From Microbacterium oleivorans (GTDB lineage: Bacteria; Actinomycetota; Actinomycetes; Actinomycetales; Microbacteriaceae), in the NCBI RefSeq assembly GCF_013389665.1, contig NZ_CP058316.1, positions 1,674,001 through 1,738,000 of the forward strand: a DNA stretch of 64,000 nt, written 5' to 3'. The first letter of the stretch is position 1. Each line of letters begins with the position of its first letter. Position numbers and translations under genes: made by a program. Below are positions 1-64,000 of this stretch, one piece after another. Below the pieces are notes generated by a model, which was not told the DNA's origin, made no database searches, and was given only the letters and a program-made list of their open reading frames with translations.

Positions 1-3000
1 ACTGGTAGGCGACGCTGACCTCGGCCGGATCCCACTCGCCGGCGGTCGCCTTCAGCGTGCTGCCGACCTTGGCCTTGCCGGTGACCTCGGGGGCCACGAC
101 CGCGACCGGCGCTCCCTGACCCGACTCGACCTCGACGATCGTCCGGATCGACGAATCCCCGTAGCGGACCACGCCGAGGTAGGTGGTCTCGGGCTCGAGC
201 CCCGCCCACGAGAGGGTGTAGGTGGCCTTCTCGCCCTGCACGGTCGGCAGCGGGTTCGGGGTGGCCGCGAACTCCCCTGCCGACACCCCGGCTGCGACGA
301 CCGCCGCGGTCAGGTCGTAGGTGAAGGGCTCGCTGTAGGAGAACCGGTTCACCATCACGAGATACGTCCCCGCGGTCGGGGTCGTGAGCGACACGGACTC
401 GTTGGCGGATGCCGTCGCCGACGACCACTGTTCGTAGTAGCGCAGATCGTCGGGGCTGACGACGCGGTACACCGTCATGTCGAGGTCGGTGGTCTCGGTC
501 GCCTCGGTCTCGACGGCGAAACGCACGTACTCCGTGCCCTCGGGGACGTCGACGATCTCGTAGGTGTTGAATCCCGCTTCACCCTCGTCGTAGAACGAGT
601 CCTGGTCACCGGAGTGGCCGGGAACCTCGGGGAAGTCCGGATTCACGCGCAGCTCCTCCGGCACGAGACCCGACAGGCCGAGCGCGAGCTCGCCCGTGAG
701 CGAGGGCGCGACGGTCACGTCCACCGAGCCGGTGACACCGGTGCCCGACACCGAGGCCGGAGCATCGACGGGCACGGGGTATACGGCGATCGGCGAGCGC
801 ACGTCGTTCGCACCGCCCGTCCAGGTGAGGAAGCCGGTGGCCCACTCGCCCATCGGAGCATCGGTGCGCGAGAGGGTGATCTCGATGGCGGCCGTCTCGC
901 CGGCGGCGAGGGTCACCGACGACGGCGAGACCTGCACGTCGACCCCGGGAACCGACGCCTGCGCCTGGAACGTCCCGGCCTCGGTCGCCGTGATGGTGCG
1001 TGTGACGGTCTGCGGCGCTCCGAGAGCCCCGACGCCGATCGACGGCAGGTTCAGGTCGCTCGGATCGATCGGGTCCACGCCGAAGTCGCGCAGCCCCAGC
1101 CCCTGCAGGTACGCGGCCCAATCGGCCGGACCGTTGAGGTAGAGCAGACCGGGCTCGAAGTACTTCGTCGGGTCGGTGTGCCCGGCGCCCTGCGTGAACG
1201 GGTCGGTGACGGCGTCGCCCGCGGCATCCACGGTGTCGTACGCGGTCGTCATCATCGCCGACTTGACTTCGGCCGGGGTCGCCTGCGGACGCTCACCGAG
1301 GTAGAGCGCGGCGAGCCCGGCGACGTGGGGCGACGACATCGACGTGCCCGACAGGATGCCGAAGGTCGGGTCCTCGTCGACACCGTTCTGGGTGGCGGCG
1401 AGGATCGCGACGCCCGGAGCGGTGATGTCGGGCTTGATCACGTCGCTGCCGTCGGCCAGCATCGGTCCACGGCTCGAGAACCCGGCGACCTGGGGTGCCG
1501 GCGTCTCGATGCCCGTGAGGTTCTCGCCGACGAGCGTGACCACGCGGTCTGTGCCGCCCTGGACGTACGCGAGCACGTCGGCGCGAGCGGTGTCGGCCAC
1601 GTGCACGGTGGGAACCGAGTGGAAGTCGTTGTCGAGCGACGCCGGCGTGACGTTAGTCAGGATCATGCCGATGCCGCCCGCCTCCTCGACGGCCTGCGAC
1701 TTCTCGATGCGGGCGTTGGACCCGCGGTCGCAGACGACGATCTTCCCGCTCACCTGAGCCGGGTCGAGCGAGCCCAGCAGGCAGAGGTTCGGTGTCTCGG
1801 CACCCGCGAGCCCCGCATCGCCGGCGAAGACCGACGGACCGGAGATCGAGTCGCCGAAACCGACCGACACCGACGCGCCGGCGAACTGCGCCGCGGCGCT
1901 GTCATCCTCCTCGCCGAGACGGACGGTTCCCTCCCATGTGGGGATGGTGGATGCCGCGACCGTGGCGTACCACGGCGATGCGTGGTCGGCGGTGACGGGC
2001 TCGGGGCCGGAGTTGCCCGCGCTGGTGGCGACGAAGACGCCCGCAGCCGCGGCGTTGAAGAACGAGATGTCCTCCGGCGCGAGCACGGTCGTGGCCGAGC
2101 CGCCGCCGATCGAGTAGTTGATGACGTCGACGCCGTCGGCGACGGCCTGATCGATGGCGGCCAGCAGGTCGCTGAGCGCGCAGATGTCGTCGGTCGTCAC
2201 GAGCGGGTCGGGTCCGACGAAGCACGCCTTGTACGACGCGACCTTCGCGGCCGGTGCGACACCCGAGATCGAGCCGAAGTCGATACCCTCGACCGTGGCC
2301 TCGACGCCGTTGTTGCCCGCCGCGGTGCTGGCGGTGTGCGAGCCGTGCCCGTCGCCGTCACGCGGTGAGAGGTAGTCGCTGTCGAACGAGAAGCCGTTCG
2401 CCGCGGCACCCTCGCCGAAGTAGTGCGCGCCGATGAGCTTGGAGTTCAGCAGCGAGGCGTCCCAAGCGTCCTTCGTGCCGGCGTCCTGGTCGACGATGGC
2501 GCTGCGGAACTCCCCGCCGTCGGCCTTGGCGTAGACGACCTCATCGCCATCGACGTACGGCGCGTCGCCGGCGGTGGTCCCGAGCGCATCTCCGGCGAAC
2601 GACGGGTTCTCCGGCGCGATGCCCGTGTCCACGACACCGACGACGATGCCCTCGCCGGCCGCGTCGATGCCGCCGACCTCGTCCCAGACGCCACCCTCGC
2701 CCTCGAGCCCGAGGAACTCGGTCGACGGCACGGCGTCCAGGTGACGGACCTCGTCGGGGAAGACCCCGAGCACGCCCTTCTTGGCGGCGAGCTTTCCGGC
2801 CTGGTCGGCGGTCAACTGCGCGACGAAGCCGTTGAGCGTGGTCTGGTAGGTCGTATCGGGTTCGGCCCCGACCTCGCTCGCGACCTCTTCTTGGCGCTGT
2901 TCGAGGAAGCCGGAGTAGTCGGTGACGGCGCGCGACTGGGGATCGAGACGCTCTCCCTCGTCGGGCTTCGTCGGGGCCAGGCCCGATTCGCCGCCCTCGT

Positions 3001-3175
3001 ACGTGGCGACGGGCGCCTCGTCGAGCAGGACGATGTAGCGTCCGTTCTCGCTCGTGACCGGAGCCGGGATGTTCACCCCCTCTCCCGTTGCAGCGAAGGA
3101 TGCCGTTGCGGCAGAGGTCGTGAACAGTGCGGCCAGGGATACGGCCGCGACTGTTCGCAGGGTGGTGCGAACCAT
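1..3175 (-). CDS. Secreted subtilisin-like S8 serine protease (3' end outside window)
   Basis: Extracellular peptidase; 1058 residues are visible and the reading frame leaves the window without a stop. The start ATG (3175-3173) follows GGAG. Residues 1-29 are a signal peptide ending near SFAAT. An I9-type inhibitor prodomain spans about 45-147. The S8 catalytic triad is visible as D183 (VVDTG), H280 (GHGSHTA) and S612 (GTSMSSPH), with a PA-type insertion at about 420-540 between H and S. After the catalytic domain come fibronectin/Ig-like segments, and the visible end (KVGSTLKATAG) resembles the start of Ig-like wall repeats, so the full protein is well above 1100 residues. It stands alone; its upstream neighbour is transcribed divergently. 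Family call firm, substrate unknown. Confidence 0.93.
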   Translation of the reverse strand, partial: MVRTTLRTVAAVSLAALFTTSAATASFAATGEGVNIPAPVTSENGRYIVLLDEAPVATYEGGESGLAPTKPDEGERLDPQSRAVTDYSGFLEQRQEEVASEVGAEPDTTYQTTLNGFVAQLTADQAGKLAAKKGVLGVFPDEVRHLDAVPSTEFLGLEGEGGVWDEVGGIDAAGEGIVVGVVDTGIAPENPSFAGDALGTTAGDAPYVDGDEVVYAKADGGEFRSAIVDQDAGTKDAWDASLLNSKLIGAHYFGEGAAANGFSFDSDYLSPRDGDGHGSHTASTAAGNNGVEATVEGIDFGSISGVAPAAKVASYKACFVGPDPLVTTDDICALSDLLAAIDQAVADGVDVINYSIGGGSATTVLAPEDISFFNAAAAGVFVATSAGNSGPEPVTADHASPWYATVAASTIPTWEGTVRLGEEDDSAAAQFAGASVSVGFGDSISGPSVFAGDAGLAGAETPNLCLLGSLDPAQVSGKIVVCDRGSNARIEKSQAVEEAGGIGMILTNVTPASLDNDFHSVPTVHVADTARADVLAYVQGGTDRVVTLVGENLTGIETPAPQVAGFSSRGPMLADGSDVIKPDITAPGVAILAATQNGVDEDPTFGILSGTSMSSPHVAGLAALYLGERPQATPAEVKSAMMTTAYDTVDAAGDAVTDPFTQGAGHTDPTKYFEPGLLYLNGPADWAAYLQGLGLRDFGVDPIDPSDLNLPSIGVGALGAPQTVTRTITATEAGTFQAQASVPGVDVQVSPSSVTLAAGETAAIEITLSRTDAPMGEWATGFLTWTGGANDVRSPIAVYPVPVDAPASVSGTGVTGSVDVTVAPSLTGELALGLSGLVPEELRVNPDFPEVPGHSGDQDSFYDEGEAGFNTYEIVDVPEGTEYVRFAVETEATETTDLDMTVYRVVSPDDLRYYEQWSSATASANESVSLTTPTAGTYLVMVNRFSYSEPFTYDLTAAVVAAGVSAGEFAATPNPLPTVQGEKATYTLSWAGLEPETTYLGVVRYGDSSIRTIVEVESGQGAPVAVVAPEVTGKAKVGSTLKATAGEWDPAEVSVAYQ

Positions 3176-3368
3176 GTGCGCTCCAGTGGGGGGATGGATG
3201 AGCGATCCGGGCGGCGTCGTCGGCGCACGGTGAGGACAACTTAGCTCACAGGTCGCCCACAAGGAACCCTCGGTCGGCACCCAGCTACCGCCGGAGCCCG
3301 AGCGCGTCGCACCCGGGTCCGGCGATCTGCATCGGCGCCCGCGAGCCGGTCGCCCCGGCGGCGTCCCA

Positions 3369-3380
3369 TAGGCTGGACGG
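3369..3380 (+). promoter_or_regulatory. Extended -10 and leaderless start of the first ECF S-component gene
   Basis: TAGGCT at 3369-3374 is followed by six bases and then the GTG at 3381. This TANNNT-6-start spacing is the usual layout of leaderless actinobacterial genes, and there is no Shine-Dalgarno sequence here. It supports the chosen start. The rest of 3176-3380 shows no recognisable site, and in particular no CTGAGA thiamine-riboswitch core. Confidence 0.5.
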
Positions 3381-3923
3381 GTGGCCCCGGCATCCCGCCT
3401 CTCGACGCGCGTCCTGCTCGTATGCGCGGCCATCGGAGTCGCCACCGGGCTGCTCGGCGGCGTCGAGGGGTGGCTCGCGGCCCCGGTGATCGCCGGGGCG
3501 CCGATCCTCTACGGCTTCGTGTTGGGCGTGCACGTCCTGCCCGGGATCATCGCGCAGGAGGCCCTGCGTCTGCCTTGGGTCGCTCTGGTCACGCACCTCG
3601 TCGCGGCGCTCGCCTCATCGGCGATCGCGCCGCCCTACACGTTCCGCTTCCTCGGCACCGCGCTGCTGTTCGGCGCGCTCCAGGAGGGCGTGGCCGCGCT
3701 GGTGCGCTACCGGTCGTGGGCCCCGTGGCGCTTCTTCGTCTCGGGCGTGGTGATCGGCATCGTCGTCGCGCTGGCCGTCTTCTTCATCGCCGATCTCGGC
3801 GCACTCGCGCTCTGGGCCCAGATCACCTACCTCGTGCTGGCCGTTCTCGGCCCCGTCGCCTGGACGGCCGTGGGCCTCGCCATCGGCGTGGGATTGCGGC
3901 GCGCGGGCGTGGCTCGGCGCTGA
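3381..3923 (+). CDS. ECF transporter S component, YkoE-like (first copy)
   Basis: Substrate-binding membrane subunit of an energy-coupling-factor importer. The 180 residues form about five to six hydrophobic helices with short loops and a basic C-terminus (RRAGVARR), as in YkoE-type S components. It resembles the second S component at 7554-8123 along its length (shared CAAIGVA near the N-terminus and RAAGVA/RRAGVA near the C-terminus). The gene lies 77 bp before the fused ECF ATPase, but the iron box sits between them, so it probably has its own leaderless promoter with read-through into the operon. YkoE relatives are usually annotated for hydroxymethylpyrimidine or thiamine; the siderophore reductase in this locus argues for another ligand. 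GTG start. Confidence 0.75.
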   Translation: MAPASRLSTRVLLVCAAIGVATGLLGGVEGWLAAPVIAGAPILYGFVLGVHVLPGIIAQEALRLPWVALVTHLVAALASSAIAPPYTFRFLGTALLFGALQEGVAALVRYRSWAPWRFFVSGVVIGIVVALAVFFIADLGALALWAQITYLVLAVLGPVAWTAVGLAIGVGLRRAGVARR

Positions 3924-3953
3924 CCTCGCGTTCGACGCACTTCCGGCGGGAAG

Positions 3954-3972
3954 TTAGGGTCGGCTAAGCTAA
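3954..3972 (+). promoter_or_regulatory. Iron box (DtxR/IdeR-type operator) of the ECF-SIP operon
   Basis: TTAGGGTCGGCTAAGCTAA matches the 19-bp DtxR/IdeR consensus TTAGGTTAGGCTAACCTAA at 16 positions. It overlaps a plausible -10 (TAAGCT) and lies 28 bp before the GTG of the fused ATPase, the position expected for Fe-dependent repression. The match is visible in the sequence; the regulator is inferred. Confidence 0.72.
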
Positions 3973-4000
3973 ACGGACCCGATCCGATCCGAGGACGCCC

Positions 4001-5809
4001 GTGACTTCCGCCGCCTCCGGCTCCGCCACGGCGGGGCCACCCGTCGCGAACGCCGCGACCGCGCCGCTGCTGGTAGTGCGTGACCTCGCGGTGACATACG
4101 AGGGGTCGGATGCCGCCGCCACCCGCGGCGCGTCGTTCGAGATCCGTCCCGGCGAGGTCGTGCTGCTCCTCGGCCCCAGCGGGTCGGGCAAGTCGACGGT
4201 CGCGCTGACGTTGAACGGGCTCATCCCCCAATCGATCCCGGCCACGGTCGAGGGGTCCGTGCTGGTGGGCGGCGAGGACGCCGCGACGACGCCCATCCCA
4301 CGGCTGAGCACGCGTGTGGGCATGGTGTTCCAGGACCCCGACGCCCAGCTCGTGACCGGGACCCTGCTCGACGAGGTCGCATTCGGCCCCGAGAATCTGC
4401 GGTTGCCGGTCGAGGTGGTGCTCACCCGCGCCGAGGCGGCGCTGCGGCGCATGGGCCTGTGGGATCGGCGCCACGAGAATCCCGACCGACTCTCGGGTGG
4501 CGGGCGCCAGCGCCTGGCGATCGCCTGCGCGCTCGCCATGGACTCGCCGCTCCTCGTACTCGACGAGCCCACCGCCAACCTCGACCCGGCGGGCATCGAG
4601 GACGTCTACGCGGCGCTGGGCGAGATCGCCGCCGCCGGAGACCGTGCGATCCTCCTCGTCGAGCACAACCTCGACGCCGCCATCCGCTTCACCGACCGCG
4701 TGGTGGCCCTCGACCACGACGGCCGAACGATCGCCGACGGGCCGGTCGATGCCGTGCTGCGCGAACGGGCCGCCGAGCTGCACGAGGTCGGGGTGTGGCT
4801 GCCGGTCTCGACCCTCGCGGCCCTGCGCCTGCGCGAGGCGGGCTACCCGCTCGAGCCTCTCCCGCTGACGCCGGAGGAACTGCGCGCGGGGCTCGAGGCA
4901 GCGGCATCCGGTGACGAGAATCGGACGATCGCGTCACCGTCGGAGGCGACCTCCGATTCGGTCCGAGTTTCGCGCGATTCTCCGACGCTCGCACCGAGAC
5001 CGGTCGTCTCGGTGCGCGATCTGACGCTGCGCCGCGGCCGGACGACCGTGCTCCACGACGTCGATCTCGAGGTCGCAGCCGGCGAGTTCGTCGCGATCGT
5101 CGGTGCCAACGGGGCCGGCAAGACGAGCCTCATCCAGGCGATCGCGGGAGTCGTCCGCGGCCCGCGCGGGCGCATCGACGTGGGCGGACTCGATCCGAAC
5201 CGGGCCGACCCCCGGTCGGTCGCCGGGCGCGTCGGTTTCGTCTTCCAGAACCCCGAGCATCAGTTCGTCGCGCATACGGTCTTCGACGAGCTCGCCCATG
5301 GTCTGCGCCGCCAGCGGATCGCCGACGACGAGGTGCGCGAGCGCGTCGACGGGATGCTGCGCCGCTTCGGCCTGGAAGCGCACGCCGGCCGGCATCCGTT
5401 CCTGCTGTCCGGCGGTCAGAAGCGCCGCCTCTCGGTCGGCACGGCCCTGATCGCCGGCGCCCCGGTGCTCGCTCTCGACGAGCCCACGTTCGGCCAGGAC
5501 CGCGCTCGCGCCGACGAGCTGCTGCACGTGCTGCGCGACCTCAACCGCGACGGCACGACCATCCTCGTCGTCACCCACGACATGCAGCTGGTGAGCGAGT
5601 ACGCCGAGCGCTGCGTCGTCGTCGGCGACGGCCGCATCGTCGCCGACGGCGCAGCCGCCGACATCCTCGGCGACGACGACCTGCTGCGCTCGGCTGCACT
5701 GCGGATGCCGCCGCTTCGCCGCGCCCTGCACGGGCTCGATGCGTTCCCCGAGCTCTCGGGCATCGCACGCCTCGCGGACCTCCCGCGGGCAGCAGGATCG
5801 TCGCGATGA
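4001..5809 (+). CDS. ECF transporter energizing ATPase, two fused ABC domains (YkoD-like)
   Basis: Cytoplasmic ATPase that drives the ECF importer; 602 residues carrying both nucleotide-binding domains in one chain. Domain 1 (about 25-265): Walker A GPSGSGKST, signature LSGGGRQR, Walker B LLVLDEP, switch His in LLVEHN. Domain 2 (about 335-560): Walker A GANGAGKT, Q-loop FVFQNPEHQF, signature LSGGQKRR, Walker B LALDEP, VTHDM. The first signature has GGG where the canonical motif has GGQ. GTG start preceded by GAGGA at good spacing. First gene after the iron box; its TGA overlaps the ATG of the T component. The fusion of two ATPases is typical of YkoD and many actinobacterial ECF systems. Confidence 0.92.
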   Translation: MTSAASGSATAGPPVANAATAPLLVVRDLAVTYEGSDAAATRGASFEIRPGEVVLLLGPSGSGKSTVALTLNGLIPQSIPATVEGSVLVGGEDAATTPIPRLSTRVGMVFQDPDAQLVTGTLLDEVAFGPENLRLPVEVVLTRAEAALRRMGLWDRRHENPDRLSGGGRQRLAIACALAMDSPLLVLDEPTANLDPAGIEDVYAALGEIAAAGDRAILLVEHNLDAAIRFTDRVVALDHDGRTIADGPVDAVLRERAAELHEVGVWLPVSTLAALRLREAGYPLEPLPLTPEELRAGLEAAASGDENRTIASPSEATSDSVRVSRDSPTLAPRPVVSVRDLTLRRGRTTVLHDVDLEVAAGEFVAIVGANGAGKTSLIQAIAGVVRGPRGRIDVGGLDPNRADPRSVAGRVGFVFQNPEHQFVAHTVFDELAHGLRRQRIADDEVRERVDGMLRRFGLEAHAGRHPFLLSGGQKRRLSVGTALIAGAPVLALDEPTFGQDRARADELLHVLRDLNRDGTTILVVTHDMQLVSEYAERCVVVGDGRIVADGAAADILGDDDLLRSAALRMPPLRRALHGLDAFPELSGIARLADLPRAAGSSR

Positions 5810-6615
5810 CCGCCGCCGCGATCGATCCCTACGCGCCCGCAGCACCCTCGCGCCGGCTCCTGTTCCAGCTGAACCCGCTCGCCAAGCTGGCCGCGCCGGT
5901 ACCCGCCATGATCGCGCTGATCTTCGTCCGCGACCTCGCCACCCCCCTCGCCCTCCTCGCCCTGGCATACGCCGTGCTTCTGGTCGGCGCTCGCTGGACG
6001 TGGCGGTCTGCCGCGCTCCTGCTGCTCGGCCTGCCCGCGGGCATGGGGCTCATCGGCGTCGGGATGTCGCTGTGGGTCGACGCCTCCCGTGTGTCGGACA
6101 CACCGGCTCTCTTCCGGATAGGGGTGTGGACCCTGCACGCCGGCGCGCTGCAGATCGGCATGGCCACGGGACTGCGATTGGGCGCCATCGCGGCGCTGGC
6201 CTTCATCGCGGGGCTCACCACGACCGGCCCCGATCTGGTGCGCGCGACCGTGCAGCAGCTGCGGGTGCCCTACCGGGTGGGTTACACCGCGCTGGCGGCC
6301 TTCCGGTTCGTGCCGCGGTTCGGCTACGAGCTCGAGCTCATCCGGCAGGCGCACCGAGTCCGAGGCGCCCACGGCGGCCGCGGCCCCGTGGCAGCGGTCG
6401 CCCGCTGGAGCGGGTATGTCGTGCCGTTGCTGGCCGGCGCGATCCGCCACGCCGAACGCGTCGCTCTGGCGATGGACTCGCGCGCGTTCGGCGCACACCC
6501 CGACCGCACCGAACGGCACCTCGTCCCCTTCCGTCGCCGCGACGTCGTCTTCGTCATCGGCTTCTGGCTCGCCTCAGCGGTCCTGCTCGCCCTCCTCTTC
6601 CCCTGGTCGCCGTGA
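5806..6615 (+). CDS. ECF transporter transmembrane T component (YkoC/CbiQ-like)
   Basis: Membrane scaffold that couples the ATPase to the S component. The 269-residue protein has an N-terminal helical bundle (about 25-125) and a cytoplasmic coupling region with the two conserved Ala-Arg-Gly-type helices, seen here as HRVRGAHGGRG and ALAMDSRAFGAHP. ATG overlaps the stop of the ATPase gene (ATGA), so the two should be translationally coupled. The gene is followed after 51 bp by the siderophore-interacting protein. The family is clear; substrate specificity comes from the S component and is not readable from this subunit. Confidence 0.9.
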   Translation: MTAAAIDPYAPAAPSRRLLFQLNPLAKLAAPVPAMIALIFVRDLATPLALLALAYAVLLVGARWTWRSAALLLLGLPAGMGLIGVGMSLWVDASRVSDTPALFRIGVWTLHAGALQIGMATGLRLGAIAALAFIAGLTTTGPDLVRATVQQLRVPYRVGYTALAAFRFVPRFGYELELIRQAHRVRGAHGGRGPVAAVARWSGYVVPLLAGAIRHAERVALAMDSRAFGAHPDRTERHLVPFRRRDVVFVIGFWLASAVLLALLFPWSP

Positions 6616-6666
6616 CGCACGAGTGACGTCGCCGGGCTCCGGCCCCGTCTTGAAAGGACAACCCGC

Positions 6667-7557
6667 ATGGCTCGCTACAGCAGCCTCGTCAAGCCCGCGA
6701 CCCCGGGCCTCCTGCACCTCACCGTCGTGCGCGCCGAGCAGATCGCGCCGCACTGGATGCGGGTCACGCTCGGCGGCGGCGACATCGGCCGGTTCCGGCC
6801 CCTGGGGTACGACCAGTGGTTCCGCCTCTTCCTGCCGCTCGGAGGCGACCAGGGCCTCGAGCGCGTGCCCGAGAAGGCCAACAAGCTCTTCGGCTACCTC
6901 AAGTACCTCCGCATCCCCGAGGGCGAGCGCCCCGTCATGCGCAATTACTCCGTGCGTGCCTATCGATCCGACGGCCCATCGGGTGGGCCGGAGATCGACG
7001 TCGACTTCGTTCTGCACGGCTCGGGACCCACGGCGGGCCCCGCGTCGCGATGGGCCGAGCAGGCGCGGGTCGGCGAGAGCGTCGTCATCATCGACGAGGG
7101 GCTCCGCTTCGACCCGGAACGCGGGGTCGACCGTGTCGTGCTGGTCGCCGACGAGACGGGCGCCCCGGCGGTGGCCTCCATCTGCGCGTCGCTGCCCGAC
7201 GCGGCATCCGGCGTCGCTCTGATCGAGGCTCCCTCGTCCGCCGACGTCGTGCCGTTCGATGCCCCGACCGGAGTGAGTGTGCGCTGGCTCGTTCGCGACG
7301 GCGACACGGCACCGGGCACGCTCGCGCTGGCGGCCCTGACCGACGAGGCGCTACCCGCCGAGCCGTTCCACGCCTTCATCGTGGGCGAGCAGTCGCTGCC
7401 GACGGCGGCGCGACGGATGCTGGTGAACGAGCGGGGCGTGCCCAAGGACCGGATCGACTTCGTCGGCTACTGGCGGGTCGCGGCGAGCTCGTCCGCACCG
7501 AAGGCGCGGGCCGCGGCCGAGCGGGGCTCCGACGCCGGCACCGAGGCTCGCGCATGA
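6667..7557 (+). CDS. Siderophore-interacting FAD/NAD(P)H reductase
   Basis: Cytoplasmic flavoprotein of the SIP (ViuB-like) family, which releases iron from imported ferric siderophores by reduction. In 296 residues an N-terminal FAD-binding barrel carries the diagnostic RNYSVRAYR motif at about 96-104, and a C-terminal NAD(P)H-binding domain starts near VVLVADETGAPA and ends in the family-typical FVGYWR. Start ATG preceded by AAAGGA. Placed between the T component and the second S component, downstream of an iron box, it ties this ECF transporter to iron rather than to vitamin uptake. The C-terminal tail is Ala/Arg-rich. Family assignment is strong; the siderophore is unknown. Confidence 0.9.
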   Translation: MARYSSLVKPATPGLLHLTVVRAEQIAPHWMRVTLGGGDIGRFRPLGYDQWFRLFLPLGGDQGLERVPEKANKLFGYLKYLRIPEGERPVMRNYSVRAYRSDGPSGGPEIDVDFVLHGSGPTAGPASRWAEQARVGESVVIIDEGLRFDPERGVDRVVLVADETGAPAVASICASLPDAASGVALIEAPSSADVVPFDAPTGVSVRWLVRDGDTAPGTLALAALTDEALPAEPFHAFIVGEQSLPTAARRMLVNERGVPKDRIDFVGYWRVAASSSAPKARAAAERGSDAGTEARA

Positions 7558-8123
7558 GCCGGCCGGTCCGCTCCCGCGCCGCCCGCGTGTCGACGGCCTA
7601 CCTGCTCACCTGTGCCGCGATCGGGGTGGCGGCGAGCGCGCTGATGGCTCCGGCCTGGGTCGCGTCCTCGACGCTGTTCCTCACCGTGCCCTTCGCGACG
7701 GTCGCCATCGCGGGGCTGTGGGTCCTGCCCGCCGTCATCGCTCTCCGGCTCCTTCAGCGCCCGGGAGCGGGGCTGCTGGTGGGACTGATCTCGGGGCTCG
7801 TCCTCGCACCGTTCTTCACGATCGGGTCGGTCGCGACCATGCTCTACTGGTCCTTCTTCCCCGAGCTGCCGTTCCTCGTCACGCTCTACCGACGCTGGAA
7901 CACCTGGCTGCACTATGCCGGCTCGGCACTCATCGGTGCGACCTATCCGATCCTCTCGGCGCAGTACTTCGACCTGTGGAGCATGACCCCGCCCGTGCTG
8001 GTCTCGTTCATCGCGCTGTGCGTCGCGAGCTGTGTCGTGGCCACGTGGCTCGGCATCCTCGTGGGCGACCGCCTGCGTGCCGCCGGCGTCGCGACCCTCG
8101 CCCGCCGCCGCACCCCCGCCTGA
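7554..8123 (+). CDS. ECF transporter S component, YkoE-like (second copy)
   Basis: Second substrate-binding membrane subunit, 189 residues with about six hydrophobic segments and a basic tail ending in RRRTPA. Its ATG overlaps the TGA of the siderophore-interacting protein gene (ATGA), so it is the last gene of the iron-box operon. It aligns with the first S component (3381) at both ends but diverges in the middle, where ligand-contact loops are expected (here a Tyr/Trp-rich stretch around FFTIGSVATMLYWSFFP). Two S components around one energizing module could give two ligands, or one could act as a modified partner. The family call is reasonably secure, the ligand is not. Confidence 0.75.
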   Translation: MSRPVRSRAARVSTAYLLTCAAIGVAASALMAPAWVASSTLFLTVPFATVAIAGLWVLPAVIALRLLQRPGAGLLVGLISGLVLAPFFTIGSVATMLYWSFFPELPFLVTLYRRWNTWLHYAGSALIGATYPILSAQYFDLWSMTPPVLVSFIALCVASCVVATWLGILVGDRLRAAGVATLARRRTPA

Positions 8124-8137
8124 CCCGCCCCCAAGCC

Positions 8138-8157
8138 GTCGACGTGCTCCCGTCGAC
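8138..8157. terminator. Short inverted repeat between convergent genes
   Basis: Seven-base arms GTCGACG and CGTCGAC with a six-base loop lie in the 45 bp between the convergent second S-component gene and the VanY-like gene. There is no T-run, so this is only a possible bidirectional terminator. Confidence 0.35.
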
Positions 8158-8168
8158 CCGCGGGTGGG

Positions 8169-9233
8169 TCAGCCGGCGTACTCGGGAGCCGCGGGGAGGC
8201 CGAAGAAGTCTTCGAGAGTGCGGTAGCCGCCCTCCGCGTAGCGGGTCGCGAGGTCGATGCCGATGAAGCGCAGGTGCCAGGGCTCGTACTCGTAGCCGGT
8301 GATCGCCGTGTCGCCGTCGCCGTACCGCACGATGAAGCCGAACCGGTGGGCGTTCGCCGTGACCCACTCCGACTGCGCCATGCCGCCGAAGCGCTCGATC
8401 GTCCCGCAGCCCGCGTCGCAGGCCACGATGTCGACGGCGAGGCCGGTCTGGTGCTCGCTGTGCCCCGGGCGGGCACTGGTCAGGTCGGCATTGCGCTGAC
8501 CGAGCTGACCGACGTAGGAGCGGTAGGTCGAGACCTGTCGATCGTACGATCGGAACCCGCTGTTGACCCCGATCTCGCCGGCACCCTCCGCGCGCGCGGC
8601 CCCGACCAGTTGCGACAGCGCCGCCGCGACATCCGCTCGCATGTGTCCGCCGCTGGTCCGCTCGACGCCCTCGGCGCGCGCCTGCGGCTCGGGCCAGTAG
8701 TCGATGGGATCGAGCGCGTTGAGCTTGTTGACCACGACCCAGGTCCGACCCGCCGCATGCAGATCGATGCAGGGCGCGGCACCGCTGGCGACGGCGACCC
8801 GGAAGGGTTCCGCGCCACCCGCCGCCGCGATCACGTCGGCGTCACTGCCCGATGCGAGCGCTTCGGAGACGGCCGGGTCCCCGCACAGGTCCGCGGGGGC
8901 CGGCTCCCCGCGGGCCGCGTCCGGCTCGACCGCGGCGGCCGCCTGGCCCGATTGGGCCGGCGCCGGCAGCACCGTCGCGCGGGGCGCATCGGCGCGGGCG
9001 TCACCGATGAGGGCCGCCACGGCATCCGTGCGCTCGGGTGCCTCCGTCGTCATCCCCGAGACGACGCCCCCGACCGCGAGGGCCGCTCCCCCGACGAGCA
9101 CGAGCGCGAGGACTCCCGCGACCAGTCGACGACGCCGGTACACAGCCGGAGCCGGCTGCTCCGCAGGGCCATGATGCGCGTCGGCGGAGCCGCGTTCTCG
9201 AAGCTCCCGCCGCGTGGGCAGGGGACGCGACAC
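8169..9233 (-). CDS. VanY-like D-alanyl-D-alanine carboxypeptidase (M15B)
   Basis: Membrane-anchored zinc peptidase that trims the peptidoglycan stem peptide. From the GTG at 9233 (after GAGGGCGGAG) the protein has 354 residues: a basic cytoplasmic N-terminus with the PTRRELRE motif common in Microbacteriaceae membrane proteins, one transmembrane helix (about 37-58), a low-complexity linker and a C-terminal M15 domain. Zinc and catalytic motifs are visible: SARPGHSEHQTGLAVDI (SxHxxGxAxD) and EPWHLRF (ExxH). A longer reading frame upstream to 9584 would run across the promoter of the divergent gene and is unlikely. It is transcribed away from the SOS-controlled radical SAM gene, so the intergenic LexA-type box lies 119 bp upstream of it. 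Confidence 0.88.
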   Translation of the reverse strand: MSRPLPTRRELRERGSADAHHGPAEQPAPAVYRRRRLVAGVLALVLVGGAALAVGGVVSGMTTEAPERTDAVAALIGDARADAPRATVLPAPAQSGQAAAAVEPDAARGEPAPADLCGDPAVSEALASGSDADVIAAAGGAEPFRVAVASGAAPCIDLHAAGRTWVVVNKLNALDPIDYWPEPQARAEGVERTSGGHMRADVAAALSQLVGAARAEGAGEIGVNSGFRSYDRQVSTYRSYVGQLGQRNADLTSARPGHSEHQTGLAVDIVACDAGCGTIERFGGMAQSEWVTANAHRFGFIVRYGDGDTAITGYEYEPWHLRFIGIDLATRYAEGGYRTLEDFFGLPAAPEYAG

Positions 9234-9340
9234 CGCTCCGCCCTCACGGCGCGAGCGACGCGTCTCGTGCTGGGTCGGGGGCGCCACGCATCCATCATGC
9301 CCCGGGGCGAGGCGCGATCTCGGGAGCCCCGGGGTCCGGG

Positions 9341-9367
9341 TTGACAGCGCTTCGAATCTCTGTTCGA
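9341..9367 (+). promoter_or_regulatory. SOS (LexA-type) box with upstream -35 element
   Basis: TCGAATCTCTGTTCGA at 9352-9367 matches the actinobacterial LexA consensus TCGAAC-N4-GTTCGA with one mismatch. A TTGACA -35 hexamer sits directly upstream (9341-9346), and the gene starts 9 bp downstream of the box at 9376, so LexA binding would cover the promoter. Confidence 0.72.
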
Positions 9368-9375
9368 ATCTTTCC

Positions 9376-10437
9376 ATGCGATGGCACGGGCAGCAGATGG
9401 GTGTCGCGGATGCCGCGGCGCTGCCCGGGCTCGAGACGATCAACGGTCTGGTGCGCTCGGTCACCACGCCGGAGTTCGCCGGCGTGACCTTCCACGAGGT
9501 GATGTCACGATCTGCCCTCAACCGCGTACCCGGGCCGTCGGCCATGCCCTTCGACTGGACCGTCAACCCGTACCGCGGATGCACGCACGCCTGCGTCTAC
9601 TGCTTCGCCCGCGGCACGCACGAGTACCTCGACATGGACGCGGGAGCCGACTTCGACTCGCAGATCGTCGTGAAGCTCAACGTGGCCGAGGTGTTGCGCC
9701 GAGAGCTGGCCCGTCCGGGCTGGAGTCGCGAGCAGGTTGCTCTCGGCACGAACACCGACCCGTATCAGCGGGCCGAAGGCCGCTACCGACTGATGCCCGG
9801 CATCATCACCGCGCTGGTCGACAGCGGTACGCCCTTCTCCATCCTGACCAAGGGCACGCTGCTCCGCCGCGATCTGCCGCTGCTCACCGAGGCGGCGACA
9901 TCCGTGCCGGTCGACATCGCGATGTCGATCGCGGTGCTCGACGAACCTCTCCGTCAGCTGCTCGAGCCCGGGGCACCGACTTTCGCGGCGCGGCTCGAGA
10001 CGGTGCGGGCCGCAAGCGCGGCCGGCTTCCGGGTCACGGTCTTCCTGATGCCGATCGTGCCGCACCTGACCGACTCCGTCGAGGTGCTCGATGCCGCGCT
10101 GACGCAGATAGCGGATGCCGGGGCGGCTCGGGTCGTGTATGGCGCGATGCACCTGCGCCCGGGGGTGAAGCCCTGGTTCCAGCAGTGGTTGGCGCGCGAA
10201 CGACCCGATCTCGTGCCGGCGTACCGCGGCCTCTACCCCGGGGCAGCCGTTCAGGCGCCGCAGGGGTACCGCCGCATGCTCGCCGCCCGCGTGCGACCGC
10301 TGCTGGCGCGGCTCCGACTGCGTGGCGGCCTCGAAGAAGAAGAGGCGCAGCCGAGCACGCGCCGGTTCCGCCCCGGCCCGGTGGTCACCACCTCGCGCGG
10401 CCGCGCCGCCGCCGCATCCGCCCCCACGCTCTTCTGA
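9376..10437 (+). CDS. Radical SAM protein of the Rv2578c family
   Basis: Radical S-adenosylmethionine enzyme, 353 residues, related to spore photoproduct lyase-like proteins; its reaction is not established. The [4Fe-4S] ligands are visible as CTHACVYC (C69, C73, C76), followed by SAM-domain motifs such as LGTNTDPYQ and LTKGTLLRRD. Start ATG at 9376 was chosen because it lies just downstream of a TTGACA and a LexA-type box and gives the family N-terminus (MRWHGQQM). As I recall, the M. tuberculosis homologue Rv2578c is also in the LexA regulon, so the box supports a DNA-damage role. It ends before a strong bidirectional hairpin. Family firm, function inferred. Confidence 0.88.
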   Translation: MRWHGQQMGVADAAALPGLETINGLVRSVTTPEFAGVTFHEVMSRSALNRVPGPSAMPFDWTVNPYRGCTHACVYCFARGTHEYLDMDAGADFDSQIVVKLNVAEVLRRELARPGWSREQVALGTNTDPYQRAEGRYRLMPGIITALVDSGTPFSILTKGTLLRRDLPLLTEAATSVPVDIAMSIAVLDEPLRQLLEPGAPTFAARLETVRAASAAGFRVTVFLMPIVPHLTDSVEVLDAALTQIADAGAARVVYGAMHLRPGVKPWFQQWLARERPDLVPAYRGLYPGAAVQAPQGYRRMLAARVRPLLARLRLRGGLEEEEAQPSTRRFRPGPVVTTSRGRAAAASAPTLF

Positions 10438-10484
10438 CCCGTTCGCGTCACACACCCCCCCCGCCCCGTACCCCACCGCACCGT

Positions 10485-10531
10485 GCACGCGAAAGCCCGC
10501 GAGTCGGCGAGACTCGCGGGCTTTCGCGTGC
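10485..10531. terminator. Bidirectional terminator hairpin
   Basis: A perfect 21-bp inverted repeat (10485-10505 and 10511-10531) with a 5-nt loop lies between the convergent radical SAM and helicase genes. The stem contains CGAAAGCCCGCGAGTC and its complement. There is no U-tract, as is common for actinobacterial terminators. Confidence 0.85.
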
Positions 10532-10554
10532 GGCGTGCGGCGTGCGGCGTCGGG

Positions 10555-12741
10555 TCAGGCGTCGACGTTCGCGAGCTGGCGGCCCGAGACCTCCTCGAGG
10601 AGGTCGTCGCCCGGACGCACATCGTCGAACGGCGCCTCGATCTCGGCGCGCTCGAGCATCTCGGTCATCCGGCGACGACGCTGGCGGGTGATGAGGGTCA
10701 CGACCGACCCGGCGCGACCCGCGCGACCGGTGCGACCCGAGCGGTGCAGGTACGTCTTGTACTCGTCGGGCGCATCGGCCTGGATGACGAGGTCGATGTC
10801 GTCGACGTGGATGCCGCGGGCGGCGACATCCGTAGCGACGAGGACGCGCACCTTGCCGTCGGTCAGCCGCTGCAGGTTGCGGGTTCGCTTGCCCTGGTTG
10901 AGGTCGCCGTGCAGCGCGACCGCGGCGATCCCCTGATCCTCGAACTGCTCGGCGAGCATCTCGGCGTAGGCGCGGGTCCGCGCGAAGACGAGGGTCTTGC
11001 CGTCACGGTCGACGAGCGAATTGAGGATCTCGGCCTTGTCTCGGTGGTCGAGCACCAGGATGCGGTGGTCGATGGTCGAGGTGTCCTGGCTCTCACCGGC
11101 GACCTCGTAGACGGCCGGCTCGACGAGGAACTCGTCGACGAGGGCCGCGACCTCGCGGTCGAGCGTGGCGGAGAAGAGCAGCTTCTGCGCACCGTCCTGC
11201 ACCAGGCGAAGGATGCGCTGCATCGGCTCGAGGAAGCCCAGCTCGCTCATGTGGTCGGCCTCGTCGAGCACGACGATGCTGATCTGCGAGAGGTCGAGCT
11301 TGCCCTGGTTCTGCAGGTCCTCGATGCGTCCGGGCGTGCCGATGATGATGTCGACACCCTTCTTGAGGGCTCCGACCTGACGCGCCTGCGGCACGCCGCC
11401 GTAGATCTGCGTGGTGAACAGGCCGACGCTGCGGGCGATGGCCTGCACGGTGCGGTCGATCTGCAGCGCGAGCTCGCGCGTCGGGGCGAGGATGAGCGCC
11501 TGCGGCGATCGCCCGAACTCACGACGCTTGCCGGCCTGCTTGCGCAGGAGAGCCTCGACGAGCGGGGCGCCGAACGCGATGGTCTTGCCCGAGCCGGTGC
11601 GCCCGCGAGCGAGCACGTCCTTGCCGTCGAGGATCGGCGGAATCGTCGCCGCCTGGATCGGGAACGGGGATGCCGCACCGAGCGCCTCGAGCTGACGGAC
11701 GATGTTGTCGCCGAGGCCCAGGTCGGAGAACGACGACTGCGCTACGGACGCAGCGTCGACGGCCTCGGCCTGCAGACGCTCGTGCACGGTGTCGACGTGG
11801 TCCTGGTGCGCCTTCGACTTCGTCTCGGCGGCCCAGTCCGACCGGCTGGGACCGTCGTTGCGGCGGGGACGGTCATCCCGCGCCGGGCGCTCCGAGAATT
11901 CGCGACGGGGGCGGTCGTCGAACGAACGCGCAGGACGGTCGCCGAAGTCACGACGGGGGCGGTCGTCCCGAGCCGGACGGTCGTTACGGTTGGGCCGGTC
12001 GCCGAAGTCACGACGGGGACGGTCGTCGAACGAACGCGCAGGACGGTCGTTACGGTTGGGCCGGTCGCCGAAGTCACGACGGGGACGGTCGTCGAACGAA
12101 CGCGCCGGACGGTCACCGAAGTCACGACGGGGACGGTCGTCGAACGAACGCGCCGGACGGTCACCCGAGTCACGACGGGGACGATCGTCCCGAGCCGGAC
12201 GGTCGTTGCGGTTGGGCCGGTCGCCGAAGTCACGACGGGGACGGTCGTCGAACGAACGCGCAGGACGGTCGCCCGAGTCCCGACGGGGACGGTCGTCGAA
12301 CGAACGCGCAGGACGGTCGCCCGAGTCCCGACGCGGACGGTCGTCGCGGTACGAGGGGCGGGCGTCACCGAACGTGCGCCGGTCGCCGCGAGGCTGCGCC
12401 TCGTAGGGACGGCGGCCGCCGGCGTCGTTGCGCCGCTCGTCGCGGGGAGCACGGTCTTCGCGCGAGGGCCGGTCGCCGCGGGGGGCGCGGTCGTCGCGGG
12501 CATGCGAACGGATGCCGCGGGCCTCGTCACGGCCGGCGCGCTCCTGTGCGGACCAGCGGTTCTTGCGGCCGGTGTCCTCGGGCTCGGCGCGGTAGCCGCG
12601 GTGGCTCGGGCTCTTGCTGCCCGGGGTGCCCGCCGACGACTGGCCGGGTCGACGCTTGGCGTCCTGGTAGGGGGTCTTCTTGCCGTAGCGGGGCTCGAAG
12701 TTCTGAGCGCGGCCGCCGGCCGGCTTCTTGTTCTTGGGCAT
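10555..12741 (-). CDS. DEAD-box ATP-dependent RNA helicase with repeat-rich N-terminus
   Basis: RNA-remodelling ATPase of 728 residues, likely for ribosome assembly or mRNA turnover. Start ATG 12741 follows GAAGGA. Residues about 1-320 are a charged disordered region (PKNKKPAGGRAQNFEPRYG, then DRPxRD-type repeats). The helicase core follows: Q-motif around FSDLGLGDNIV, Walker A GRTGSGKT, PTRELALQ, VLDEADHM (DEAD box), FSAT, VLVATDVAARGIHVDD and HRSGRTGRAG. Unusually, the long disordered tail is N-terminal rather than C-terminal. Monocistronic between a hairpin and an untranscribed-looking 240-bp gap (12742-12983) in which I see no gene. Family certain; which paralogue (RhlE-, CsdA-like) is not decidable. 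Confidence 0.95.
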   Translation of the reverse strand: MPKNKKPAGGRAQNFEPRYGKKTPYQDAKRRPGQSSAGTPGSKSPSHRGYRAEPEDTGRKNRWSAQERAGRDEARGIRSHARDDRAPRGDRPSREDRAPRDERRNDAGGRRPYEAQPRGDRRTFGDARPSYRDDRPRRDSGDRPARSFDDRPRRDSGDRPARSFDDRPRRDFGDRPNRNDRPARDDRPRRDSGDRPARSFDDRPRRDFGDRPARSFDDRPRRDFGDRPNRNDRPARSFDDRPRRDFGDRPNRNDRPARDDRPRRDFGDRPARSFDDRPRREFSERPARDDRPRRNDGPSRSDWAAETKSKAHQDHVDTVHERLQAEAVDAASVAQSSFSDLGLGDNIVRQLEALGAASPFPIQAATIPPILDGKDVLARGRTGSGKTIAFGAPLVEALLRKQAGKRREFGRSPQALILAPTRELALQIDRTVQAIARSVGLFTTQIYGGVPQARQVGALKKGVDIIIGTPGRIEDLQNQGKLDLSQISIVVLDEADHMSELGFLEPMQRILRLVQDGAQKLLFSATLDREVAALVDEFLVEPAVYEVAGESQDTSTIDHRILVLDHRDKAEILNSLVDRDGKTLVFARTRAYAEMLAEQFEDQGIAAVALHGDLNQGKRTRNLQRLTDGKVRVLVATDVAARGIHVDDIDLVIQADAPDEYKTYLHRSGRTGRAGRAGSVVTLITRQRRRRMTEMLERAEIEAPFDDVRPGDDLLEEVSGRQLANVDA
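11861..12350. repeat. In-frame 48-bp tandem repeats in the helicase gene
   Basis: Near-identical 48-bp units (16 residues, DDRPRRDFGDRPARSF-like) alternate with units carrying NRNDRPARD. Neighbouring copies differ by only a few bases, for example at 12064-12111 and 12112-12159, suggesting recent expansion or homogenisation. Confidence 0.85.
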
Positions 12742-12976
12742 GGGTGTGTCCTTCGGGTTCTCTGCACGAGAACAGCATCCGCGCACGCGGGAAACCCGGG
12801 CATCCGTCGGCCGGGGGCCATTCACATGATGGTCATGCGCGCCGATCGGCGCTCACCATCGGCCCCTTGGACTCACAAAACCTGTCGCGATCACGCGCTG
12901 CCCAGAGCCGACCAGCCAACGATACGGCATCCTCCTGAGAATCTCCCGGCCCCTCTCACCGCTCGAGTGCCGGAAC

Positions 12977-12993
12977 CCCGGCCTCAGGCCGGG
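12977..12993 (-). terminator. Hairpin centred on the RND gene stop codon
   Basis: CCCGGCC and GGCCGGG flank TCA, the complement of the RND gene's stop codon, giving a 7-bp stem with the stop codon as its loop. It may end the RND transcript before the 240-bp gap; no T-run is present. Confidence 0.4.
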
Positions 12994-15900
12994 CGACGAC
13001 GGCGCGGCCCGCGGGAGGGGCCGGGGATGGCACGCCCGGCGCGGCGGACGGTCGCGCCGCCCGAATCGCGCTCGTCGTCCGCATCCGGAGCGACGGGGAT
13101 GACGAGGTGCGTGGGCTCGTCGGGCGATCCGTCGACGGGCACGACGAGGTGCGTCGGCTCGGCGGTGGCCGCCTCGGCGAGGCGACGCTCGCGCCGGGTC
13201 ATCGGAACCCGCGCGGGGCCGGAGGCGTCGTCGCTCGTCGACTCGTCGGCGCCGCCGGCCGACCGGTGACGGCGGGCGGCGCGGCGCTCGCGCGCACCCT
13301 CGACGAGGTTGTAGAGCGTGGGAAGGACGAGCAGCGTCAGCACCGTCGACGAGATGAGCCCGCCGATCACGACGATCGCGAGGGGCTGCGAGATGAATCC
13401 GCCGTGGCCCGTGATGCCCAGCGCCATGGGCGTCAGCGCGAAGATCGTCGCGAGCGCCGTCATGAGGATCGGGCGGAGTCGTCGCGAGCCGCCGGCGATC
13501 GTCGCGTCGTGCGCCGACAGCCCCTTCTCGCGGTATTGGTTCACGAGGTCGATGAGCACGATGGCGTTGGTCACCACGATGCCGATGAGCATCAGCACGC
13601 CGATGAGCGACGCGACGCCGAGGGGGATGCCGGTGGAGATCTGCAGCAGGATGGCGCCCGTCGCGGCGAAGGGCACCGAGATGAGCAGCAGCAGCGGCTG
13701 ACGCAGCGACTTGAAGGTCGCGACCATGACGATGTAGACGATCAGGATGGCCGCGAGCGCCGCGAGCCCGAGCTGCACGAAGGCATCCTGCTGCTGCGTC
13801 AGCACGCCGCCGACCTCGGCGTCGGCGCCCTGGGGCAGCTCGACCGTCTCGAGGGCGTCGGCGACCACGGCCGAGGCGGTGTTCAGATCGTCCCCCGAGG
13901 GGGTGACGGTGATCGTCGCCGTGCGCTGGCCGCGCTGGGTCGTGATCGAGGTGGGACCTTCGCTCTGCTCCACCGTGGCGACGTCCTGCAGCGGCACGGG
14001 ACCACCGGCCGTCGGGATGGTGAGCTGGCGCAGCTCGTCGATCGTGGCCGGCGCCTGCGATGCGGCGAGGTACACCGTGAGCGAGGTGTCGTCGATCTCC
14101 ACCGTGCCGATCGACTGCGGCTGCATGGTGCTCGAGACGATGCCGCCGACGGCGACCTCCGACAGACCGAGGGATGCCGCGGCGTCGCGGTCGACCGTCA
14201 CCGCGATGTACGGCAGCGATGCCGAGAGGTTCGAGGTGACCTGGCTGATCCCGTCGGCTCCGTCGAGCGAGGCTACGACCGCATCGGCGGCATCCTGGAG
14301 TGCTCCCTGGTCGGGTGCGGTGACGTCGATCTCGATGTCACTCGAGCCGAAGCCGCCCCCGCCCGCGGCGATCTGGATGTCGCCGACCCCGTCGAGGTCG
14401 GCGACGGCCCGCTGCACGCGGTCGCGCACCTCGAGCTGGTCGTCCGCGCTGTCGGTCGTGATCGAGTAGGTGACGCCGCCCCCGCCGCCCGAGAAGGCGT
14501 CGCGCAACTGCGAGCCGGAGGAGCCGATCGAGACCTGGACGGCGTCGATGCCCTCGAGGTCGGCGATCGCCTCCTCGACGCGCTGCGCCGCGGCGTCCTC
14601 CGCCTCGAGCGACGCGGCGGGGCCGAGCGACTGCGTCATGGTGAAGGTGTTCTGGCCCGAGTCGCCGAGGAAGTTCGTCTTCATGAGCGGCACGGTGAAC
14701 CCGGTGCCCACCAGCACGATGAGCGCCGCGACGAGCGTGACGACGGAATGACGGAGGGTCCACCGCAGCACCGGCAGGTACGCCTTCTGCAGGCGGGAGG
14801 GCGGCGCATCCGGGTGCTCCGGGTCGATCTGCCGGCCGGCGGCGTCGACGACGGGCTTGCCGGGCCGGAGGAACCAGTAGGCCAGCACCGGCACGATCGT
14901 CAGCGAGACGAACAGCGACGCCGACATGGCGATCGTCACCGTCAGGGCGAACGGTCGGAACAGCTCACCGGTCAGATCCCCGACGAAGGCGATCGGCAGG
15001 AAGACGGCGACGGTGGTGATGGTGGATGCCGTGATGGCGGCGGCAACCTCGCGCACGGCGAGGGTGATCGCGGCGAGCTTGTCGGCGCCCTCGACGTAGT
15101 GGCGTTTGATGTTCTCGATGACGACGATGGAGTCGTCGACGACGCGTCCGATCGCGATGGTCAGAGCCCCGAGGGTCAGGATGTTCAGCGAGTAGCCGAA
15201 CGCCTGGATCCCGACGAAGGTGATCAGCACGCTCGTGGGGATCGAGATCGCCGTCACGATGGTCGAGCGCACCGACAGCAGGAACACCAGGATCACCAGG
15301 ACGGCGAAGACCAGGCCCAGCAGACCCTCCTGCGCGAGGGCCTCGATGGACTGCTCGATGAACGGCGCCTGATCGAAGACGACGGTGAACTCGGCGTCGC
15401 CGCCCAGGCCGTCCTCGAGGGCGGGGAGCGCGGCGAGCACGCCGCGCGAGACGTCGACGGTGTTCGCGGCGGGCAGCTTGGTGACGGCGATCGTCAGAGC
15501 GGGCTGGCCGTCGACCCGCGAGATCGAGGTGATGGGCGCCGGCTCCTGGGTCACGGCGGCCACGGACCCGAGGGTGGTGGTGCCGTTCCCGAGCTGCGCG
15601 GCATCCGTCGGCACCAGCGGCAGCGCCGCCAGTTCGTCGGCCGAGGTGATCTTCGCGCCGGTCTGCACCGTGAGCGACTCATCGCCCTCGGTGATCTGGC
15701 CGCCGGGGAAGAGGATGCCGTTCTGGTCGAGGGCGTCGCGGATGGCCTGCTGCGTGAACCCGGCTTCGGCGAGGGCCGCCTGGTCGGGCGTGATGGTGAT
15801 GCGCTCGGTCCGGCCGCCGACCACCTGGGCCGCGTTGACACCGTCTACGTCCTCGAGGTCGGGGATGACGGACTGCTCGAGCCGCGCCTGCACCGACTCC

Positions 15901-16346
15901 TCGTCGTCGTAGCCCGTCACGGCGAGCTGGATGACGGGGAAGTCGTCGATCGAGAAGCTCAGGACGTTGGGGCTGACGCCCTCGGGCAGCTGGCTCTCGA
16001 TGCGGTTGATCGCCTGCAGGATCTTCTGCTCGGCGGTGGCGAGGTCCGTGCCGTAGGTGAAGGAGGCCTGGATGATCGACGCGTTGGTCGAGCTCGTCGC
16101 GATCGTCGACTCGAGCCCCGGCACGCCCTGGATCGCGGTCTCGATGGGAGTCGAGACGTCGGTGTTGACGACCTCGGGCGAGGCACCGGGGTAGGTCGTG
16201 ACGACCGAGAGCTGCGGCAGCTCGATCGAGGGGATGAGCTCCTGCTTGAGGCTGGTCAGCGCGAGCCCGCCGAACACCGCGGCGACGATCGTGATCAGTG
16301 CGATGAGCGCGCGGTTCTTCAGGCTCAGGACGGCGAGTTTCGACAC
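12984..16346 (-). CDS. RND-family efflux permease (AcrB/HAE1-like)
   Basis: Proton-driven inner-membrane exporter of 1120 residues. The typical RND layout is visible: TM1 (RALIALITIVAAVFGGLAL), a large periplasmic-type loop, TM2-6 with the proton-relay motif GRVVDDSIVVIENI, a second large loop, and a closing TM cluster containing GGFISQPLAIVVIGG. A hydrophilic tail of about 80 residues carries two copies of a THLV(V/I)PV motif. GTG start at 16346 chosen because AGGGA precedes it and the family N-terminus (SKLAVLSLKNRA) begins there; an ATG 69 bp upstream is possible. No membrane-fusion partner or regulator is adjacent, as is usual for actinobacterial HAE-type permeases. Substrate unknown. Confidence 0.92.
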   Translation of the reverse strand: MSKLAVLSLKNRALIALITIVAAVFGGLALTSLKQELIPSIELPQLSVVTTYPGASPEVVNTDVSTPIETAIQGVPGLESTIATSSTNASIIQASFTYGTDLATAEQKILQAINRIESQLPEGVSPNVLSFSIDDFPVIQLAVTGYDDEESVQARLEQSVIPDLEDVDGVNAAQVVGGRTERITITPDQAALAEAGFTQQAIRDALDQNGILFPGGQITEGDESLTVQTGAKITSADELAALPLVPTDAAQLGNGTTTLGSVAAVTQEPAPITSISRVDGQPALTIAVTKLPAANTVDVSRGVLAALPALEDGLGGDAEFTVVFDQAPFIEQSIEALAQEGLLGLVFAVLVILVFLLSVRSTIVTAISIPTSVLITFVGIQAFGYSLNILTLGALTIAIGRVVDDSIVVIENIKRHYVEGADKLAAITLAVREVAAAITASTITTVAVFLPIAFVGDLTGELFRPFALTVTIAMSASLFVSLTIVPVLAYWFLRPGKPVVDAAGRQIDPEHPDAPPSRLQKAYLPVLRWTLRHSVVTLVAALIVLVGTGFTVPLMKTNFLGDSGQNTFTMTQSLGPAASLEAEDAAAQRVEEAIADLEGIDAVQVSIGSSGSQLRDAFSGGGGGVTYSITTDSADDQLEVRDRVQRAVADLDGVGDIQIAAGGGGFGSSDIEIDVTAPDQGALQDAADAVVASLDGADGISQVTSNLSASLPYIAVTVDRDAAASLGLSEVAVGGIVSSTMQPQSIGTVEIDDTSLTVYLAASQAPATIDELRQLTIPTAGGPVPLQDVATVEQSEGPTSITTQRGQRTATITVTPSGDDLNTASAVVADALETVELPQGADAEVGGVLTQQQDAFVQLGLAALAAILIVYIVMVATFKSLRQPLLLLISVPFAATGAILLQISTGIPLGVASLIGVLMLIGIVVTNAIVLIDLVNQYREKGLSAHDATIAGGSRRLRPILMTALATIFALTPMALGITGHGGFISQPLAIVVIGGLISSTVLTLLVLPTLYNLVEGARERRAARRHRSAGGADESTSDDASGPARVPMTRRERRLAEAATAEPTHLVVPVDGSPDEPTHLVIPVAPDADDERDSGGATVRRAGRAIPGPSRGPRRRRPA

Positions 16347-16466
16347 GGGATCCCTCGGAAGCGCCGCAACCGGCGCGCGATCGGTGGTGATGCGGGTTCG
16401 GACGCACGGCGGCATCCGTCGATACAGAAGTGTATCGACGCCCAGTATCCCACGCGTTCCCGGGCG

Positions 16467-16853
16467 TCAGCGCGGGATGAGACCACCGAGCGTGAGCCCG
16501 ATCGCGGCGGCGACCACGGCCGCGACGACGGTGCCGACGAGGTTCACGAGCGCCCAATCTCGGCGCCCGCGGCGGGCGAGCCGCACCGTGTCGACCGACA
16601 TCGTGCTGAATGTCGTGTACCCGCCGAGGAGCCCGACGCCGAGTACTGCGAGCCAATCGGGCGCCACGATCGTGCCGAGTCCGGTGATCAGCCCGAGGAG
16701 AGCGGAGCCGGAGACGTTGACGACGAGGATGCCGACGGGAAAGGCCTCGCGCCGGCCGCGCGTCACGACGATGTCGATGACGTACCGGATGCCGGCGCCG
16801 ACACCGCCCGCGACGATGAGGGCGACCAGCATCCCACCGCTGATCCCGTTCAC
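16467..16853 (-). CDS. crcB: Fluoride channel CrcB/Fluc, second subunit
   Basis: Membrane channel that exports fluoride, 128 residues with four hydrophobic helices. CrcB hallmarks are visible: VNVSGSALLG (Asn and Ser/Gly channel motif) and GGYTTFSTMSVD (TTFST, Phe-box region). The GTG at 16853 overlaps the stop of the upstream crcB copy (GTGA), so the two are translationally coupled and probably form the heterodimeric Fluc type. I see no fluoride-riboswitch core in the short region upstream of the pair. Confidence 0.92.
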   Translation of the reverse strand: MNGISGGMLVALIVAGGVGAGIRYVIDIVVTRGRREAFPVGILVVNVSGSALLGLITGLGTIVAPDWLAVLGVGLLGGYTTFSTMSVDTVRLARRGRRDWALVNLVGTVVAAVVAAAIGLTLGGLIPR

Positions 16854-17251
16854 GACGCGTCCTTCCCGCGGGCACCGACCGACAGGCCCAGGGCCGCGGT
16901 GACCAGGCCTCCGACGAGCGACACGATGACCAGGGCGAGTCCGACCACGGGGGCGTTCGTGGCGACCTGGATCGACTGCACCGCGAACGCGCTGTACGTC
17001 GTGAATCCGCCGAGGACCCCGGTTCCGACGAAGGCGCGCCAGCGCGGCCGCGCGTCGCCCCAGCGGCCGACGACGACGCCGAGCAGGAACGATCCGATGA
17101 GGTTGCACGCGAGCGTGATCGCGGGGACGACGAGCGGGTGCGTCCAACCCGTGAAGGGCACCGTGAGCAGGGCACGCGCCGCCACCCCCGCCGCCCCGCC
17201 GATCATCACGATCAGCAGCGTGAGGGGCGAGATCCGCACCCGATCGACCAC
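16850..17251 (-). CDS. crcB: Fluoride channel CrcB/Fluc, first subunit
   Basis: Partner fluoride channel subunit, 133 residues with four membrane helices. Visible motifs are CNLIGSFLLGVVVGR and GGFTTYSAFAVQ. GTG 17251 was chosen as the start because it gives a short basic leader before TM1; a second GTG at 17239 is also possible. It precedes and overlaps the second crcB. The paired arrangement with divergent sequences is the usual state in Gram-positive bacteria, where two half-channels assemble in opposite topology. Confidence 0.9.
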   Translation of the reverse strand: MVDRVRISPLTLLIVMIGGAAGVAARALLTVPFTGWTHPLVVPAITLACNLIGSFLLGVVVGRWGDARPRWRAFVGTGVLGGFTTYSAFAVQSIQVATNAPVVGLALVIVSLVGGLVTAALGLSVGARGKDAS

Positions 17252-17309
17252 GACGCCACCGTAGACCCGCGGCTTCGAGGGGCGCCGCCGCCACACCGCG
17301 CGACGGCCG

Positions 17310-18272
17310 TCAGCCGAGCACGAGAGAGCGGATCGCCGACTCGGGAGACACCGTCGTATCCAGGAGCAGCCCCGACCGGTACCGCTCGAACACCCGGGGA
17401 TCGATGTACGAGCCGCGCGCGACCGCGGGGGTGTTCCCGAGCGCGGCCGCCGCGGCTTTGACGGCATCCACCTCTGCCCGCTGTACCGCTCGGGTCGTCT
17501 CGGCGATGCCGATGCGTGCCAGGGTGTCCGCCGCGACGACGGTGCCGCGCAGCGTGCGGAAGTCCTTGGCGGTGAAAGGACCGCCCGTGAGCGCGCGGAC
17601 GTAGGCGTTGACCTCGGTGGGCGTCAGCGGCACGCGCCGCCGCGCGCGCTGCCAAGCGAGCAGCGGCGACGAGGGCCGCCCCTCGATCAGCAGCAGGATC
17701 GCGGCGGCCAGGTCGGGGTCGGCGATCTCGATCGCCTGGCGCTGACCGCTCTTTCCCGAGAAGGCCAGACTGACCAGGGCATCGGCCACGGCGGCATCCC
17801 GTCGCCGGAGGGTGGTGAGTCCTCGGCTGCCGTGCTGCAACAGGTATCGCTGCGATCCGATGCGCAGCGCCGACCGGTCGAGCAGACGGAACGCCGCGGC
17901 GAGGACGCGCTCGCGGTCGAGTTCCGACCTGCGGAGCGAGGCGGTAGCTCGAGAACGCGCTCGCGGCAGGGTCTCGGCGAGCTGCAGCGCCCGCGCGTAC
18001 TTGCCCTTGTCGCGACGCCGCGTCCAATCGGGGTGGTAGATGTACTGCCGGCGGCCCGCGTCGTCCGTCCCGACGACCTGGATGTGTCCCTGCGGATCGG
18101 CGCAGATCCAGACGTCCTTCCACGCCGGCGGGATGACGATGGTGCGAATCCGAGCGAGGTCCCGGCGCGCGACGGCACGCCCATCGACGTCGGTGTAGCG
18201 GAAGCCCTTCCCCGAGCGGATGCGGTTGATGCCGGCATCCACATCGGGACGGACGCGGACGAGCCTGGACAC
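17310..18272 (-). CDS. DNA topoisomerase IB
   Basis: Relaxes supercoiled DNA through a 3'-phosphotyrosine intermediate; 320 residues, the usual length of the bacterial (poxvirus-like) enzyme. The N-terminal domain shows GKGFRYTD and IPPAWKDVWIC; the catalytic core shows HGSRGLTTLRRR, FSGKSGQ, AKDFRTLRGT and, near the C-terminus, the active-site Tyr in GSYIDPRVF. GTG start at 18272. The preceding gene on the strand (18274-18543) ends 2 bp before it, so the two form an operon. Confidence 0.93.
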   Translation of the reverse strand: MSRLVRVRPDVDAGINRIRSGKGFRYTDVDGRAVARRDLARIRTIVIPPAWKDVWICADPQGHIQVVGTDDAGRRQYIYHPDWTRRRDKGKYARALQLAETLPRARSRATASLRRSELDRERVLAAAFRLLDRSALRIGSQRYLLQHGSRGLTTLRRRDAAVADALVSLAFSGKSGQRQAIEIADPDLAAAILLLIEGRPSSPLLAWQRARRRVPLTPTEVNAYVRALTGGPFTAKDFRTLRGTVVAADTLARIGIAETTRAVQRAEVDAVKAAAAALGNTPAVARGSYIDPRVFERYRSGLLLDTTVSPESAIRSLVLG

Positions 18273-18273
18273 G

Positions 18274-18543
18274 TCAGTGGTCGCGCAGCATGGAGATGAT
18301 CTGCGCCTTCTTCTTGCCGGAGTAGCCCGTAATGCCCAGTTCCTTCGCCCGCTTCTTCAGCTCGTCGACGGTCCAGTCCTCGTAGTCGCCCGACTCGCCG
18401 CCGCGGCGACCGACGTCCTTGCGACCGTCTCGGGCTGCGGCGTTCGAGATCCGCGCGGCCTTCTCTTTGGAGGCGCCGTCCTCGCGCAGCTCCTCGTAGA
18501 GCTCCGGGTCCTTCAGGCTGTTCGATCCGCGTCCCTCTGGCAT
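18274..18543 (-). CDS. Small Rho-N/HeH-like protein (DUF7218-type)
   Basis: 89-residue charged protein. Residues 1-40 carry SLKDPELYEELREDGASKE, a motif of DUF7218-type actinobacterial proteins. Residues 55-88 (WTVDELKKRAKELGITGYS, then GKKKAQIISMLRDH) form a Rho-N/HeH-like helical module often involved in nucleic-acid binding. ATG 18543 has a strong GGAG upstream. Encoded directly before topoisomerase IB in the same operon, so a DNA-related role is a reasonable inference, not a demonstrated one. Confidence 0.8.
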   Translation of the reverse strand: MPEGRGSNSLKDPELYEELREDGASKEKAARISNAAARDGRKDVGRRGGESGDYEDWTVDELKKRAKELGITGYSGKKKAQIISMLRDH

Positions 18544-18664
18544 CACGATCTCCTCTCTCGAGGCCGACGTTACGAGCGATCGAGCGACACGTGCATCTGC
18601 TTGACAGGGGTTCGCACGCGGGCGTAGCACGGCGCGGTTCGATGTCCGAGGTCCGTGACATCAT

Positions 18665-18680
18665 TCGAACATGCATTCGA
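18665..18680 (+). promoter_or_regulatory. SOS (LexA-type) box overlapping the start of the 13E12/HNH gene
   Basis: TCGAACATGCATTCGA matches TCGAAC-N4-GTTCGA with one mismatch. It covers the ATG at 18671-18673, so the box lies at or just after the promoter. A TTGACA occurs at 18601-18606, without a clear -10. Confidence 0.7.
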
Positions 18681-20056
18681 ACGTGGGGTATGGCAGTGAC
18701 GCGGACGTCGCCACGCTGGCCGCGCTGGTGACGGATGCCGAGGGAGTCGTCGCCGAGGCGCGTCGTGCGCAGGTGCACGAGGTGCGGGTGCTCGCCGCGG
18801 CTGGACAGCTGGCAGAGAAGCAGGCTGCCGGTGCGTCGGAGCGGGCGAAGGCCCACGAGATGGCGCTCCGGTCGATCGCCGCCGAGCTCGCCGGGGTGTT
18901 CGTCGCGACCGACCGTACCCTGCAGCGGCGGATCGATGAGGCACGGGACCTGGTGGAGAACTACCCCGCGACGATGGTCGCGTGGGAGGAGGGCCTGCTC
19001 GTTCGGGGGCATGTGCTGGTGATTCAGGATGCCGGGGCGATCGTGCCCGGTGAGGTGCGGGCGGAGTTCGAACGGCAGGCCATCGTGGCCTGTGAGGGTG
19101 AGACCCCGAACCGGGTGCGGGAACGTCTGCGGATGCTCGCCGAACGGTTGCACCCGCGGACGTTCACCGAACGGCACCGGGAAGCAGCAGCGGGACGTTG
19201 CGTTCGGGTGCAGCCCGGGGTGGACGGGATGTCGGACCTCGTCGCGACGCTGCCGACCGTGATCGCCGAAGGCATCGTCGACCGCCTCACCCAGCAGGCC
19301 CGGGAGATCATCCACGCCAGAGACCGGGCGGTTGCGACCGAGCCAATCGACCCGCCAGGCTCGTCGTCCGTCGATGACGCGCGCACGATCGATCAGGTCC
19401 GTGCGGACGTGTTCTCCGACCTCCTCCTCGCCGGAACACCCAGCCTTGACCCCACCGACACCGGAGACGGCAACGGGACCCTCGGCACCATCCGCGCGAA
19501 AGTGCAGGTCGTGGTCTCAGCGCTCACCCTCGCAGGGCAGGACGAGCACCCGGCTGACCTCGTCGGCCGAGCCCCCATCGACGCCGCCACCGCACGGGTC
19601 CTCGCGGGCGAGAACACATCCTGGGACCGGCTCCTCACCCACCCCGTCACCGGCACCGTCCTCGAATGCGACACCTACACCCCCACCGCCGCGATGAAAC
19701 GGCTCCTCCGGGCACGAGACCGACACTGCCGATTCCCCGGATGCCGGCAACCCGCCATCCGCTGCGAAAACGACCACACCATCGCCGCATCCCACGGCGG
19801 ACCCACCCACCTCCACAACCTCGCCAACCTCTGCACACGACACCACCACACCAAACACCACACCCGATGGCGAGTCAGACAACTCCCCGGCGGAACCCTC
19901 GTCTGGACCTCACCCACCGGACGCACCTACCGCGACAACGCACCACCACCCCTCGTCACCTTCACCCCATCCGACGACCTCACACCACCCGACGACCTCG
20001 CCCCACCCCGTCGGCGTCCGTCGGAACCACCACCCACCGGCGCCCCGCCGTTCTGA
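18671..20056 (+). CDS. 13E12-repeat/DUF222 protein with HNH nuclease domain
   Basis: 461-residue protein of the REP13E12 family: an N-terminal DUF222 region (about 20-330) and a C-terminal HNH nuclease motif, visible as CRFPGCRQPAIRCENDH at about 356-372, then HLHNLANLCTRHHHTKHH. Function unproven; the family is SOS-inducible in mycobacteria, and a LexA-type box covers the start here. ATG 18671 is the annotated-style start, but a GTG 12 bp downstream would place the whole box upstream of the start. From about 19600 the codon use becomes C/A-rich (CCACCACC-type), unlike neighbouring genes, as often seen in these mobile-looking genes. Confidence 0.87.
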   Translation: MHSNVGYGSDADVATLAALVTDAEGVVAEARRAQVHEVRVLAAAGQLAEKQAAGASERAKAHEMALRSIAAELAGVFVATDRTLQRRIDEARDLVENYPATMVAWEEGLLVRGHVLVIQDAGAIVPGEVRAEFERQAIVACEGETPNRVRERLRMLAERLHPRTFTERHREAAAGRCVRVQPGVDGMSDLVATLPTVIAEGIVDRLTQQAREIIHARDRAVATEPIDPPGSSSVDDARTIDQVRADVFSDLLLAGTPSLDPTDTGDGNGTLGTIRAKVQVVVSALTLAGQDEHPADLVGRAPIDAATARVLAGENTSWDRLLTHPVTGTVLECDTYTPTAAMKRLLRARDRHCRFPGCRQPAIRCENDHTIAASHGGPTHLHNLANLCTRHHHTKHHTRWRVRQLPGGTLVWTSPTGRTYRDNAPPPLVTFTPSDDLTPPDDLAPPRRRPSEPPPTGAPPF

Positions 20057-20262
20057 TCCACGGACGGCCGACTCGCGGCCGGCCAAAGCTCGGTTCGATG
20101 TCCTGTCGATCAGGAGGTACGCGCCCAGGCGATTACCACCGCGCGAAAGTCGACGTCAAGGGCTCGCGGGGCACACTCGGCTTTCTCTAATGTCGCTCTC
20201 AGCGCTCACCGGCGTGGACGTCTCAAGTGAGACGGACATTGGGAGACAGACAAGGAGCCCCC

Positions 20263-20427
20263 ATGAACATCTTCCTGGTCATCATCATCGTCGTGGCGAT
20301 CGTGCTCGCGATCGTCAGCGGCCTCAATAGTGCACTCAGCTGGCTGCTGTGGGTCGCCCTGATCGTAGGTGTGATCGCGCTCATCGCGTTCCTCTTCCGA
20401 GTAATCAGCGGCAACAAGCGCGCCTGA
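20263..20427 (+). CDS. Small two-helix membrane protein
   Basis: 54 residues, almost entirely two hydrophobic helices (NIFLVIIIVVAIVLAIVSG and WLLWVALIVGVIALIAFLF) with a basic end SGNKRA. ATG preceded by AAGGAG at five bases, a textbook ribosome site that fixes this start over the in-frame codon at 20227. It is followed by a strong hairpin terminator, so it is monocistronic. Function unknown. The 206 bp before it (20057-20262) show no gene. Confidence 0.75.
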   Translation: MNIFLVIIIVVAIVLAIVSGLNSALSWLLWVALIVGVIALIAFLFRVISGNKRA

Positions 20428-20440
20428 CCGGCGCACGCTT

Positions 20441-20471
20441 CGAACGCCCCCGCCGTCGGCGGGGGCGTTCG
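20441..20471 (+). terminator. Strong hairpin terminator
   Basis: Perfect 14-bp arms CGAACGCCCCCGCC and GGCGGGGGCGTTCG with a three-base loop, followed by GCGTTTCTG, lie 13 bp after the small membrane protein gene. Confidence 0.85.
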
Positions 20472-20509
20472 GCGTTTCTGCACTGGAGATCACCCGCAGC
20501 GGCTTCGTG

Positions 20510-20560
20510 CTGACAAACGCGATATATCGTGTTATCTTCGGTTCAACGCGATATATCGCG
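20510..20560 (+). promoter_or_regulatory. Promoter with two palindromic operators for DUF4097-PadR
   Basis: A -35 (CTGACA, 20510-20515) and a -10 (TATCTT, 20533-20538) are 17 bp apart. CGATATATCG occurs between them at 20520-20529, and the longer perfect palindrome CGCGATATATCGCG lies just downstream at 20547-20560. Both are AT-rich islands in GC-rich DNA. The likely ligand is the PadR protein encoded second in the operon. Confidence 0.7.
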
Positions 20561-20601
20561 AATCGTCAGCGATCGAGCGGTCGCCGAAGAGAGGGAGTGC
20601 C

Positions 20602-21516
20602 ATGACACTGCAGAAATGGGTTGTCCACCCCGGCGAGACCCGGGTCATCGACGTCGACGACATCCGCAAGCTCAAGGTGAGCATGGTCGGCGGCCAGATC
20701 GACATCGTCGCCCACGACGAGCCGGCCGTCCGCATCGAGGTCCACGCCGTCACCGGCAAGGATCTCCGGATCGAAGCGACCGGCGACACGATCGAGATCG
20801 ACCACCCGCAGTTGCGGTGGGACAACTTCCTGCAGGTCTTCCGCAATTTCGGCTCGGTCGGTCCGAAGGCAGAAGTGAGCGTCGCCGTCCCGCGCGGCAC
20901 CGATCTGACTCTGGGCGTCGTGAGCGCCAGCGCCCTCATCTCCGGCCTCGCCGCCGACGCCCGCGTCAACACCGTCTCGGGCGACATCATCATCGACGGC
21001 ATCACCGGTGACGTCAGCGCGAACGGGGTGTCGGGCGACGTGCAGATCCGCGGCCTCGAGGGCGCGCTCAGCGCCAACTCGGTGTCGGGCGACGTCGCTG
21101 CCACCGGCACCCTCCGCAAGGCGAACATCGACACCGTCTCGGGCGCCATGCTCGTCGACTCCACCGGACCGGTTCAGTCGATCTCGCTGCACACCGTGGG
21201 CGGCGACGCGACCGTCCGTCTCGACGACGGACTGCCCGCCGACTACCAGGTCCGCAGCGTCAGCGGACGGGTCCTGATCGACGGTGTCGTACGGTCGGGT
21301 CAGGGCACCGGTCCCCTCACGAGCTTCACCGGCTCGACCGGTGAGTTGAGCGGCTCCTTCGTCGACGTGCGGACCAACTCGGTCTCGGGCGACGTCACCG
21401 TGCTGCGCCGCCCCGCTCCCGTGACGAGCGACATCACCGCCGGCTCGACGGCCTCCGTCACCGACGACGGGCCGCAGCACGCCCTCAGTGACGAGACCCC
21501 CGGGCAGGAGAGCTGA
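20602..21516 (+). CDS. DUF4097 beta-strand repeat protein
   Basis: 304-residue protein of the DUF4097 (adhesin-like) family: repeated short beta-strand units with the recurring motif (N)xVSGD, for example VNTVSGDIIIDGI, GVSGDVQI, NSVSGDVAA and TNSVSGDVTVL, predicting a solenoid. No signal peptide or membrane segment is visible, so it is probably cytoplasmic despite the family name. ATG after GAGGGAG. Cotranscribed with a PadR regulator 2 bp downstream, behind two palindromic operators. This DUF4097-PadR pairing is common in actinobacteria but its role is unknown; envelope-stress sensing is one guess. Confidence 0.82.
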   Translation: MTLQKWVVHPGETRVIDVDDIRKLKVSMVGGQIDIVAHDEPAVRIEVHAVTGKDLRIEATGDTIEIDHPQLRWDNFLQVFRNFGSVGPKAEVSVAVPRGTDLTLGVVSASALISGLAADARVNTVSGDIIIDGITGDVSANGVSGDVQIRGLEGALSANSVSGDVAATGTLRKANIDTVSGAMLVDSTGPVQSISLHTVGGDATVRLDDGLPADYQVRSVSGRVLIDGVVRSGQGTGPLTSFTGSTGELSGSFVDVRTNSVSGDVTVLRRPAPVTSDITAGSTASVTDDGPQHALSDETPGQES

Positions 21517-21518
21517 TC

Positions 21519-22127
21519 ATGCCCCCCGTCTTCTCCCATGGCGACCTCCGCCTCTACCTGCTGTCGCTGCTCGACGAGTCGCCACGGCACGGCTACGACC
21601 TCATGCAGGCGCTCTCCGACCGCACCGGCGGCACCTATTCACCGAGCGCCGGCACCATCTACCCGCGACTGTCGAAGCTCGAGGACGAAGGCCTCGTGAC
21701 CAAGACCGTCGACGGACGCAAGACCGTCTACGAGATCACCGCGGCCGGCCGCGAGCACCTCGACGCGCGACGAGGCGACCTGGACGGGATCGAGGCCGGT
21801 CTCGCCGACACGGTACGCCTCATCGCCGACGAAGTACGCGGCAACGTGCGCGCGGCGATGAGAAGCCTGCAGGCCGACCTCGCCGCGGCACGCGATGCCG
21901 GCCGCTCCGCGGCGGCCTCGCCCACGGAGCCCGAGAACGCCCGCACGGCTGCTCGTACCCAGGTGCAACGCGCCGACACGGCGATCGACGAGTTCCGCTC
22001 CAACGTCCGAGCCGATCTCCGCACCCACGTCGCCCGCACCGGCGCGCTCGACCCGTCCATCATCGAAGAACTGGTCATGGCGCTGGACGCCGCCCAGGCC
22101 CAGGTCCGACGCGCGCTCCGCGGGTGA
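21519..22127 (+). CDS. PadR-family transcriptional regulator
   Basis: 202-residue DNA-binding protein. The N-terminal winged helix (about 8-85) has the PadR pattern LRLYLLSLLDESPRHGYDL, GGTYSPSAGTIYPRLSKLEDEGLV and a wing ending YEITAAGREHL. The C-terminal half is a long helical, Ala/Arg-rich region likely to dimerise. It starts 2 bp after the DUF4097 stop, in the same operon, and probably autoregulates through the CGATATATCG palindromes at 20520 and 20549. Confidence 0.9.
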   Translation: MPPVFSHGDLRLYLLSLLDESPRHGYDLMQALSDRTGGTYSPSAGTIYPRLSKLEDEGLVTKTVDGRKTVYEITAAGREHLDARRGDLDGIEAGLADTVRLIADEVRGNVRAAMRSLQADLAAARDAGRSAAASPTEPENARTAARTQVQRADTAIDEFRSNVRADLRTHVARTGALDPSIIEELVMALDAAQAQVRRALRG

Positions 22128-22132
22128 GCCTC

Positions 22133-22157
22133 CGGGGGTCCGCTCGTCGGGCCCCCG
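22133..22157. terminator. Hairpin between convergent genes
   Basis: CGGGGGTCC and GGGCCCCCG (one G-T wobble) with a 7-nt loop lie between the convergent PadR and universal-stress genes. Likely bidirectional terminator. Confidence 0.7.
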
Positions 22158-22165
22158 ACGATCCG

Positions 22166-22696
22166 TCAGCTGTCGACCCACAGCTCCTCGTCATCCGATG
22201 CCGACTCGCCCAGCGGGACGACGAGGATGGGTCGCTTCTGCCGATGGGCCAGCCGCGCGGCGACCGAACCCGTGAAGAACTCCCGGATGGATTCGCCGAG
22301 GCCGCGTCGTCGCGTCCCGACCACCAGCAGCCGCGCATCGAGCCGATCGGCGAGGTGCTTGATGGCCAGGGCGGGATCGCCGACGAGCTGATGCGCGACC
22401 CACTCGACCCCGGACGCGGCCAGCGCCGCGCGTGCCGCATCCCGGATCTCCTCGAACTGGGCGGCGCTCGAGACGGCGCCGAGATCGATCGGCGCGGTGT
22501 GGACGTATCCGTCGGGGTCTTCGTAGGTGACGAAGCGCGTGACATCGACGTGTGCGACGATGAGCCCGACCCCGAGCAGCTTCGCGTATCGCGCAGCCTC
22601 TGTCAGCACGCGCGGAGACTGCCCCGGGATGACCCCGGCGATCACCGGCGTTCGCGGCAGGCGGGCCGTATCGTCGTCGACGTGGTGCTCGGTCAT
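22166..22696 (-). CDS. Universal stress protein (UspA family)
   Basis: Single-domain 176-residue Usp. The ATP-binding pattern G-2x-G-9x-G-S/T is visible in GTRRRGLGESIREFFTGSVA, followed by RPILVVP. The N-terminal strand PVIAGVIPGQSP replaces the usual VGVDGS-type start. ATG 22696 is preceded by GGGGGAAG; the longer frame to 22744 is unlikely. The C-terminal ESASDDEELWVDS is acidic. Divergent from the DUF3073 gene. Role: general stress response, inferred from family. Confidence 0.88.
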   Translation of the reverse strand: MTEHHVDDDTARLPRTPVIAGVIPGQSPRVLTEAARYAKLLGVGLIVAHVDVTRFVTYEDPDGYVHTAPIDLGAVSSAAQFEEIRDAARAALAASGVEWVAHQLVGDPALAIKHLADRLDARLLVVGTRRRGLGESIREFFTGSVAARLAHRQKRPILVVPLGESASDDEELWVDS

Positions 22697-22843
22697 GGCT
22701 TCCCCCTCGTCTCGGCGGCTTCGACCGCGAGTGCCCGGAGCCACCGTGTTATTCTGAATGCTACTCTTCCCGGCGGATGGCCGGATCGTGAAATGCTCCG
22801 GGCGTCGCTACTAGCCCGTGACTCAGAAATGAGGGGGTCTCGC

Positions 22844-23020
22844 ATGGGGCGTGGCCGTCAAAAGGCGAAGCACACCAAGATCGCGCGTGAGCTGAAGTAC
22901 GACACCTACAATGTCAACTTCTCTTCGCTCGAGAAGGAGCTCGGCCACTCGGACGACGATCAGTACGTCGACAAGTGGGCCGATCAGTACTCCGACGAGT
23001 ACTCCGACGAGAAGGCCTGA
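22844..23020 (+). CDS. DUF3073 protein
   Basis: 58-residue highly charged protein conserved in actinobacteria, with a basic N-terminus (GRGRQKAKHTKIARELKY) and an acidic, Asp/Tyr-rich tail with the repeat QYSDEYSDE. Function unknown. Start ATG follows GAGGGGG. It sits after the divergent stress protein gene and converges on the MFS transporter. Family recognition is firm because of the characteristic basic motif. Confidence 0.88.
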   Translation: MGRGRQKAKHTKIARELKYDTYNVNFSSLEKELGHSDDDQYVDKWADQYSDEYSDEKA

Positions 23021-23029
23021 TCGGGCTCA

Positions 23030-24253
23030 TCACCATGCGCCGTGGCGCTGCTCCCACTGGTCCTCGATCGTCTGAGGGCGCGTGACGACGATCCCCGCGG
23101 GGATCGCTGCGAGCATCAGCACGCCGACCATGATGAGCGGGCCCGTCCAGTCTCCCGTCGCCTCGTGCAGCAGCGCGAACGAGATGGGGAACACGGCCGC
23201 GACCCCATAGCCGATGCTCTGCGCGAAGCCGCTGAGCGCGACGGTGCCCTCGTGCGTCCGGGTCTTGAGCTGCATGAACACCAGGGCGGCCGGGAACAGC
23301 ATCTGGGGGGTCCCGAGCAGGACCACCCACAGCACGACCGCCGATCCCGGCGCGATGAGCAGTCCCGCTACAGCGAGCACGCCGGCGCTCGCGGCGACCG
23401 CGTAGATCGCCCCCAGGCGCCGCCATCGCGTGATGACGAGCGGAACGAGAATCGACCACGGCAGGCCCATGGCACCGAAGAGCGCCAGGAGTGCGCCGGC
23501 AGCGGAGTGCGACACCCCGGCCAGATCGACGAGGATGATCGGCAGCCAGGCGAACGACGCGTAGACGCTCGAGGCCGACACCGCGAAGGTGACGGCGATC
23601 GCCCACGCCATCGGGAGCCGGAAGAGCCGGCCCAGCACCTGGGGCGGGGGCGGGGGCGGCAACGCACCGTCGCCCGCGGCAGCGGCGATGCGCGACCGGC
23701 GCAGCGTCACGAGCCAGGGAACGATCGCCAGCGCCGCGAACACCGACCACAACCCCAGCGAGAACCGCCATCCGGCGGTGTCTGCGATCGGCACCGCGAC
23801 CAGGGGCGGTACGAAGGCCGCGATGGCGAGCATCGTCGAGTAGATCGCGGTCATCGTGCCGACGCGATCGGGGAAGTAGGTCTTGATCAGCGGCGGGAGC
23901 ACGACGTTGCCGGTGCTGATCGCGGCGAAGAGCACCGTCGTGGCCAGTAGCAGCGTGCCGGCGTCGGGTGCGAGCGCGCGCCCGAGCAGCGCCGCTGCGG
24001 CCACGATCATGGCGGCCACGGCGAGACGCTGCAGACCGAACCGGCGCTCGAGCACGGGGGTCAGCACCCCGAAGACCGCGAAACAGATCGGGGGTGCGGC
24101 ACCGATGAGCCCGGCGACCCAGGAGGGGACCCCCAGGTCGGCGTCGATCTCGGCGAGGATGGGCGACAGCGAGGCCACCGCCGAACGCAGTGAGAAGGCG
24201 ACGAGGACGACACCGACGAAGGCGAGCGCCCGGCCCCGCCAGAGCGCACTCAC
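23030..24253 (-). CDS. MFS transporter, CynX/NimT-like
   Basis: 407-residue major facilitator with about 12 membrane helices. The N-terminal half shows LRSAVASLSPILAEI in TM1, typical of CynX/NimT (cyanate, nitroimidazole) relatives, and the central cytoplasmic loop is rich in Pro (PPPPPPQVLGRLFRLP). GTG 24253 overlaps the stop of purF (GTGA), so it is cotranscribed and translationally coupled with purF. The purF link hints at a purine-related or nucleoside-analogue export role, but that is only inference. Substrate unknown. Confidence 0.85.
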   Translation of the reverse strand: MSALWRGRALAFVGVVLVAFSLRSAVASLSPILAEIDADLGVPSWVAGLIGAAPPICFAVFGVLTPVLERRFGLQRLAVAAMIVAAAALLGRALAPDAGTLLLATTVLFAAISTGNVVLPPLIKTYFPDRVGTMTAIYSTMLAIAAFVPPLVAVPIADTAGWRFSLGLWSVFAALAIVPWLVTLRRSRIAAAAGDGALPPPPPPQVLGRLFRLPMAWAIAVTFAVSASSVYASFAWLPIILVDLAGVSHSAAGALLALFGAMGLPWSILVPLVITRWRRLGAIYAVAASAGVLAVAGLLIAPGSAVVLWVVLLGTPQMLFPAALVFMQLKTRTHEGTVALSGFAQSIGYGVAAVFPISFALLHEATGDWTGPLIMVGVLMLAAIPAGIVVTRPQTIEDQWEQRHGAW

Positions 24254-25710
24254 GACTGCTGGGTGCCCTCGACCCAGTTCAGGTATTCGTCGGTCACCGT
24301 CCCGGTGACGTAACGGCCGTCGAAGCAGCTCATGTCGAGGTCCGTGATGCCCGTGCCCTCGACGATCGCCGCCTTGAGATCGTCGATCTCCTGGTAGACG
24401 AGGTAATCGCAGCCCAGCTCTTGCGCGATCTCGGGGATCGTGCGTCCGTGGGCGATCAGCTCATGACGCGAGGGCATGTTGATGCCGTACACGTGCGGGT
24501 AGCGCACCGGCGGCGCGGCCGAGGCGAACGTGACGCTCTTGGCACCGGCATCCCGGGCCATCTGGATGATCTCCTTGGAGGTCGTGCCCCGCACGATCGA
24601 GTCGTCGATGAGCAGCACGTTCTTGCCCTTGAACTCGCTCGACATCGCGTTGAGCTTCTGGCGCACGCTCTTCTTGCGAACCGCCTGGCCCGGCATGATG
24701 AACGTCCGGCCGACGTAACGGTTCTTGTAGAAGCCCTCGCGGTATTCGATGCCGAGCTTGCGGGCGACCTGCATGGCCGCCGGGCGCGACGAGTCGGGAA
24801 TCGGCATCACGACGTCGATCGCATCCTGCGGGGTGTACTTGGCGATCGTGTCGGCCAGGCGCTCACCCATCCGCAAGCGCGCCTCGTAGACCGAGATGCC
24901 GTTCATGATCGAGTCGGGGCGGGCGAGGTAGACGTACTCGAACGAGCAGGGCGAGAGCTGCGTCTGCTGGGCGCCCTGGCGCGCGTGCAGCGTGCCGTCG
25001 GCGTCGATGAAGACGGCCTCTCCGGGCTCGATGTCGCGCACGACGTCGAAACCACCGTTCTCGAGCACGAGCGACTCCGAGGCCACCGTCCACTCGTCGC
25101 GCCCGTTCTCGGCCCGCCGCGTGCCGAGGATGAGCGGGCGGATGCCGAACGGGTCGCGGAAGGCCAGCAGGCCGTGTCCGGCGATGAGGGCGATCGCCGC
25201 ATACGAGCCCTCGACCCGCTCGTGAACCCGCTCGACCGCCTGGAAGACCTGGTCGGGGTCGAGATCGAGCCCCGAGATGGTGGTCTGCAGCTCGTTGGCG
25301 AGCACGTTCACCAGCAGCTCGGTGTCGGAGCTCGTGTTGAGGTGGCGGCGGTCCTTGCGGAACAGCTCCTCGGTCAGCTCACGCGTGTTGGTCAGATTGC
25401 CGTTGTGCACCAGCACGATGCCGTACGGCGCGTTGACGTAGAAGGGCTGCGCCTCTTCTTCGCTCGATGCCGTGCCCTTGGTGGCGTACCGGACGTGACC
25501 CAGCCCGATGTTGCCGAGCAGCGAGCGCATGTCTCGCGTGCGCACCGCCTCGCGCACCTGCCCGTTGGCTTTGAAGATGTGGAAGACCCCGGTGTTCTCG
25601 GCGGTCGCGATGCCCGTCGAGTCCTGGCCGCGGTGCTGCAGCAGCAGGAGGGCGTCGTAGATCTCCTGGTTCGCCGGGGACTGCCCGACGATTCCGACGA
25701 TTCCGCACAT
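24250..25710 (-). CDS. purF: Amidophosphoribosyltransferase
   Basis: First committed step of purine synthesis: PRPP and glutamine to 5-phosphoribosylamine. 486 residues. The N-terminal glutaminase begins MCGIVGIVG, where Cys2 becomes the nucleophile after Met removal. Visible glutaminase motifs include HRGQDSTGIA, GHVRYATKG and HNGNLTN. The C-terminal phosphoribosyltransferase domain has the PRPP loop VLLIDDSIVRGTT. It lies 6 bp after purM on the same strand, and its stop overlaps the MFS start. Confidence 0.97.
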   Translation of the reverse strand: MCGIVGIVGQSPANQEIYDALLLLQHRGQDSTGIATAENTGVFHIFKANGQVREAVRTRDMRSLLGNIGLGHVRYATKGTASSEEEAQPFYVNAPYGIVLVHNGNLTNTRELTEELFRKDRRHLNTSSDTELLVNVLANELQTTISGLDLDPDQVFQAVERVHERVEGSYAAIALIAGHGLLAFRDPFGIRPLILGTRRAENGRDEWTVASESLVLENGGFDVVRDIEPGEAVFIDADGTLHARQGAQQTQLSPCSFEYVYLARPDSIMNGISVYEARLRMGERLADTIAKYTPQDAIDVVMPIPDSSRPAAMQVARKLGIEYREGFYKNRYVGRTFIMPGQAVRKKSVRQKLNAMSSEFKGKNVLLIDDSIVRGTTSKEIIQMARDAGAKSVTFASAAPPVRYPHVYGINMPSRHELIAHGRTIPEIAQELGCDYLVYQEIDDLKAAIVEGTGITDLDMSCFDGRYVTGTVTDEYLNWVEGTQQS

Positions 25711-25716
25711 GGGGGG

Positions 25717-26835
25717 TTAGTTCGCTCCTGCTTCGCGGTAATCGCCGACGAGGCGGACGGCGCCGCCGTCGACCCCCTTGGCGCCCTGCTCGTACTCCCC
25801 GTCGGGGCGCGGCCCCGTCGAGACGACGCCGGACTGCCAGGCGTCGATGCCGTCGGCGGCGAGGGTGGCGATGGCGGCATCCGCTGCCTCCGCGGCGACG
25901 ACCGCGAAGAAGCCGACGCCGAGGTTCCAGGTGCCCTCGGTGCGCTGCAGGTCGAGGCCGCCGAGATCGGCGAGCACGCGGAAGACCGGCGCGGGCGACC
26001 ACGACGAGCGATCGACGTCGACCCAGCTGCCCCGGGGCAGCACGCGCGCGAGGTTCGCGGCGATGCCGCCGCCGGTGACGTGGCTGAGGGAGTGCACGCC
26101 GTCGCCGAGCTGATCGATCAGCCGCAGCAGCGGCGACGTGTACAGCCGCGTGGGCTCGAGCAGCTGCTCGCCCCACGTGCGACCGAAGTCCGCGGCGTGG
26201 TCGCCGTAGCCGATGCCCGCCCCCGTCACGATGTGGCGGATGAGCGAGTAGCCGTTCGAGTGCGGCCCGCTCGAGGCGAGGGCGAGCACGACGTCGCCCT
26301 CGCGCACGCGCTCGGCTCCGAGCACCTGCGAAGACTCCACGACGCCCGTGGCTGCACCCGCGACGTCGTAGTCGCCCGGCCCCAGGAGTCCGGGATGCTC
26401 CGCGGTCTCGCCGCCCACGAGGGCCGTTCCGGTGGCTGAGCAGCCGTCGGCGATGCCGCGCACGATGTCGGCGATGCGCTCGGGGACGACCTTGCCGCAC
26501 GCGATGTAGTCGGTCATGAACAGCGGCTTGGCACCGACCACGACGATGTCGTCGACGACCATCCCGACGAGGTCCTGCCCGATCGTGTCGTGCTTGTCGA
26601 TCGCCTGCGCGATCGCGACCTTGGTGCCGACGCCGTCGGTCGAGGTCGCCAGCAGCGGCTTGGTGTAGCCGAGCAACGCGGTCGCATCGAAGAGGCCGGC
26701 GAAGCCGCCGACACCTCCGAGGACTTCGGCGCCGTGGGTTCGTCGGACCGCCGACTTCATCAGTTCGACGGCGAGATCTCCCGCCGCAGTGTCGACGCCG
26801 GCTTGGGTATAGGGATCAGCGGGACTCGAGGCCAC
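25717..26835 (-). CDS. purM: Phosphoribosylformylglycinamidine cyclo-ligase (AIR synthetase)
   Basis: Converts FGAM to AIR with ATP. 372 residues. Visible motifs: GVDTAAGDLAVELMK, TSTDGVGTKVAIA, GMVVDDIVVVGAKPLFMTDYI, GGETAEHPG, SSGPHSNGYSLIR and HVTGGGIAANL. GTG 26835 was chosen because TACTCT (26848-26843 on the minus strand) lies seven bases upstream, giving a leaderless start, and no ribosome site exists. An in-frame ATG at 26898 would extend through that promoter. First gene of purM-purF-MFS. Confidence 0.96.
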   Translation of the reverse strand: MASSPADPYTQAGVDTAAGDLAVELMKSAVRRTHGAEVLGGVGGFAGLFDATALLGYTKPLLATSTDGVGTKVAIAQAIDKHDTIGQDLVGMVVDDIVVVGAKPLFMTDYIACGKVVPERIADIVRGIADGCSATGTALVGGETAEHPGLLGPGDYDVAGAATGVVESSQVLGAERVREGDVVLALASSGPHSNGYSLIRHIVTGAGIGYGDHAADFGRTWGEQLLEPTRLYTSPLLRLIDQLGDGVHSLSHVTGGGIAANLARVLPRGSWVDVDRSSWSPAPVFRVLADLGGLDLQRTEGTWNLGVGFFAVVAAEAADAAIATLAADGIDAWQSGVVSTGPRPDGEYEQGAKGVDGGAVRLVGDYREAGAN

Positions 26836-26888
26836 GGCATCCAGAGTACCGGCACGGGCGAGGCGCGGATGCCGCGCGTGTCGCGGCG

Positions 26889-26912
26889 AGGCCGGCATCC
26901 GGATGCCGCCTC
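26889..26912 (-). terminator. Palindromic hairpin after nagB
   Basis: CGGCATCCGGATGCCG (26893-26908) is a perfect 16-bp palindrome extended on both sides by GAG/CTC. It begins 3 bp after the nagB stop on the minus strand and probably separates nagB from purM. It consists of two head-to-head copies of the GGATGCC heptamer that recurs across the window. Confidence 0.65.
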
Positions 26913-26914
26913 GC

Positions 26915-27700
26915 TCAGATCCCCTGCCAGGCGGGCTTGTTCGCCCAGGCGTGGCGGTAGTACGGAGCCTGCGAGAGCGATGCGGCGGCGGCCTCGTCGA
27001 CGACGACCGTCACGTGCGGATGCAGCTGCACCGCCGATCCCGGCGCCGACGTGCTCACCGGCCCTTCGACCGCGGCGGCGACCGCCTCGGCCTTCGCGGC
27101 GCCGAAGGCGAGCAGCACGAGGTGGCGCGCGCGCAGGATCGTGCCGATGCCCTGGGTGATGCAGTGCATCGGCACCTCCTCGGGCGAGTCGAAGAAGCGG
27201 GCGTTGTCGGCGCGGGTCTCCTCGGTGAGCGTCTTGACCCGGGTCGACGAGGCGAGCGAGCTTCCGGGCTCGTTGAAGCCGATGTGGCCGGTGCGGCCGA
27301 TGCCGAGGATCTGCAGATCGATGCCGCCGGCCTCGCGGATGGCGGCCTCGTACCTCTCCCCCGCCGTCTCGATGCCTTCGAGGTCGCCGTGCGGCACCTG
27401 GATGCGTGCGGGGTCGAATCCGACCGGCTCGACGACCTCGCGCTCGATGACCCGTCGGTAGCTCTCGGGGTGACCCGCCGGCAGGCCGACGTACTCGTCG
27501 AGGGCGAACCCGCGCACCCGCGAGACGTCGACGCCGTCGCGCCGCACACGATCGGAGAGGTGACGGTAGACCGCGAGCGGGGTGGATCCCGTGGCCAGGC
27601 CGAGGACGGCGTCGGGGCGGTCGGTGATGAGGTCGGCGATCGCGTCGCCGACCAGCCGGCCGGCCTCCTGCTCGCTCGGAACGATGATGACTTCTGCCAT
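26915..27700 (-). CDS. nagB: Glucosamine-6-phosphate deaminase
   Basis: Converts glucosamine-6-phosphate to fructose-6-phosphate and ammonia, feeding amino sugars into glycolysis. 261 residues. Visible motifs: GLATGSTPLAVY (phosphate loop), FALDEYVGLP (catalytic Asp), GIGRTGHIGFNEPGS and HCITQGIGTILRA. ATG at 27700. It follows the ROK regulator gene after 34 bp on the same strand and is divergent from the PTS gene, forming a GlcNAc module. No nagA is adjacent. Confidence 0.95.
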   Translation of the reverse strand: MAEVIIVPSEQEAGRLVGDAIADLITDRPDAVLGLATGSTPLAVYRHLSDRVRRDGVDVSRVRGFALDEYVGLPAGHPESYRRVIEREVVEPVGFDPARIQVPHGDLEGIETAGERYEAAIREAGGIDLQILGIGRTGHIGFNEPGSSLASSTRVKTLTEETRADNARFFDSPEEVPMHCITQGIGTILRARHLVLLAFGAAKAEAVAAAVEGPVSTSAPGSAVQLHPHVTVVVDEAAAASLSQAPYYRHAWANKPAWQGI

Positions 27701-27734
27701 GGCGCTGCCTTTCGGTTCGATGGGTCGAGCGGGT

Positions 27735-28880
27735 TCAGGTGAGGCCGAGAGTGCCCGACAGCACGAGGGCGGCCGCGCCGCTCAGGCGCAGGTCGCCGTC
27801 GCTCTCGGTGCGCCGCACGACGAGGTCGTCGAAGACGATCGGCAGTACGCGGGATCCGATCGCCTCCCTCGCGGCGTCGATGAGGATGCCGTCGAGCAGG
27901 TGGGCGGGCCCGCTGAGGACCACGTCGGTGAGCCCGAGGGTGGCGACCAGCGGCGCCAGGGCGATGCCCAGGCACGCGCCGGCCTCGTGCCGCACGCGCG
28001 CGGCGGCCCCCGCGTCGGCGGCCCCGGCCAGGCGCGCCTCGAGCTTCGGCACCGAGAGCCACGCCTCCAAGCATCCGGTCCGCCCGCACGCGCAGACCGG
28101 ACCGGAGCCCTCGGTCACGACGACGTGCCCGAGCTCGCCCGCCGTCCAGTTGCGCCCGTGCACGACCGCGCCGTTGACGATGACGGCCGCGCCGACGCCG
28201 GCGCCGATGCGCACCAGGAGCAGATCGTGGTCGAGCCGCCCCTGGCTGAGCTCGCCGATCCCCGCGGCGTTGAGACCGTTGGCCACGACGACCGGGAGGC
28301 CGGTGCGCGCGGCCAGGAGGTCGCGGAGGCGCACGTCGGTCCAGGCGAGGTGGGAGGACTCGCGCACCGTGCCCGAACCGTCGACCACGCCGGGGGTGGA
28401 GACGCCGACGCCCAGCACCGGCGCTTCGGCGCGGGCGATGAGCCGCTCGACGAGGTCGCCGAGCAAGGCGAGCGCCTCGGCACCGGTCGCACCGCGGCGC
28501 TCGACGATGTCGCGCGCGAGCGGCGTCCCGGCGAGGTCGACGACGACACCCTCGAACGTGTCGCCGCTCGAGATCGACACCGCCACGATGTTGCGCGCCG
28601 TGCGGGCCAGTGCGAGCGCCCGTGAGGGGGCGCCGGGCCCGGTCCGCCGGCCGGGACCGCTCTCGACCACGAGTCCGTCGTCCACGAGCTCGGCGACCAG
28701 ATCGGAGATCGTCACCTGCGACAGCCCGGTGGCGCGGGCGATGTCGGCGCGCGACAGTCCGTCTTCGCGGTGGAGCGCCTGGAGCACGAGACGGCGGTTG
28801 TTGCTGCGCGCGTCCTCGGGGCGGATCCGCCGCCCTCGGGGACGGGCGCTCGTTCCGCCGGCCACAGACGTGCTCGTCAT
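27735..28880 (-). CDS. ROK-family transcriptional repressor (NagC-like)
   Basis: 381-residue sugar-responsive regulator. N-terminal winged helix-turn-helix (about 20-75): NNRRLVLQALHREDGLSRAD, then GLSQVTISDLVAELVDDGLV. The ROK domain shows GVGVSTPGVVDGSG, WTAGELGHVVV and the zinc-type CxCGRTGCLEAW pattern (CACGRTGCLEAW). ATG 28880 is chosen over the ATG 12 bp upstream because GGGAG sits five bases before it. It precedes nagB and is divergent from the PTS gene, so it likely controls both; effector probably GlcNAc-6-P or GlcN-6-P. Confidence 0.88.
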   Translation of the reverse strand: MTSTSVAGGTSARPRGRRIRPEDARSNNRRLVLQALHREDGLSRADIARATGLSQVTISDLVAELVDDGLVVESGPGRRTGPGAPSRALALARTARNIVAVSISSGDTFEGVVVDLAGTPLARDIVERRGATGAEALALLGDLVERLIARAEAPVLGVGVSTPGVVDGSGTVRESSHLAWTDVRLRDLLAARTGLPVVVANGLNAAGIGELSQGRLDHDLLLVRIGAGVGAAVIVNGAVVHGRNWTAGELGHVVVTEGSGPVCACGRTGCLEAWLSVPKLEARLAGAADAGAAARVRHEAGACLGIALAPLVATLGLTDVVLSGPAHLLDGILIDAAREAIGSRVLPIVFDDLVVRRTESDGDLRLSGAAALVLSGTLGLT

Positions 28881-28977
28881 ACGCGCTCCCATCGAGTACA
28901 GTCGCCGAGAAATAATTCGGAAACGTTCTTAATCAATACTGGCGTACCGAATCCCCCCGCGCACATCGGAGTGACCC
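28881..28977. promoter_or_regulatory. Divergent promoter region of ROK-nagB and PTS gene
   Basis: The 97-bp divergent region contains an AT-rich core (about 28909-28940) unlike its surroundings. CCGA (28905-28908) and TCGG (28917-28920) flank an AT-rich octamer, and AATACT (28935-28940) could be the -10 of the PTS gene. Any operator assignment is tentative. Confidence 0.4.
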
Positions 28978-30900
28978 ATGAAGTTCTTCCAACGACTCGG
29001 CAGGTCGATCATGCTGCCCGTCGCCGTCCTGCCCGTCGCCGCGATCCTCGTGGGCATCAGCCAGTGGATCACCGCGGCGGCCGGAGACAACATCGTCTCG
29101 ACGTTCCTGGCCACCGCCGGCGGCGCGCTGCTCGACAACATGGCTCTGCTGTTCGCGATCGGCATCTCGATCGGCATGGCCAACAAGTCCGACGGCACCT
29201 CCGCCCTCGCCGGACTCGTGTCGTGGCTCACCGTCACGACGCTGCTGAGCCCGGCGACCGTGGCGAAGTTCGTGGGCGTCGAGGACGTCGCCACCGTCGA
29301 CCCCGCCTTCGGCCGGGTCGAGAACGTCTTCGTCGGGATCATCTGCGGCCTGATCGGCGCGTGGGCGTACAACCGCTTCAAGGACGTCAAGCTGCCCGAC
29401 GCCCTGTCGTTCTTCTCCGGCAAGCGCTCCGTCGCGATCGTGACGGCCGGCGTCTCGCTGCTCTTCGCGATCGTGCTGCTGTTCGTATGGCCGGTCGTCT
29501 ACACGGGCCTGGTCATCTTCGGCGAGTGGATCTCGACCCTCGGGCCCGTCGGCGCGGGCATCTACGGCTTCCTCAACCGCCTGCTGATCCCCCTCGGACT
29601 CCACCACGCCCTCAACTCGGTGTTCTGGTTCGACGTCGCGGGCATCAACGACCTCAACAACTTCCTGAACGGCGCGAACGGCGACGGGGTGTTCGGGGTC
29701 ACCGGTCAGTACATGACCGGGTTCTTCCCGATCATGATGTTCGGCCTGCCGGGCGCCGCCCTGGCGATGTACGTCACCGCGAAGACCAAGCGCAAGAAGG
29801 CCGTCGCCGGCATCCTGCTCTCGTCCGCCGTCGCTGCCTTCTTCGTCGGCATCACCGAGCCGCTCGAGTTCGCCTTCATGTTCCTCGCGCCCTGGCTCTA
29901 CCTCGTGCACGCCGCCTTCACCGGCATCTCGCTGTTCATCGCCGCCCTGCTCCCCACGCGCATGGGCTTCGGATTCTCAGCGGGATTCATCGACCTCGTG
30001 CTGGGCTGGATGAACCCGCTCGCGCAGAACCCGTGGCTGATCCCGGTGATGGGCGTCTTCTGGTTCGCGGTGTACTTCGTCGTGTTCCGATTCCTGATCC
30101 TGAAGTTCCGACTCAAGACGCCGGGTCGTGAGGACGACGACGTGCTCGACGCCGACACCGGGGATGCGGCGGGCGTGGCACGCGACGCCGGATTCGCCGG
30201 GACCGCCGAGCGGTTCGTCGCGGCGCTGGGCGGCAAGGACAACATCGTCCAGCTCGACAACTGCGCCACCCGCCTGCGGCTCGAGGTGGCCGACACCTCA
30301 CGCGTCGACGGCGACGCCCTCAAGCGGGCCGGCGCCGCGGGCACGATCACCTCGGGCGCGAAGTCGGTGCAGGTCGTCTACGGCCTGAACGTGCAGTTCG
30401 TCAAGGACGCGATGGAGGACGTGCTGGCCGGCCGCGCGGTCGAGCCCGGCGTCCGCACCGCCGTCGCAGAGGCGCCGCGCACGGCGGGCGCCCCGGACGT
30501 CGTACGCCTGCGGCAGCCCGTGGCCGGCGAAGTGCGGCCCCTGACGGAGGTGCCCGACGCGATGTTCGCCGACGGCACGATGGGGCCGGGGGTCGCGATC
30601 GAGCCGAGCGGCGACACGGTGGTCGCGCCCTCCGACGGCACCGTTACGACGGTCTTCCCGACCGGACACGCGATCGGGTTGACCCTCGCCGACGGCACCG
30701 AGCTGCTCATCCACGTCGGCATCGACACCGTCGAGCTGAAGGGCTCCGGCTTCCAGGCGCTCGTGCAGCAAGGTGAGAGCGTTCACGCCGGACGCCCCCT
30801 CCTGCGCTTCGACGCCGCGGTGATCCGTTCGGCCGGCTATGCGGCGATCACGCCCGTGATCGTGCTGAACAACCCCGACGCGACGATCGCGTTCGAGTGA
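28978..30900 (+). CDS. PTS EIICBA permease, probably N-acetylglucosamine-specific
   Basis: 640-residue fused phosphotransferase transporter that imports and phosphorylates a sugar. EIIC (about 1-375) starts FFQRLGRSIMLPVAVLPVAA and contains LGLHHALNSVFWFDVAG. EIIB (about 395-480) carries the phospho-Cys motif DNCATRLRLEV. EIIA (about 500-640) carries HAIGLTLADG and the active-site His in LLIHVGIDTVELKG. ATG after GGAG. The neighbouring nagB and ROK genes favour GlcNAc over glucose, since sequence alone does not separate NagE from PtsG. A hairpin follows the stop. Confidence 0.9.
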   Translation: MKFFQRLGRSIMLPVAVLPVAAILVGISQWITAAAGDNIVSTFLATAGGALLDNMALLFAIGISIGMANKSDGTSALAGLVSWLTVTTLLSPATVAKFVGVEDVATVDPAFGRVENVFVGIICGLIGAWAYNRFKDVKLPDALSFFSGKRSVAIVTAGVSLLFAIVLLFVWPVVYTGLVIFGEWISTLGPVGAGIYGFLNRLLIPLGLHHALNSVFWFDVAGINDLNNFLNGANGDGVFGVTGQYMTGFFPIMMFGLPGAALAMYVTAKTKRKKAVAGILLSSAVAAFFVGITEPLEFAFMFLAPWLYLVHAAFTGISLFIAALLPTRMGFGFSAGFIDLVLGWMNPLAQNPWLIPVMGVFWFAVYFVVFRFLILKFRLKTPGREDDDVLDADTGDAAGVARDAGFAGTAERFVAALGGKDNIVQLDNCATRLRLEVADTSRVDGDALKRAGAAGTITSGAKSVQVVYGLNVQFVKDAMEDVLAGRAVEPGVRTAVAEAPRTAGAPDVVRLRQPVAGEVRPLTEVPDAMFADGTMGPGVAIEPSGDTVVAPSDGTVTTVFPTGHAIGLTLADGTELLIHVGIDTVELKGSGFQALVQQGESVHAGRPLLRFDAAVIRSAGYAAITPVIVLNNPDATIAFE

Positions 30901-30906
30901 GCTCGA

Positions 30907-30948
30907 CGGCCGGTGCCGTACGGACCACGCGTCCGTCGACACCGGCCG
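30907..30948 (+). terminator. Hairpin after the PTS gene
   Basis: CGGCCGGTG (30907-30915) pairs with CACCGGCCG (30940-30948), with an inner CGGAC/GTCCG stem in the loop. It lies 6 bp after the PTS stop and before the next promoter. Confidence 0.7.
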
Positions 30949-30979
30949 CCCGGTGCCGGGACCGATCTAAACTGGCGCC

Positions 30980-31591
30980 ATGAATGCGGCGGGGACACCG
31001 GAGTGGGTGGTGCGGGAGGATGCCGCGCCACCGGCGGTCGTCGCGCTCTACCTGCGCCAGGTGCTGGGTGTGCGTTCTCCGGACGAGCTGCCGCACCTGC
31101 GCGGTGTCGAGGCCGCGCCGCCGGAGCGTCCGGCCGACGAGCAGATCGAGCTCGAACGGCAGTGGCGGGCGTACTGGGCGATGACGGTCGAACCGCTCGC
31201 CCACCCGTCACCGGTGCCGCTCGACCTCGTCGCCGGATACGACACGCTCGTGGCGCTGCCGACCGAGGGCTTCGCACTGCTCGAACGCGAGATGCTGCCC
31301 CATGCGGCCGCAGCCGTCTCTTTCGCCCGCGAGGTCCAGGCTCGGTACGCGGCGCGTACCGAGGCCTCGGGCGGCGTCGCCTACCGCGCGTACGCCGGGG
31401 CGCTCGCCCAGCATGAGCGCCGAGTCGGCCGGCGCGCCCATTCGTTCGAGCTGAACGTGCAGGTCCTGCCGCTGGCGCAGCGGGGCGTCTGGTGGATCGG
31501 GTCACTCACCATCGCCGTCACCGACGGCCTGCGCAGCGACATCGTCGCCTTCGACGCGGCGATCGCGCCGATCATCGCGGAGATCGCCTGA
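30980..31591 (+). CDS. Hypothetical protein
   Basis: 203 residues, soluble, acidic and Ala-rich, with no signal peptide or membrane helix. It contains AYRAYAGALAQHERRVGRRA in the middle and ends in SLTIAVTDGLRSDI. I do not recognise the family. TAAACT at 30968-30973 lies six bases before the ATG, a leaderless layout that supports this start. It is isolated between the PTS gene and the convergent heme locus. The gene looks real from its codon use and start signal. Confidence 0.7.
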   Translation: MNAAGTPEWVVREDAAPPAVVALYLRQVLGVRSPDELPHLRGVEAAPPERPADEQIELERQWRAYWAMTVEPLAHPSPVPLDLVAGYDTLVALPTEGFALLEREMLPHAAAAVSFAREVQARYAARTEASGGVAYRAYAGALAQHERRVGRRAHSFELNVQVLPLAQRGVWWIGSLTIAVTDGLRSDIVAFDAAIAPIIAEIA

Positions 31592-31640
31592 CGGCGGAAC
31601 CGACCCCCGGAACGGCACCGCCGGCCTGCGGCGTGCTCCG

Positions 31641-31964
31641 TCAGACGTCGTCGGACGTGCGGACGCGCTCGTGCACGATCCGCACCTCGCGCGAGCGGCG
31701 GCGCGCGGACCGGTCGAGGATGAGCGCGACCACGCCCCCGAGCGCCATCCCGAGCGGGATCGCGCCGAGCGCGATGAACCCGAAGACCTGACCCGCTGAG
31801 TACTCCAGACCGGTGCTGACGCTCACCCCGTCGTCCGAGACGCCGAAGGTGAGGGCGAGGGCCGCGATGATGCCCGCCGCCGCGCCGAGCAGGAGGAACA
31901 CACTGTACTTGGGCACACGACGCACGCGCGCCGACTCGACCCGTTCGGTGATCTGCTCAGCCAT
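31641..31964 (-). CDS. Small two-helix membrane protein downstream of the heme locus
   Basis: 107-residue protein: a basic N-terminus (RVRRVPKYSVF), TM1 (FLLLGAAAGIIAALALTFGV), a short loop, TM2 (QVFGFIALGAIPLGMALGGVVALILD) and a basic cytoplasmic tail (RSARRRSREVRIVHERVR). This pattern occurs widely in actinobacteria, sometimes misnamed a Trk potassium transporter; its role is unknown. It follows the heme-uptake operon on the same strand after 92 bp of tandem repeats, so it may be read from that operon. Confidence 0.78.
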   Translation of the reverse strand: MAEQITERVESARVRRVPKYSVFLLLGAAAGIIAALALTFGVSDDGVSVSTGLEYSAGQVFGFIALGAIPLGMALGGVVALILDRSARRRSREVRIVHERVRTSDDV

Positions 31965-31985
31965 GGGTCCATTGTCGCACCGCCG

Positions 31986-32066
31986 CAGTGCTCTCGGGCG
32001 GTCTCCGACGCGCGGTGCTCTCGGGCGGTCTCCGGGGCGCAGTGCTCTCGGGCGGTCTAGGACGCG
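31986..32066. repeat. Three tandem 27-bp repeats
   Basis: Units at 31986-32012, 32013-32039 and 32040-32066 share CGGTGCTCTCGGGCGGTCTC with one to four differences each. The last unit runs into the stop codon of the HtaA gene at 32057, so the array lies in its 3' end. Confidence 0.85.
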
Positions 32067-33310
32067 CGCTGCCAGGGCAGCAGCTGCATCATGCTGAGTA
32101 CCGCGATGACGGCGAGCCCGAGCGCAGAGCCCGACGCGAGCAGCGGGAGGACGAGCGCGGGCCACCGTCCCGTCGCCTCGGGAACCAGACCCGCCGCCTG
32201 CGGCACCGTCGACAGCGGCGCATTGGCAGCCACGATGGGGGGCGCATCGGGGACCGCTGCCACCACGGCCGCGGGGAGCCGGAGCGGGTTGGACGGCGCG
32301 GCTGCCGAGGCGGGCGCTCCACCGGCGGCCGGTGGGGGGACGGGCACCGGCGCCGCGGCGTCGTAGCTCACGGTGACGGGCGAGGCGGGCTTGGCCGCAT
32401 CCCTCACCCCGTTGGTCGTGAGCCAGTATCCCTGCTGCCCGGTGAGCCGGTGGAAGTCGACGAACGACTGCGGGAACGACCCCCAGTACGCCGCGTTCTG
32501 GGGCGTGCGTGGCACCTGCCCGGCACCGGTCGCGGCGACGCCGAGGTACTCGGGGGTGACGGTGAAGCCCCGGTCGCCGGCGGCGCCGCGGATCTCGGCG
32601 AGGACGACGGTGGCGGCGGCGATCGGCTCCCACTTCGTCAGGTCGTCCATCGACGTGCCGTAACCGCTGGCGGTGCCGGTCAGTCGCCCCGAGCCGCCGG
32701 AATCGAGCGAGAGCACGGGGTCGGTGATGCTCCAGTAGGTCATGCCGCCGTAGAACGCGACGGTGAACGACCCCGACCAGCGGATCTCCAGACCCTCGGC
32801 GCTCCGGCTGCCCGCGCCCCCGTCGATGACGACCTGGTTCCCCGTCGCGCTCGCGGTCGAGGCGGTGGTCACCGCCGCGCCCCGCGGGTCGAGGCACTTC
32901 GTGTCCCAGGATGCCGCCGTCCACCCGCCGTCCGCGGTCGGCTTCTCGATGCGCACGGCTCCGTCCGTCGGAGCATAGAGGCCGTCCGAGGCCGTCCAGA
33001 CACGAGAGCCGCCGGAATCGCCGGCCCGCCCGGCACTGAGGAAGTTGCATCCGCCCGCGAAGGCTCCTCCGCCGGATTCGGCATTGAGCCCCCAGCGCAG
33101 CTGAGCGTTGGTGATGCGGTCGCCGCCGGCCGGCGGCGTGACGGGAGGGTTCTCGCCGGTCTCGGGAATCGTGACGATGACATCGTCGGGGCCGTCCGCG
33201 AGGGCGACGGCCGGTGCCGCCGCCAGACCCCATACGAGGGCGATCGCCGCGACGCCCGAGGCGAACGCGCCTCGCCGCATCCGCCGCATCCGCGGCACCC
33301 GGGGGATCAT
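32057..33310 (-). CDS. HtaA-domain heme-binding membrane protein
   Basis: Surface heme-binding protein, 417 residues. Signal peptide about 10-36 (after an Arg-rich start), one HtaA domain about 60-300 with RWGLNAESGGGAFAGGCNFL, FYGGMTYWSITDP and GYGTSMDD, then a Pro/Ala linker and a C-terminal membrane helix (about 388-410) with a short basic tail. ATG 33310 overlaps the stop of the preceding gene (ATGA). Final structural gene of the hmuTUV operon, so it probably hands heme to HmuT. It differs from the divergent HtaA protein in having its own membrane anchor. Confidence 0.87.
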   Translation of the reverse strand: MIPRVPRMRRMRRGAFASGVAAIALVWGLAAAPAVALADGPDDVIVTIPETGENPPVTPPAGGDRITNAQLRWGLNAESGGGAFAGGCNFLSAGRAGDSGGSRVWTASDGLYAPTDGAVRIEKPTADGGWTAASWDTKCLDPRGAAVTTASTASATGNQVVIDGGAGSRSAEGLEIRWSGSFTVAFYGGMTYWSITDPVLSLDSGGSGRLTGTASGYGTSMDDLTKWEPIAAATVVLAEIRGAAGDRGFTVTPEYLGVAATGAGQVPRTPQNAAYWGSFPQSFVDFHRLTGQQGYWLTTNGVRDAAKPASPVTVSYDAAAPVPVPPPAAGGAPASAAAPSNPLRLPAAVVAAVPDAPPIVAANAPLSTVPQAAGLVPEATGRWPALVLPLLASGSALGLAVIAVLSMMQLLPWQRAS

Positions 33311-34428
33311 CGTGCCCCCGCCGGCTGCGCGGAAGCCGTGCCCGGAGCAGGCGGGGCGCCCGGAGCGGGCGGGGCGGTCGACCGGCGGGCGCGCCGGCGG
33401 GCGCGGGCGCGCACGACGGCGGCGACGATGCTCGCCACGATGAGCAGCGCCGACACCAGCAGCGACACCAGCATGACCACGAGCGCCCACTGCGGCGGCT
33501 GCTCCGAGCCGCTCGCGGCGGCTTCCGTCACCGTGCCGCCCGAGACGGTCACCTCCGCCTCGGCGACCGCCCCCGAGGCGGCGCCGCTCAGCGTCACCAG
33601 ATGCGTGCCGTCGCGGATGTCGCGGGGCACCGGCAGTGCCGCCGCGACCTCGCCCTGCGCACCCGCGGTGAGCGGCCCGACCGCGGTCAGTCCGCCGTCG
33701 AGCGAGGCGACGACCTGCTCACCGGGCGCGAAGCCCTGACCGGTGAAGACGATCGAGGTTCCGGCCGCCACACCGGCCGACGCGACACCGACCCGCACCG
33801 CCCCGGCCGTGCCCGCGGCGGGAGCGGCGGCTGCGGGCTCCGCGTCCGCGGCCGCGGTGCGGAACGTGATCGGGGTGAAGGTCTCGTTGTTGGCGTTCTT
33901 CACCCCATGGGCACCGATGGTGATGATCCCGCACGTCACCTCGCGGCAGTCGACGGGCGCCACCTCACCCTCGCGATCCGTGCTCTCGAACGCAGCCCCG
34001 GGCACGACCATGTCGATCGACCAGGAGCCGTCGGCGGCGATGACGCCGTTGGCCGAGCTCTCGGTCTGGCTGCCCTCGAAGGCGATGAAGCGTTGGAAGC
34101 CGTTGTTGTCGGCAGCCTCGGCGTCGGGGACGTAGCGGTAGTCCGCTCCGACGGCGCCGCCGGCGCTGGGTTTCCACGACCCACCGGAGGGATCGTCCAC
34201 CCAGCCGAAGAGCACGTAGATCCCACCGAACCCGCCCCGGATCGCCTGGAATCCCGACCCCGATACGGTCACCTCGGTCGCACCGTCGGCCGCCACGACA
34301 CCGCTCCCGTCGGCCGTACCGATCGAGACGGATGCCGCGGCCCAGGCGGCGGGCGCCGCGATGAGTCCCGCGGCGCACGCGATGAAGGCGGCGGTGATCG
34401 CCGCGGCGATACGGTGCAGGGGTCTCAT
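33307..34428 (-). CDS. Exported Ig-like membrane protein of the heme operon
   Basis: 373 residues: signal peptide (1-31, ending AAPAAWAA), a beta-rich domain (about 32-195) with EVTVSGSGF, IYVLFGWVDD, WKPSAGG and a closing NETFTPITF, then a second Ig/IPT-like domain (about 208-298), a membrane helix (about 313-338) and a basic Arg-rich tail. The first domain has a single Cys pair (DCREVTCG). The same domain with the same signature words occurs in the middle of the HtaA protein at 37685. No HtaA domain here. Start and stop both overlap neighbours (ATGA), between hmuV and the HtaA gene. Probably a heme relay or scaffold; inferred only from context. Confidence 0.78.
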   Translation of the reverse strand: MRPLHRIAAAITAAFIACAAGLIAAPAAWAAASVSIGTADGSGVVAADGATEVTVSGSGFQAIRGGFGGIYVLFGWVDDPSGGSWKPSAGGAVGADYRYVPDAEAADNNGFQRFIAFEGSQTESSANGVIAADGSWSIDMVVPGAAFESTDREGEVAPVDCREVTCGIITIGAHGVKNANNETFTPITFRTAAADAEPAAAAPAAGTAGAVRVGVASAGVAAGTSIVFTGQGFAPGEQVVASLDGGLTAVGPLTAGAQGEVAAALPVPRDIRDGTHLVTLSGAASGAVAEAEVTVSGGTVTEAAASGSEQPPQWALVVMLVSLLVSALLIVASIVAAVVRARARRRARRSTAPPAPGAPPAPGTASAQPAGAR

Positions 34429-35264
34429 GGGGTGCGCTCCTCGGTCGATGTCTGCAGGGGGGCGGACGGCGGGCGATCGCCGGAACGGTCGGCCGCGCCG
34501 CTGTCGGCCAGGACGAGCAACGCGCCGCGCGGGCCCTCGACGACGTCGATCGGATGCCGGTAGACCCGCGTCAGGATCGCGGGTTCGAGCACCTCGCGCG
34601 GCGTTCCGTGGGCGGCGAGGCGACCGTCCTCGAGCAGGGCGATGCGGTCGCCGTAGGCGGCGGCGAGGCCGAGGTCGTGCAGGACGACGATCGCGGCGCC
34701 ACCGGCAGCGACCCGCCGACGCGTACGATCGAGCACCCGGTGCTGATGACGGATGTCGAGGCTCGCCGTCGGTTCGTCCAGCAGCGCGATCCGGCACTCC
34801 TGGGCGTACGAGCGCGCGAAGGCGACGCGTGCCCGTTCTCCGCCCGAGAGACCGGTCACCGGCCGATCCGCGAGATGCCCGACCTCTCCCGCGACGACGG
34901 CCTCCGCCACCGCGAGGTCGTCCCGCGCGGCCTCGGGGCGGCGACGCCAGGGCGCGCGTCCCATGCGGACGACGTCGTGCGCGATGAAGGGGAACGACAC
35001 GTCGTTGCTCTGGGTCAGCACCGATCGCCTGCGAGCACGCTCGGCGACCGGCCACGCGTCGAGGACCGCGCCGTCGAGCTCGACCGACCCCCCGTGCGGG
35101 GCGCGGTCCCCGGCGAGCACGGCGAGGAGGGTCGATTTTCCGGCACCGTTGGGCCCGACCAGGACGAGGACCTCCCCGGCCCGCAGTTCGAGATCGATGC
35201 CGTCGAGCACGCGCCGTCCACCGACCTCGGCCGACACGCCCCGGGCGCGCAGGACGACGCTCAT
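34425..35264 (-). CDS. hmuV: Heme ABC transporter ATP-binding protein
   Basis: 279-residue ATPase of the FecE/HmuV type. Visible motifs: Walker A GPNGAGKST, Q-loop LTQSNDVSFPF, signature GLSGGERARVA, Walker B IALLDEPTASLD and switch His in VVLHDLG. A 35-residue tail rich in Ser/Pro extends beyond the ABC fold. The ATG overlaps the permease stop (ATGA). Energises HmuU; assigned to heme rather than to siderophores because of the HtaA genes in the same operon. Confidence 0.93.
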   Translation of the reverse strand: MSVVLRARGVSAEVGGRRVLDGIDLELRAGEVLVLVGPNGAGKSTLLAVLAGDRAPHGGSVELDGAVLDAWPVAERARRRSVLTQSNDVSFPFIAHDVVRMGRAPWRRRPEAARDDLAVAEAVVAGEVGHLADRPVTGLSGGERARVAFARSYAQECRIALLDEPTASLDIRHQHRVLDRTRRRVAAGGAAIVVLHDLGLAAAYGDRIALLEDGRLAAHGTPREVLEPAILTRVYRHPIDVVEGPRGALLVLADSGAADRSGDRPPSAPLQTSTEERTP

Positions 35265-36430
35265 CCCCAGCCTCCCGATCGGCGGCGGGTACGGCGGAGC
35301 AGCCAGAAGAAGAAGGGTCCGCCGATCAGTGCGGTGAGCATGCCGATGGGCAGCTCCGAACCCGGAATCGCGGTACGCGCCACGAGGTCTGCCGCCAGCA
35401 GCAGCACCGCGCCGCCGAGGGCGCAGGCGGGCAGCAGCAGCCGGTGCGCCGGTCCGAGGATCATCCGCATGAGGTGCGGCACGACCAGCCCGACGAACCC
35501 GATGATGCCGACGAAGGCGACCGCGGCGCACGTGAGCAGCGCGATGACGACGATGGCCGCCACGCGGAGCCGTTCGACGCGCACACCGAGATGCTCGGCC
35601 TGCCGCTCGCCGAGGGCGAGCAGGTCGAGACTGCCGGCGAAGAAGAAGCAGGCGACGATGCCGACGATCGCCAGCGGCGCGACGATCGCGAGGTCCTGCC
35701 AGCGCGTGCCGTTGAGCGACCCGAGCTGCCAGAACACGATCTGCTCGCGCTCCTGCGTCGAGCCGAGGTAGGTGAACAGCGCGATGGCGGCCCCGCCGAC
35801 GGCGTTGACCGCGATGCCGGTGAGCACGAGGGTGACGACCTCGGTGCGCCCGTCGGCTCGCGCGGAGGAGTACACGATCACCGTGGCGGCGAGCCCGCCG
35901 GCGAAGGCCAGCAGCGGCAGCGTGAGGGGGCCCGCGAAGGTGAGCCCGAAGACGATCGCAGCGGACGCGCCGACCGCGGCACCCGAGGAGATGCCGATCA
36001 CGCCGGGCTCGGCGAGCGGGTTGCGGAAGACCCCCTGCATCACGACCCCGGCGGTGGCGAGGGTCGCGCCCACGAGCACGGCCATGATCAGCCGCGGCAT
36101 CCGGATGAGCCACAACGTCGCCTCGCCGTTGACATGCGTCATCGCCGCGCCGTCGGGCACCGACAGGGCGCCGAGCCCCGCCGCGCTCACCGCGTCGTTC
36201 CAGGCGCGCGCGAATGCCCCCACGACCTGGTCGGGAGGGATCACGAGCTGACCGCTGCCGGCCGACACCACCGCCAGCGCGACGAGGGCGAGCGACATCC
36301 CGCAGAAGACCCCGACGACAAGCACGGGGGTGCGGCGCCGCCGCGCCCCGGCCCGCCGCACGGCGCCCGTCCCGGAGCGCGTCACGCCGGTCGGGTCGGG
36401 CGCGATCGGTTCGGAGGCGACCACGCTCAC
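35261..36430 (-). CDS. hmuU: Heme ABC transporter permease
   Basis: 389-residue FecCD-family permease with about ten helices. Visible family motifs: LWLIRMPRLIMAVLVGATLA, GVVMQGVFRNPLAEPGVIGISSGAAVGA, and near the C-terminus FVGLVVPHLMR and ELPIGMLTALIGGPFFFWLL. GTG 36430 overlaps the hmuT stop (GTGA). A 60-residue charged N-terminal extension (SEPIAPDPTGVTRSGTGA) precedes TM1. Partner of HmuV and HmuT. Confidence 0.93.
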   Translation of the reverse strand: MSVVASEPIAPDPTGVTRSGTGAVRRAGARRRRTPVLVVGVFCGMSLALVALAVVSAGSGQLVIPPDQVVGAFARAWNDAVSAAGLGALSVPDGAAMTHVNGEATLWLIRMPRLIMAVLVGATLATAGVVMQGVFRNPLAEPGVIGISSGAAVGASAAIVFGLTFAGPLTLPLLAFAGGLAATVIVYSSARADGRTEVVTLVLTGIAVNAVGGAAIALFTYLGSTQEREQIVFWQLGSLNGTRWQDLAIVAPLAIVGIVACFFFAGSLDLLALGERQAEHLGVRVERLRVAAIVVIALLTCAAVAFVGIIGFVGLVVPHLMRMILGPAHRLLLPACALGGAVLLLAADLVARTAIPGSELPIGMLTALIGGPFFFWLLRRTRRRSGGWG

Positions 36431-37524
36431 CCGGCGGCCTCGGGCGCGTAGACGGCGACGGCGAGCGCGTCGAGCACGCCGGCGGCGGCGGGGCCGAAGC
36501 TCAGCACCGTCGTGTCGGACATGTCGACGATGCGACGGTGGCGTCCGGCGTCGGTCTGCGCGACCGCGGGCAGATGCTCCACCAGCCCGTCGACGCCGCC
36601 GACCGACTCGAGTCCCTTGGTCATCATGATGAGCAGGTCGGGATTCGCATCGACGAGCGCCTCGTCGGTGACCGGACGCATGCCCTGCCATCCGATCTCA
36701 CCGGCGACGTCGACGCCGCCGAGCGCCTCGATCAGGCTGTCGGCGCCGGACTCCTCGCCGAAGAGGTAGTACACGCCCGACTGGCCCCGCACGTACAGGA
36801 ACATCATCCGCAGCTTCTCCGCCGGATCCGCGGGAGCGATCGCCGCGATCTCGGCGATCTTCGCGTCGACCTCCGCCATCGTCCGTGCGGCCAGCGCCGT
36901 GCCGCGCTCCGCCACGCCGAGAGCGCCGGCGACCTGCTGCACGAGGTCGCCGATGTTCTCGAGCGAGCGATGGGAGTCGACCACGACGACCGGGATGCCC
37001 GCATCGCGCATCTGCAGGATGGTGTCCCACGGGCCGAGGCTCGTGTCGGTGAGGATGACCGTCGGTGCGGCATCCAGGATCGCCTCGGCGTTGAGGTCGT
37101 GGCCGTTCTCGGTGACGACGGGCAGCCCGGCGGCCTCAGCGAAGCCGCTGGAGGTGTCGCGCGCGACCACCGATTCGCCCAGTCCGAGCTCGAACACGAT
37201 CCGCGACAGCGATCCGTAGATGTCGAGCGTGAGGATGCGGGAGGTGTCGGTCACCGTCACCTCGGTGCCCTGCGCGTCGACCACGGTGGCCGGAAGAGCC
37301 TGCGGGCCGTCGGTGATCGGCTCGACCGCCGTGTGCGCGGCGACCGCGGTCGACGGCCCCTCCCACGCGGCCGGGTCGGACAGCGGGGTGACCTCCGACA
37401 GCGGGGGCGTCGCTGCCGCATCCGCTCCGCCGCCCGGCGCGGTGGCGTCGCACGACGACAGCATCAGCGCAGCGGCGAGCGCCACGGCGAGCGCGCCGAT
37501 CGCACGGGAACGTCTCGGCCTCAT
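36427..37524 (-). CDS. hmuT: Heme-binding lipoprotein of the ABC transporter
   Basis: 365-residue periplasmic-type binding protein of the FepB/HmuT clade. Signal peptide with lipobox LMLSSC, the lipidated Cys at 25. Two-lobe fold motifs include RILTLDIYGSLSRIVFELGLG and TVILTDTSLGP. The conserved heme-ligand His/Tyr are likely in the loops around VDSHRSLENI and MRPVTDEAL, but I cannot fix them by eye. ATG 37524 preceded by GAGGTGA. First gene of the operon behind the iron box at 37539. Confidence 0.92.
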   Translation of the reverse strand: MRPRRSRAIGALAVALAAALMLSSCDATAPGGGADAAATPPLSEVTPLSDPAAWEGPSTAVAAHTAVEPITDGPQALPATVVDAQGTEVTVTDTSRILTLDIYGSLSRIVFELGLGESVVARDTSSGFAEAAGLPVVTENGHDLNAEAILDAAPTVILTDTSLGPWDTILQMRDAGIPVVVVDSHRSLENIGDLVQQVAGALGVAERGTALAARTMAEVDAKIAEIAAIAPADPAEKLRMMFLYVRGQSGVYYLFGEESGADSLIEALGGVDVAGEIGWQGMRPVTDEALVDANPDLLIMMTKGLESVGGVDGLVEHLPAVAQTDAGRHRRIVDMSDTTVLSFGPAAAGVLDALAVAVYAPEAAG

Positions 37525-37538
37525 GAAATCACCTCGGG

Positions 37539-37557
37539 TTAGGTAAGCCTGACCTAC
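37539..37557 (-). promoter_or_regulatory. Iron box of the hmuTUV operon
   Basis: TTAGGTAAGCCTGACCTAC (read on the + strand) matches the DtxR/IdeR consensus at 15 of 19 positions and ends 14 bp before the hmuT start codon. Expected to repress the operon when iron is sufficient. Confidence 0.72.
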
Positions 37558-37584
37558 ATCTTGCACCATCTCGTCGCGGCATGG

Positions 37585-37603
37585 TTAGGTGAGCCTTGCC
37601 TAG
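37585..37603 (+). promoter_or_regulatory. Iron box of the HtaA-DUF916 gene pair
   Basis: TTAGGTGAGCCTTGCCTAG matches the consensus at 14 of 19 positions and lies 81 bp before the HtaA start. It gives the rightward genes their own iron control within the 160-bp divergent region. Confidence 0.68.
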
Positions 37604-37684
37604 CCTCCCCGATCCACGCGAACGCGTGCGCCGGTACCCGATGTCCGAGCGGCCGGAGGCAGCCACACCACGAAGGGATCAACC

Positions 37685-39508
37685 ATGGAATCTCCGACCA
37701 CGCGCCGCGGTCGACGAGGACGGCCGATCGCGGCCCTCGTCACCGCGAGCGCGCTCGCTCTGGGCGGCGTCCTCGCCGCCTCGCCTGCCAGCGCCGCCGA
37801 GACGACCGTCTCGGACGCCGTCTTCCGCTGGGGCGTCAACGCCGAGTCGCACGCCGCCGCGTTCGCGCCGGGCACGTACAACCTCTTCAGCGCCGGCGTC
37901 GTCACCGCGACCTCGTCCGCCGACCGCGTGACGACCGCGAACTGGAAGCAGTCCGAGGGCAACGTCGACATCCTCAAGCGCCAGCCCGACGGCAGCTACG
38001 CGGATGCGACCTTCGCCGGACTGAGCACGGACGTCAACGGCACGCGCCTGACCACCGGCGCCGGCAACAACTCCGGACACGTCGTGGAGATCGCAGCCGG
38101 AACCGGGACGGTCGACCCCGCCGCCGGCACCGCCGAGATCCAGTGGACCGGGACGTTCACGTCCGCCTACTACTCGGGCATGACCCGCTCCTGGATCACC
38201 GACCCGCACCTGAGCGTCGCGGCCGACGGCACCGGCACCATCACCGCCACGCTCGGCGGCTACGGCACATCGATGGACGACCCCGATCTGTTCCAGCAGA
38301 TCACCCCCGTCGAGGACGTCGTCATCGCCACCCTCACCGGCGTGGAGGTCGACGCCGACGGATTCACCGTCACCCCCGACTACCTCGGCAAGACGGTGAA
38401 CACCGGCTCGGGCACGCCGCAGGTGACGACCGGGGCCTCGGCCGGTGCGTTCCCGCAGCCGTTCGTCGACTTCCAGACCCTGACCGGCCAGGGCAGCTAC
38501 TGGTACTCCTCGGGCGGCGCAGCGGACGCACGCAAGCCCACCACGCCGCTGTCGGTGTCGTACACCGCCGCGGCTCAGCCGGCCGCACCGACCGTCACCG
38601 TCTCGAAGACCTCCGGCATCGACCGTGCCGGCGAGACCATCACGGTGACCGGTTCGGGCTTCGTGCCCGCCGGCGCCGCGACGACGGGCAGCCGGCCGCC
38701 GCTGGCCGGCCAGTTCGTCGGCGCGTACGTCGCATTCGGCAAGTTCGCCGACGTGTGGAAGCCCTCCGCGGGCGCCCCGGCCTCGGCACGCGGCGAGCGC
38801 GTCGACACCAAGTGGGCGCTCCCGGCCGAGAGCCACGCCGCCGTCGGCGGCGCCGCGGCCGGTGCGATCGAGCTCGCGGCCGACGGGACCTTCACGGCCG
38901 AGCTCAACGTCTCGACCACCGAGGCCCGCGATCTGCTGGCGGGTAACTACGGCATCTACACCTACGCCGGCAGCGGCGCGACCTACGCGCCCTTCGAGAC
39001 GTTCACCCCGATCACCTTCGCCGGCGCGAGCGATGTCGTCGTCGAGGTGCCGGAGCAGGTCGAGGAGCCCACCGGTTCGTTCGGCTGGAGCTTCGAGGGA
39101 TCCTCGCCGGCCGACCTCGGCACGGCGACCGCACAGGGCGGCAACTTCGTCGCGACCGGCTCGCTCACCAACATCGTGGTGACCGACACCCGCGCCGGGG
39201 GCACCTCGCCCTACATCTGGAGCATCTCCGGACAGGCGAGCGACTTCGCCTCCCCGGGCGGCGGGTCGTTCTCGGCCGACCTGCTCGGCTGGACGCCGAA
39301 GGTCGTCGAGGGCGGCGCAGCGGTGACCAAGGGCGCCGACGTGCCGTCGTCCCGCCTGGGCGGCGCCGGTCTCGCGTCCTCGCGTGTGCTCGCCTCGTCG
39401 ACCACCGCCGCCAGCGCGACCGTGGGCGCCGACCTGTCACTGGTCATCCCCGGCGACACCCCGGCCGGTGCGTACACCAGCAAGCTCACCGTCACCGCCC
39501 TGCAGTGA
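37685..39508 (+). CDS. Secreted HtaA heme-binding protein with C-terminal WxL-like domain
   Basis: 607 residues. Signal peptide 1-38 (ending ASPASAA). HtaA domain about 42-295: FRWGVNAESHAAAFAPGTYN, YYSGMTRSWITDPHL, GYGTSMDDPDLF. Middle domain about 298-450 with ITVTGSGF, YVAFGKFADVWKPSAG and FETFTPITF, shared with the protein at 33307. C-terminal domain about 460-607 resembles WxL cell-wall-binding domains: FGWSFEG, YIWSISGQASDF, LLGWTPKV and a final GAYTSKLTVTAL, although the second canonical Trp is replaced. No LPXTG and no membrane anchor. ATG follows AAGGGA. The next gene is a DUF916 protein, the usual WxL partner. Surface heme capture is the likely role. Confidence 0.85.
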   Translation: MESPTTRRGRRGRPIAALVTASALALGGVLAASPASAAETTVSDAVFRWGVNAESHAAAFAPGTYNLFSAGVVTATSSADRVTTANWKQSEGNVDILKRQPDGSYADATFAGLSTDVNGTRLTTGAGNNSGHVVEIAAGTGTVDPAAGTAEIQWTGTFTSAYYSGMTRSWITDPHLSVAADGTGTITATLGGYGTSMDDPDLFQQITPVEDVVIATLTGVEVDADGFTVTPDYLGKTVNTGSGTPQVTTGASAGAFPQPFVDFQTLTGQGSYWYSSGGAADARKPTTPLSVSYTAAAQPAAPTVTVSKTSGIDRAGETITVTGSGFVPAGAATTGSRPPLAGQFVGAYVAFGKFADVWKPSAGAPASARGERVDTKWALPAESHAAVGGAAAGAIELAADGTFTAELNVSTTEARDLLAGNYGIYTYAGSGATYAPFETFTPITFAGASDVVVEVPEQVEEPTGSFGWSFEGSSPADLGTATAQGGNFVATGSLTNIVVTDTRAGGTSPYIWSISGQASDFASPGGGSFSADLLGWTPKVVEGGAAVTKGADVPSSRLGGAGLASSRVLASSTTAASATVGADLSLVIPGDTPAGAYTSKLTVTALQ

Positions 39509-39513
39509 CACCC

Positions 39514-39540
39514 CGGGGCCCCGGCATCGCGCCGGGGCCC
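39514..39540 (+). terminator. Hairpin between HtaA and DUF916 genes
   Basis: GGGGCCCCGGC and GCCGGGGCCCC form a perfect 11-bp stem with loop ATCGC, 5 bp after the HtaA stop. It may reduce rather than prevent read-through to the next gene. Confidence 0.7.
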
Positions 39541-39566
39541 CACCCCCTCGACCCCGAAAGACGCCC

Positions 39567-40589
39567 GTGACCGCTCGCCGCCGCATCCGCTCGCTTCTCG
39601 CCCTGGCCCTGGCCGGGGCCCTCGCCGTCACGGGGTCACTCACCGCCGCCGCAGCCGAGGCCGGAACGAGGGCCGCATCCGGGGCGACCGGCACGATCGG
39701 GTGGACCGTCGAGACCGCCGACAACGACAACGGCGTCGGCCGCGGCAACTTCACCTACGACGTCGAGCCGGGCGCCGTCATCAGCGACACCATGGTCGTC
39801 GTCAACACCGGCACGCAGGCACTGCCGCTGGCGGTCTACGCGGCCGACGCCTTCACCACCTCGAGCGGCGACATCGACGTACTCGTCGACGGCACCCCGT
39901 CCATCGGGGCCGGCACCTGGGTCGCCATCGGCACCCCCGCCGTCGAGCTCCTGCCCGGCCAACAGGCAGACATCGCGTTCACCATCTCGGTCCCCGCCGA
40001 CGCGCGGCCGGGCGATCACGCGGCGGGCATCGTCACCTCCCTCGTCACCACCGACGCCTCGCAGTCGTTGTCGGTGGACCGCCGGCTCGGCACCCGGGTG
40101 AACCTGCGCGTCGCCGGTGAGCTGAGCCCCGCCGCGGCCATCGCCGACGTCTCGACCGCCTACACGCCGTCGTGGAACCCCTTCGCCGCCGGCACCCTCA
40201 CCGTGTCGTATGCCCTCGAGAACCCCGGCAACACGCGCATCACTGGTGTCGAGACCCTCGCGGTCGCGGGACCGCTCGGCCTCTTCGGAGCGGACACCGC
40301 GCCCGCGCAGCTGCGCGAGATCATTCCGGGCTCGGTCGTGGAGGTCACCCGCGAGCTGCCGGTGATGTCCCTCGGGTGGGTCGGCGGCACGCTCACGGTC
40401 ACCCCCGAAGGCGTGGGGCTCGGCACCGGATCGGTCGCGCCGGTGACCGTCGACGTCGGCACCGTCGCGCTGCCGTGGAGCCTCTACGCGCTGCTGGTGC
40501 TCGCGGCGGCGATCGTCGCCGGTGGGCTGCTCGTGCTGCGCCGCGCCAGGCGGGCCCGGCTCACGGCCGCAGGGGCAGCAGCGCCGTGA
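39567..40589 (+). CDS. DUF916 (WxL-interacting-type) cell-surface protein
   Basis: 340 residues: signal peptide (about 1-33), an N-terminal beta-sandwich of the DUF916 type (about 40-180) with IGWTVETADND, FTYDVEPGAVISDTMVVVN, YAADAFTTSSGDI and VPADARPGDHAAGIV, a second beta domain (about 185-290) in the position of DUF3324, and a C-terminal membrane helix (LYALLVLAAAIVAGGLLVL) with a basic stop. In Firmicutes this architecture binds peptidoglycan and WxL proteins. Here it is 58 bp downstream of a heme-binding protein with a WxL-like tail, so it probably holds that protein at the wall. GTG start. Its 3' end overlaps the convergent gene by 29 bp. Confidence 0.8.
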   Translation: MTARRRIRSLLALALAGALAVTGSLTAAAAEAGTRAASGATGTIGWTVETADNDNGVGRGNFTYDVEPGAVISDTMVVVNTGTQALPLAVYAADAFTTSSGDIDVLVDGTPSIGAGTWVAIGTPAVELLPGQQADIAFTISVPADARPGDHAAGIVTSLVTTDASQSLSVDRRLGTRVNLRVAGELSPAAAIADVSTAYTPSWNPFAAGTLTVSYALENPGNTRITGVETLAVAGPLGLFGADTAPAQLREIIPGSVVEVTRELPVMSLGWVGGTLTVTPEGVGLGTGSVAPVTVDVGTVALPWSLYALLVLAAAIVAGGLLVLRRARRARLTAAGAAAP

Positions 40590-40929
40590 GGTCGGCCCGG
40601 GTGCCCGACGCGCGCAGTCGGCCCGCCGCAGCGGCATCCGACCACGCGAGCTCGCCGGTGGCCAGCGCGATCCAGGTCGCGGCATCCGTCTCGACGACGT
40701 TCGGCGGGGTCCCGCGCGTGTGACGCGGGCCCTCGACCACCTGCACCGCACCGAACGGCGGTACGCGCATCTCGACCGAATTGCCCGGCGCTTTCTCGAC
40801 GAGCAGTTGCAACAGGTAGCGCACGGCCGTGGCCAGGTCGGTGCGGGCGGGTTTGTCGCCGGAAGCCTCGGCAGTCGCGACCGCAGCGAGCGCGGCGCGG
40901 CCGTCGGCGGTGAGGATGCTGCGGGCCAT
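40561..40929 (-). CDS. Sterol carrier family-type protein (MDMPI/SCP-like), purD-linked
   Basis: 122-residue small protein typical of actinobacteria and usually found beside purD. It has a helical N-terminus (ARSILTADGRAALAAVATAE), a central strand pair (NSVEMRVPPFGAVQVVEG) and the lipid-carrier-like ending WIALATGELAWSDAAAAGRLRA (shown in parts). TAGCGT on the minus strand (40942-40937) stands seven bases before the ATG at 40929, a leaderless layout that favours this start over the GTG nine bases upstream. Function unknown. Confidence 0.75.
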   Translation of the reverse strand: MARSILTADGRAALAAVATAEASGDKPARTDLATAVRYLLQLLVEKAPGNSVEMRVPPFGAVQVVEGPRHTRGTPPNVVETDAATWIALATGELAWSDAAAAGRLRASGTRADLTALLPLRP

Positions 40930-40936
40930 GGGTTCC

Positions 40937-40958
40937 ACGCTAGCCCGGTCGGTAGGCT
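40937..40958. promoter_or_regulatory. Back-to-back leaderless promoters of the SCP-like gene and purD
   Basis: Two -10 hexamers sit in the 35 bp between divergent start codons: TAGCGT on the minus strand (40942-40937), seven bases from the ATG at 40929, and TAGGCT on the plus strand (40953-40958), six bases from the GTG at 40965. Each -35 region must lie inside or beside the other gene, so the two promoters cannot both be occupied easily. Confidence 0.65.
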
Positions 40959-40964
40959 GGCCGG

Positions 40965-42236
40965 GTGAAGATCCTGGTCCTCGGCTCGGGCGCGCGCGAG
41001 CACGCCATCATCCTCGCTCTCGCCGCGGAGGGAGCGGGCCACGAACTGCTGGCGGCGCCCGGCAACGCCGGGATCGCCCGAGACGCCGAGCTCGTGCCGG
41101 GCCTCGACCCGAATGACCCGGTGGGGGTCACGGAGTTCGCCGGCAGCGCCAACATCGACCTCGTCGTGATCGGGCCGGAAGCACCGCTGATCGCGGGCGT
41201 CGCCGACGCGTTGCGCGAGCGCGGCGTCCCCGTGTTCGGGCCCGGCAAGGTCGCCGCTCAGCTCGAGGGCTCGAAGGCCTTCGCCAAGCGCGTGATGGAC
41301 GACGCGGGCGTCCCCACCGGCCGCGCGGTGCGCGCTCGCAGCCGCGCAGAGGTCGAGACCGCGCTCGATCAGCTGGGGGCTCCTCACGTCGTCAAGGCCG
41401 ACGGCCTGGCCGCCGGCAAGGGCGTGATCGTCACCGACGACCGCGAGGCCGCCCTTGCGCACGCCGACACCTATCTTCCGAGCGGACCGGTGCTCATCGA
41501 GGAGTTCCTCGCCGGCCCCGAGGTGTCGCTGTTCTTCGTCTCGGACGGCGACACCGTCCGCGCGCTCAGCCCGGCGCAGGACTACAAGCGCGCGTACGAC
41601 GGCGACGCCGGCCCGAACACCGGCGGCATGGGCGCCTACTCGCCGTTGCCGTGGCTCGCCGATCGGTTCGGCAGCGAGGAGGCCTTCGTCGCCGAGGTCA
41701 CCCGCACAGTCGCCGACCCGGTCATCCGGCATCTCGATTCCGAGGGCACCCCCTTCATCGGGCTGCTGTACGCAGGCCTCATCCTCACCGAGGGCGGCAT
41801 CAAGGTCATCGAGTTCAACGCCCGTTTCGGCGACCCCGAGACCCAGGTCGTGCTCGCGCGGCTGACGTCGTCGCTGTCGGAGCTGCTGATGGCCGCGGCG
41901 AGCGGACGTCTCGAGAGCGAGCCCGACCCGACCTTCTCGTCCGAGGCCGCGGTCACCGTCGTGCTCGCGAGCGAGGGTTACCCGGAGCAGCCGCTGACGG
42001 GGCGTGTCCTGTCCGGCCTCGACGCCGCCGCGGCCGTCGACGGCGTGCATCTGGCGCACGCGGCGACGGCCGAGACGACCGACGGTCTCGTGGCGACGGG
42101 CGGACGCGTCCTGAACGTCGTCGCCCTCGGCGCCGACTTCACCGAAGCCCGCGACCGCGCCTACCGCGCTCTCTCGCAGATCTCTCTCGAGGGCTCGCAC
42201 CACCGCACCGACATCGCCGCGCGCGTCGCCGAGTAG
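40965..42236 (+). CDS. purD: Phosphoribosylamine-glycine ligase (GARS)
   Basis: Second step of purine synthesis, forming GAR from phosphoribosylamine, glycine and ATP. 423 residues. Visible: VLGSGAREHAI at the N-terminus, VVIGPEAPLIAGVAD, ATP-grasp segments VVKADGLAAGKGV and VLIEEFLAGPEVS, NTGGMGAYSP and FNARFGDPETQVVL. GTG start, leaderless (TAGGCT six bases upstream). Complete and standard length. Converges on the MFS exporter gene. Confidence 0.97.
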   Translation: MKILVLGSGAREHAIILALAAEGAGHELLAAPGNAGIARDAELVPGLDPNDPVGVTEFAGSANIDLVVIGPEAPLIAGVADALRERGVPVFGPGKVAAQLEGSKAFAKRVMDDAGVPTGRAVRARSRAEVETALDQLGAPHVVKADGLAAGKGVIVTDDREAALAHADTYLPSGPVLIEEFLAGPEVSLFFVSDGDTVRALSPAQDYKRAYDGDAGPNTGGMGAYSPLPWLADRFGSEEAFVAEVTRTVADPVIRHLDSEGTPFIGLLYAGLILTEGGIKVIEFNARFGDPETQVVLARLTSSLSELLMAAASGRLESEPDPTFSSEAAVTVVLASEGYPEQPLTGRVLSGLDAAAAVDGVHLAHAATAETTDGLVATGGRVLNVVALGADFTEARDRAYRALSQISLEGSHHRTDIAARVAE

Positions 42237-42309
42237 CTGGACGGGCCACGCGACCGACCCCACGGCCGTGCAGGAGCTCTGCGCGGCCTCGGGACCGATC
42301 CGGCCGCAG

Positions 42310-43800
42310 TCAGCGCTGCACGAGGTGCGCGGGACGCTTGAGGAAGAGCACCACCACGACAGCGACCCCGATGACGACGGCGGGCAGCACCATCGCCTGT
42401 GCCATCGCGGCGGAGAACCCCTCGGCGATCACGGGAGGCATCGCGCCGCCCCCGCCGAAGTCGCCGCCCGCGGCATCCCCGGCGCCCGGCAGGTTCGCCT
42501 CGAGACGCGACTGCATGTACGCGGCGATGGCGGCCGATCCGATGACCGACCCGACCGTGCGGGTCGTGTTGTAGATGCCCGAGCCCGCGCCGGCTTGACG
42601 CGGCGGCAGATTGCGCGTCGCGGTCGTGGCGAGCGGGCCCCACATCCCCGCGTTGGCGACGCCGATCACCGCGGCGGGGATGAGCAGCAGCAGCACCGGC
42701 GCCTCCGTGTTCATCAGCAGCGCATAGCCGACGAGACCTACGACCATGAGTGTCAGACCCGGCACGAGAAGCAGGCGCGGGTCGACGCGGTCGAGGATGC
42801 GGCCGGCCAGGGGCGCGAGCGCACCCGAGAGGACCGCCATCGGCACGAGCAGCAGCGCGGACTGCGTCGGGGTGAGCCCCCGGGCGAGCTGCGTGAAGAA
42901 CGCCATCGGCAGCGCCATGCTGGTCACCGTGAACCCGACGGCGGCGATCGCCAGGTTGGAGATTGCGAAGTTGCGGTCGCGGAACAGCTCGAGCGGCACG
43001 AGCGGCTCGCTGCGCGTGCGGCCCTGGGTCCAGATGAACACCGCCAGCACGACGACGCCGGCCGCGATCATGCCCCAGACCCACGGCGCCCAGTCGTAGT
43101 GCTCACCCTCCTGCAGGCCGAACACGATGAGGAAGAGGGCGACGGCGCTGAGCACGACACCGACCACGTCGAACCGGTGGGCGTGGGTCTCGAGCTGCGG
43201 CACCAGACGCCACGCGAGGACGAAGGCGATGACACCGACGGGGATGTTGACGAAGAAGATCCACTCCCAGCCGAAGCCGTCGACGAGCAGCCCGCCCGCC
43301 AGCGGGCCGACCAGGGTCGCGACGCCCGCCGTCGCCCCCCACAGACCCATCGCGGCCCCGCGGCGCTCCGCCGGGAAGGTGCGCGTGATGACGGCCATCG
43401 TCTGAGGGGTCATGAGGGCCGCGCCGAGCCCCTGCACCGCGCGCGCGAGGATCAGCACCTCGAGCGAGCCCGACAGCCCGCAGGCGAGCGAGGCCAGGGT
43501 GAAGATCGCGAGGCCGATCAGGTAGATGTTCTTCGGGCCGAAGCGGTCGCCGAGACGCCCGGTGACCAGCAGCGGCACCGCGTAGGCGAGCAGGTACGAC
43601 GAGGTGACCCACACGACGTTGTCGAGGTTGCTCGTCGCCGGGTCGAGCGCCGCTTTGATCGCCGGGTTCGCGACCGACACGATCGTGGTGTCGACGAGGA
43701 TCATGAAGAATCCGATGACCATCGCCCACAGGGCGGGCCACGGGCTGACGGGGTGAGGGGCGCCCTGAGGGGTGCGGACGGTGCTGGTCTTCTCGCTCAT
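42310..43800 (-). CDS. MFS multidrug exporter, DHA2/EmrB-QacA type
   Basis: 496 residues with about 14 membrane helices. DHA2 motifs are visible: MILVDTTIVSVANPAIKAAL in TM1, LLVTGRLGDRFGPKNIYLIG (motif A), AVQGLGAALMTPQTMAVI and, in TM5, GPLAGGLLVDGFGWEWIFFVNIP (shown in parts of the family pattern). ATG 43800 overlaps the stop of the PadR gene (ATGA), so the exporter is translated with its regulator. Likely drug or metabolite efflux; substrate unknown. Confidence 0.92.
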   Translation of the reverse strand: MSEKTSTVRTPQGAPHPVSPWPALWAMVIGFFMILVDTTIVSVANPAIKAALDPATSNLDNVVWVTSSYLLAYAVPLLVTGRLGDRFGPKNIYLIGLAIFTLASLACGLSGSLEVLILARAVQGLGAALMTPQTMAVITRTFPAERRGAAMGLWGATAGVATLVGPLAGGLLVDGFGWEWIFFVNIPVGVIAFVLAWRLVPQLETHAHRFDVVGVVLSAVALFLIVFGLQEGEHYDWAPWVWGMIAAGVVVLAVFIWTQGRTRSEPLVPLELFRDRNFAISNLAIAAVGFTVTSMALPMAFFTQLARGLTPTQSALLLVPMAVLSGALAPLAGRILDRVDPRLLLVPGLTLMVVGLVGYALLMNTEAPVLLLLIPAAVIGVANAGMWGPLATTATRNLPPRQAGAGSGIYNTTRTVGSVIGSAAIAAYMQSRLEANLPGAGDAAGGDFGGGGAMPPVIAEGFSAAMAQAMVLPAVVIGVAVVVVLFLKRPAHLVQR

Positions 43801-44420
43801 GCGCGGGCGGCTTCTCTCTGTGCCAGGTAGCGGTCGGTCGGGGAGAGGTCGGTGACCCCCCAGACGGTGTCGGAACGACGGATGTACTCGACCGCTTCGT
43901 CGAGCCAGGCGACATCCGCTGACAGCAGGGCCGCCTCGCGGTGCACCTCGATCAGGAACTGGGGATACGACCCACGCTCGATCGCGTGATCGCGGGCGTT
44001 GCGGTGCGCCTCGAGCGATGCCGCGAGGGCGACTCGACGCTCGCCGAGAAGCGCGACCACCTCGCCGCGGTCGAGGTTGTGCGCCTCGGCGAGCGCGACG
44101 CGGAACCTCTCGGGCCGCTCGACCGACGGCAGCTCGCGCCGCACCCAGGCGAGGAGCATCTCGGCGCCCGCAGCGGTGAGGGCGTAGGTCGTGCGCTCGG
44201 GCCGATTGCCCTCGCGGTCCGTGCCGACCTCCTCGATCAGCCCCTGCCGTTCGAGGCGCGCGACGGTGTGGTAGATCGTGCCGTGGGTGAGGGCGACGAG
44301 CCGGTCCGCCTTGCGGTCGCGCAGCAGCCGGATCATCTCGTAGGCGTGCATGTCGTCCTCGTGCAGCAGCGCGAGCAGCATCAGCCCCAGTGGGGTGAGT
44401 CGGTCGACGGCATCCGGCAC
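43797..44420 (-). CDS. PadR-family repressor of the adjacent exporter
   Basis: 207 residues. Winged helix about 8-90: LTPLGLMLLALLHEDDMHAY, LTHGTIYHTVARLERQGLIEEV, TTYALTAAGAEMLLAW. C-terminal helical Vir-like domain with RRVALAASLEAHRNARDHA. GTG 44420 after GAGGGGGG. It overlaps the exporter gene, and a 16-bp palindrome lies 17 bp upstream, the classical autoregulated PadR-exporter arrangement. Confidence 0.9.
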   Translation of the reverse strand: MPDAVDRLTPLGLMLLALLHEDDMHAYEMIRLLRDRKADRLVALTHGTIYHTVARLERQGLIEEVGTDREGNRPERTTYALTAAGAEMLLAWVRRELPSVERPERFRVALAEAHNLDRGEVVALLGERRVALAASLEAHRNARDHAIERGSYPQFLIEVHREAALLSADVAWLDEAVEYIRRSDTVWGVTDLSPTDRYLAQREAARA

Positions 44421-44437
44421 GGCACCCCCCTCTTGAT

Positions 44438-44453
44438 TAGTCCATGTGGACTA
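44438..44453 (-). promoter_or_regulatory. PadR operator palindrome
   Basis: TAGTCCATGTGGACTA consists of 7-bp inverted arms around TG, in a short AT-richer segment 18 bp before the PadR start. It is the likely binding site of the PadR repressor. Confidence 0.7.
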
Positions 44454-44507
44454 TACGCCTATTTCCCCGCTCCCCGACGGCGCACCCCGCGCATCGCGGC
44501 GCTCCGG

Positions 44508-44519
44508 GATAATGGCCGG
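44508..44519 (+). promoter_or_regulatory. -10 element and leaderless start of purC
   Basis: GATAAT at 44508-44513, followed by six bases and the GTG at 44520. No Shine-Dalgarno sequence is present. This decides the start against much longer upstream frames. Confidence 0.65.
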
Positions 44520-45398
44520 GTGAGCGCCCTCGATCTGCCCGGCTGGAAGCACGTCTACTCCGGCAAGGTCCGCGACCTGTACCGCCCCGCCGACGGCGCC
44601 AAGGACAGGATGCTGGTGGTCGCGAGCGATCGCGTCAGCGCGTTCGACCACGTGCTCGAGCCCGGCATCCCGGGCAAGGGCGAACTGCTGACCCGGCTGA
44701 GCCTGTGGTGGTTCGCACAGCTCGCCGGGCGCGACGGCGGACACCCGATCCCCAACCACATCCTCGGCCTCGAACCTCCGGCCGCGGTCGCCGCCCGGGC
44801 GATGATCGTTCGCGAGCTCGACATGCAGCCGATCGAGTGCGTCGTGCGCGGCTACCTCACGGGAACGGGCTGGGCCGAGTACCAGGAGAGCGGCACCGTG
44901 TGCGGTATCCCGCTGCCGATCGGTCTGCAGAACGGCGACCGCCTGCCCGAGCCGATCTTCACCCCCGCCTACAAGGCACCGCTCGGCGAGCACGACGAGA
45001 ACATCTCGTTCGATCGCACCGTCGAGCTCGTCGGCGCCGACACCGCGGCGGCGCTGCGCGACGCGTCGCTCGAGATCTACACCCGGGCCGCCGCCCTCGC
45101 CGAGAAGAAGGGGCTCATCCTCGCCGACACGAAGTTCGAGTTCGGCCTCGACGCCGACGGCGTGCTGACCCTCGCCGACGAGGTGCTCACGAGCGACTCG
45201 TCGCGCTACTGGGATGCCGAGGCCTGGCGCACGGGTTCGACACCGGCCGAGCGTATGGCGAGCTACGACAAGCAGATCGTCCGCGATTGGCTCGCGGCCG
45301 CGTGGGACAAGACCGGCACTCCCCCGGCGCTCCCCGACGACATCGTCGAGCGCACCGCGGCGAAGTACCGCGAGCTGCTCGACACGCTCGCGGGCTGA
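44520..45398 (+). CDS. purC: Phosphoribosylaminoimidazole-succinocarboxamide synthase
   Basis: Ligates aspartate to CAIR to give SAICAR in purine synthesis. 292 residues, the longer actinobacterial form. Visible motifs: HVYSGKVRDLY, VVASDRVSAFDHVL, HILGLEPP, RGYLTGTGWAEY and ILADTKFEFGLD. Leaderless GTG at 44520. purD lies 2.3 kb upstream with the PadR-exporter pair between them. Confidence 0.96.
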   Translation: MSALDLPGWKHVYSGKVRDLYRPADGAKDRMLVVASDRVSAFDHVLEPGIPGKGELLTRLSLWWFAQLAGRDGGHPIPNHILGLEPPAAVAARAMIVRELDMQPIECVVRGYLTGTGWAEYQESGTVCGIPLPIGLQNGDRLPEPIFTPAYKAPLGEHDENISFDRTVELVGADTAAALRDASLEIYTRAAALAEKKGLILADTKFEFGLDADGVLTLADEVLTSDSSRYWDAEAWRTGSTPAERMASYDKQIVRDWLAAAWDKTGTPPALPDDIVERTAAKYRELLDTLAG

Positions 45399-45460
45399 GC
45401 CGCGACGCCCCAGGGCGTGCACCGGAGCGCCGACGCGGCATCCAGGGAGTTCACAGATAA

Positions 45461-45485
45461 GGTGGGGCCACTCTCTCGCCCCACC
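45461..45485 (+). other. Hairpin upstream of the uracil/xanthine permease
   Basis: GGTGGGGC and GCCCCACC form an 8-bp stem with a 9-nt loop, directly after a possible -10 (GATAAG, 45456-45461). It is either the end of the purC transcript or the 5' end of the permease mRNA; the sequence does not decide. Confidence 0.4.
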
Positions 45486-45514
45486 CCGAACCTCCCACTT
45501 CTCCGAGGAGTCCC

Positions 45515-46855
45515 ATGCCCATCTGGTCCCTCCACGGCGACGGTCGCACCGTCGCGCGCGGCGCCGTCGTCAAGCCCGGCGAGCGCCTCAACTGGCCCGG
45601 CACCATCGCGATCGGCGCGCAGCACGTCGTCGCCATGTTCGGCGCGACGTTCCTGGTGCCGATCATCACCGGCTTCCCCGTGTCGACGACCCTGCTCTTC
45701 TCGGGTCTCGGCACCCTCGTGTTCCTGCTCGTCACCCGCAACAAGCTGCCCAGCTACCTCGGTTCCTCGTTCGCGTTCATCGCGCCGATCACCGCCCTCA
45801 ACGGCGGCAACCGGCTCGAGACCCCCGAGCAGATCACCCAGGCGCTGCTCGGCGTCGTCGTGGCGGGCCTGCTGCTGGCGGGTGTCGGCTTCATCGTGCA
45901 GGCCTTCGGCACCGGCTGGATCGAGAAGCTCATGCCGCCGGTCGTCGCCGGCGCGATCGTCGCCCTGATCGGCTTCAACCTCGCCCCCGCGGCGTGGGGC
46001 AACTTCCAGCAGCAGCCCGAGATCGCCACGGTGACGCTGTGCGCCGTCATCCTGTTCAGCGTCCTGTTCCGCGGGTTCCTCGGCCGGATCTCGATCTTCC
46101 TCGGCGTGATCGTCGGCTACCTCGTGGCCGCCGTCACCGGCCAGGTGCAGTTCGAGGCGGTCGCGGACGCGGCGTGGTTCGGCCTGCCCGACTTCCACCT
46201 CGTGGCGATCGGGGACGCCGCGGCCTGGTCGATCGTCCCGATGTTCCTGCCCGTCGTGCTCGTGCTGATCGCCGAGAACGTCGGCCACGTGCGCGGCGTC
46301 GCGACCATGACCGAGGACCCCTCGATCAACAAGCACACCGGCCGGGCACTCATCGCCGACGGTCTCGCGACGACGCTCGCGGGTGGGTTCGGCGGCTCGG
46401 GCACCACGACCTACGGCGAGAACATCGGCGTCATGGCCGCGACCCGCGTCTACTCGACGGCGGCGTACTGGGTCGCCGGCATCGTCGCGATCCTGCTCGC
46501 GTTCTCGCCCAAGGTCGGGGCCGTGTTCAACACCATCCCGGCGGGCGTGCTCGGTGGCGTCACGACCGCCCTCTACGGCCTGATCGGTGTCATCGGCATC
46601 AAGATCTGGGTCGACAACCGCGTGGACTTCTCACGCCCGGTCAACCAGTACACCGTCGCCGTGTCGTTCGTGATCGCGATCGCCGGCTTCGCGATGGACC
46701 TCGGCTCGCTCCAGTTCGGAGCCATCGTCCTCGGTACCGTCGCAGCCCTGGTGATCTACCACGCCGGCAACGCCGTCGCGCGCCTGCGCAAGACCGGCGC
46801 CGACGACGGCGGCCCGCTCCCCGCGGTGGGCCAGCTCGGCGGCGACCCCCGGTAG
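45515..46855 (+). CDS. Uracil/xanthine permease (NCS2, solute carrier 23 family)
   Basis: 446-residue nucleobase:proton symporter with about 14 membrane segments. Visible NCS2 features: a PGERLNWPGTIAIGAQHVVAM-type start of TM1 (in parts), and GGFGGSGTTTYGENIGVMAATRVYS-type signature (GTTTYGEN) in the substrate region. ATG after GAGGAG. Sequence favours uracil (UraA-like TTYGEN) over xanthine. It sits next to purC, consistent with nucleobase salvage. The final 30 residues are hydrophilic. Confidence 0.9.
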   Translation: MPIWSLHGDGRTVARGAVVKPGERLNWPGTIAIGAQHVVAMFGATFLVPIITGFPVSTTLLFSGLGTLVFLLVTRNKLPSYLGSSFAFIAPITALNGGNRLETPEQITQALLGVVVAGLLLAGVGFIVQAFGTGWIEKLMPPVVAGAIVALIGFNLAPAAWGNFQQQPEIATVTLCAVILFSVLFRGFLGRISIFLGVIVGYLVAAVTGQVQFEAVADAAWFGLPDFHLVAIGDAAAWSIVPMFLPVVLVLIAENVGHVRGVATMTEDPSINKHTGRALIADGLATTLAGGFGGSGTTTYGENIGVMAATRVYSTAAYWVAGIVAILLAFSPKVGAVFNTIPAGVLGGVTTALYGLIGVIGIKIWVDNRVDFSRPVNQYTVAVSFVIAIAGFAMDLGSLQFGAIVLGTVAALVIYHAGNAVARLRKTGADDGGPLPAVGQLGGDPR

Positions 46856-46875
46856 GCCCGTCGCGCTCGCGGTGC

Positions 46876-46957
46876 CCGAGTGCACGGCATCCCGTCGAAT
46901 GTACGACTCTCAGACGCGAGGATGCCGTGCACTCGGCGTTGCGCCGTGCACTCGGGC
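46876..46957. repeat. Extragenic inverted repeat, left of the VOC gene
   Basis: CCGAGTGCACGGCATCC (46876-46892) and its exact complement GGATGCCGTGCACTCGG (46920-46936) are separated by 27 bp. A further partial copy GCCGTGCACTCGGGC follows at 46943-46957. The whole 145-bp gap is noncoding. Confidence 0.85.
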
Positions 46958-47000
46958 AGCGGCGCGCTCGGGAATGGGCAGGCCCGGGGCGGGGTTGTGG

Positions 47001-47882
47001 ATGCACGTGAATGAGAAGCTGGCGGATGCCACGACCATGGGCGCCGTCACCCTGCTGGTGGGCGACCTCGACGGCATGACGCGCTACTACCGCGATGTGG
47101 TCACCCTGCAGGTGATCGCCGCCGAGGGCGACACCGTGACCCTCGGCCGGGCCGGCCGCCCGGTGGTGATCCTGCGCCACGAGCCCGGGCTGCGACACGC
47201 GAGCCCCGGCTCGGCGGGCCTGTTCCACACGGCGATCCTCTTCGAGACGCAGGCGGCCCTCGCCGCTGCCCTGTACAGCGTGGCGCGGCACGCCCCCACG
47301 ACCTTCACCGGCAGCGCCGACCACCTCGTCAGCCAGGCGTTCTATTTCACCGACCCCGAGGGCAACGGCATCGAGCTCTACTGGGACCGCGACCGCAGCA
47401 CCTGGTCGTGGACGCACGGGCAGGTCGAGATGGCCACCCTGTACCTCGACCCGAACGCGTTCCTTCGCGAGCACCTCGACGCCGCGGTCCTGGGCGGCTC
47501 GGCCGGCTCCGGCCCCGCGGCATCCGATCCGGCCCGGGTGGGGCACGTGCACCTCTCGGTCGGCGACGTGGCGACGGCTCGTGCCTTCTACATCGACGCG
47601 CTCGGTTTCGACACCACCGCGGCCCTCGGCGACCAGGCACTCTTCGTCAGCGCGGGCGGTTACCACCACCACATGGCGATGAACGTCTGGAACTCGCGCG
47701 GCGCCGGGCCCCGCATGCCCGCGCTCGGCCTCGGACGGGTCGACCTCGCGCTCCCGGCATCCGACGACCTCGGCGCCCTCGCCGAACGGCTCCGTCACCA
47801 CGGCGTCGCGGTGCGCGACGACGGCCGCACGGTCTCGTTCGACGACCCGTGGCACAACACCCTCCACGCCGCCGTCGTCTGA
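47001..47882 (+). CDS. Two-domain VOC metalloenzyme (CatE/glyoxalase-like)
   Basis: 293 residues made of two vicinal-oxygen-chelate repeats. N-terminal half: GAVTLLVGDLDGMTRYYRDV, HTAILFETQ, GIELYWDRDR. C-terminal half: GHVHLSVGDVATARAFYIDA, FVSAGGYHHHMAMNVW. This is the arrangement of catechol-2,3-dioxygenase-like (CatE) proteins; likely metal ligands are His and Glu of the first half and His of the second, but the reaction cannot be named. ATG 47001 chosen because the region upstream is repeat DNA; there is no clear ribosome site. Isolated, flanked on both sides by related extragenic repeats. Confidence 0.85.
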   Translation: MHVNEKLADATTMGAVTLLVGDLDGMTRYYRDVVTLQVIAAEGDTVTLGRAGRPVVILRHEPGLRHASPGSAGLFHTAILFETQAALAAALYSVARHAPTTFTGSADHLVSQAFYFTDPEGNGIELYWDRDRSTWSWTHGQVEMATLYLDPNAFLREHLDAAVLGGSAGSGPAASDPARVGHVHLSVGDVATARAFYIDALGFDTTAALGDQALFVSAGGYHHHMAMNVWNSRGAGPRMPALGLGRVDLALPASDDLGALAERLRHHGVAVRDDGRTVSFDDPWHNTLHAAVV

Positions 47883-47896
47883 CGGGACCACCCGTT

Positions 47897-48017
47897 CCCG
47901 AGTGCACGGGATGCCGCCGGACGGACGCGTTCCCTGCGTGCGGATGCCGTCCGCTCGGCGCGAAGCCGTCCGCTCGGCGCGAAGCCGTCCGCTCGGCGCG
48001 AAGCCGTCCGCTCGGCG
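47897..48017. repeat. Extragenic repeat with 19-bp tandem units, right of the VOC gene
   Basis: Begins CCCGAGTGCACGGGATGCC (47897-47915), related to the left repeat, and continues with GGATGCCGTCCGCTCGGCG. A 19-bp unit GCCGTCCGCTCGGCGCGAA is then repeated at 47946, 47965 and 47984 with a partial fourth copy at 48003-48017. Noncoding. Confidence 0.85.
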
Positions 48018-48035
48018 GTGAGCCGCAGGCGCGGG

Positions 48036-49049
48036 TCAGGCCGAGCCGCGGACGATGAGCTCCGTGTCGAGGATCGTCACCTCGGGCGGTTCGTTCCCGG
48101 CGAGCCGGGCGATCAGCACGTCGGCCATCCGCTCCCCCTGAGTGAACGAGGGCTGGCGCATCGTCGTCAGCTGCGGCTCGGTCGTCAGCGCGATGGGCGA
48201 ATCGTCGAAGCCGACCACGGAGACCTCGTCGGGGATGCCGACACCCGCGGCGGCGAGCACCTGCATCGCCCCGCGTGCCATCAGGTCGCTCGCGACGAAC
48301 AGGCCGTCGAACGGCTCGCCGGTCGCGAGGATCTCGCGCATGGCGTCGGCCCCGGACTCGACGGTGAAATCGCCCTCCGCGACCGGCGCCGGCGTCAGCC
48401 CGGCATCCGCCACCGCCAGCCGGTAACCCTGGGCGCGGTCGACCCCAGCGGGCATCGAGGGAGGTCCGGTGATCGCCGCGATGCGCGTGCGGCCGCGACC
48501 CACGAGGAACGCGGTCGCATCACGGGCCCCCGCGACATTGTCGACGTCGACGTAGTAGTCGCCGCCACGCGACCGCACCGGCCGGCCGCCGTAGACGACG
48601 GGGACGGCGGCGGCGATGCGATCGATGAAGGTGTCGCTGGTGTGGTGCGAGACGACGATCGCCCCGTCCACGGCGCCGCTGCGGACGTACTGCGCGGTCT
48701 TGTCGCCCGGGTCGGCACTGGCCATGATCAGGTTCAGCACGTAGTCGCTGCGGCTGATGCGCGCGTTGATGCCCGAGACGATCGAGGCGAAGAACGGGTC
48801 TCCGAACAGGCGACTGGTGTCTTCGGGGACCACGAGCGCGATCGCCAGGGTCGACCGGCTCGCGAGCGAGCGAGCCGCGCGGTTGGGCACGTAGTTCAGC
48901 TCGGCGATCGCACGGCGCACAGACTCGGCGGCGGCCGGGCTTACGGCGGTCGAGCCGTTGACGACGCGCGACACCGTCGAGCGCGATACACCGGCGACGG
49001 CCGCGACCTCCTCGATGGTCGCGGCCGCCCGGGTCTGATCGGAGATCAC
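48036..49049 (-). CDS. cebR: LacI-family repressor, CebR-like
   Basis: 337 residues. N-terminal LacI headpiece: TIEEVAAVAGVSRSTVSRVV with hinge helix RAARSLASRST, then a periplasmic-binding-protein-like effector domain (ALVVPEDTSRLFGDPFFASI, GFDDSPIALTTEPQLTTMRQ). GTG 49049 starts 9 bp after the end of the glucosidase gene, so it is the last gene of the ceb operon. The operators at 53926 and 53959 match the CebR/CelR site TGGGAGCGCTCCCA, which supports cellobiose or cello-oligosaccharide sensing. Symbol given by operator match and synteny. Confidence 0.82.
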   Translation of the reverse strand: MISDQTRAAATIEEVAAVAGVSRSTVSRVVNGSTAVSPAAAESVRRAIAELNYVPNRAARSLASRSTLAIALVVPEDTSRLFGDPFFASIVSGINARISRSDYVLNLIMASADPGDKTAQYVRSGAVDGAIVVSHHTSDTFIDRIAAAVPVVYGGRPVRSRGGDYYVDVDNVAGARDATAFLVGRGRTRIAAITGPPSMPAGVDRAQGYRLAVADAGLTPAPVAEGDFTVESGADAMREILATGEPFDGLFVASDLMARGAMQVLAAAGVGIPDEVSVVGFDDSPIALTTEPQLTTMRQPSFTQGERMADVLIARLAGNEPPEVTILDTELIVRGSA

Positions 49050-49057
49050 AGTCAGAG

Positions 49058-50539
49058 CTACCTCGGGACGACGGTCCGGGCGGCGTCCCCGGCGGCGGGC
49101 ACGTCGATCGCACGATCTGCGATGACCCGACGATACTCCTTCGCGCTGTCCTTGAGAGTCCGCTCCTGAGTGGCGTAGTCGACGCGCACGATGCCGAACC
49201 GCTTCTCGTAACCCCAGGCCCACTCGAAGTTGTCGAGCAGTGACCAGTAGAAGTACCCGCGCACGTCGACACCGGCGTCGCGGGCGTCCAGCACCGCGCC
49301 GAGGTGCCCGCGCAGGAACGCGGTGCGCTCGGCGTCGGGCACCGTCTTCTCACCGTCGACCTCCACCACCTCGTCGTCGTACGCGGCGCCGTTCTCGGTG
49401 ACGTACAGCACCGTCCCCACCGGCTGCGCGTACTCGGTCCACACCCGCTCGAGCAGCTGTGTGAGCCCGGCCGGCTGCACCTCCCAGTGCATCGACGTGC
49501 GAGGCAGTCCGCGCTCGTGCCAGTGGATGTCGTGGCCGGCCGGCCACGGGCTGCCGGTCACGCGGTCGGTCGGGGCATCGCCCGGGGTCGGCGGGTTCGG
49601 ATCGGGCTCTCCGCCCACGAACTCGCCGTGGTAGTAGTTCACCCCGAGCGCGTCGAGCGGCTGCGCGATGACGGCCTCGTCGCCCGGACGCACCGCGTCA
49701 CGCCAGCGCGCCACGGCCGCGGCATCCACCTTCTCGAGATCGCCGACGATGTCGCTCGGGTAGGAGGCGCGGAAGATCGGGTCGAGGAACCAGCGGTTGA
49801 ACTGCCCGTCGATGCGTCGTGCCGCATCGACGTCGGCGGGCGCCGCGGGATCGGCGGGCTCGGCCACCGTGAGGTTCAGCGTGATCCCGAGCGAGAGCGA
49901 GTCGTCTCGCTGTCGCAGCTCGCGCACGGCCTGCCCGTGGCCGAGGAGCAGGTGGTGGGCGGCCAGCATCCCGTCGCCGATGTCGAACCGGCCCGGCGCA
50001 TGGATCCCCGCGGTGTAGCTGAGGAACGACGAGCACCAGGGCTCGTTGAGCGTCGTCCAGTGATGCACCCGGTCTCCGAGCGCGTCGTGCATGTCGAGGG
50101 CGTACTCGGTGAAACGGTCGGCGGTGTCTCGCACCGTCCACCCGCCGCGCTCCTCGAGCGCCTGCGGAAGGTCCCAGTGGTAGAGCGTCAACCACGGGAT
50201 GATTCCCGCGGCGAGCAGCTCGTCGACGAGGCGCTCGTAGAAGTCGACGCCCCGGGGGTTCAGCGGTCCGCCGTCGGGGCGCACCCGCGACCAGGACGTC
50301 GAGAACCGGTAGGTGTCGAGTCCGAGGTCCTTCATGAGGGCCACGTCGTCGCGGTAGCGGTGGTAGTGGTCGCACGCCACGTCGCCGTTGTCGGCGTTGA
50401 TGACGGCTCCCGGCACACGGGCGAACGCGTCCCAGATCGATGCGGTGCGCCCGTCGTCGAAGGCGGCTCCCTCGATCTGGTAGGCGGCCGTGGCCGCTCC
50501 GAAGAGAAAGCCGGTCGGGAAGCTGCGCGACGTGTTCAT
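49058..50539 (-). CDS. bglC: GH1 beta-glucosidase
   Basis: 493-residue family 1 glycoside hydrolase that cleaves cellobiose to glucose inside the cell. Visible: FPTGFLFGAATAAYQIEG, acid/base Glu in WTTLNEPW, nucleophile Glu in LYVTENGAA and GYFYWSLLDNFEWAWGY. No signal peptide. AGGAG precedes the ATG at 50539; an ATG at 50575 overlapping the permease stop (ATGA) is an alternative that would add 12 residues. Follows the transporter genes and precedes the regulator. Confidence 0.93.
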   Translation of the reverse strand: MNTSRSFPTGFLFGAATAAYQIEGAAFDDGRTASIWDAFARVPGAVINADNGDVACDHYHRYRDDVALMKDLGLDTYRFSTSWSRVRPDGGPLNPRGVDFYERLVDELLAAGIIPWLTLYHWDLPQALEERGGWTVRDTADRFTEYALDMHDALGDRVHHWTTLNEPWCSSFLSYTAGIHAPGRFDIGDGMLAAHHLLLGHGQAVRELRQRDDSLSLGITLNLTVAEPADPAAPADVDAARRIDGQFNRWFLDPIFRASYPSDIVGDLEKVDAAAVARWRDAVRPGDEAVIAQPLDALGVNYYHGEFVGGEPDPNPPTPGDAPTDRVTGSPWPAGHDIHWHERGLPRTSMHWEVQPAGLTQLLERVWTEYAQPVGTVLYVTENGAAYDDEVVEVDGEKTVPDAERTAFLRGHLGAVLDARDAGVDVRGYFYWSLLDNFEWAWGYEKRFGIVRVDYATQERTLKDSAKEYRRVIADRAIDVPAAGDAARTVVPR

Positions 50540-50571
50540 GGTCTCCTGCGAAGTGCGGTCCAGGTGCAGGG

Positions 50572-51489
50572 TCATCCCTTCACCGCCCCCGCCATGATGC
50601 CACTGACCAGCTGCTTGCCCGCGAAGATGAACAGCAGCAGCAGCGGGATCGTGGCGAGGATGACGCCGGCGAGCACGACCGAGTAGTCGACGAAGTAGTT
50701 CGACTGCAGCAGCGACAGTGCCACCGGCAGCGTCGGGTTCTGCCGGTCGAGCACGATGAACGGCCAGAAGAAGTTGTTCCAGGCCCCGACGAAGGTGAAC
50801 AGGAACAGCATGGCCGCCGCGGGCCTGGCCGCCGTCATCCCGACGGTCCAGAACGTGCGGATCATCGATGCGCCGTCGACGCGGGCGGCCTCGATGAGCT
50901 CGTCCGGCACGGCCTGGCGCAGATACTGCGTCATCCAGAAGACCCCGAACGCGCTCGTGAGGGCGGGGATGATGATGGCGCCGATCTGGCCGGTCCAGCC
51001 GAGCTCGGAGAACAGGATGTACAGCGGCACGACGCCCAGTTGCTGCGGCACAGCCATCGTCGCCACGACGAAGACGAGCAGCCCGGGACCGCCGTGGAAG
51101 CGGAGCTTCGCGAACGCCCAGCCGGCGAGGGTCGAGGTGATGACGACGGCGGCGGCGATGAGGAAGGAGCTGTAGATGGAGTTCCACAGTGCCGGCCAGA
51201 AGTTCACGGCGGGGTTGGTGATCACCGACGCCGCGTTCGCGAAGAAGTTCCCGCCCGGGATCCACGGGAAGGCGCCGCGGAGGGTCGTCGAGTCTCCCGA
51301 CCCGATGACGAACGACCAGTACAGCGGGAAGATCGCCGAGAGGAAGACCGCGCCCAGGATGCCGTAGGTCCAGAAGCCGGGGCGTGCCCCCCGGATGCGG
51401 CGCGTGCGGGCGCTGCGACGCTGCTCGCGCGCGGTGGGGATGCCCTCGGCGACGGTGGCGACGGGCGTGGGGGTACCGATGGTGCTCAT
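50572..51489 (-). CDS. cebG: Cellobiose-type ABC transporter permease (second)
   Basis: 305-residue MalG-type permease with six helices and the EAA loop DELIEAARVDGASMIRTFW. The N-terminus is a 40-residue cytoplasmic Arg-rich leader. ATG 51489 overlaps the stop of cebF (ATGA). Works with CebF and the binding protein; the ATPase (an MsiK-type shared protein) is not encoded here, as is usual for CUT1 systems in actinobacteria. Confidence 0.9.
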   Translation of the reverse strand: MSTIGTPTPVATVAEGIPTAREQRRSARTRRIRGARPGFWTYGILGAVFLSAIFPLYWSFVIGSGDSTTLRGAFPWIPGGNFFANAASVITNPAVNFWPALWNSIYSSFLIAAAVVITSTLAGWAFAKLRFHGGPGLLVFVVATMAVPQQLGVVPLYILFSELGWTGQIGAIIIPALTSAFGVFWMTQYLRQAVPDELIEAARVDGASMIRTFWTVGMTAARPAAAMLFLFTFVGAWNNFFWPFIVLDRQNPTLPVALSLLQSNYFVDYSVVLAGVILATIPLLLLFIFAGKQLVSGIMAGAVKG

Positions 51490-52532
51490 GACTGCGCCTC
51501 CTTCAGCGCGCGCTGCGCCTGCTGTTTCTGCTGCCGTTTGCTGAGTTCTCGTCGCAGTCCCTCGTCGCGCACCAGCGTGCGGGTGATGAGGAGGTTCAGC
51601 AGACCGATGAGCAGGATGATGATGAAGAGGATCCAGGCCATCGCCGCGGCGCGGCCGAAGTTCCACTGACCCCAGCCCACGTCGTAGAGGTAGAGCGTGA
51701 TGGTCAGCCACTGCTGCGCCGAGCCGCCCCGCCCCGCCTGGTCGAACACGCGGGGCTCGTCGAAGATCTGCAGTCCGCCGATGGTGGCGGTGATGATGAC
51801 GAAGATGAGGGTCGGCTTGAGCGACGGCAGCGTGATGGAGAAGAACTGCCGTACCGGACCGGCACCGTCGACGGTCGCCGCCTCGTAGAAGTCGCGGTTC
51901 ACCGCCTGCATGGCAGCGAGCAGGATCAGGGTGTTGTAGCCCATCCAGCGGTAGTTGACCATGGTCGCGATCGCGACGTGGCTCCAGAAGGGCTCGACGT
52001 GCCACGGGATGGCGCCGATGCCGATCGACTGCAGGATGCCGTTGATGAAGCCCGACTGGTCGGCGAACATCGCGTTGAAGATGAGGCCGACGGCGATCGG
52101 CGCCACGACGTAGGGCACGAGCACAGCCATGCGCCAGAACGTCTTGGCGCGGATGTTGCGGTCGAGCACGGCGGCGATGAAGATCGCGAGCACCAGCTGG
52201 GGAACGCTCGAGAGCAGGAAGATGCTGAAGGTGTTGCGCAGCGCCGTCCAGAAGTGGGGCTGCGACAGGATCCAGATGTACTGGTCGAACCCGATGAACT
52301 CGCCCTCGCCGCGGATGAGGTCCCAGTCCATGAACGAGATGACCGCGGTGTACGCGATCGGGAAGAGCCCGACGATCGCGAACATGATGAAGAACGGCGA
52401 GATGTAGAGGTACGGCGAGAACCGCAGGTCCCACTTGCTGAGCTTCTGCGAGAAGGAGATCACTCGCGGGGGACGGGTGGCGTCGTCGGGTCGGGGTGCG
52501 CGCGTCGTCGGGCGCTGCTGTGTGGTGGTCAC
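51486..52532 (-). CDS. cebF: Cellobiose-type ABC transporter permease (first)
   Basis: 348-residue MalF-type permease. Six helices follow a 45-residue leader; the EAA loop is visible as DFYEAATVDGAGPVRQFFSI. The C-terminal tail is Lys/Arg/Gln-rich (ELSKRQQKQQAQRA). GTG 52532 after AAGGA. Separated from the binding-protein gene by 76 bp containing a strong hairpin. Confidence 0.9.
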   Translation of the reverse strand: MTTTQQRPTTRAPRPDDATRPPRVISFSQKLSKWDLRFSPYLYISPFFIMFAIVGLFPIAYTAVISFMDWDLIRGEGEFIGFDQYIWILSQPHFWTALRNTFSIFLLSSVPQLVLAIFIAAVLDRNIRAKTFWRMAVLVPYVVAPIAVGLIFNAMFADQSGFINGILQSIGIGAIPWHVEPFWSHVAIATMVNYRWMGYNTLILLAAMQAVNRDFYEAATVDGAGPVRQFFSITLPSLKPTLIFVIITATIGGLQIFDEPRVFDQAGRGGSAQQWLTITLYLYDVGWGQWNFGRAAAMAWILFIIILLIGLLNLLITRTLVRDEGLRRELSKRQQKQQAQRALKEAQS

Positions 52533-52566
52533 GGTCGTCCTTCGCGGGCGTCGAGAGGGGGGAGGT

Positions 52567-52599
52567 GCCGGAGCGCGCCGCGGTGCGACGCGCTCCGGC
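52567..52599 (-). terminator. Intercistronic hairpin between cebE and cebF
   Basis: GCCGGAGCGCG and CGCGCTCCGGC form a perfect 11-bp stem with an 11-nt loop, 10 bp after the cebE stop. Such hairpins stabilise or partly terminate transcripts, giving more binding protein than permease. Confidence 0.7.
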
Positions 52600-52608
52600 G
52601 GGTGCGGG

Positions 52609-53871
52609 TCAGAAGCTTCCGACCTCGTTCACCCAGGTGTTCCAGGAGGTCTCCTTGTCTTCGATGCCGTCGAAGACGCGGGTGATCGCGTTGCCCAGGG
52701 CGTCGTGGTACTGGAAGTACTTCGGACCCTTGAACGTCGTGACCGTGATGGCGTTGGCGCGGTCGATGCCGATCTGACCCGTGGGGGCATCGTTGAAGTA
52801 CGGGCTCACGAAGCCGGTCAGGTCGGCGCTGCTCTGGGCCTCGGGCTGGCTGGGGAAGGTGCCCGCGTTGTTGAACGCCTTGATCTGCGTCTCGGGCGAG
52901 GTCAGCCAGTCGGCGAGCTTCTGCGCGTTCTCGACGTTGGCGCCGTTGCCGGGGACCACCAGGTACGAGCCGCCCCAGTTGCCGCCGCCCTCGGGGAACG
53001 CATTGGCGACGTCCCACCCGGCGATGTCGGGCGCTTCGCCCTCGATGATGCCGTGCATCCACGGCGGGCACAGCATCGCGGCGAACTCACCGCTGGCCAT
53101 CGAGGCGTACCAGTCGTCCGACCACTGGCCGGGGTAGGCGGCGATCGGAACGGCCTTGTCGATGACGGTGTCGTAGGCGGCACGGATGTCGGGGTTCTCG
53201 GTCGCCACGACGGTGCCGTCGGGCTCCTCGTAGGCGACTTCGAGCTGGTTCACGACGCCCTGGAGCACCGAGTTGGCCGAGTCGATGAACGGCTGGCCGG
53301 TCTTGGCGACGTAGTCGCTGCCGACCTGGAAGAACGCGTCCCACGTGGGGAAGAGCTCGGCGACCTCGGCGCGGTCGGTGGGCAGGCCCGCGGCCGCGAA
53401 CAGGTCGGAGCGGTAGCAGATGGCCTGCGGTCCCACGTCGGTGCCGTAGGCGACGAGGTTGCCGTCGGCGTCGGTGGCCGCCTGCTCCTTCCAGTCCAGC
53501 CAACGACCCTTCAGGTCTTCGGGCACCGGAGCCACGAGGTCGGAGTACTGCATCATCTCGGGGAACCAGTCGACCTCGACGCCCTCGACGTCGGCGAGGC
53601 CGGTCTTGCCGAGCTTCTGGAAGAAGTTGGTGCGGGCGTCGTTCGAGGTGGCGGCTTTGTTGTGGATGACCGTGATGCCGGTCTCCTCCGTGAACTCGGC
53701 GAGGAGTTCGTCGGTGTAGCCGAAGTCGTTGAACGTGGCGAGGGTCAGCGTGTTCTCGTCACCACCGGATGCTGCGTCGCCACCGCCGCCGGAACAGCCG
53801 GCGAGGACGAGTGCGGACGTTGTCGCGACGCCGGCCACGAGGCCGATCCGCCGCAGTGCGCGTGAATTCAC
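52609..53871 (-). CDS. cebE: Extracellular sugar-binding lipoprotein, CebE-like
   Basis: 420-residue CUT1 binding protein. Lipobox LVLAGC with the lipidated Cys at 26, then a Gly/Asp/Ser-rich linker. Binding-protein features: TLATFNDFGYTDELLAEFTE, WDAFFQVGSDYV and GNWGGSYLVVPGNGAN. GTG 53871 after GAAGGAG. First gene of the ceb operon, directly behind two CebR-like operators. Cellobiose or cellotriose is the expected ligand, inferred from operators and the GH1 gene. Confidence 0.87.
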   Translation of the reverse strand: MNSRALRRIGLVAGVATTSALVLAGCSGGGGDAASGGDENTLTLATFNDFGYTDELLAEFTEETGITVIHNKAATSNDARTNFFQKLGKTGLADVEGVEVDWFPEMMQYSDLVAPVPEDLKGRWLDWKEQAATDADGNLVAYGTDVGPQAICYRSDLFAAAGLPTDRAEVAELFPTWDAFFQVGSDYVAKTGQPFIDSANSVLQGVVNQLEVAYEEPDGTVVATENPDIRAAYDTVIDKAVPIAAYPGQWSDDWYASMASGEFAAMLCPPWMHGIIEGEAPDIAGWDVANAFPEGGGNWGGSYLVVPGNGANVENAQKLADWLTSPETQIKAFNNAGTFPSQPEAQSSADLTGFVSPYFNDAPTGQIGIDRANAITVTTFKGPKYFQYHDALGNAITRVFDGIEDKETSWNTWVNEVGSF

Positions 53872-53925
53872 GTGTCACTCCTTCGTGATTTGCGGGTATC
53901 TGGTGCGCGGTGGCGATCCCGACCT

Positions 53926-53939
53926 TGGGAGCGCTCTCA
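53926..53939 (-). promoter_or_regulatory. CebR-like operator, downstream site
   Basis: TGGGAGCGCTCTCA differs from the CebR/CelR consensus TGGGAGCGCTCCCA at one position. It lies downstream of the predicted -10, near +7 to +20, where a bound repressor would block elongation. Confidence 0.8.
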
Positions 53940-53952
53940 CCGATTGACGATG

Positions 53953-53981
53953 ACCATACGGGAGCGCTCCCACAGTCGCAA
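53953..53981 (-). promoter_or_regulatory. ceb promoter with CebR-like operator between -35 and -10
   Basis: On the minus strand TTGCGA (53981-53976) and TATGGT (53958-53953) are exactly 17 bp apart. The operator CGGGAGCGCTCCCA (53959-53972) fills the spacer, differing from the consensus TGGGAGCGCTCCCA at one base. Confidence 0.8.
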
Positions 53982-54102
53982 TGGAGAGTTCGGAACGCGA
54001 CGGTCACGATCCGGTCACGGCGTCCGGTCGTCGGCGCGCGGCGGCGCGGCATCCCACCCGTAGACTGGTCGCGCACCCATCCCGCGACCTCCGGAGCGAG
54101 CA

Positions 54103-54348
54103 ATGCCCACCATCGTCGTCGACGTCATGCCCAAGGCCGAGCTGCTGGATCCGCAGGGCAAGGCCGTCTCGGGCGCCCTCTCCCGACTCGGGGTCTCCGG
54201 CTTCTCCGACGTGCGCATCGGCAAGCGCTTCGAGCTCACGGTCGACCACGCCGACGACGCGACCCTCGAGACGGCACGCCGCATCGCCGACGAGATCCTC
54301 TCGAACTCGGTGATCGAGGACGTCGTGAACATCGAGGTGGTCGAGTGA
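54103..54348 (+). CDS. purS: Phosphoribosylformylglycinamidine synthase subunit PurS
   Basis: 81-residue structural subunit of the three-part FGAM synthase. It starts [20 protein letters not shown] and ends [14 protein letters not shown], as in the PurS family. GGAG precedes the ATG. Its TGA overlaps the GTG of purQ (GTGA). The 231 bp upstream hold the divergent ceb operators and a TAGACT at 54061. Confidence 0.95.
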
Positions 54349-55052
54349 CCGCCCGCATCGGCGTCATCACCTTCCCGGGCTCGCTCGACGACCGCGACGC
54401 GCAGCGCGCCGTGCGGCTTGCCGGCGCCGAGCCCGTCGCGCTGTGGCACGGCTCGCACGATCTCGACGGCGTCGACGCGCTCGTGCTGCCGGGCGGCTTC
54501 AGCTACGGCGACTACCTGCGTGCCGGAGCCATCGCGGCACTCGCGCCGATCATGTCGGAGGTCAAGGATGCCGCCGCGAAGGGCATGCCGATCCTGGGCA
54601 TCTGCAACGGGTTCCAGATGCTCGTCGAGGCGCACCTGCTGCCGGGCGGGCTGATCCGCAACGCGCACCAGCAATTCATCCGCCGCGACCAGCGACTCGT
54701 GGTCGAGAACGCCGACACCGCCTGGACGAGCGGCTTCGAGGCCGGTCAAGAGATCGTCATCCCGCTGAAGAACGCCGACGGCGGCTTCACCTGCTCGGCC
54801 GAGACGCTGCAGCGCATCGAGGGCGAGGGTCTCGTGACCTTCCGCTATCGCGGCGTGAACCCGAACGGATCGCTCGACGACATCGCCGGACTCGCCAACG
54901 AGCGCGGCAATGTCGTGGGGCTCATGCCCCACCCCGAGCACGCGGTCGAGCTCGGGTTCGGCCCGCAGACGCCCGCAGCCATGCGCTCGGGCACCGATGG
55001 CCTGACCTTCTTCACCTCGGCCGTCGCGGCCGTGGTCGCCGCCGCCGTCTGA
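54345..55052 (+). CDS. purQ: Phosphoribosylformylglycinamidine synthase, glutaminase subunit
   Basis: 235-residue class I glutaminase that delivers ammonia to PurL. Visible: [35 protein letters not shown], catalytic Cys in [11 protein letters not shown], and His/Glu in [13 protein letters not shown] start overlaps purS. The large subunit gene purL, which usually follows, is not next to it; the repeat block begins instead. Confidence 0.96.
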
Positions 55053-55073
55053 GCGCTTCGCGCCGCGGAGCGT

Positions 55074-55167
55074 GGTTCGCGCGGTTCGGGGCGGTTCGCG
55101 CGGTTCGGGGCGGTTCGGGGCGGTTCGCGCGGTTCGCGCGGTTCGCGCGGTTCGCGCGGTTTGGGGC
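55074..55167. repeat. Ten tandem 9-10 bp units
   Basis: GGTTCGCGC (9 bp) and GGTTCGGGGC (10 bp) alternate irregularly in ten head-to-tail units, starting 22 bp after the purQ stop. The two unit types differ only in GCGC versus GGGGC. Confidence 0.9.
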
Positions 55168-55181
55168 GCCCGGCGCACCAC

Positions 55182-55790
55182 GGGGCGTGAGCATCACACC
55201 CCAGGGTGCGGCACCCGCCCCACACGGCCCGAAGCGCCCGCCGAGACGTGAGCACGGCACCCCAGGATGCCGCACCCGCCCCGAACGGTGCAGGGGACGT
55301 GGCGGAGCGGGTTCGGGGCGCCCCGAACGCTACAGCGGACGTGGCGGAGCGGGTTCGGGGCGCCCTAAGCACCCTGGGGCGTGAGCGCGGCACCCCAGGA
55401 TGCGGCATCCGCCCCGAACGATGCGGCGCACGTGGCGGAGCGGGTTCGGGGTGCCCTAGGCACTCTGGGGCGTGAGCATCACACCCCAGGGTGCGACACC
55501 CACCCCAAACGCCCCGAAGCGCCCGCCGAGACGTGAGCGCGGCACCCCAGGGTGCGGCACCCGCCCCGAACGGTGCAGCGGACGTGGCGATCCGGGTGCG
55601 GCACCCGCCCCGAACTGTGCGGCGGACGTGGCGGAGCGGGTTCGGGGCGCCCTAAGCACCCCGGGGCGTGAGCGCGGCACCCCAGGGTGCGACACCCACC
55701 CCAAACGGCCCGACAGGCCCGCCGGGGCGTGAGCATCGCACCCCAGGATGCGGCATCCGCCCCGAACGGTGGCGCGGGATCGGCGGCCCA
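55182..55790. repeat. Block of direct repeats with conserved hairpins
   Basis: A core of about 40 bp beginning GGGGCGTGAGC and continuing CACCCCAGGRTGCGRCAYCC occurs seven times in one orientation (near 55182, 55244, 55377, 55467, 55528, 55663 and 55724). Each contains a short hairpin (for example GGGTGC-G-GCACCC at 55204-55216), and several are followed by a longer one built from GCCCCGAAC and GTTCGGGGC (55278-55286 with 55311-55319). Open frames here are repeat-derived; I accept no gene between 55053 and 55820. Confidence 0.9.
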
Positions 55791-55820
55791 CGCCGGCCCG
55801 GCGCTCGATAGCGTGGGGGC

Positions 55821-56750
55821 ATGAGCGAAACCCCCCGTGCCATCGTCGTCAGCGTGCCCACCGAAGAGCTGGCCGCTGACGTCGGCGCGCTGCCGGAGGG
55901 GGTCGAGCTCGTGGTGTGGGACCTGCGCTCGCCCGCACCGCGCGACGCGTTCGACCTCGTGGTCCCGCCCTACATGTCGGGCAAGAGGCTGCTCGCGGCG
56001 CTCGAGGGCGTGCGCGTAGACGTGCTGCAGAGCCAGTCGATCGGCTACGAGGGCATGGGCGCGTACCTTCCCGAGGGGGCCCGTCTCGCGAACGCCTCGA
56101 GCGTGCACGAGACCGCGACGGCCGAGATCGCGGTCGGGCTGACCATCGCGGCCCAGCGCGATCTGGCCGACTACGTCCGCAACCAGGAGCATGCCCGTTG
56201 GGCTCCGCAGTTCAGCCGCAGCGTCGCCGACCGCACGGTGCTCGTGCTCGGCTACGGCGGCGTCGGCAAGGCGGTGGCCGCGCGGCTCCTTCCGTTCGAG
56301 ACGACCATCGTGCCGGTGGCATCGCGCGCTCGCGACGAGGACGGCGTGCACATCCACGGCATCGACGAGCTGCCCGAGCTGCTGCCGCGCACCGACGTCC
56401 TCATGATCACCCTTCCCGGCGGCGAGCCGACGCGTGGCCTCATCGGCGCCGACGAGCTGGCGCTCCTCCCCGACGGCGCACTCGTGGTCAACGTCGGACG
56501 CGGGACCGTGATCGACACCGACGCGCTCGTGGCCGAGCTCGCCACCGAGCGCCTCCGCGCCGCGCTCGACGTCGTCGACCCGGAGCCGCTTCCCGAGGAC
56601 CATCCGCTCTGGAATGCCCCGGGCGCGCTCGTCGTGCCGCACGTGGGCGGCGCCGCCGACGCCATGCGCCCGCGCATCGCGTCGCTCGTGCGCACACAGA
56701 TCGAGCGTCTGGCACGCGGCGAGGAGCCGCTCAACATCGTCGAGCCGTGA
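55821..56750 (+). CDS. D-isomer-specific 2-hydroxyacid dehydrogenase
   Basis: 309-residue NAD-dependent dehydrogenase. The Rossmann motif VLVLGYGGVGKAVAARL is at about 140-156, catalytic Arg in VNVGRGTVIDTDAL, Glu in DVVDPEPLPEDHPLW and His in VVPHVGGAA. ATG 55821 stands six bases after TAGCGT, a leaderless layout. Substrate not predictable (glyoxylate, hydroxypyruvate and phosphoglycerate are all possible). Its 3' end overlaps the convergent nucleotidyltransferase gene by 20 bp. Confidence 0.9.
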   Translation: MSETPRAIVVSVPTEELAADVGALPEGVELVVWDLRSPAPRDAFDLVVPPYMSGKRLLAALEGVRVDVLQSQSIGYEGMGAYLPEGARLANASSVHETATAEIAVGLTIAAQRDLADYVRNQEHARWAPQFSRSVADRTVLVLGYGGVGKAVAARLLPFETTIVPVASRARDEDGVHIHGIDELPELLPRTDVLMITLPGGEPTRGLIGADELALLPDGALVVNVGRGTVIDTDALVAELATERLRAALDVVDPEPLPEDHPLWNAPGALVVPHVGGAADAMRPRIASLVRTQIERLARGEEPLNIVEP

Positions 56751-57324
56751 CCCCCGTCGGCTCGGGACGGTCGACGTCGCGCCCGTGCCACAGGTCGGCG
56801 CACTCCACCTGCAGCGCGCCGGAGCGCGCGAGGTAGGGACCCGCCCCCTGATCGCCGGATGCCGCCGCCGCGGCCGCCGTCCAGTGCGCGCGGCCGAGCA
56901 CCGCGGGGTGACCGGGGCGCCGGCCGTACACCGCCCGGGCCAGGGCGTCGGAGCCGCCGCCCGATGCGCGGAGCACGCGTGCGAGGACCGTCGGCGGAAT
57001 GTCGGGAACATCGACCGGCACCAGCACGGCCACCTCGGCCGACGTCTCGCCCGCGGCCAGAAGAGCGGCCCGGAGCGTCGACGAGAGCCCCCCGTTCCAG
57101 TCGGCGACCGTCCGCGGCCGAGCCAGGGCTGGCACCGGCGCGTCGGGCGCGGCGCCGAGCATGACGAGGATCGGCGCGCAGCCCGCGGCGGCCAGCGAGG
57201 CCACGACGCGGTCGATCCAGGGCACCCCGTCGGCTCCGGTCGCGAGTGCCTTCGGCATCCCGTACCGACTGCCGGCGCCGGCAGCGAGCACGATCCCCAC
57301 GGGTGGGGGCGCGCCGGTCGTCAC
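56731..57324 (-). CDS. MocA-like molybdenum cofactor nucleotidyltransferase
   Basis: 197-residue NTP-transferase of the MocA/MobA-like clade that attaches a nucleotide to the molybdenum cofactor for hydroxylases. Visible: GIVLAAGAGSRYGMPKAL (nucleotide-binding loop), VLVPVDVPDIPPTVL and GRRPGHPAVLGRAHW. GTG 57324 overlaps the xdhC stop (GTGA). Role supported by the molybdenum hydroxylase genes on the other strand. Confidence 0.85.
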   Translation of the reverse strand: MTTGAPPPVGIVLAAGAGSRYGMPKALATGADGVPWIDRVVASLAAAGCAPILVMLGAAPDAPVPALARPRTVADWNGGLSSTLRAALLAAGETSAEVAVLVPVDVPDIPPTVLARVLRASGGGSDALARAVYGRRPGHPAVLGRAHWTAAAAAASGDQGAGPYLARSGALQVECADLWHGRDVDRPEPTGVTARRC

Positions 57325-58382
57325 GGGGCGGCGAGCAGGCGGCCGACCGTGCACGCGGCATCGAGGTCGGCCGCGCCCGCGACCTCCGGGCGCCCCTCGT
57401 CGCGATGGATCGACCCCGATCGCTCGCGCAGCGCTCCGCCGGTGCCGCCGTGCCTGGCGGCGACGATCTCGGCGAGGACCGACAGCGCCACCTCCGCCGC
57501 GCTCGTGCCCCCCAGGTCGAGCCCGATCGGCGATCGCAGCCGGGCGAGCGCAGCCGGCGACACGCCGGCGTCGGCGAGGCGTCGGATGCGGTCGGCGCAG
57601 GTGGCGCGGCTTCCCATGGCCCCGACGTATCGGGCGGGCGACGAGAGCGCCGCGGCGAGGGCGGGCACGTCGAACTTCGGGTCGTGGGTGAGCACGCAGA
57701 CGGCGGCCCGGTCGTCGAGGTCGGCCGCGGCGAGGTACCGGCCGGGCTGATCGACGACGACCTCGGCGCCCGGGAAGCGCTCGGGGCGTGCGAAGACCTC
57801 GCGCGGATCGACGACGATCACCCGGAAGCCCGCGGCCGCGCCGAGAGCGGTCAGGGCGACGGCGACCTCGACCGCGCCGACGACGACGAGCCTCGGAGGC
57901 GCACCGAAGACGAGGTCGACGGTCCCGGGCGGTGCGGGCTGCGGCGTCGCGGCGTCGAGCAGGGTGACGCTGCCGGCACCGGGTGCGGCGATGCGCAGGC
58001 GTACGAGCGTGGGCACGGCATCCCGCTCGCGCGCGGCGAGGAGGTGAAGGGCCGTCGCGTCGGCCGACCCGGGGGCGATCGCACGGACGAGGACCTCGAT
58101 GCTGCCCCCGCACGACAGACCCGCGGCGAACGCCGCGTCGTCGGCGATGCCGAAGCGGTCGACGCTCGCGCCGGCGCCCGCGAGCGCCTCGACGCACCGC
58201 TCGTAAACCGCACCGTCGACGCAGCCGGCCGAGACGTTCCCGAAGGCGCGCCCGTCGGCCGCGACGAGCATCGACGCGCCGAGTTCGCGCGGCGAGCTGC
58301 CGGAGGTCGCGATCACCGTCGCGACCGCGACGGTGCGCCCCGCGGCGAGCTCGTCGCACGCGACGGCGAGGATCTCCCGCAT
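57321..58382 (-). CDS. xdhC: XdhC/CoxI-family molybdoenzyme maturation factor
   Basis: 353 residues. The N-terminal XdhC/CoxI domain shows ATVIATSGSSPRELGASMLV and GNVSAGCVDGAVYE; the C-terminal Rossmann-like half has LVVVGAVEVAVALTALG and THDPKFDVPAL, with YVGAMGSRATCADR. It binds and sulfurates molybdenum cofactor before insertion into the hydroxylase. Translationally coupled to the MocA-like gene and divergent from the hydroxylase operon across 197 bp. Confidence 0.92.
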   Translation of the reverse strand: MREILAVACDELAAGRTVAVATVIATSGSSPRELGASMLVAADGRAFGNVSAGCVDGAVYERCVEALAGAGASVDRFGIADDAAFAAGLSCGGSIEVLVRAIAPGSADATALHLLAARERDAVPTLVRLRIAAPGAGSVTLLDAATPQPAPPGTVDLVFGAPPRLVVVGAVEVAVALTALGAAAGFRVIVVDPREVFARPERFPGAEVVVDQPGRYLAAADLDDRAAVCVLTHDPKFDVPALAAALSSPARYVGAMGSRATCADRIRRLADAGVSPAALARLRSPIGLDLGGTSAAEVALSVLAEIVAARHGGTGGALRERSGSIHRDEGRPEVAGAADLDAACTVGRLLAAP

Positions 58383-58579
58383 CCGATCTCCTCCCGACCC
58401 GGGTCGTCGCCGGGCTCTGCGGATTCTCCGGGCTGCCGCAGCCGTGGCGCTGACTCATCGTAGGCTAGGTGACCCGTGTTGCCGGCCTGTTGCGGGGGCG
58501 TGAAACACGGCCGAAACGCGAGGCTGGTTCACTCGACCATCCGACGCCGGGGACCCGGCGCGAGACGAGAGGAGCCGCC

Positions 58580-59410
58580 GTGGACATCACCACCGTGACC
58601 GGTTTCCGTCTCGCCCGCACCCGCGACGACCTGCTCCTCGCGCCCGGCGAGCGGTTCCTCGCCGGCGGCACCTGGCTGATGTCGGAGCCCCAGCCGGACA
58701 CCACCGGTTTCGTCGACCTCACCGCCCTCGACTGGCCGGCGATCGAGATCCTCGAGGACGGGCTGCGCATCGCGGCGACCTGCACGATCGCGCGGCTCGT
58801 CGCCTTCGCCGAAGGGCGTCTCGAGGTGCAGCCGCCCGCCGACTGGACGGCCATCGACCTCGTCCCCGCCGCGGCCGATGCGCTCCTGGCGAGCTTCAAG
58901 ATCTGGAACACCGCGACCGTGGGGGGCAACCTCTGCCGGGCCTTCGCCGCGGCAGCGATGGTCAGCTTCGCGGTGGCGCTCGACGCCGTCGCGGTGATCT
59001 GGCCCGCCGGGGGCGACGAGCTGCGGATGCCGGTGGCCGAGCTCGTCGTCGACGACGGCGCGACCAGCCTCGGTCGCGGTGACGTGCTGCGCGCGATCGA
59101 GATCCCCACGTCTGCGTTGCGCTCGCGCGCCGTCCTCCACAAGATCGCCCTCGCCGAGCTCGGACGCTCCGGCGCCGTCGTGACCGGACGCCTCGACCGC
59201 GACGACTCGTCGACCTTCACCGTGACCGCCGCCGTCCGCCGTCCCGTGGTCCTGCGCTTCGCGGCTCTGCCCTCGGCAGACGCCCTCACCGCCGCCGTCG
59301 AGGGGGCCCCGGGCTACTACACCGACCCCCTCGGGGCGGCCGACTGGCGGCGGGCCGTGAGCGCGGTGCTGGCACGTCGGGCCCTCGACGGACTGCGGAT
59401 CGCGTCGTGA
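58580..59410 (+). CDS. Molybdenum hydroxylase FAD-binding subunit
   Basis: 276-residue CoxM/XdhB-type flavoprotein that passes electrons from the iron-sulfur clusters to the acceptor. FAD motifs: FLAGGTWLMSEPQPD and IWNTATVGGNLCRA. GTG 58580 after GAGAGGAG. Its TGA overlaps the GTG of the large subunit. The upstream 197 bp contain TAGGCT at 58463-58468 and no clear operator. Confidence 0.9.
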   Translation: MDITTVTGFRLARTRDDLLLAPGERFLAGGTWLMSEPQPDTTGFVDLTALDWPAIEILEDGLRIAATCTIARLVAFAEGRLEVQPPADWTAIDLVPAAADALLASFKIWNTATVGGNLCRAFAAAAMVSFAVALDAVAVIWPAGGDELRMPVAELVVDDGATSLGRGDVLRAIEIPTSALRSRAVLHKIALAELGRSGAVVTGRLDRDDSSTFTVTAAVRRPVVLRFAALPSADALTAAVEGAPGYYTDPLGAADWRRAVSAVLARRALDGLRIAS

Positions 59411-62160
59411 GGTTCGAGGTCGACGGCGCGGCCGTCGAGGCCGAGCCGCGAGCCGGTCAGTGCCTGCGCACGCTGTTGCGCGAGACGGGCCGCACCGAGG
59501 TGAAGAAGGGCTGCGACGCCGGCGACTGCGGCGCCTGCTCGGTGCTGCTCGACGGCGAGCCGGTGCACTCGTGCCTCATCCCCGCGGCGCGCCTCGAGGG
59601 CCGCCACGTCACGACCGCGGCCGGCCTGGCCCCCGGCGACGACCTCCACCCGGTGCAGGAAGCGCTGATCGATCACTTCGGCTTCCAGTGCGGCTTCTGC
59701 TCGCCCGGCCTGAGCGTCACCGCGGCCTCGCTGTGCGGCGACGACCTCGACGACCTCGACCGCAAGCTCAAGGGCAACCTCTGCCGCTGCACCGGCTACC
59801 GGCCCATCCGCGAGGCGGTGCGCGCGGCGGTGCTCGGCCCGGTGCGCGAGACCGGCAAGCCGCCGCACGGACGCCGGGCCGTACCCGCCGGGCCGGCCGG
59901 GGTCGGGCGCTCGGTCTCGCCGGAGCCCGCTCGCCGCGTCGTGCAGGGCCGCGAGCCCTACACGTTCGACATCGACGGGACCCCCGCCGGCGCACCGCTC
60001 GTCCTCCGCGTGGTCGGCTCCCCGCACGCGCATGCGCGCGTCATCGCCGTCGACACGGATGCCGCGCGTGCCGTGCCCGGGGTCGTCGCGATCTTCACGC
60101 ACGCCGACGTCCCCCGCATCCGGTACTCCACGGGCCGGCACGAGCACCGCGAGGACGACCCCGACGACACCCTGATGCTCGACGACGTCGTCCGACACGT
60201 CGGGCAGCGCGTGGCGGCCGTCGTCGCCGAGACCGCGGAGGCCGCCGACGCCGCTCGGCGCGCGATCCGGGTGCGTTACGAGGTCCTCCCGGCCGTGTTC
60301 GACCCCGAGGAGGCGCGCCGGCCCGGAGCGCCGCTGCTGCACCCCGAGCGCACCCCGGCCGATCGTGTCGACGAGGCCGGCCGCAACGTGATCGCGAGCG
60401 TGCATCGCGAGACCGGCGACACCGCCGCGGCCCTGGCCGAGAGCGCCGTCGTCGTCAGCGGGACGTGGTCGACCCAGCGCGTCTCGCACGCGCAGCTCGA
60501 GACGCACGGCTCGGTGGGATGGCTCGACGACGACGGCCGTCTCGTCATCCGCTCGTCGACGCAGGTGCCCTTCCTCGCACGCGACGAGATCGCCCGCCTG
60601 TTCGACCTCAGCCCCGACCGCGTGCGCGTGCTCACCGGGCGCGTGGGCGGCGGGTTCGGCGGCAAGCAGGAGATCTTCACCGAGGATCTCGTCGCCCTCG
60701 CGGTCCTGCGCACCGGTCGTCCGGTGGCCTACGAGTTCTCGCGCACCGAGCAGTTCCAGCGCGCGTCGCTGCGGCATCCGATGCGGGTCGGGGTGACGCT
60801 CGGCGCCGCCCCGGACGGCCGACTGACGGCCATGACGATCGACCTGCTCAGCGACACGGGCGCATACGGCAACCACTCGCGCGGGGTGATGTTCCACTCT
60901 CTGGCCGAGTCGACCGCGATCTACCGCTGCGATGCGGTGCGGCTGGACGCCGAGGTCGTCTACACGAACAACGTCCCCTCGGGCGCGTTCCGCGGCTACG
61001 GTCTCGGGCAGGTGATCCTGGGCGTCGAATCGGCGATGGACATGCTCGCCGAGAAGCTCGACATCGACCCTTTCGAGCTCCGCCGCCGCAACGCCGTCGG
61101 CCCGGCCGACCCCACGCACGAGCACGATCTGGTCTGGGGCAGCTACGGGTTCGACCAGTGCCTCGATCTCGCCGAGTCGGCGCTGCGGAAGGGCAACGGG
61201 GTCTCAGCCCCGGACGGCTGGCTGGTGGGCGAGGGGATGGCCGCGGCGATGATCGCGACGATGGCGCCCTTCGGTCACATCGCCCACACCACCGCGACCC
61301 TCCGGGCCGACGGCTCGTACCTGCTGCGCACCGGCACCGTCGAGTTCGGCAACGGCACGAGCACGGTCCACCGTCAGATCGCATCGTCGGTGCTCGGCAG
61401 CGAGCGCCTCGAGGTGCGCAGCGCCGACACCGACGCCGTCCGCCACGACACGGGCGCGTTCGCGTCGGCCGGCATCACCGTCGCCGGGAAGGCCCTGCAC
61501 GCCGCCTGCCTCACGCTCGCCGACCGGATGCGGCACGCCGCGGCCGCCCTGACGGGAACCGATGCCGCCGGTGCCGTGCTCCAGCCCGACGGCTCGGTCC
61601 GCACGCCGGCGGGACTCGTCGGCGCGGCCGAGCTGATCGCGGCCGCCGATCCGGCCCATCGCGACGACGACGGACTGACCGCTGACGGCAGCGAGCTGGG
61701 CGAGCAGCGGTCGCTGGCCTTCAACGTGCATGCGGTCCGCGTCGCCGTCGACCCCGAGACCGGCTCGGTGCGCATCCTCCAGTCCGTCCAGTCGGCGGAC
61801 GCCGGCGTCGTCCTCAACCCCGCGCAGTGCCGCGGCCAGGTCGAGGGCGGCGTCGCGCAGGGCATCGGCAGCGCTCTGTACGAGGAGGTGATGATCGACG
61901 ACGGCGGCCGGGTGATCAACCCGGTGTTCCGTACGTACCGCGTGCCGCAGTCCGCCGACATCCCCGACACCGAGGTCTACTTCGCCGAGACCGACGACTC
62001 GCTCGGACCGTTCGGGGCGAAGTCGATGAGCGAGTCGCCCTACAACCCCGTCGCGCCCGCGATCGGCAACGCGATCGCCCGCGCCCTCGGGCACCGGCCC
62101 CACGAGCAGCCCTTCAGCCGGGATCGGGTCTGGCGGCTGGCTCAGCGCGACCCCCGCTGA
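59407..62160 (+). CDS. Molybdenum hydroxylase, fused [2Fe-2S] and molybdopterin subunits (xanthine dehydrogenase-like)
   Basis: 917 residues. N-terminal iron-sulfur part: plant-type cluster C36, C41, C44, C56 (KKGCDAGDCGACS) and second cluster C95, C98, C126, C128 (QCGFCSPG, NLCRCTG). The molybdopterin part (about 165-917) shows GGGFGGKQE, GAFRGYGLGQ and the catalytic Glu876 in KSMSESPYNP. Fusion of these two subunits with a separate FAD subunit is seen in several actinobacterial hydroxylases. Purine, pyridine or other N-heterocycle hydroxylation is expected; the ABC importer downstream suggests the substrate comes from outside. Confidence 0.92.
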   Translation: MRFEVDGAAVEAEPRAGQCLRTLLRETGRTEVKKGCDAGDCGACSVLLDGEPVHSCLIPAARLEGRHVTTAAGLAPGDDLHPVQEALIDHFGFQCGFCSPGLSVTAASLCGDDLDDLDRKLKGNLCRCTGYRPIREAVRAAVLGPVRETGKPPHGRRAVPAGPAGVGRSVSPEPARRVVQGREPYTFDIDGTPAGAPLVLRVVGSPHAHARVIAVDTDAARAVPGVVAIFTHADVPRIRYSTGRHEHREDDPDDTLMLDDVVRHVGQRVAAVVAETAEAADAARRAIRVRYEVLPAVFDPEEARRPGAPLLHPERTPADRVDEAGRNVIASVHRETGDTAAALAESAVVVSGTWSTQRVSHAQLETHGSVGWLDDDGRLVIRSSTQVPFLARDEIARLFDLSPDRVRVLTGRVGGGFGGKQEIFTEDLVALAVLRTGRPVAYEFSRTEQFQRASLRHPMRVGVTLGAAPDGRLTAMTIDLLSDTGAYGNHSRGVMFHSLAESTAIYRCDAVRLDAEVVYTNNVPSGAFRGYGLGQVILGVESAMDMLAEKLDIDPFELRRRNAVGPADPTHEHDLVWGSYGFDQCLDLAESALRKGNGVSAPDGWLVGEGMAAAMIATMAPFGHIAHTTATLRADGSYLLRTGTVEFGNGTSTVHRQIASSVLGSERLEVRSADTDAVRHDTGAFASAGITVAGKALHAACLTLADRMRHAAAALTGTDAAGAVLQPDGSVRTPAGLVGAAELIAAADPAHRDDDGLTADGSELGEQRSLAFNVHAVRVAVDPETGSVRILQSVQSADAGVVLNPAQCRGQVEGGVAQGIGSALYEEVMIDDGGRVINPVFRTYRVPQSADIPDTEVYFAETDDSLGPFGAKSMSESPYNPVAPAIGNAIARALGHRPHEQPFSRDRVWRLAQRDPR

Positions 62161-62220
62161 GCAGCGACGCATCGGAAGCCGTCACAGCATCGAAACACGA
62201 GCGCGACGCTGACCGAAATA

Positions 62221-62240
62221 TTCAAGCAATAGCTTCAAGC
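62221..62240 (+). promoter_or_regulatory. AT-rich direct repeat before the ABC importer
   Basis: TTCAAGC occurs twice with a 13-bp period (62221-62227, 62234-62240) in the only AT-rich part of the 151-bp gap (62161-62311). It may be a promoter or regulator site for the importer genes; no partner regulator is visible. Confidence 0.35.
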
Positions 62241-62311
62241 CAGCACCTCCCCGCAGCGGCATCCGTGCACCCGCGCTGCGTTCCTGCACCCGCACACCCG
62301 AAGGAGAACCG

Positions 62312-63421
62312 ATGCCCGTTCCGCGCATCCGGAAACACCGCCTCGCCGCGACGCTGGCCACCGCCGCCGTCGCCGCCCTCGCCCTCTCGGCCTGCTCGAC
62401 GAACGCCGCCGAACCCGGCGCCTCGGGCTCCGACGACTCCGCCTCGTTCGGCGAGATCAGCGTGCAGTACTCGTGGATCAAGAACGAGGAGTTCGCCGGC
62501 GAGTTCTACGCCTACGAGAACGGCTACTACGACGAAGCCGGCTTCGACGAGGTCATCGGAATCTCCGGACCCGACACCGGTGTCGCGAAGCTGCTGTCGG
62601 GCACCGTGCAGGTCGCGCTCTCGGACGCCGCCTCGGTGGGCGCCGCGGTCGCCGAGGAGGAGGCCCCGCTGAAGATCATCGGCGCGACCTTCCAGAAGAA
62701 CCCCTTCACGATCCTCTCGCTCGCGGACGGCGGCAACATCACGTCGCCGCAGGACCTCATCGGCAAGACGATCGGCGTCCAGGACTCCAACGCCTCGGTG
62801 TTCGCGGCCCTGCTCAACGCCAACGACATCGACCCCAGCCAGGTCACCGTCGTGCCCGTCGACTTCGACCCGACCCCGCTCATGGACGGCCAGGTCGACG
62901 GCTTCATGGCCTACCTCACCAACGAGGCGCTGACCGTCGAGCTCGCCGGCTACGAGATCACCAACCTCTCGTACGCCGAGAACGGCGTGCCCTACGTCGC
63001 CGAGACCTTCACCGTCACCGACCAGTACCTCGCCGAGAACGAGGAGCTCCTCAAGGAGTTCCTCATCGCCGAGATCAAGGGCTGGACCCAGGTGTTCCAG
63101 CAGCCCGTCGACGACACCGTCAGCCTGGTGCAGAAGTACTACAACCAGGCCGCCGAGGAGTCGGAGGACGGCCTCGAGGCCGTGTTCGGCGCCCTCGACC
63201 CCGAGAAGACGACGGCCGGCATCGCCGCGCAGAACCTGCTCATCTCGACCGAGGAGACCGAGGCGAACGGCCTGTTCACCATCTCGGACGACCTGAAGCA
63301 GCAGACGGTCGACTCGCTCGCCGCCGCCGGCTGGGAGGTCTCGGTCGACGACCTGTTCGACACCACCATCATCGACGAGATCTACGACGAGAACCCGGAG
63401 CTGCTGAACTACCTCCCGTGA
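62312..63421 (+). CDS. ABC transporter substrate-binding lipoprotein (NMT1/ThiY-like)
   Basis: 369 residues. Signal peptide with lipobox LALSAC (Cys28), then the NMT1-type pattern [20 protein letters not shown] and [19 protein letters not shown] and a final [15 protein letters not shown]. This pattern (Trp-x-x-Asn-x-x-Phe-Ala-Gly) is typical of binding proteins for N-heterocycles such as hydroxymethylpyrimidine or riboflavin. AAGGAG precedes the ATG. Codon use is strongly biased (GAG, GGC), suggesting good expression. Its place behind the molybdenum hydroxylase suggests a heterocyclic substrate of that enzyme. Confidence 0.88.
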
Positions 63422-63443
63422 GTTCGGACGCTTCCTCCATCAC

Positions 63444-64000
63444 ATGACACACGACGACACCCGGGATGCCGGTGCCCCTCGCGGCACCGGCATCCTGATC
63501 GACGGCCTCAGCAAGACCTTCAGCACCGGCCGCGGCCGGTCGGTGACGGCCCTGCAAGACACCCACCTCCACACCGACAAGGGCTCGTTCCTCGCCCTGC
63601 TCGGCCCCTCGGGGTGCGGCAAGTCCACCATCCTGCGGATCCTCGCCGACCTCGAGAACCCGACCGCGGGCGAGGTCCGCGTCGACGGCAAGACACCCCA
63701 CGAGCTGCGCCGCGACCACGAGCTGGGCATCGCCTTCCAGGACCACGCCCTGCTCCCCTGGCGCAGCGTGCTGGCCAACATCCGCCTGCCCTTCGAGATC
63801 GCTGGCCGCACACCCGACAAGGCCTACATCGATGAGCTCATCGCGCTCGTCGGGCTCACCGGCTTCGAGAAGGCGAAGCCTGCGCAGCTGTCGGGCGGGA
63901 TGCGGCAGCGCGTCTCGATCGCGCGTGCGCTGGCGCTCAAGCCGTCGGTGCTGCTGCTCGACGAGCCGTTCGGCGCGCTCGACGACATGACGCGGCAGAA
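63444..64000 (+). CDS. ABC transporter ATP-binding protein, SsuB/TauB-like (3' end outside window)
   Basis: The first 185 residues are visible. Motifs: Walker [11 protein letters not shown]-loop [11 protein letters not shown] (the PWR/LPW pattern of the nitrate/taurine family), signature [15 protein letters not shown] and Walker [16 protein letters not shown] 63444 starts 22 bp after the binding-protein stop; no strong ribosome site is seen. The matching permease should follow beyond the window. Confidence 0.9.

Follow-up and report, generated by a model that had tools for sequence, protein, structure and literature searches.

An iron-box-associated ECF transporter operon with a siderophore-interacting reductase and two YkoE-lineage S components in Microbacterium oleivorans

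ECF transporters are known for the import of vitamins and metals, to which heme has recently been added. The M. oleivorans DNA analysed here (64,000 nucleotides, hereafter the window) raises the question of what such a transporter carries when its genes adjoin an iron box and a gene for siderophore reduction. Profile searches and a pattern scan recovered every part listed in the initial annotation, with all genes on the forward strand. The first gene (3381..3923) encodes an S component of the YkoE lineage, S1 (PF09819, 37.2 bits, cut-off 25.2). A DtxR/IdeR-like box separates it from the gene for a fused double ECF ATPase (A1A2, 4001..5809), which scores over cut-off with both TIGR04520 (370.8 bits) and TIGR04521 (364 bits). 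The T component gene (5806..6615) shares its first 4 bp with the end of the ATPase gene; its product belongs to the CbiQ family (PF02361, 88.3 bits) and stays at 47.5 bits with the NCBIfam model for cobalt CbiQ, TIGR02454, under the cut-off of 111.8. The siderophore-interacting FAD/NAD(P)H reductase (SIP, 6667..7557) follows, with its FAD_binding_9 and SIP domains both over cut-off (PF04954 105.6 bits, PF08021 94 bits) and eight matches among PDB sequences (E 3.9e-28 to 1.4e-5), SIPs and ViuB included. Its gene overlaps by 4 bp with that of a second YkoE-lineage S component, S2 (7554..8123; PF09819, 41.9 bits). The locus thus combines two ECF ATPase domains with a T component of the CbiQ type and an S component of six helices, which is the layout of ECF group I. 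The transporter had been described as fused to siderophore reduction; this is true of the operon, but the proteins themselves are separate.

The iron box, TTAGGGTCGGCTAAGCTAA at 3954..3972, agrees at 16 of 19 positions with the DtxR/IdeR consensus TTAGGTTAGGCTAACCTAA and ends 28 bp before the ATPase start. It had been placed at the promoter of the genes from the ATPase to S2, and these could be controlled directly. In Microbacterium, S1 precedes the box and lies outside the unit that it would control, so that S1 is not necessarily under the same control. With up to three mismatches allowed, we found two matches in the window, where 100 shuffles averaged 0.00, and four in the whole 3.35-Mb genome, against none for a reversed control pattern. 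All four adjoin iron-uptake-type genes: besides the box described here, one is flanked by a binding-protein (PF01497) gene and a SIP gene, one precedes an SBP-FecCD operon, and one precedes a gene that matches the ferric-enterobactin binding protein best among NCBIfam models, though below cut-off. The genome also encodes an actinobacterial DtxR that scores above the equivalog cut-off.

The arrangement is also conserved in related genomes. The order S-A-T-SIP-S occurs in 39 of 75 named loci, or 41 if two loci whose SIP match is split in two are included; 16 of the 75 carry S-A-T with neither SIP nor second S component. In Agreia, single ABC genes are located 3' of S-A-T. The genome of L020 has three PF09819 genes, which score much as those in the M. 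oleivorans genome do. In searches of plasmids, S2 had no match, and the T component from Nonomuraea had three partial ones. A box of at least 14/19 lies upstream in 45 of 79 related operons and in none of 500 control regions that precede other ORFs; at 13/19 or better the figures are 62 of 79 and 3 of 500, where the upstream limits reach all ATPase starts and an operon may contribute two 330-bp regions, each control (the start of another ORF) only one. With tighter upstream limits, 41 of 77 operons have a box of at least 14/19, compared with 0 of 3080 random draws. The 79 operons do not represent 79 separate events, since they come in part from related species, which do not count as independent, and include at least one duplicate locus (L061 and L127). 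At 17 of the 79 ECF loci, among them three in siderophore clusters, no box of 13/19 or better is present. Together, the shuffles, the reversed pattern and the counts in related operons and controls rule out a chance box. A 19-bp promoter box conserved over species is what characterizes a DtxR regulon, and the operon is presumably repressed by DtxR at high iron.

What do the S components bind? Both have a predicted YkoE fold, and a branch with 100/100 support separates their lineage from YkoE in a tree of 98 of the 146 alignment rows, in which long branches, L149 with L182 among them, were flagged. Gln95 of YkoE (numbering as in PMC5037267) is present in 0 of 138 rows of the S1/S2 lineage and in 7 of 8 YkoE rows, the eighth of which (L143) was assigned from its tree position; the first YkoE comparison comprised seven rows and left out loci L119, L121 and L123. 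Asp131 (same numbering) likewise occurs in 0 of 138 lineage rows, compared with all seven ungapped YkoE rows. Glu77 was dropped as a test residue, because it is also missing in 7 of the 8 YkoE rows. At the Gln95 and Asp131 positions S2 has Trp99 and Ser135, and S1 has Phe97 and Val133. In addition, Trp56 of S2 and His51 of S1 occupy the pocket position of YkoE Trp49. Trp at the Gln95 position is found in 40 of 44 S2 rows, and PMC5037267 reports that the exchange Q95W abolishes thiamine binding in YkoE.

The kinship of these proteins points to siderophores. Among 297 genomes from the order of Nonomuraea we found three relatives, namely the Nonomuraea locus that served as search centre and two more. 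All three are situated in aryl-type siderophore clusters, at most 8 kb from NRPS genes, 19 kb from an aryl-AMP-ligase-like gene and 25 kb from an IrtAB-like pair, and the Trp/Trp pocket of S2 recurs in their S components. The system is linked to siderophore genes by the SIP in its own operon and by the relatives in siderophore clusters. Two thiazoline clusters (G797 and G773) contain an ECF system as well, with an MptD-type S component unrelated to S1 and S2, so that ECF systems appear to have been recruited from at least two S families. The idea that thiazoline clusters generally use an ECF importer was not supported: within about 20 kb per side, where the contig allowed, a detectable ECF was present in only 3 of 23 thiazoline-reductase places (one being the search centre), as opposed to both IrtAB-like halves in 13. 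ECF is thus not the usual importer of such clusters, even if divergent systems may be missed, since the first scan saw only a weak T component match in G797 and overlooked G773. IrtAB-like pairs were called by both halves because L055, the second half of the yardstick pair, matched IrtB and human exporters about equally.

Taken together, the operon probably encodes an ECF importer that is repressed by iron, has its own reductase and takes up ferric siderophores, most likely of foreign origin. The absence of Condensation and IucA/IucC domains from the genome agrees with this reading. At low iron, DtxR would leave the box and A-T-SIP-S2 would be transcribed. S2 would then capture a small ferric siderophore, most likely an aryl-capped one (phenolate, catecholate or thiazoline), using the pocket within the membrane that binds thiamine in YkoE. 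S1 is probably a ferric siderophore receptor too, with a different ligand. The loaded S component would use its conserved first helix to dock on the T component common to both, ATP hydrolysis would move the complex inside, and the SIP would reduce Fe(III) in the cytosol and thereby free the iron. That one energizer serves two S components, as proposed at the outset, is suggested by two observations: the docking motif is conserved, and a related genus has S genes that are unlinked. With six SIP-family matches in the genome and an SBP-FecCD importer also in the window, at about 34.4-37.6 kb, the cell need not depend on this operon for a SIP or for siderophore import. An HtaA-like heme protein suspected by eye at window positions 37685-39508 had no Pfam match at E 1e-5 and was discarded.

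The initial annotation had left ferric siderophore and heme side by side as substrates. The conserved boxes, the SIP in the operon, the lost thiamine contacts and the relatives in siderophore clusters support an ECF route for an iron compound well; a ferric siderophore is favoured for S2, while S1 may bind either. The strongest competitor, though an unlikely one, is a heme importer in which S1, S2 or both bind heme and the SIP supplies electrons for heme use or serves another substrate. Microbacterium S1 has a pocket histidine, His51, and a later one, His72, in 47 of 47 rows (excluding L015, L017, L018 and L046, which are S2 genes on short contigs labelled S1 by rule). In other genera, Tyr takes the place of His51 in 21 of 21 rows for S components encoded ahead of the ATPase. 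Both His and Tyr are able to ligate heme. S2, however, has Trp at this position, as part of the Trp/Trp pair that it has in common with S components of siderophore clusters; moreover, the SIP family is named for ferric siderophores, and the three Nonomuraea-order relatives sit with siderophore-type NRPS genes. Iron-regulated heme ECF systems have been reported: PMC7299338 describes Lha of Staphylococcus lugdunensis, whose LhaS binds heme, and cites two others.

Two further readings seem to us quite improbable, and to the same degree. The import of a siderophore building block or an iron-free siderophore (salicylate, DHB or a recycled ligand) in place of the ferric complex would suit the aryl-AMP-ligase-like genes in the relatives' clusters, and Streptococcus equi requires salicylate from outside for equibactin (PMC3672683). 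However, the M. oleivorans genome has neither a Condensation nor an IucA/IucC domain gene to feed, the SIP points to a ferric substrate, and in S. equi (same paper) deletion of eqbHIJ lowered equibactin-dependent 55Fe accumulation with the product still being exported. A metal-ion importer (Fe2+, Co2+, Ni2+ or Mn2+) with the SIP as ferric reductase would agree with the iron control and with the word cobalt in the names of PF09819 and CbiQ. Least probable of all is the import of a vitamin or precursor (thiamine, HMP or another) with incidental iron control and the SIP as passenger, which PF09819 membership and the predicted YkoE fold would allow, but against which stand the two contacts missing throughout the lineage, a separate YkoE gene (136-138 bits) under a TPP riboswitch elsewhere in the genome, and Rfam scans of the window and of 11 related loci, none of which gave a match. 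The window thus has no TPP riboswitch, in line with the initial annotation, to which no thiamine-riboswitch core was visible, and a thiamine transporter with a hidden riboswitch is ruled out by these scans and the pocket residues.

A wider form of the ferric siderophore reading, to which we give an even chance, is that a branch of the YkoE-type vitamin receptors has become membrane-embedded ferric siderophore receptors, with a Trp/Trp pocket in S2 and His/Phe or His/Ile in S1, that S1 and S2 share energizer and reductase, and that at least two unrelated S families were recruited independently. Such systems would be a third class of import in Gram-positive bacteria beside SBP-FecCD and IrtAB. 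If so, two receptors with one energizer and reductase would give a cell that lacks the usual siderophore synthases access to several siderophores made by others. If the operon does import ferric siderophores, a vitamin-type importer rebuilt for iron carriers would be an under-recognised iron route in Gram-positive bacteria, ECF would become a general class of siderophore uptake, and a PF09819 match could no longer be read as thiamine transport. The loss of Gln95/Asp131 and the gain of Trp or His would offer a residue signature for such receptors, ECF import would be linked to a dedicated reductase, and the sharing of an energizer by several group-I-type S components becomes testable.

How does the operon compare with known systems? 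SBP-FecCD importers handle ferric siderophores, the substrate class proposed here, and are likewise under iron-box control, but they use an extracellular lipoprotein receptor where the operon has a membrane S component. The thiamine importer YkoEDC (YkoE structure 5edl, PMC5037267) is controlled by a THI box instead of an iron box; compared with it, the operon lacks Gln95/Asp131 and has two S components and a SIP. IrtAB/YbtPQ, cited in PMC3672683 for ATP-driven ferric siderophore import, are exporter-fold ABC heterodimers and not ECF systems; none is found in the operon, while IrtAB-like pairs accompany some relatives of S1/S2. LhaSTA of S. lugdunensis resembles the proposed system as an iron-regulated ECF transporter for an iron compound; it differs in its heme substrate and isd locus, and no SIP is named in the passages of PMC7299338 considered. 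In S. lugdunensis, an ECF system also adjoins an equibactin-like cluster (PMC12709192).

The initial annotation knew of no description of this exact operon, and our full-text literature searches likewise found no report of ECF, SIP and YkoE-like S genes combined in one operon; for ECF siderophore transport as such, however, EqbHIJ of S. equi is a precedent. This equibactin transporter was tested genetically (PMC3672683) and is annotated as ECF S, T and duplicated ATPase (PMC8754150), so by annotation it matches the S, T and double ATPase of M. oleivorans. According to PMC3672683, it resembles the proposed system in its DtxR-like repressor and its link to an aryl/thiazoline siderophore and is needed for most siderophore-dependent 55Fe accumulation, whereas deletion of the IrtAB-like eqbKL did not block the iron-overload phenotype. 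EqbHIJ lies inside its own siderophore cluster together with EqbKL, while the M. oleivorans operon has no adjoining synthesis genes; no SIP is named for eqbA-N in the passages of PMC3672683 considered, whereas the operon has a SIP and two S components. EqbH may belong to the other S family. ECF siderophore uptake already has a precedent, and the M. oleivorans operon would be a further variant.

The operon consists of five genes on the forward strand, as the initial annotation had claimed: an ECF S component (S1, 3381-3923), a fused ECF ATPase (4001-5809), a T component (5806-6615), a siderophore-interacting reductase (SIP, 6667-7557) and a second S component (S2, 7554-8123), with 4-bp overlaps between the ATPase and T genes and between the SIP and S2 genes. 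The Pfam matches of the products are over cut-off. The ATPase also passed two NCBIfam ECF cut-offs, the T component stayed under the cobalt CbiQ cut-off, and the NCBIfam profile search gave no match for SIP or S2. The closest named operons belong to Microbacterium arborescens and its relatives (loci L007-L010; identity 84-86% for S1, 88-93% for the ATPase, 87-89% for S2). Microbacterium-type operons also appeared in entries titled Stenotrophomonas maltophilia (L017) and Planococcus (L020), likely through contamination or mislabelling. At two further loci (L050 7124-7968, L052 7124-7968) the SIP gene was recovered as two tblastn pieces, possibly because of a frameshift.

The predicted DtxR/IdeR-like box is indeed present at 3954-3972 (TTAGGGTCGGCTAAGCTAA), leaving S1 outside the boxed unit, and scores 16/19 against the DtxR consensus. 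Only four sites in the whole genome have three mismatches or fewer, and the reversed control pattern gave none. The second site is flanked by a binding-protein gene and another SIP gene; the third lies upstream of an SBP-FecCD operon within the window, and the fourth upstream of a ferric-enterobactin binding protein-like gene with a match under the family cut-off. An iron-dependent DtxR is encoded in the genome (308.6 bits, equivalog cut-off 290). The SBP-FecCD operon (34425-37569, reverse strand) encodes an SBP (PF01497), a FecCD permease and an ABC ATPase and carries two iron boxes (37539-37557 and 37585-37603); the divergent gene beside it (37685-39508) had no Pfam match at E 1e-5.

We looked for boxes in the 330 bp before the ATPase or S gene of related ECF loci, taking upstream regions of other ORFs from the same loci as control. 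Boxes of at least 14/19 occurred at 45 of 79 loci vs 0 of 500 control regions, and of at least 13/19 at 62 of 79 vs 3 of 500, figures in which an operon may contribute two 330-bp regions and a control one, related species are non-independent, and at least one locus is counted twice (as L061 and L127). The box precedes the ATPase in genus g2 and in the Microbacterium loci with at least 14/19, and the S gene in Agreia. Since 17 of the 79 loci, including the three in siderophore clusters, have no box at 13/19, the predicted iron control of such ECF loci is widespread but not universal.

Those three loci came from the order of Nonomuraea, the search centre, where S components of this lineage occur in 3 of 297 genomes (at least 112 bits vs at most 79 for the others listed), each with S-ATPase-T. 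In Nonomuraea itself (G393; L058/L147/L148) these genes are followed by an IrtAB-like pair, by an AMP ligase gene that most resembles DHB-AMP ligase but stays under the cut-off (637.7 vs 723.55 bits) and by NRPS genes, with a thiazolinyl imide reductase over cut-off about 20 kb off. In G527 (L182/L184) they are preceded by a thiazolinyl imide reductase (315.5 bits, cut-off 188.8) and by an NRPS with embedded methyltransferase and thioesterase, and 18-24 kb upstream lie both an IrtAB-like pair and an aryl-AMP-ligase-like gene. In G456 (L181/L186) their neighbours are an NRPS condensation-adenylation ORF and an IrtAB-like pair, and an aryl-AMP-ligase-like gene lies about 12 kb upstream. IrtAB-like halves were called against the ABC pair of L055, whose first half has IrtA as best PDB match (471 bits, next family 359); its second half alone is not diagnostic, because human exporters (378 bits) score about as well as IrtB (373 bits). 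In all three clusters the S component carries Trp at the places of Trp49 and Gln95 of the YkoE thiamine pocket (PMC5037267), which is the S2 signature. In a tree with YkoE as outgroup, these S components and that of L149 branch off first, the Microbacteriaceae forms later. At L149 (4727-11663) Microbacterium marinilacus has a divergent second S-ATPase-T operon, which lies back to back with an IrtAB-like pair; its S component has Trp/Phe at the places of Trp49 and Gln95.

The reverse search started from thiazolinyl imide reductases over cut-off, which 22 of 394 genomes contain, at 23 places in all. Both IrtAB-like halves (at least 190 bits to the L055 pair) were present at 13 of the 23, a detectable ECF system at only three: the Nonomuraea centre itself, G797 and G773. 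The latter two have S components of a different, unrelated family, TIGR02185/PF09605 (131.7 and 99.6 bits for TIGR02185, cut-off 76.45). ECF systems are thus occasional partners of thiazoline clusters, with S components drawn from two families or more. Two actinobacterial thiazoline siderophore clusters, at L260 (4361-7189) and L261 (11672-14990), combine an IrtAB-like pair with an ECF system whose S component is of this MptD/Trep_Strep type, unrelated to YkoE.

In a sample of 393 genomes from the class, S components with at least 130 bits to the S1/S2 profile were confined to genera g1, g2, g5 and g15, the rest reaching at most 85. Among 75 named loci found with S2 as query, 39 have the order S-A-T-SIP-S, as do two others in which the SIP match is split in two. 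The remainder comprise S-A-T alone (16), S-A-T plus one exporter-type ABC gene (5), S-A-T-SIP (2), an IrtAB-like pair-SIP-S without ECF (2), S-A-T-S-S-SIP, S-A-T plus an IrtAB-like pair, and S-A (one each), and loci missing the left part (T-SIP-S, A-T-SIP-S or SIP-S; 6). At L055 (3510-8567) and L068 (3557-8561) a YkoE-lineage S gene accompanies SIP and an IrtAB-like pair, with ECF ATPase and T genes absent nearby; in L068 a 14/19 box directly precedes the pair. The S component at these loci may use an energizer encoded elsewhere. In genus g2, four of six genomes examined have a boxed A-T operon plus an S gene elsewhere. Among seven unlinked YkoE-lineage S genes of this genus (L129, L131, L132, L133, L135, L138, L142), six rows have the His of S1 in the pocket and one has Trp there.

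The helix-1 motif CAAIGVA lies where a T-docking motif has been proposed in YkoE and hardly varies: all 25 rows of A1 have C20, A21, A22, I23, G24 and A26. Its Cys is absent in the distant members L149 and L182. Such a motif would let several S components share one energizer. We propose that at low iron the box would be freed, that S2, using what was once the thiamine pocket, would capture a small ferric siderophore and dock on T, and that the complex would be imported and its iron reduced by SIP. Because the genome has no Condensation or IucA/IucC domains, foreign siderophores are the likely substrate, as judged from these two synthesis domain types. In S1, His51 lies at the Trp49 pocket position and the Gln95 place is taken by Phe or Ile; both His51 and His72 are kept in 47 of 47 Microbacterium rows. 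The two histidines could together ligate a metal or heme, and the substrate of S1 may be either another siderophore than that of S2 or heme. The suggested ECF route for ferric siderophore or heme is partly supported and narrowed towards siderophores, with heme retained as an alternative for S1.

A literature search that covered few subscription papers found no published operon uniting ECF, SIP and YkoE-like S components, in line with the initial annotation, and the passages of PMC12971057 and PMC6311696 consulted added nothing on ECF siderophore import. A heme ECF system, Lha, is reported in PMC7299338. A C. difficile island has the same kinds of genes (PMC6814731), an ECF system is indicated beside an equibactin-like cluster in S. 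lugdunensis (PMC12709192), and a predicted ECF transporter of S. equi is tabulated with EqbH as S component, EqbI as T component and EqbJ as duplicated ATPase (PMC8754150). The equibactin locus is controlled by a DtxR-like repressor; loss of eqbHIJ reduced the equibactin-dependent accumulation of 55Fe while secretion of the product continued, and the iron-overload phenotype still developed when eqbKL (YbtPQ/IrtAB-like) was deleted (PMC3672683). ECF siderophore import itself is not new, with eqbHIJ as its one genetic precedent.
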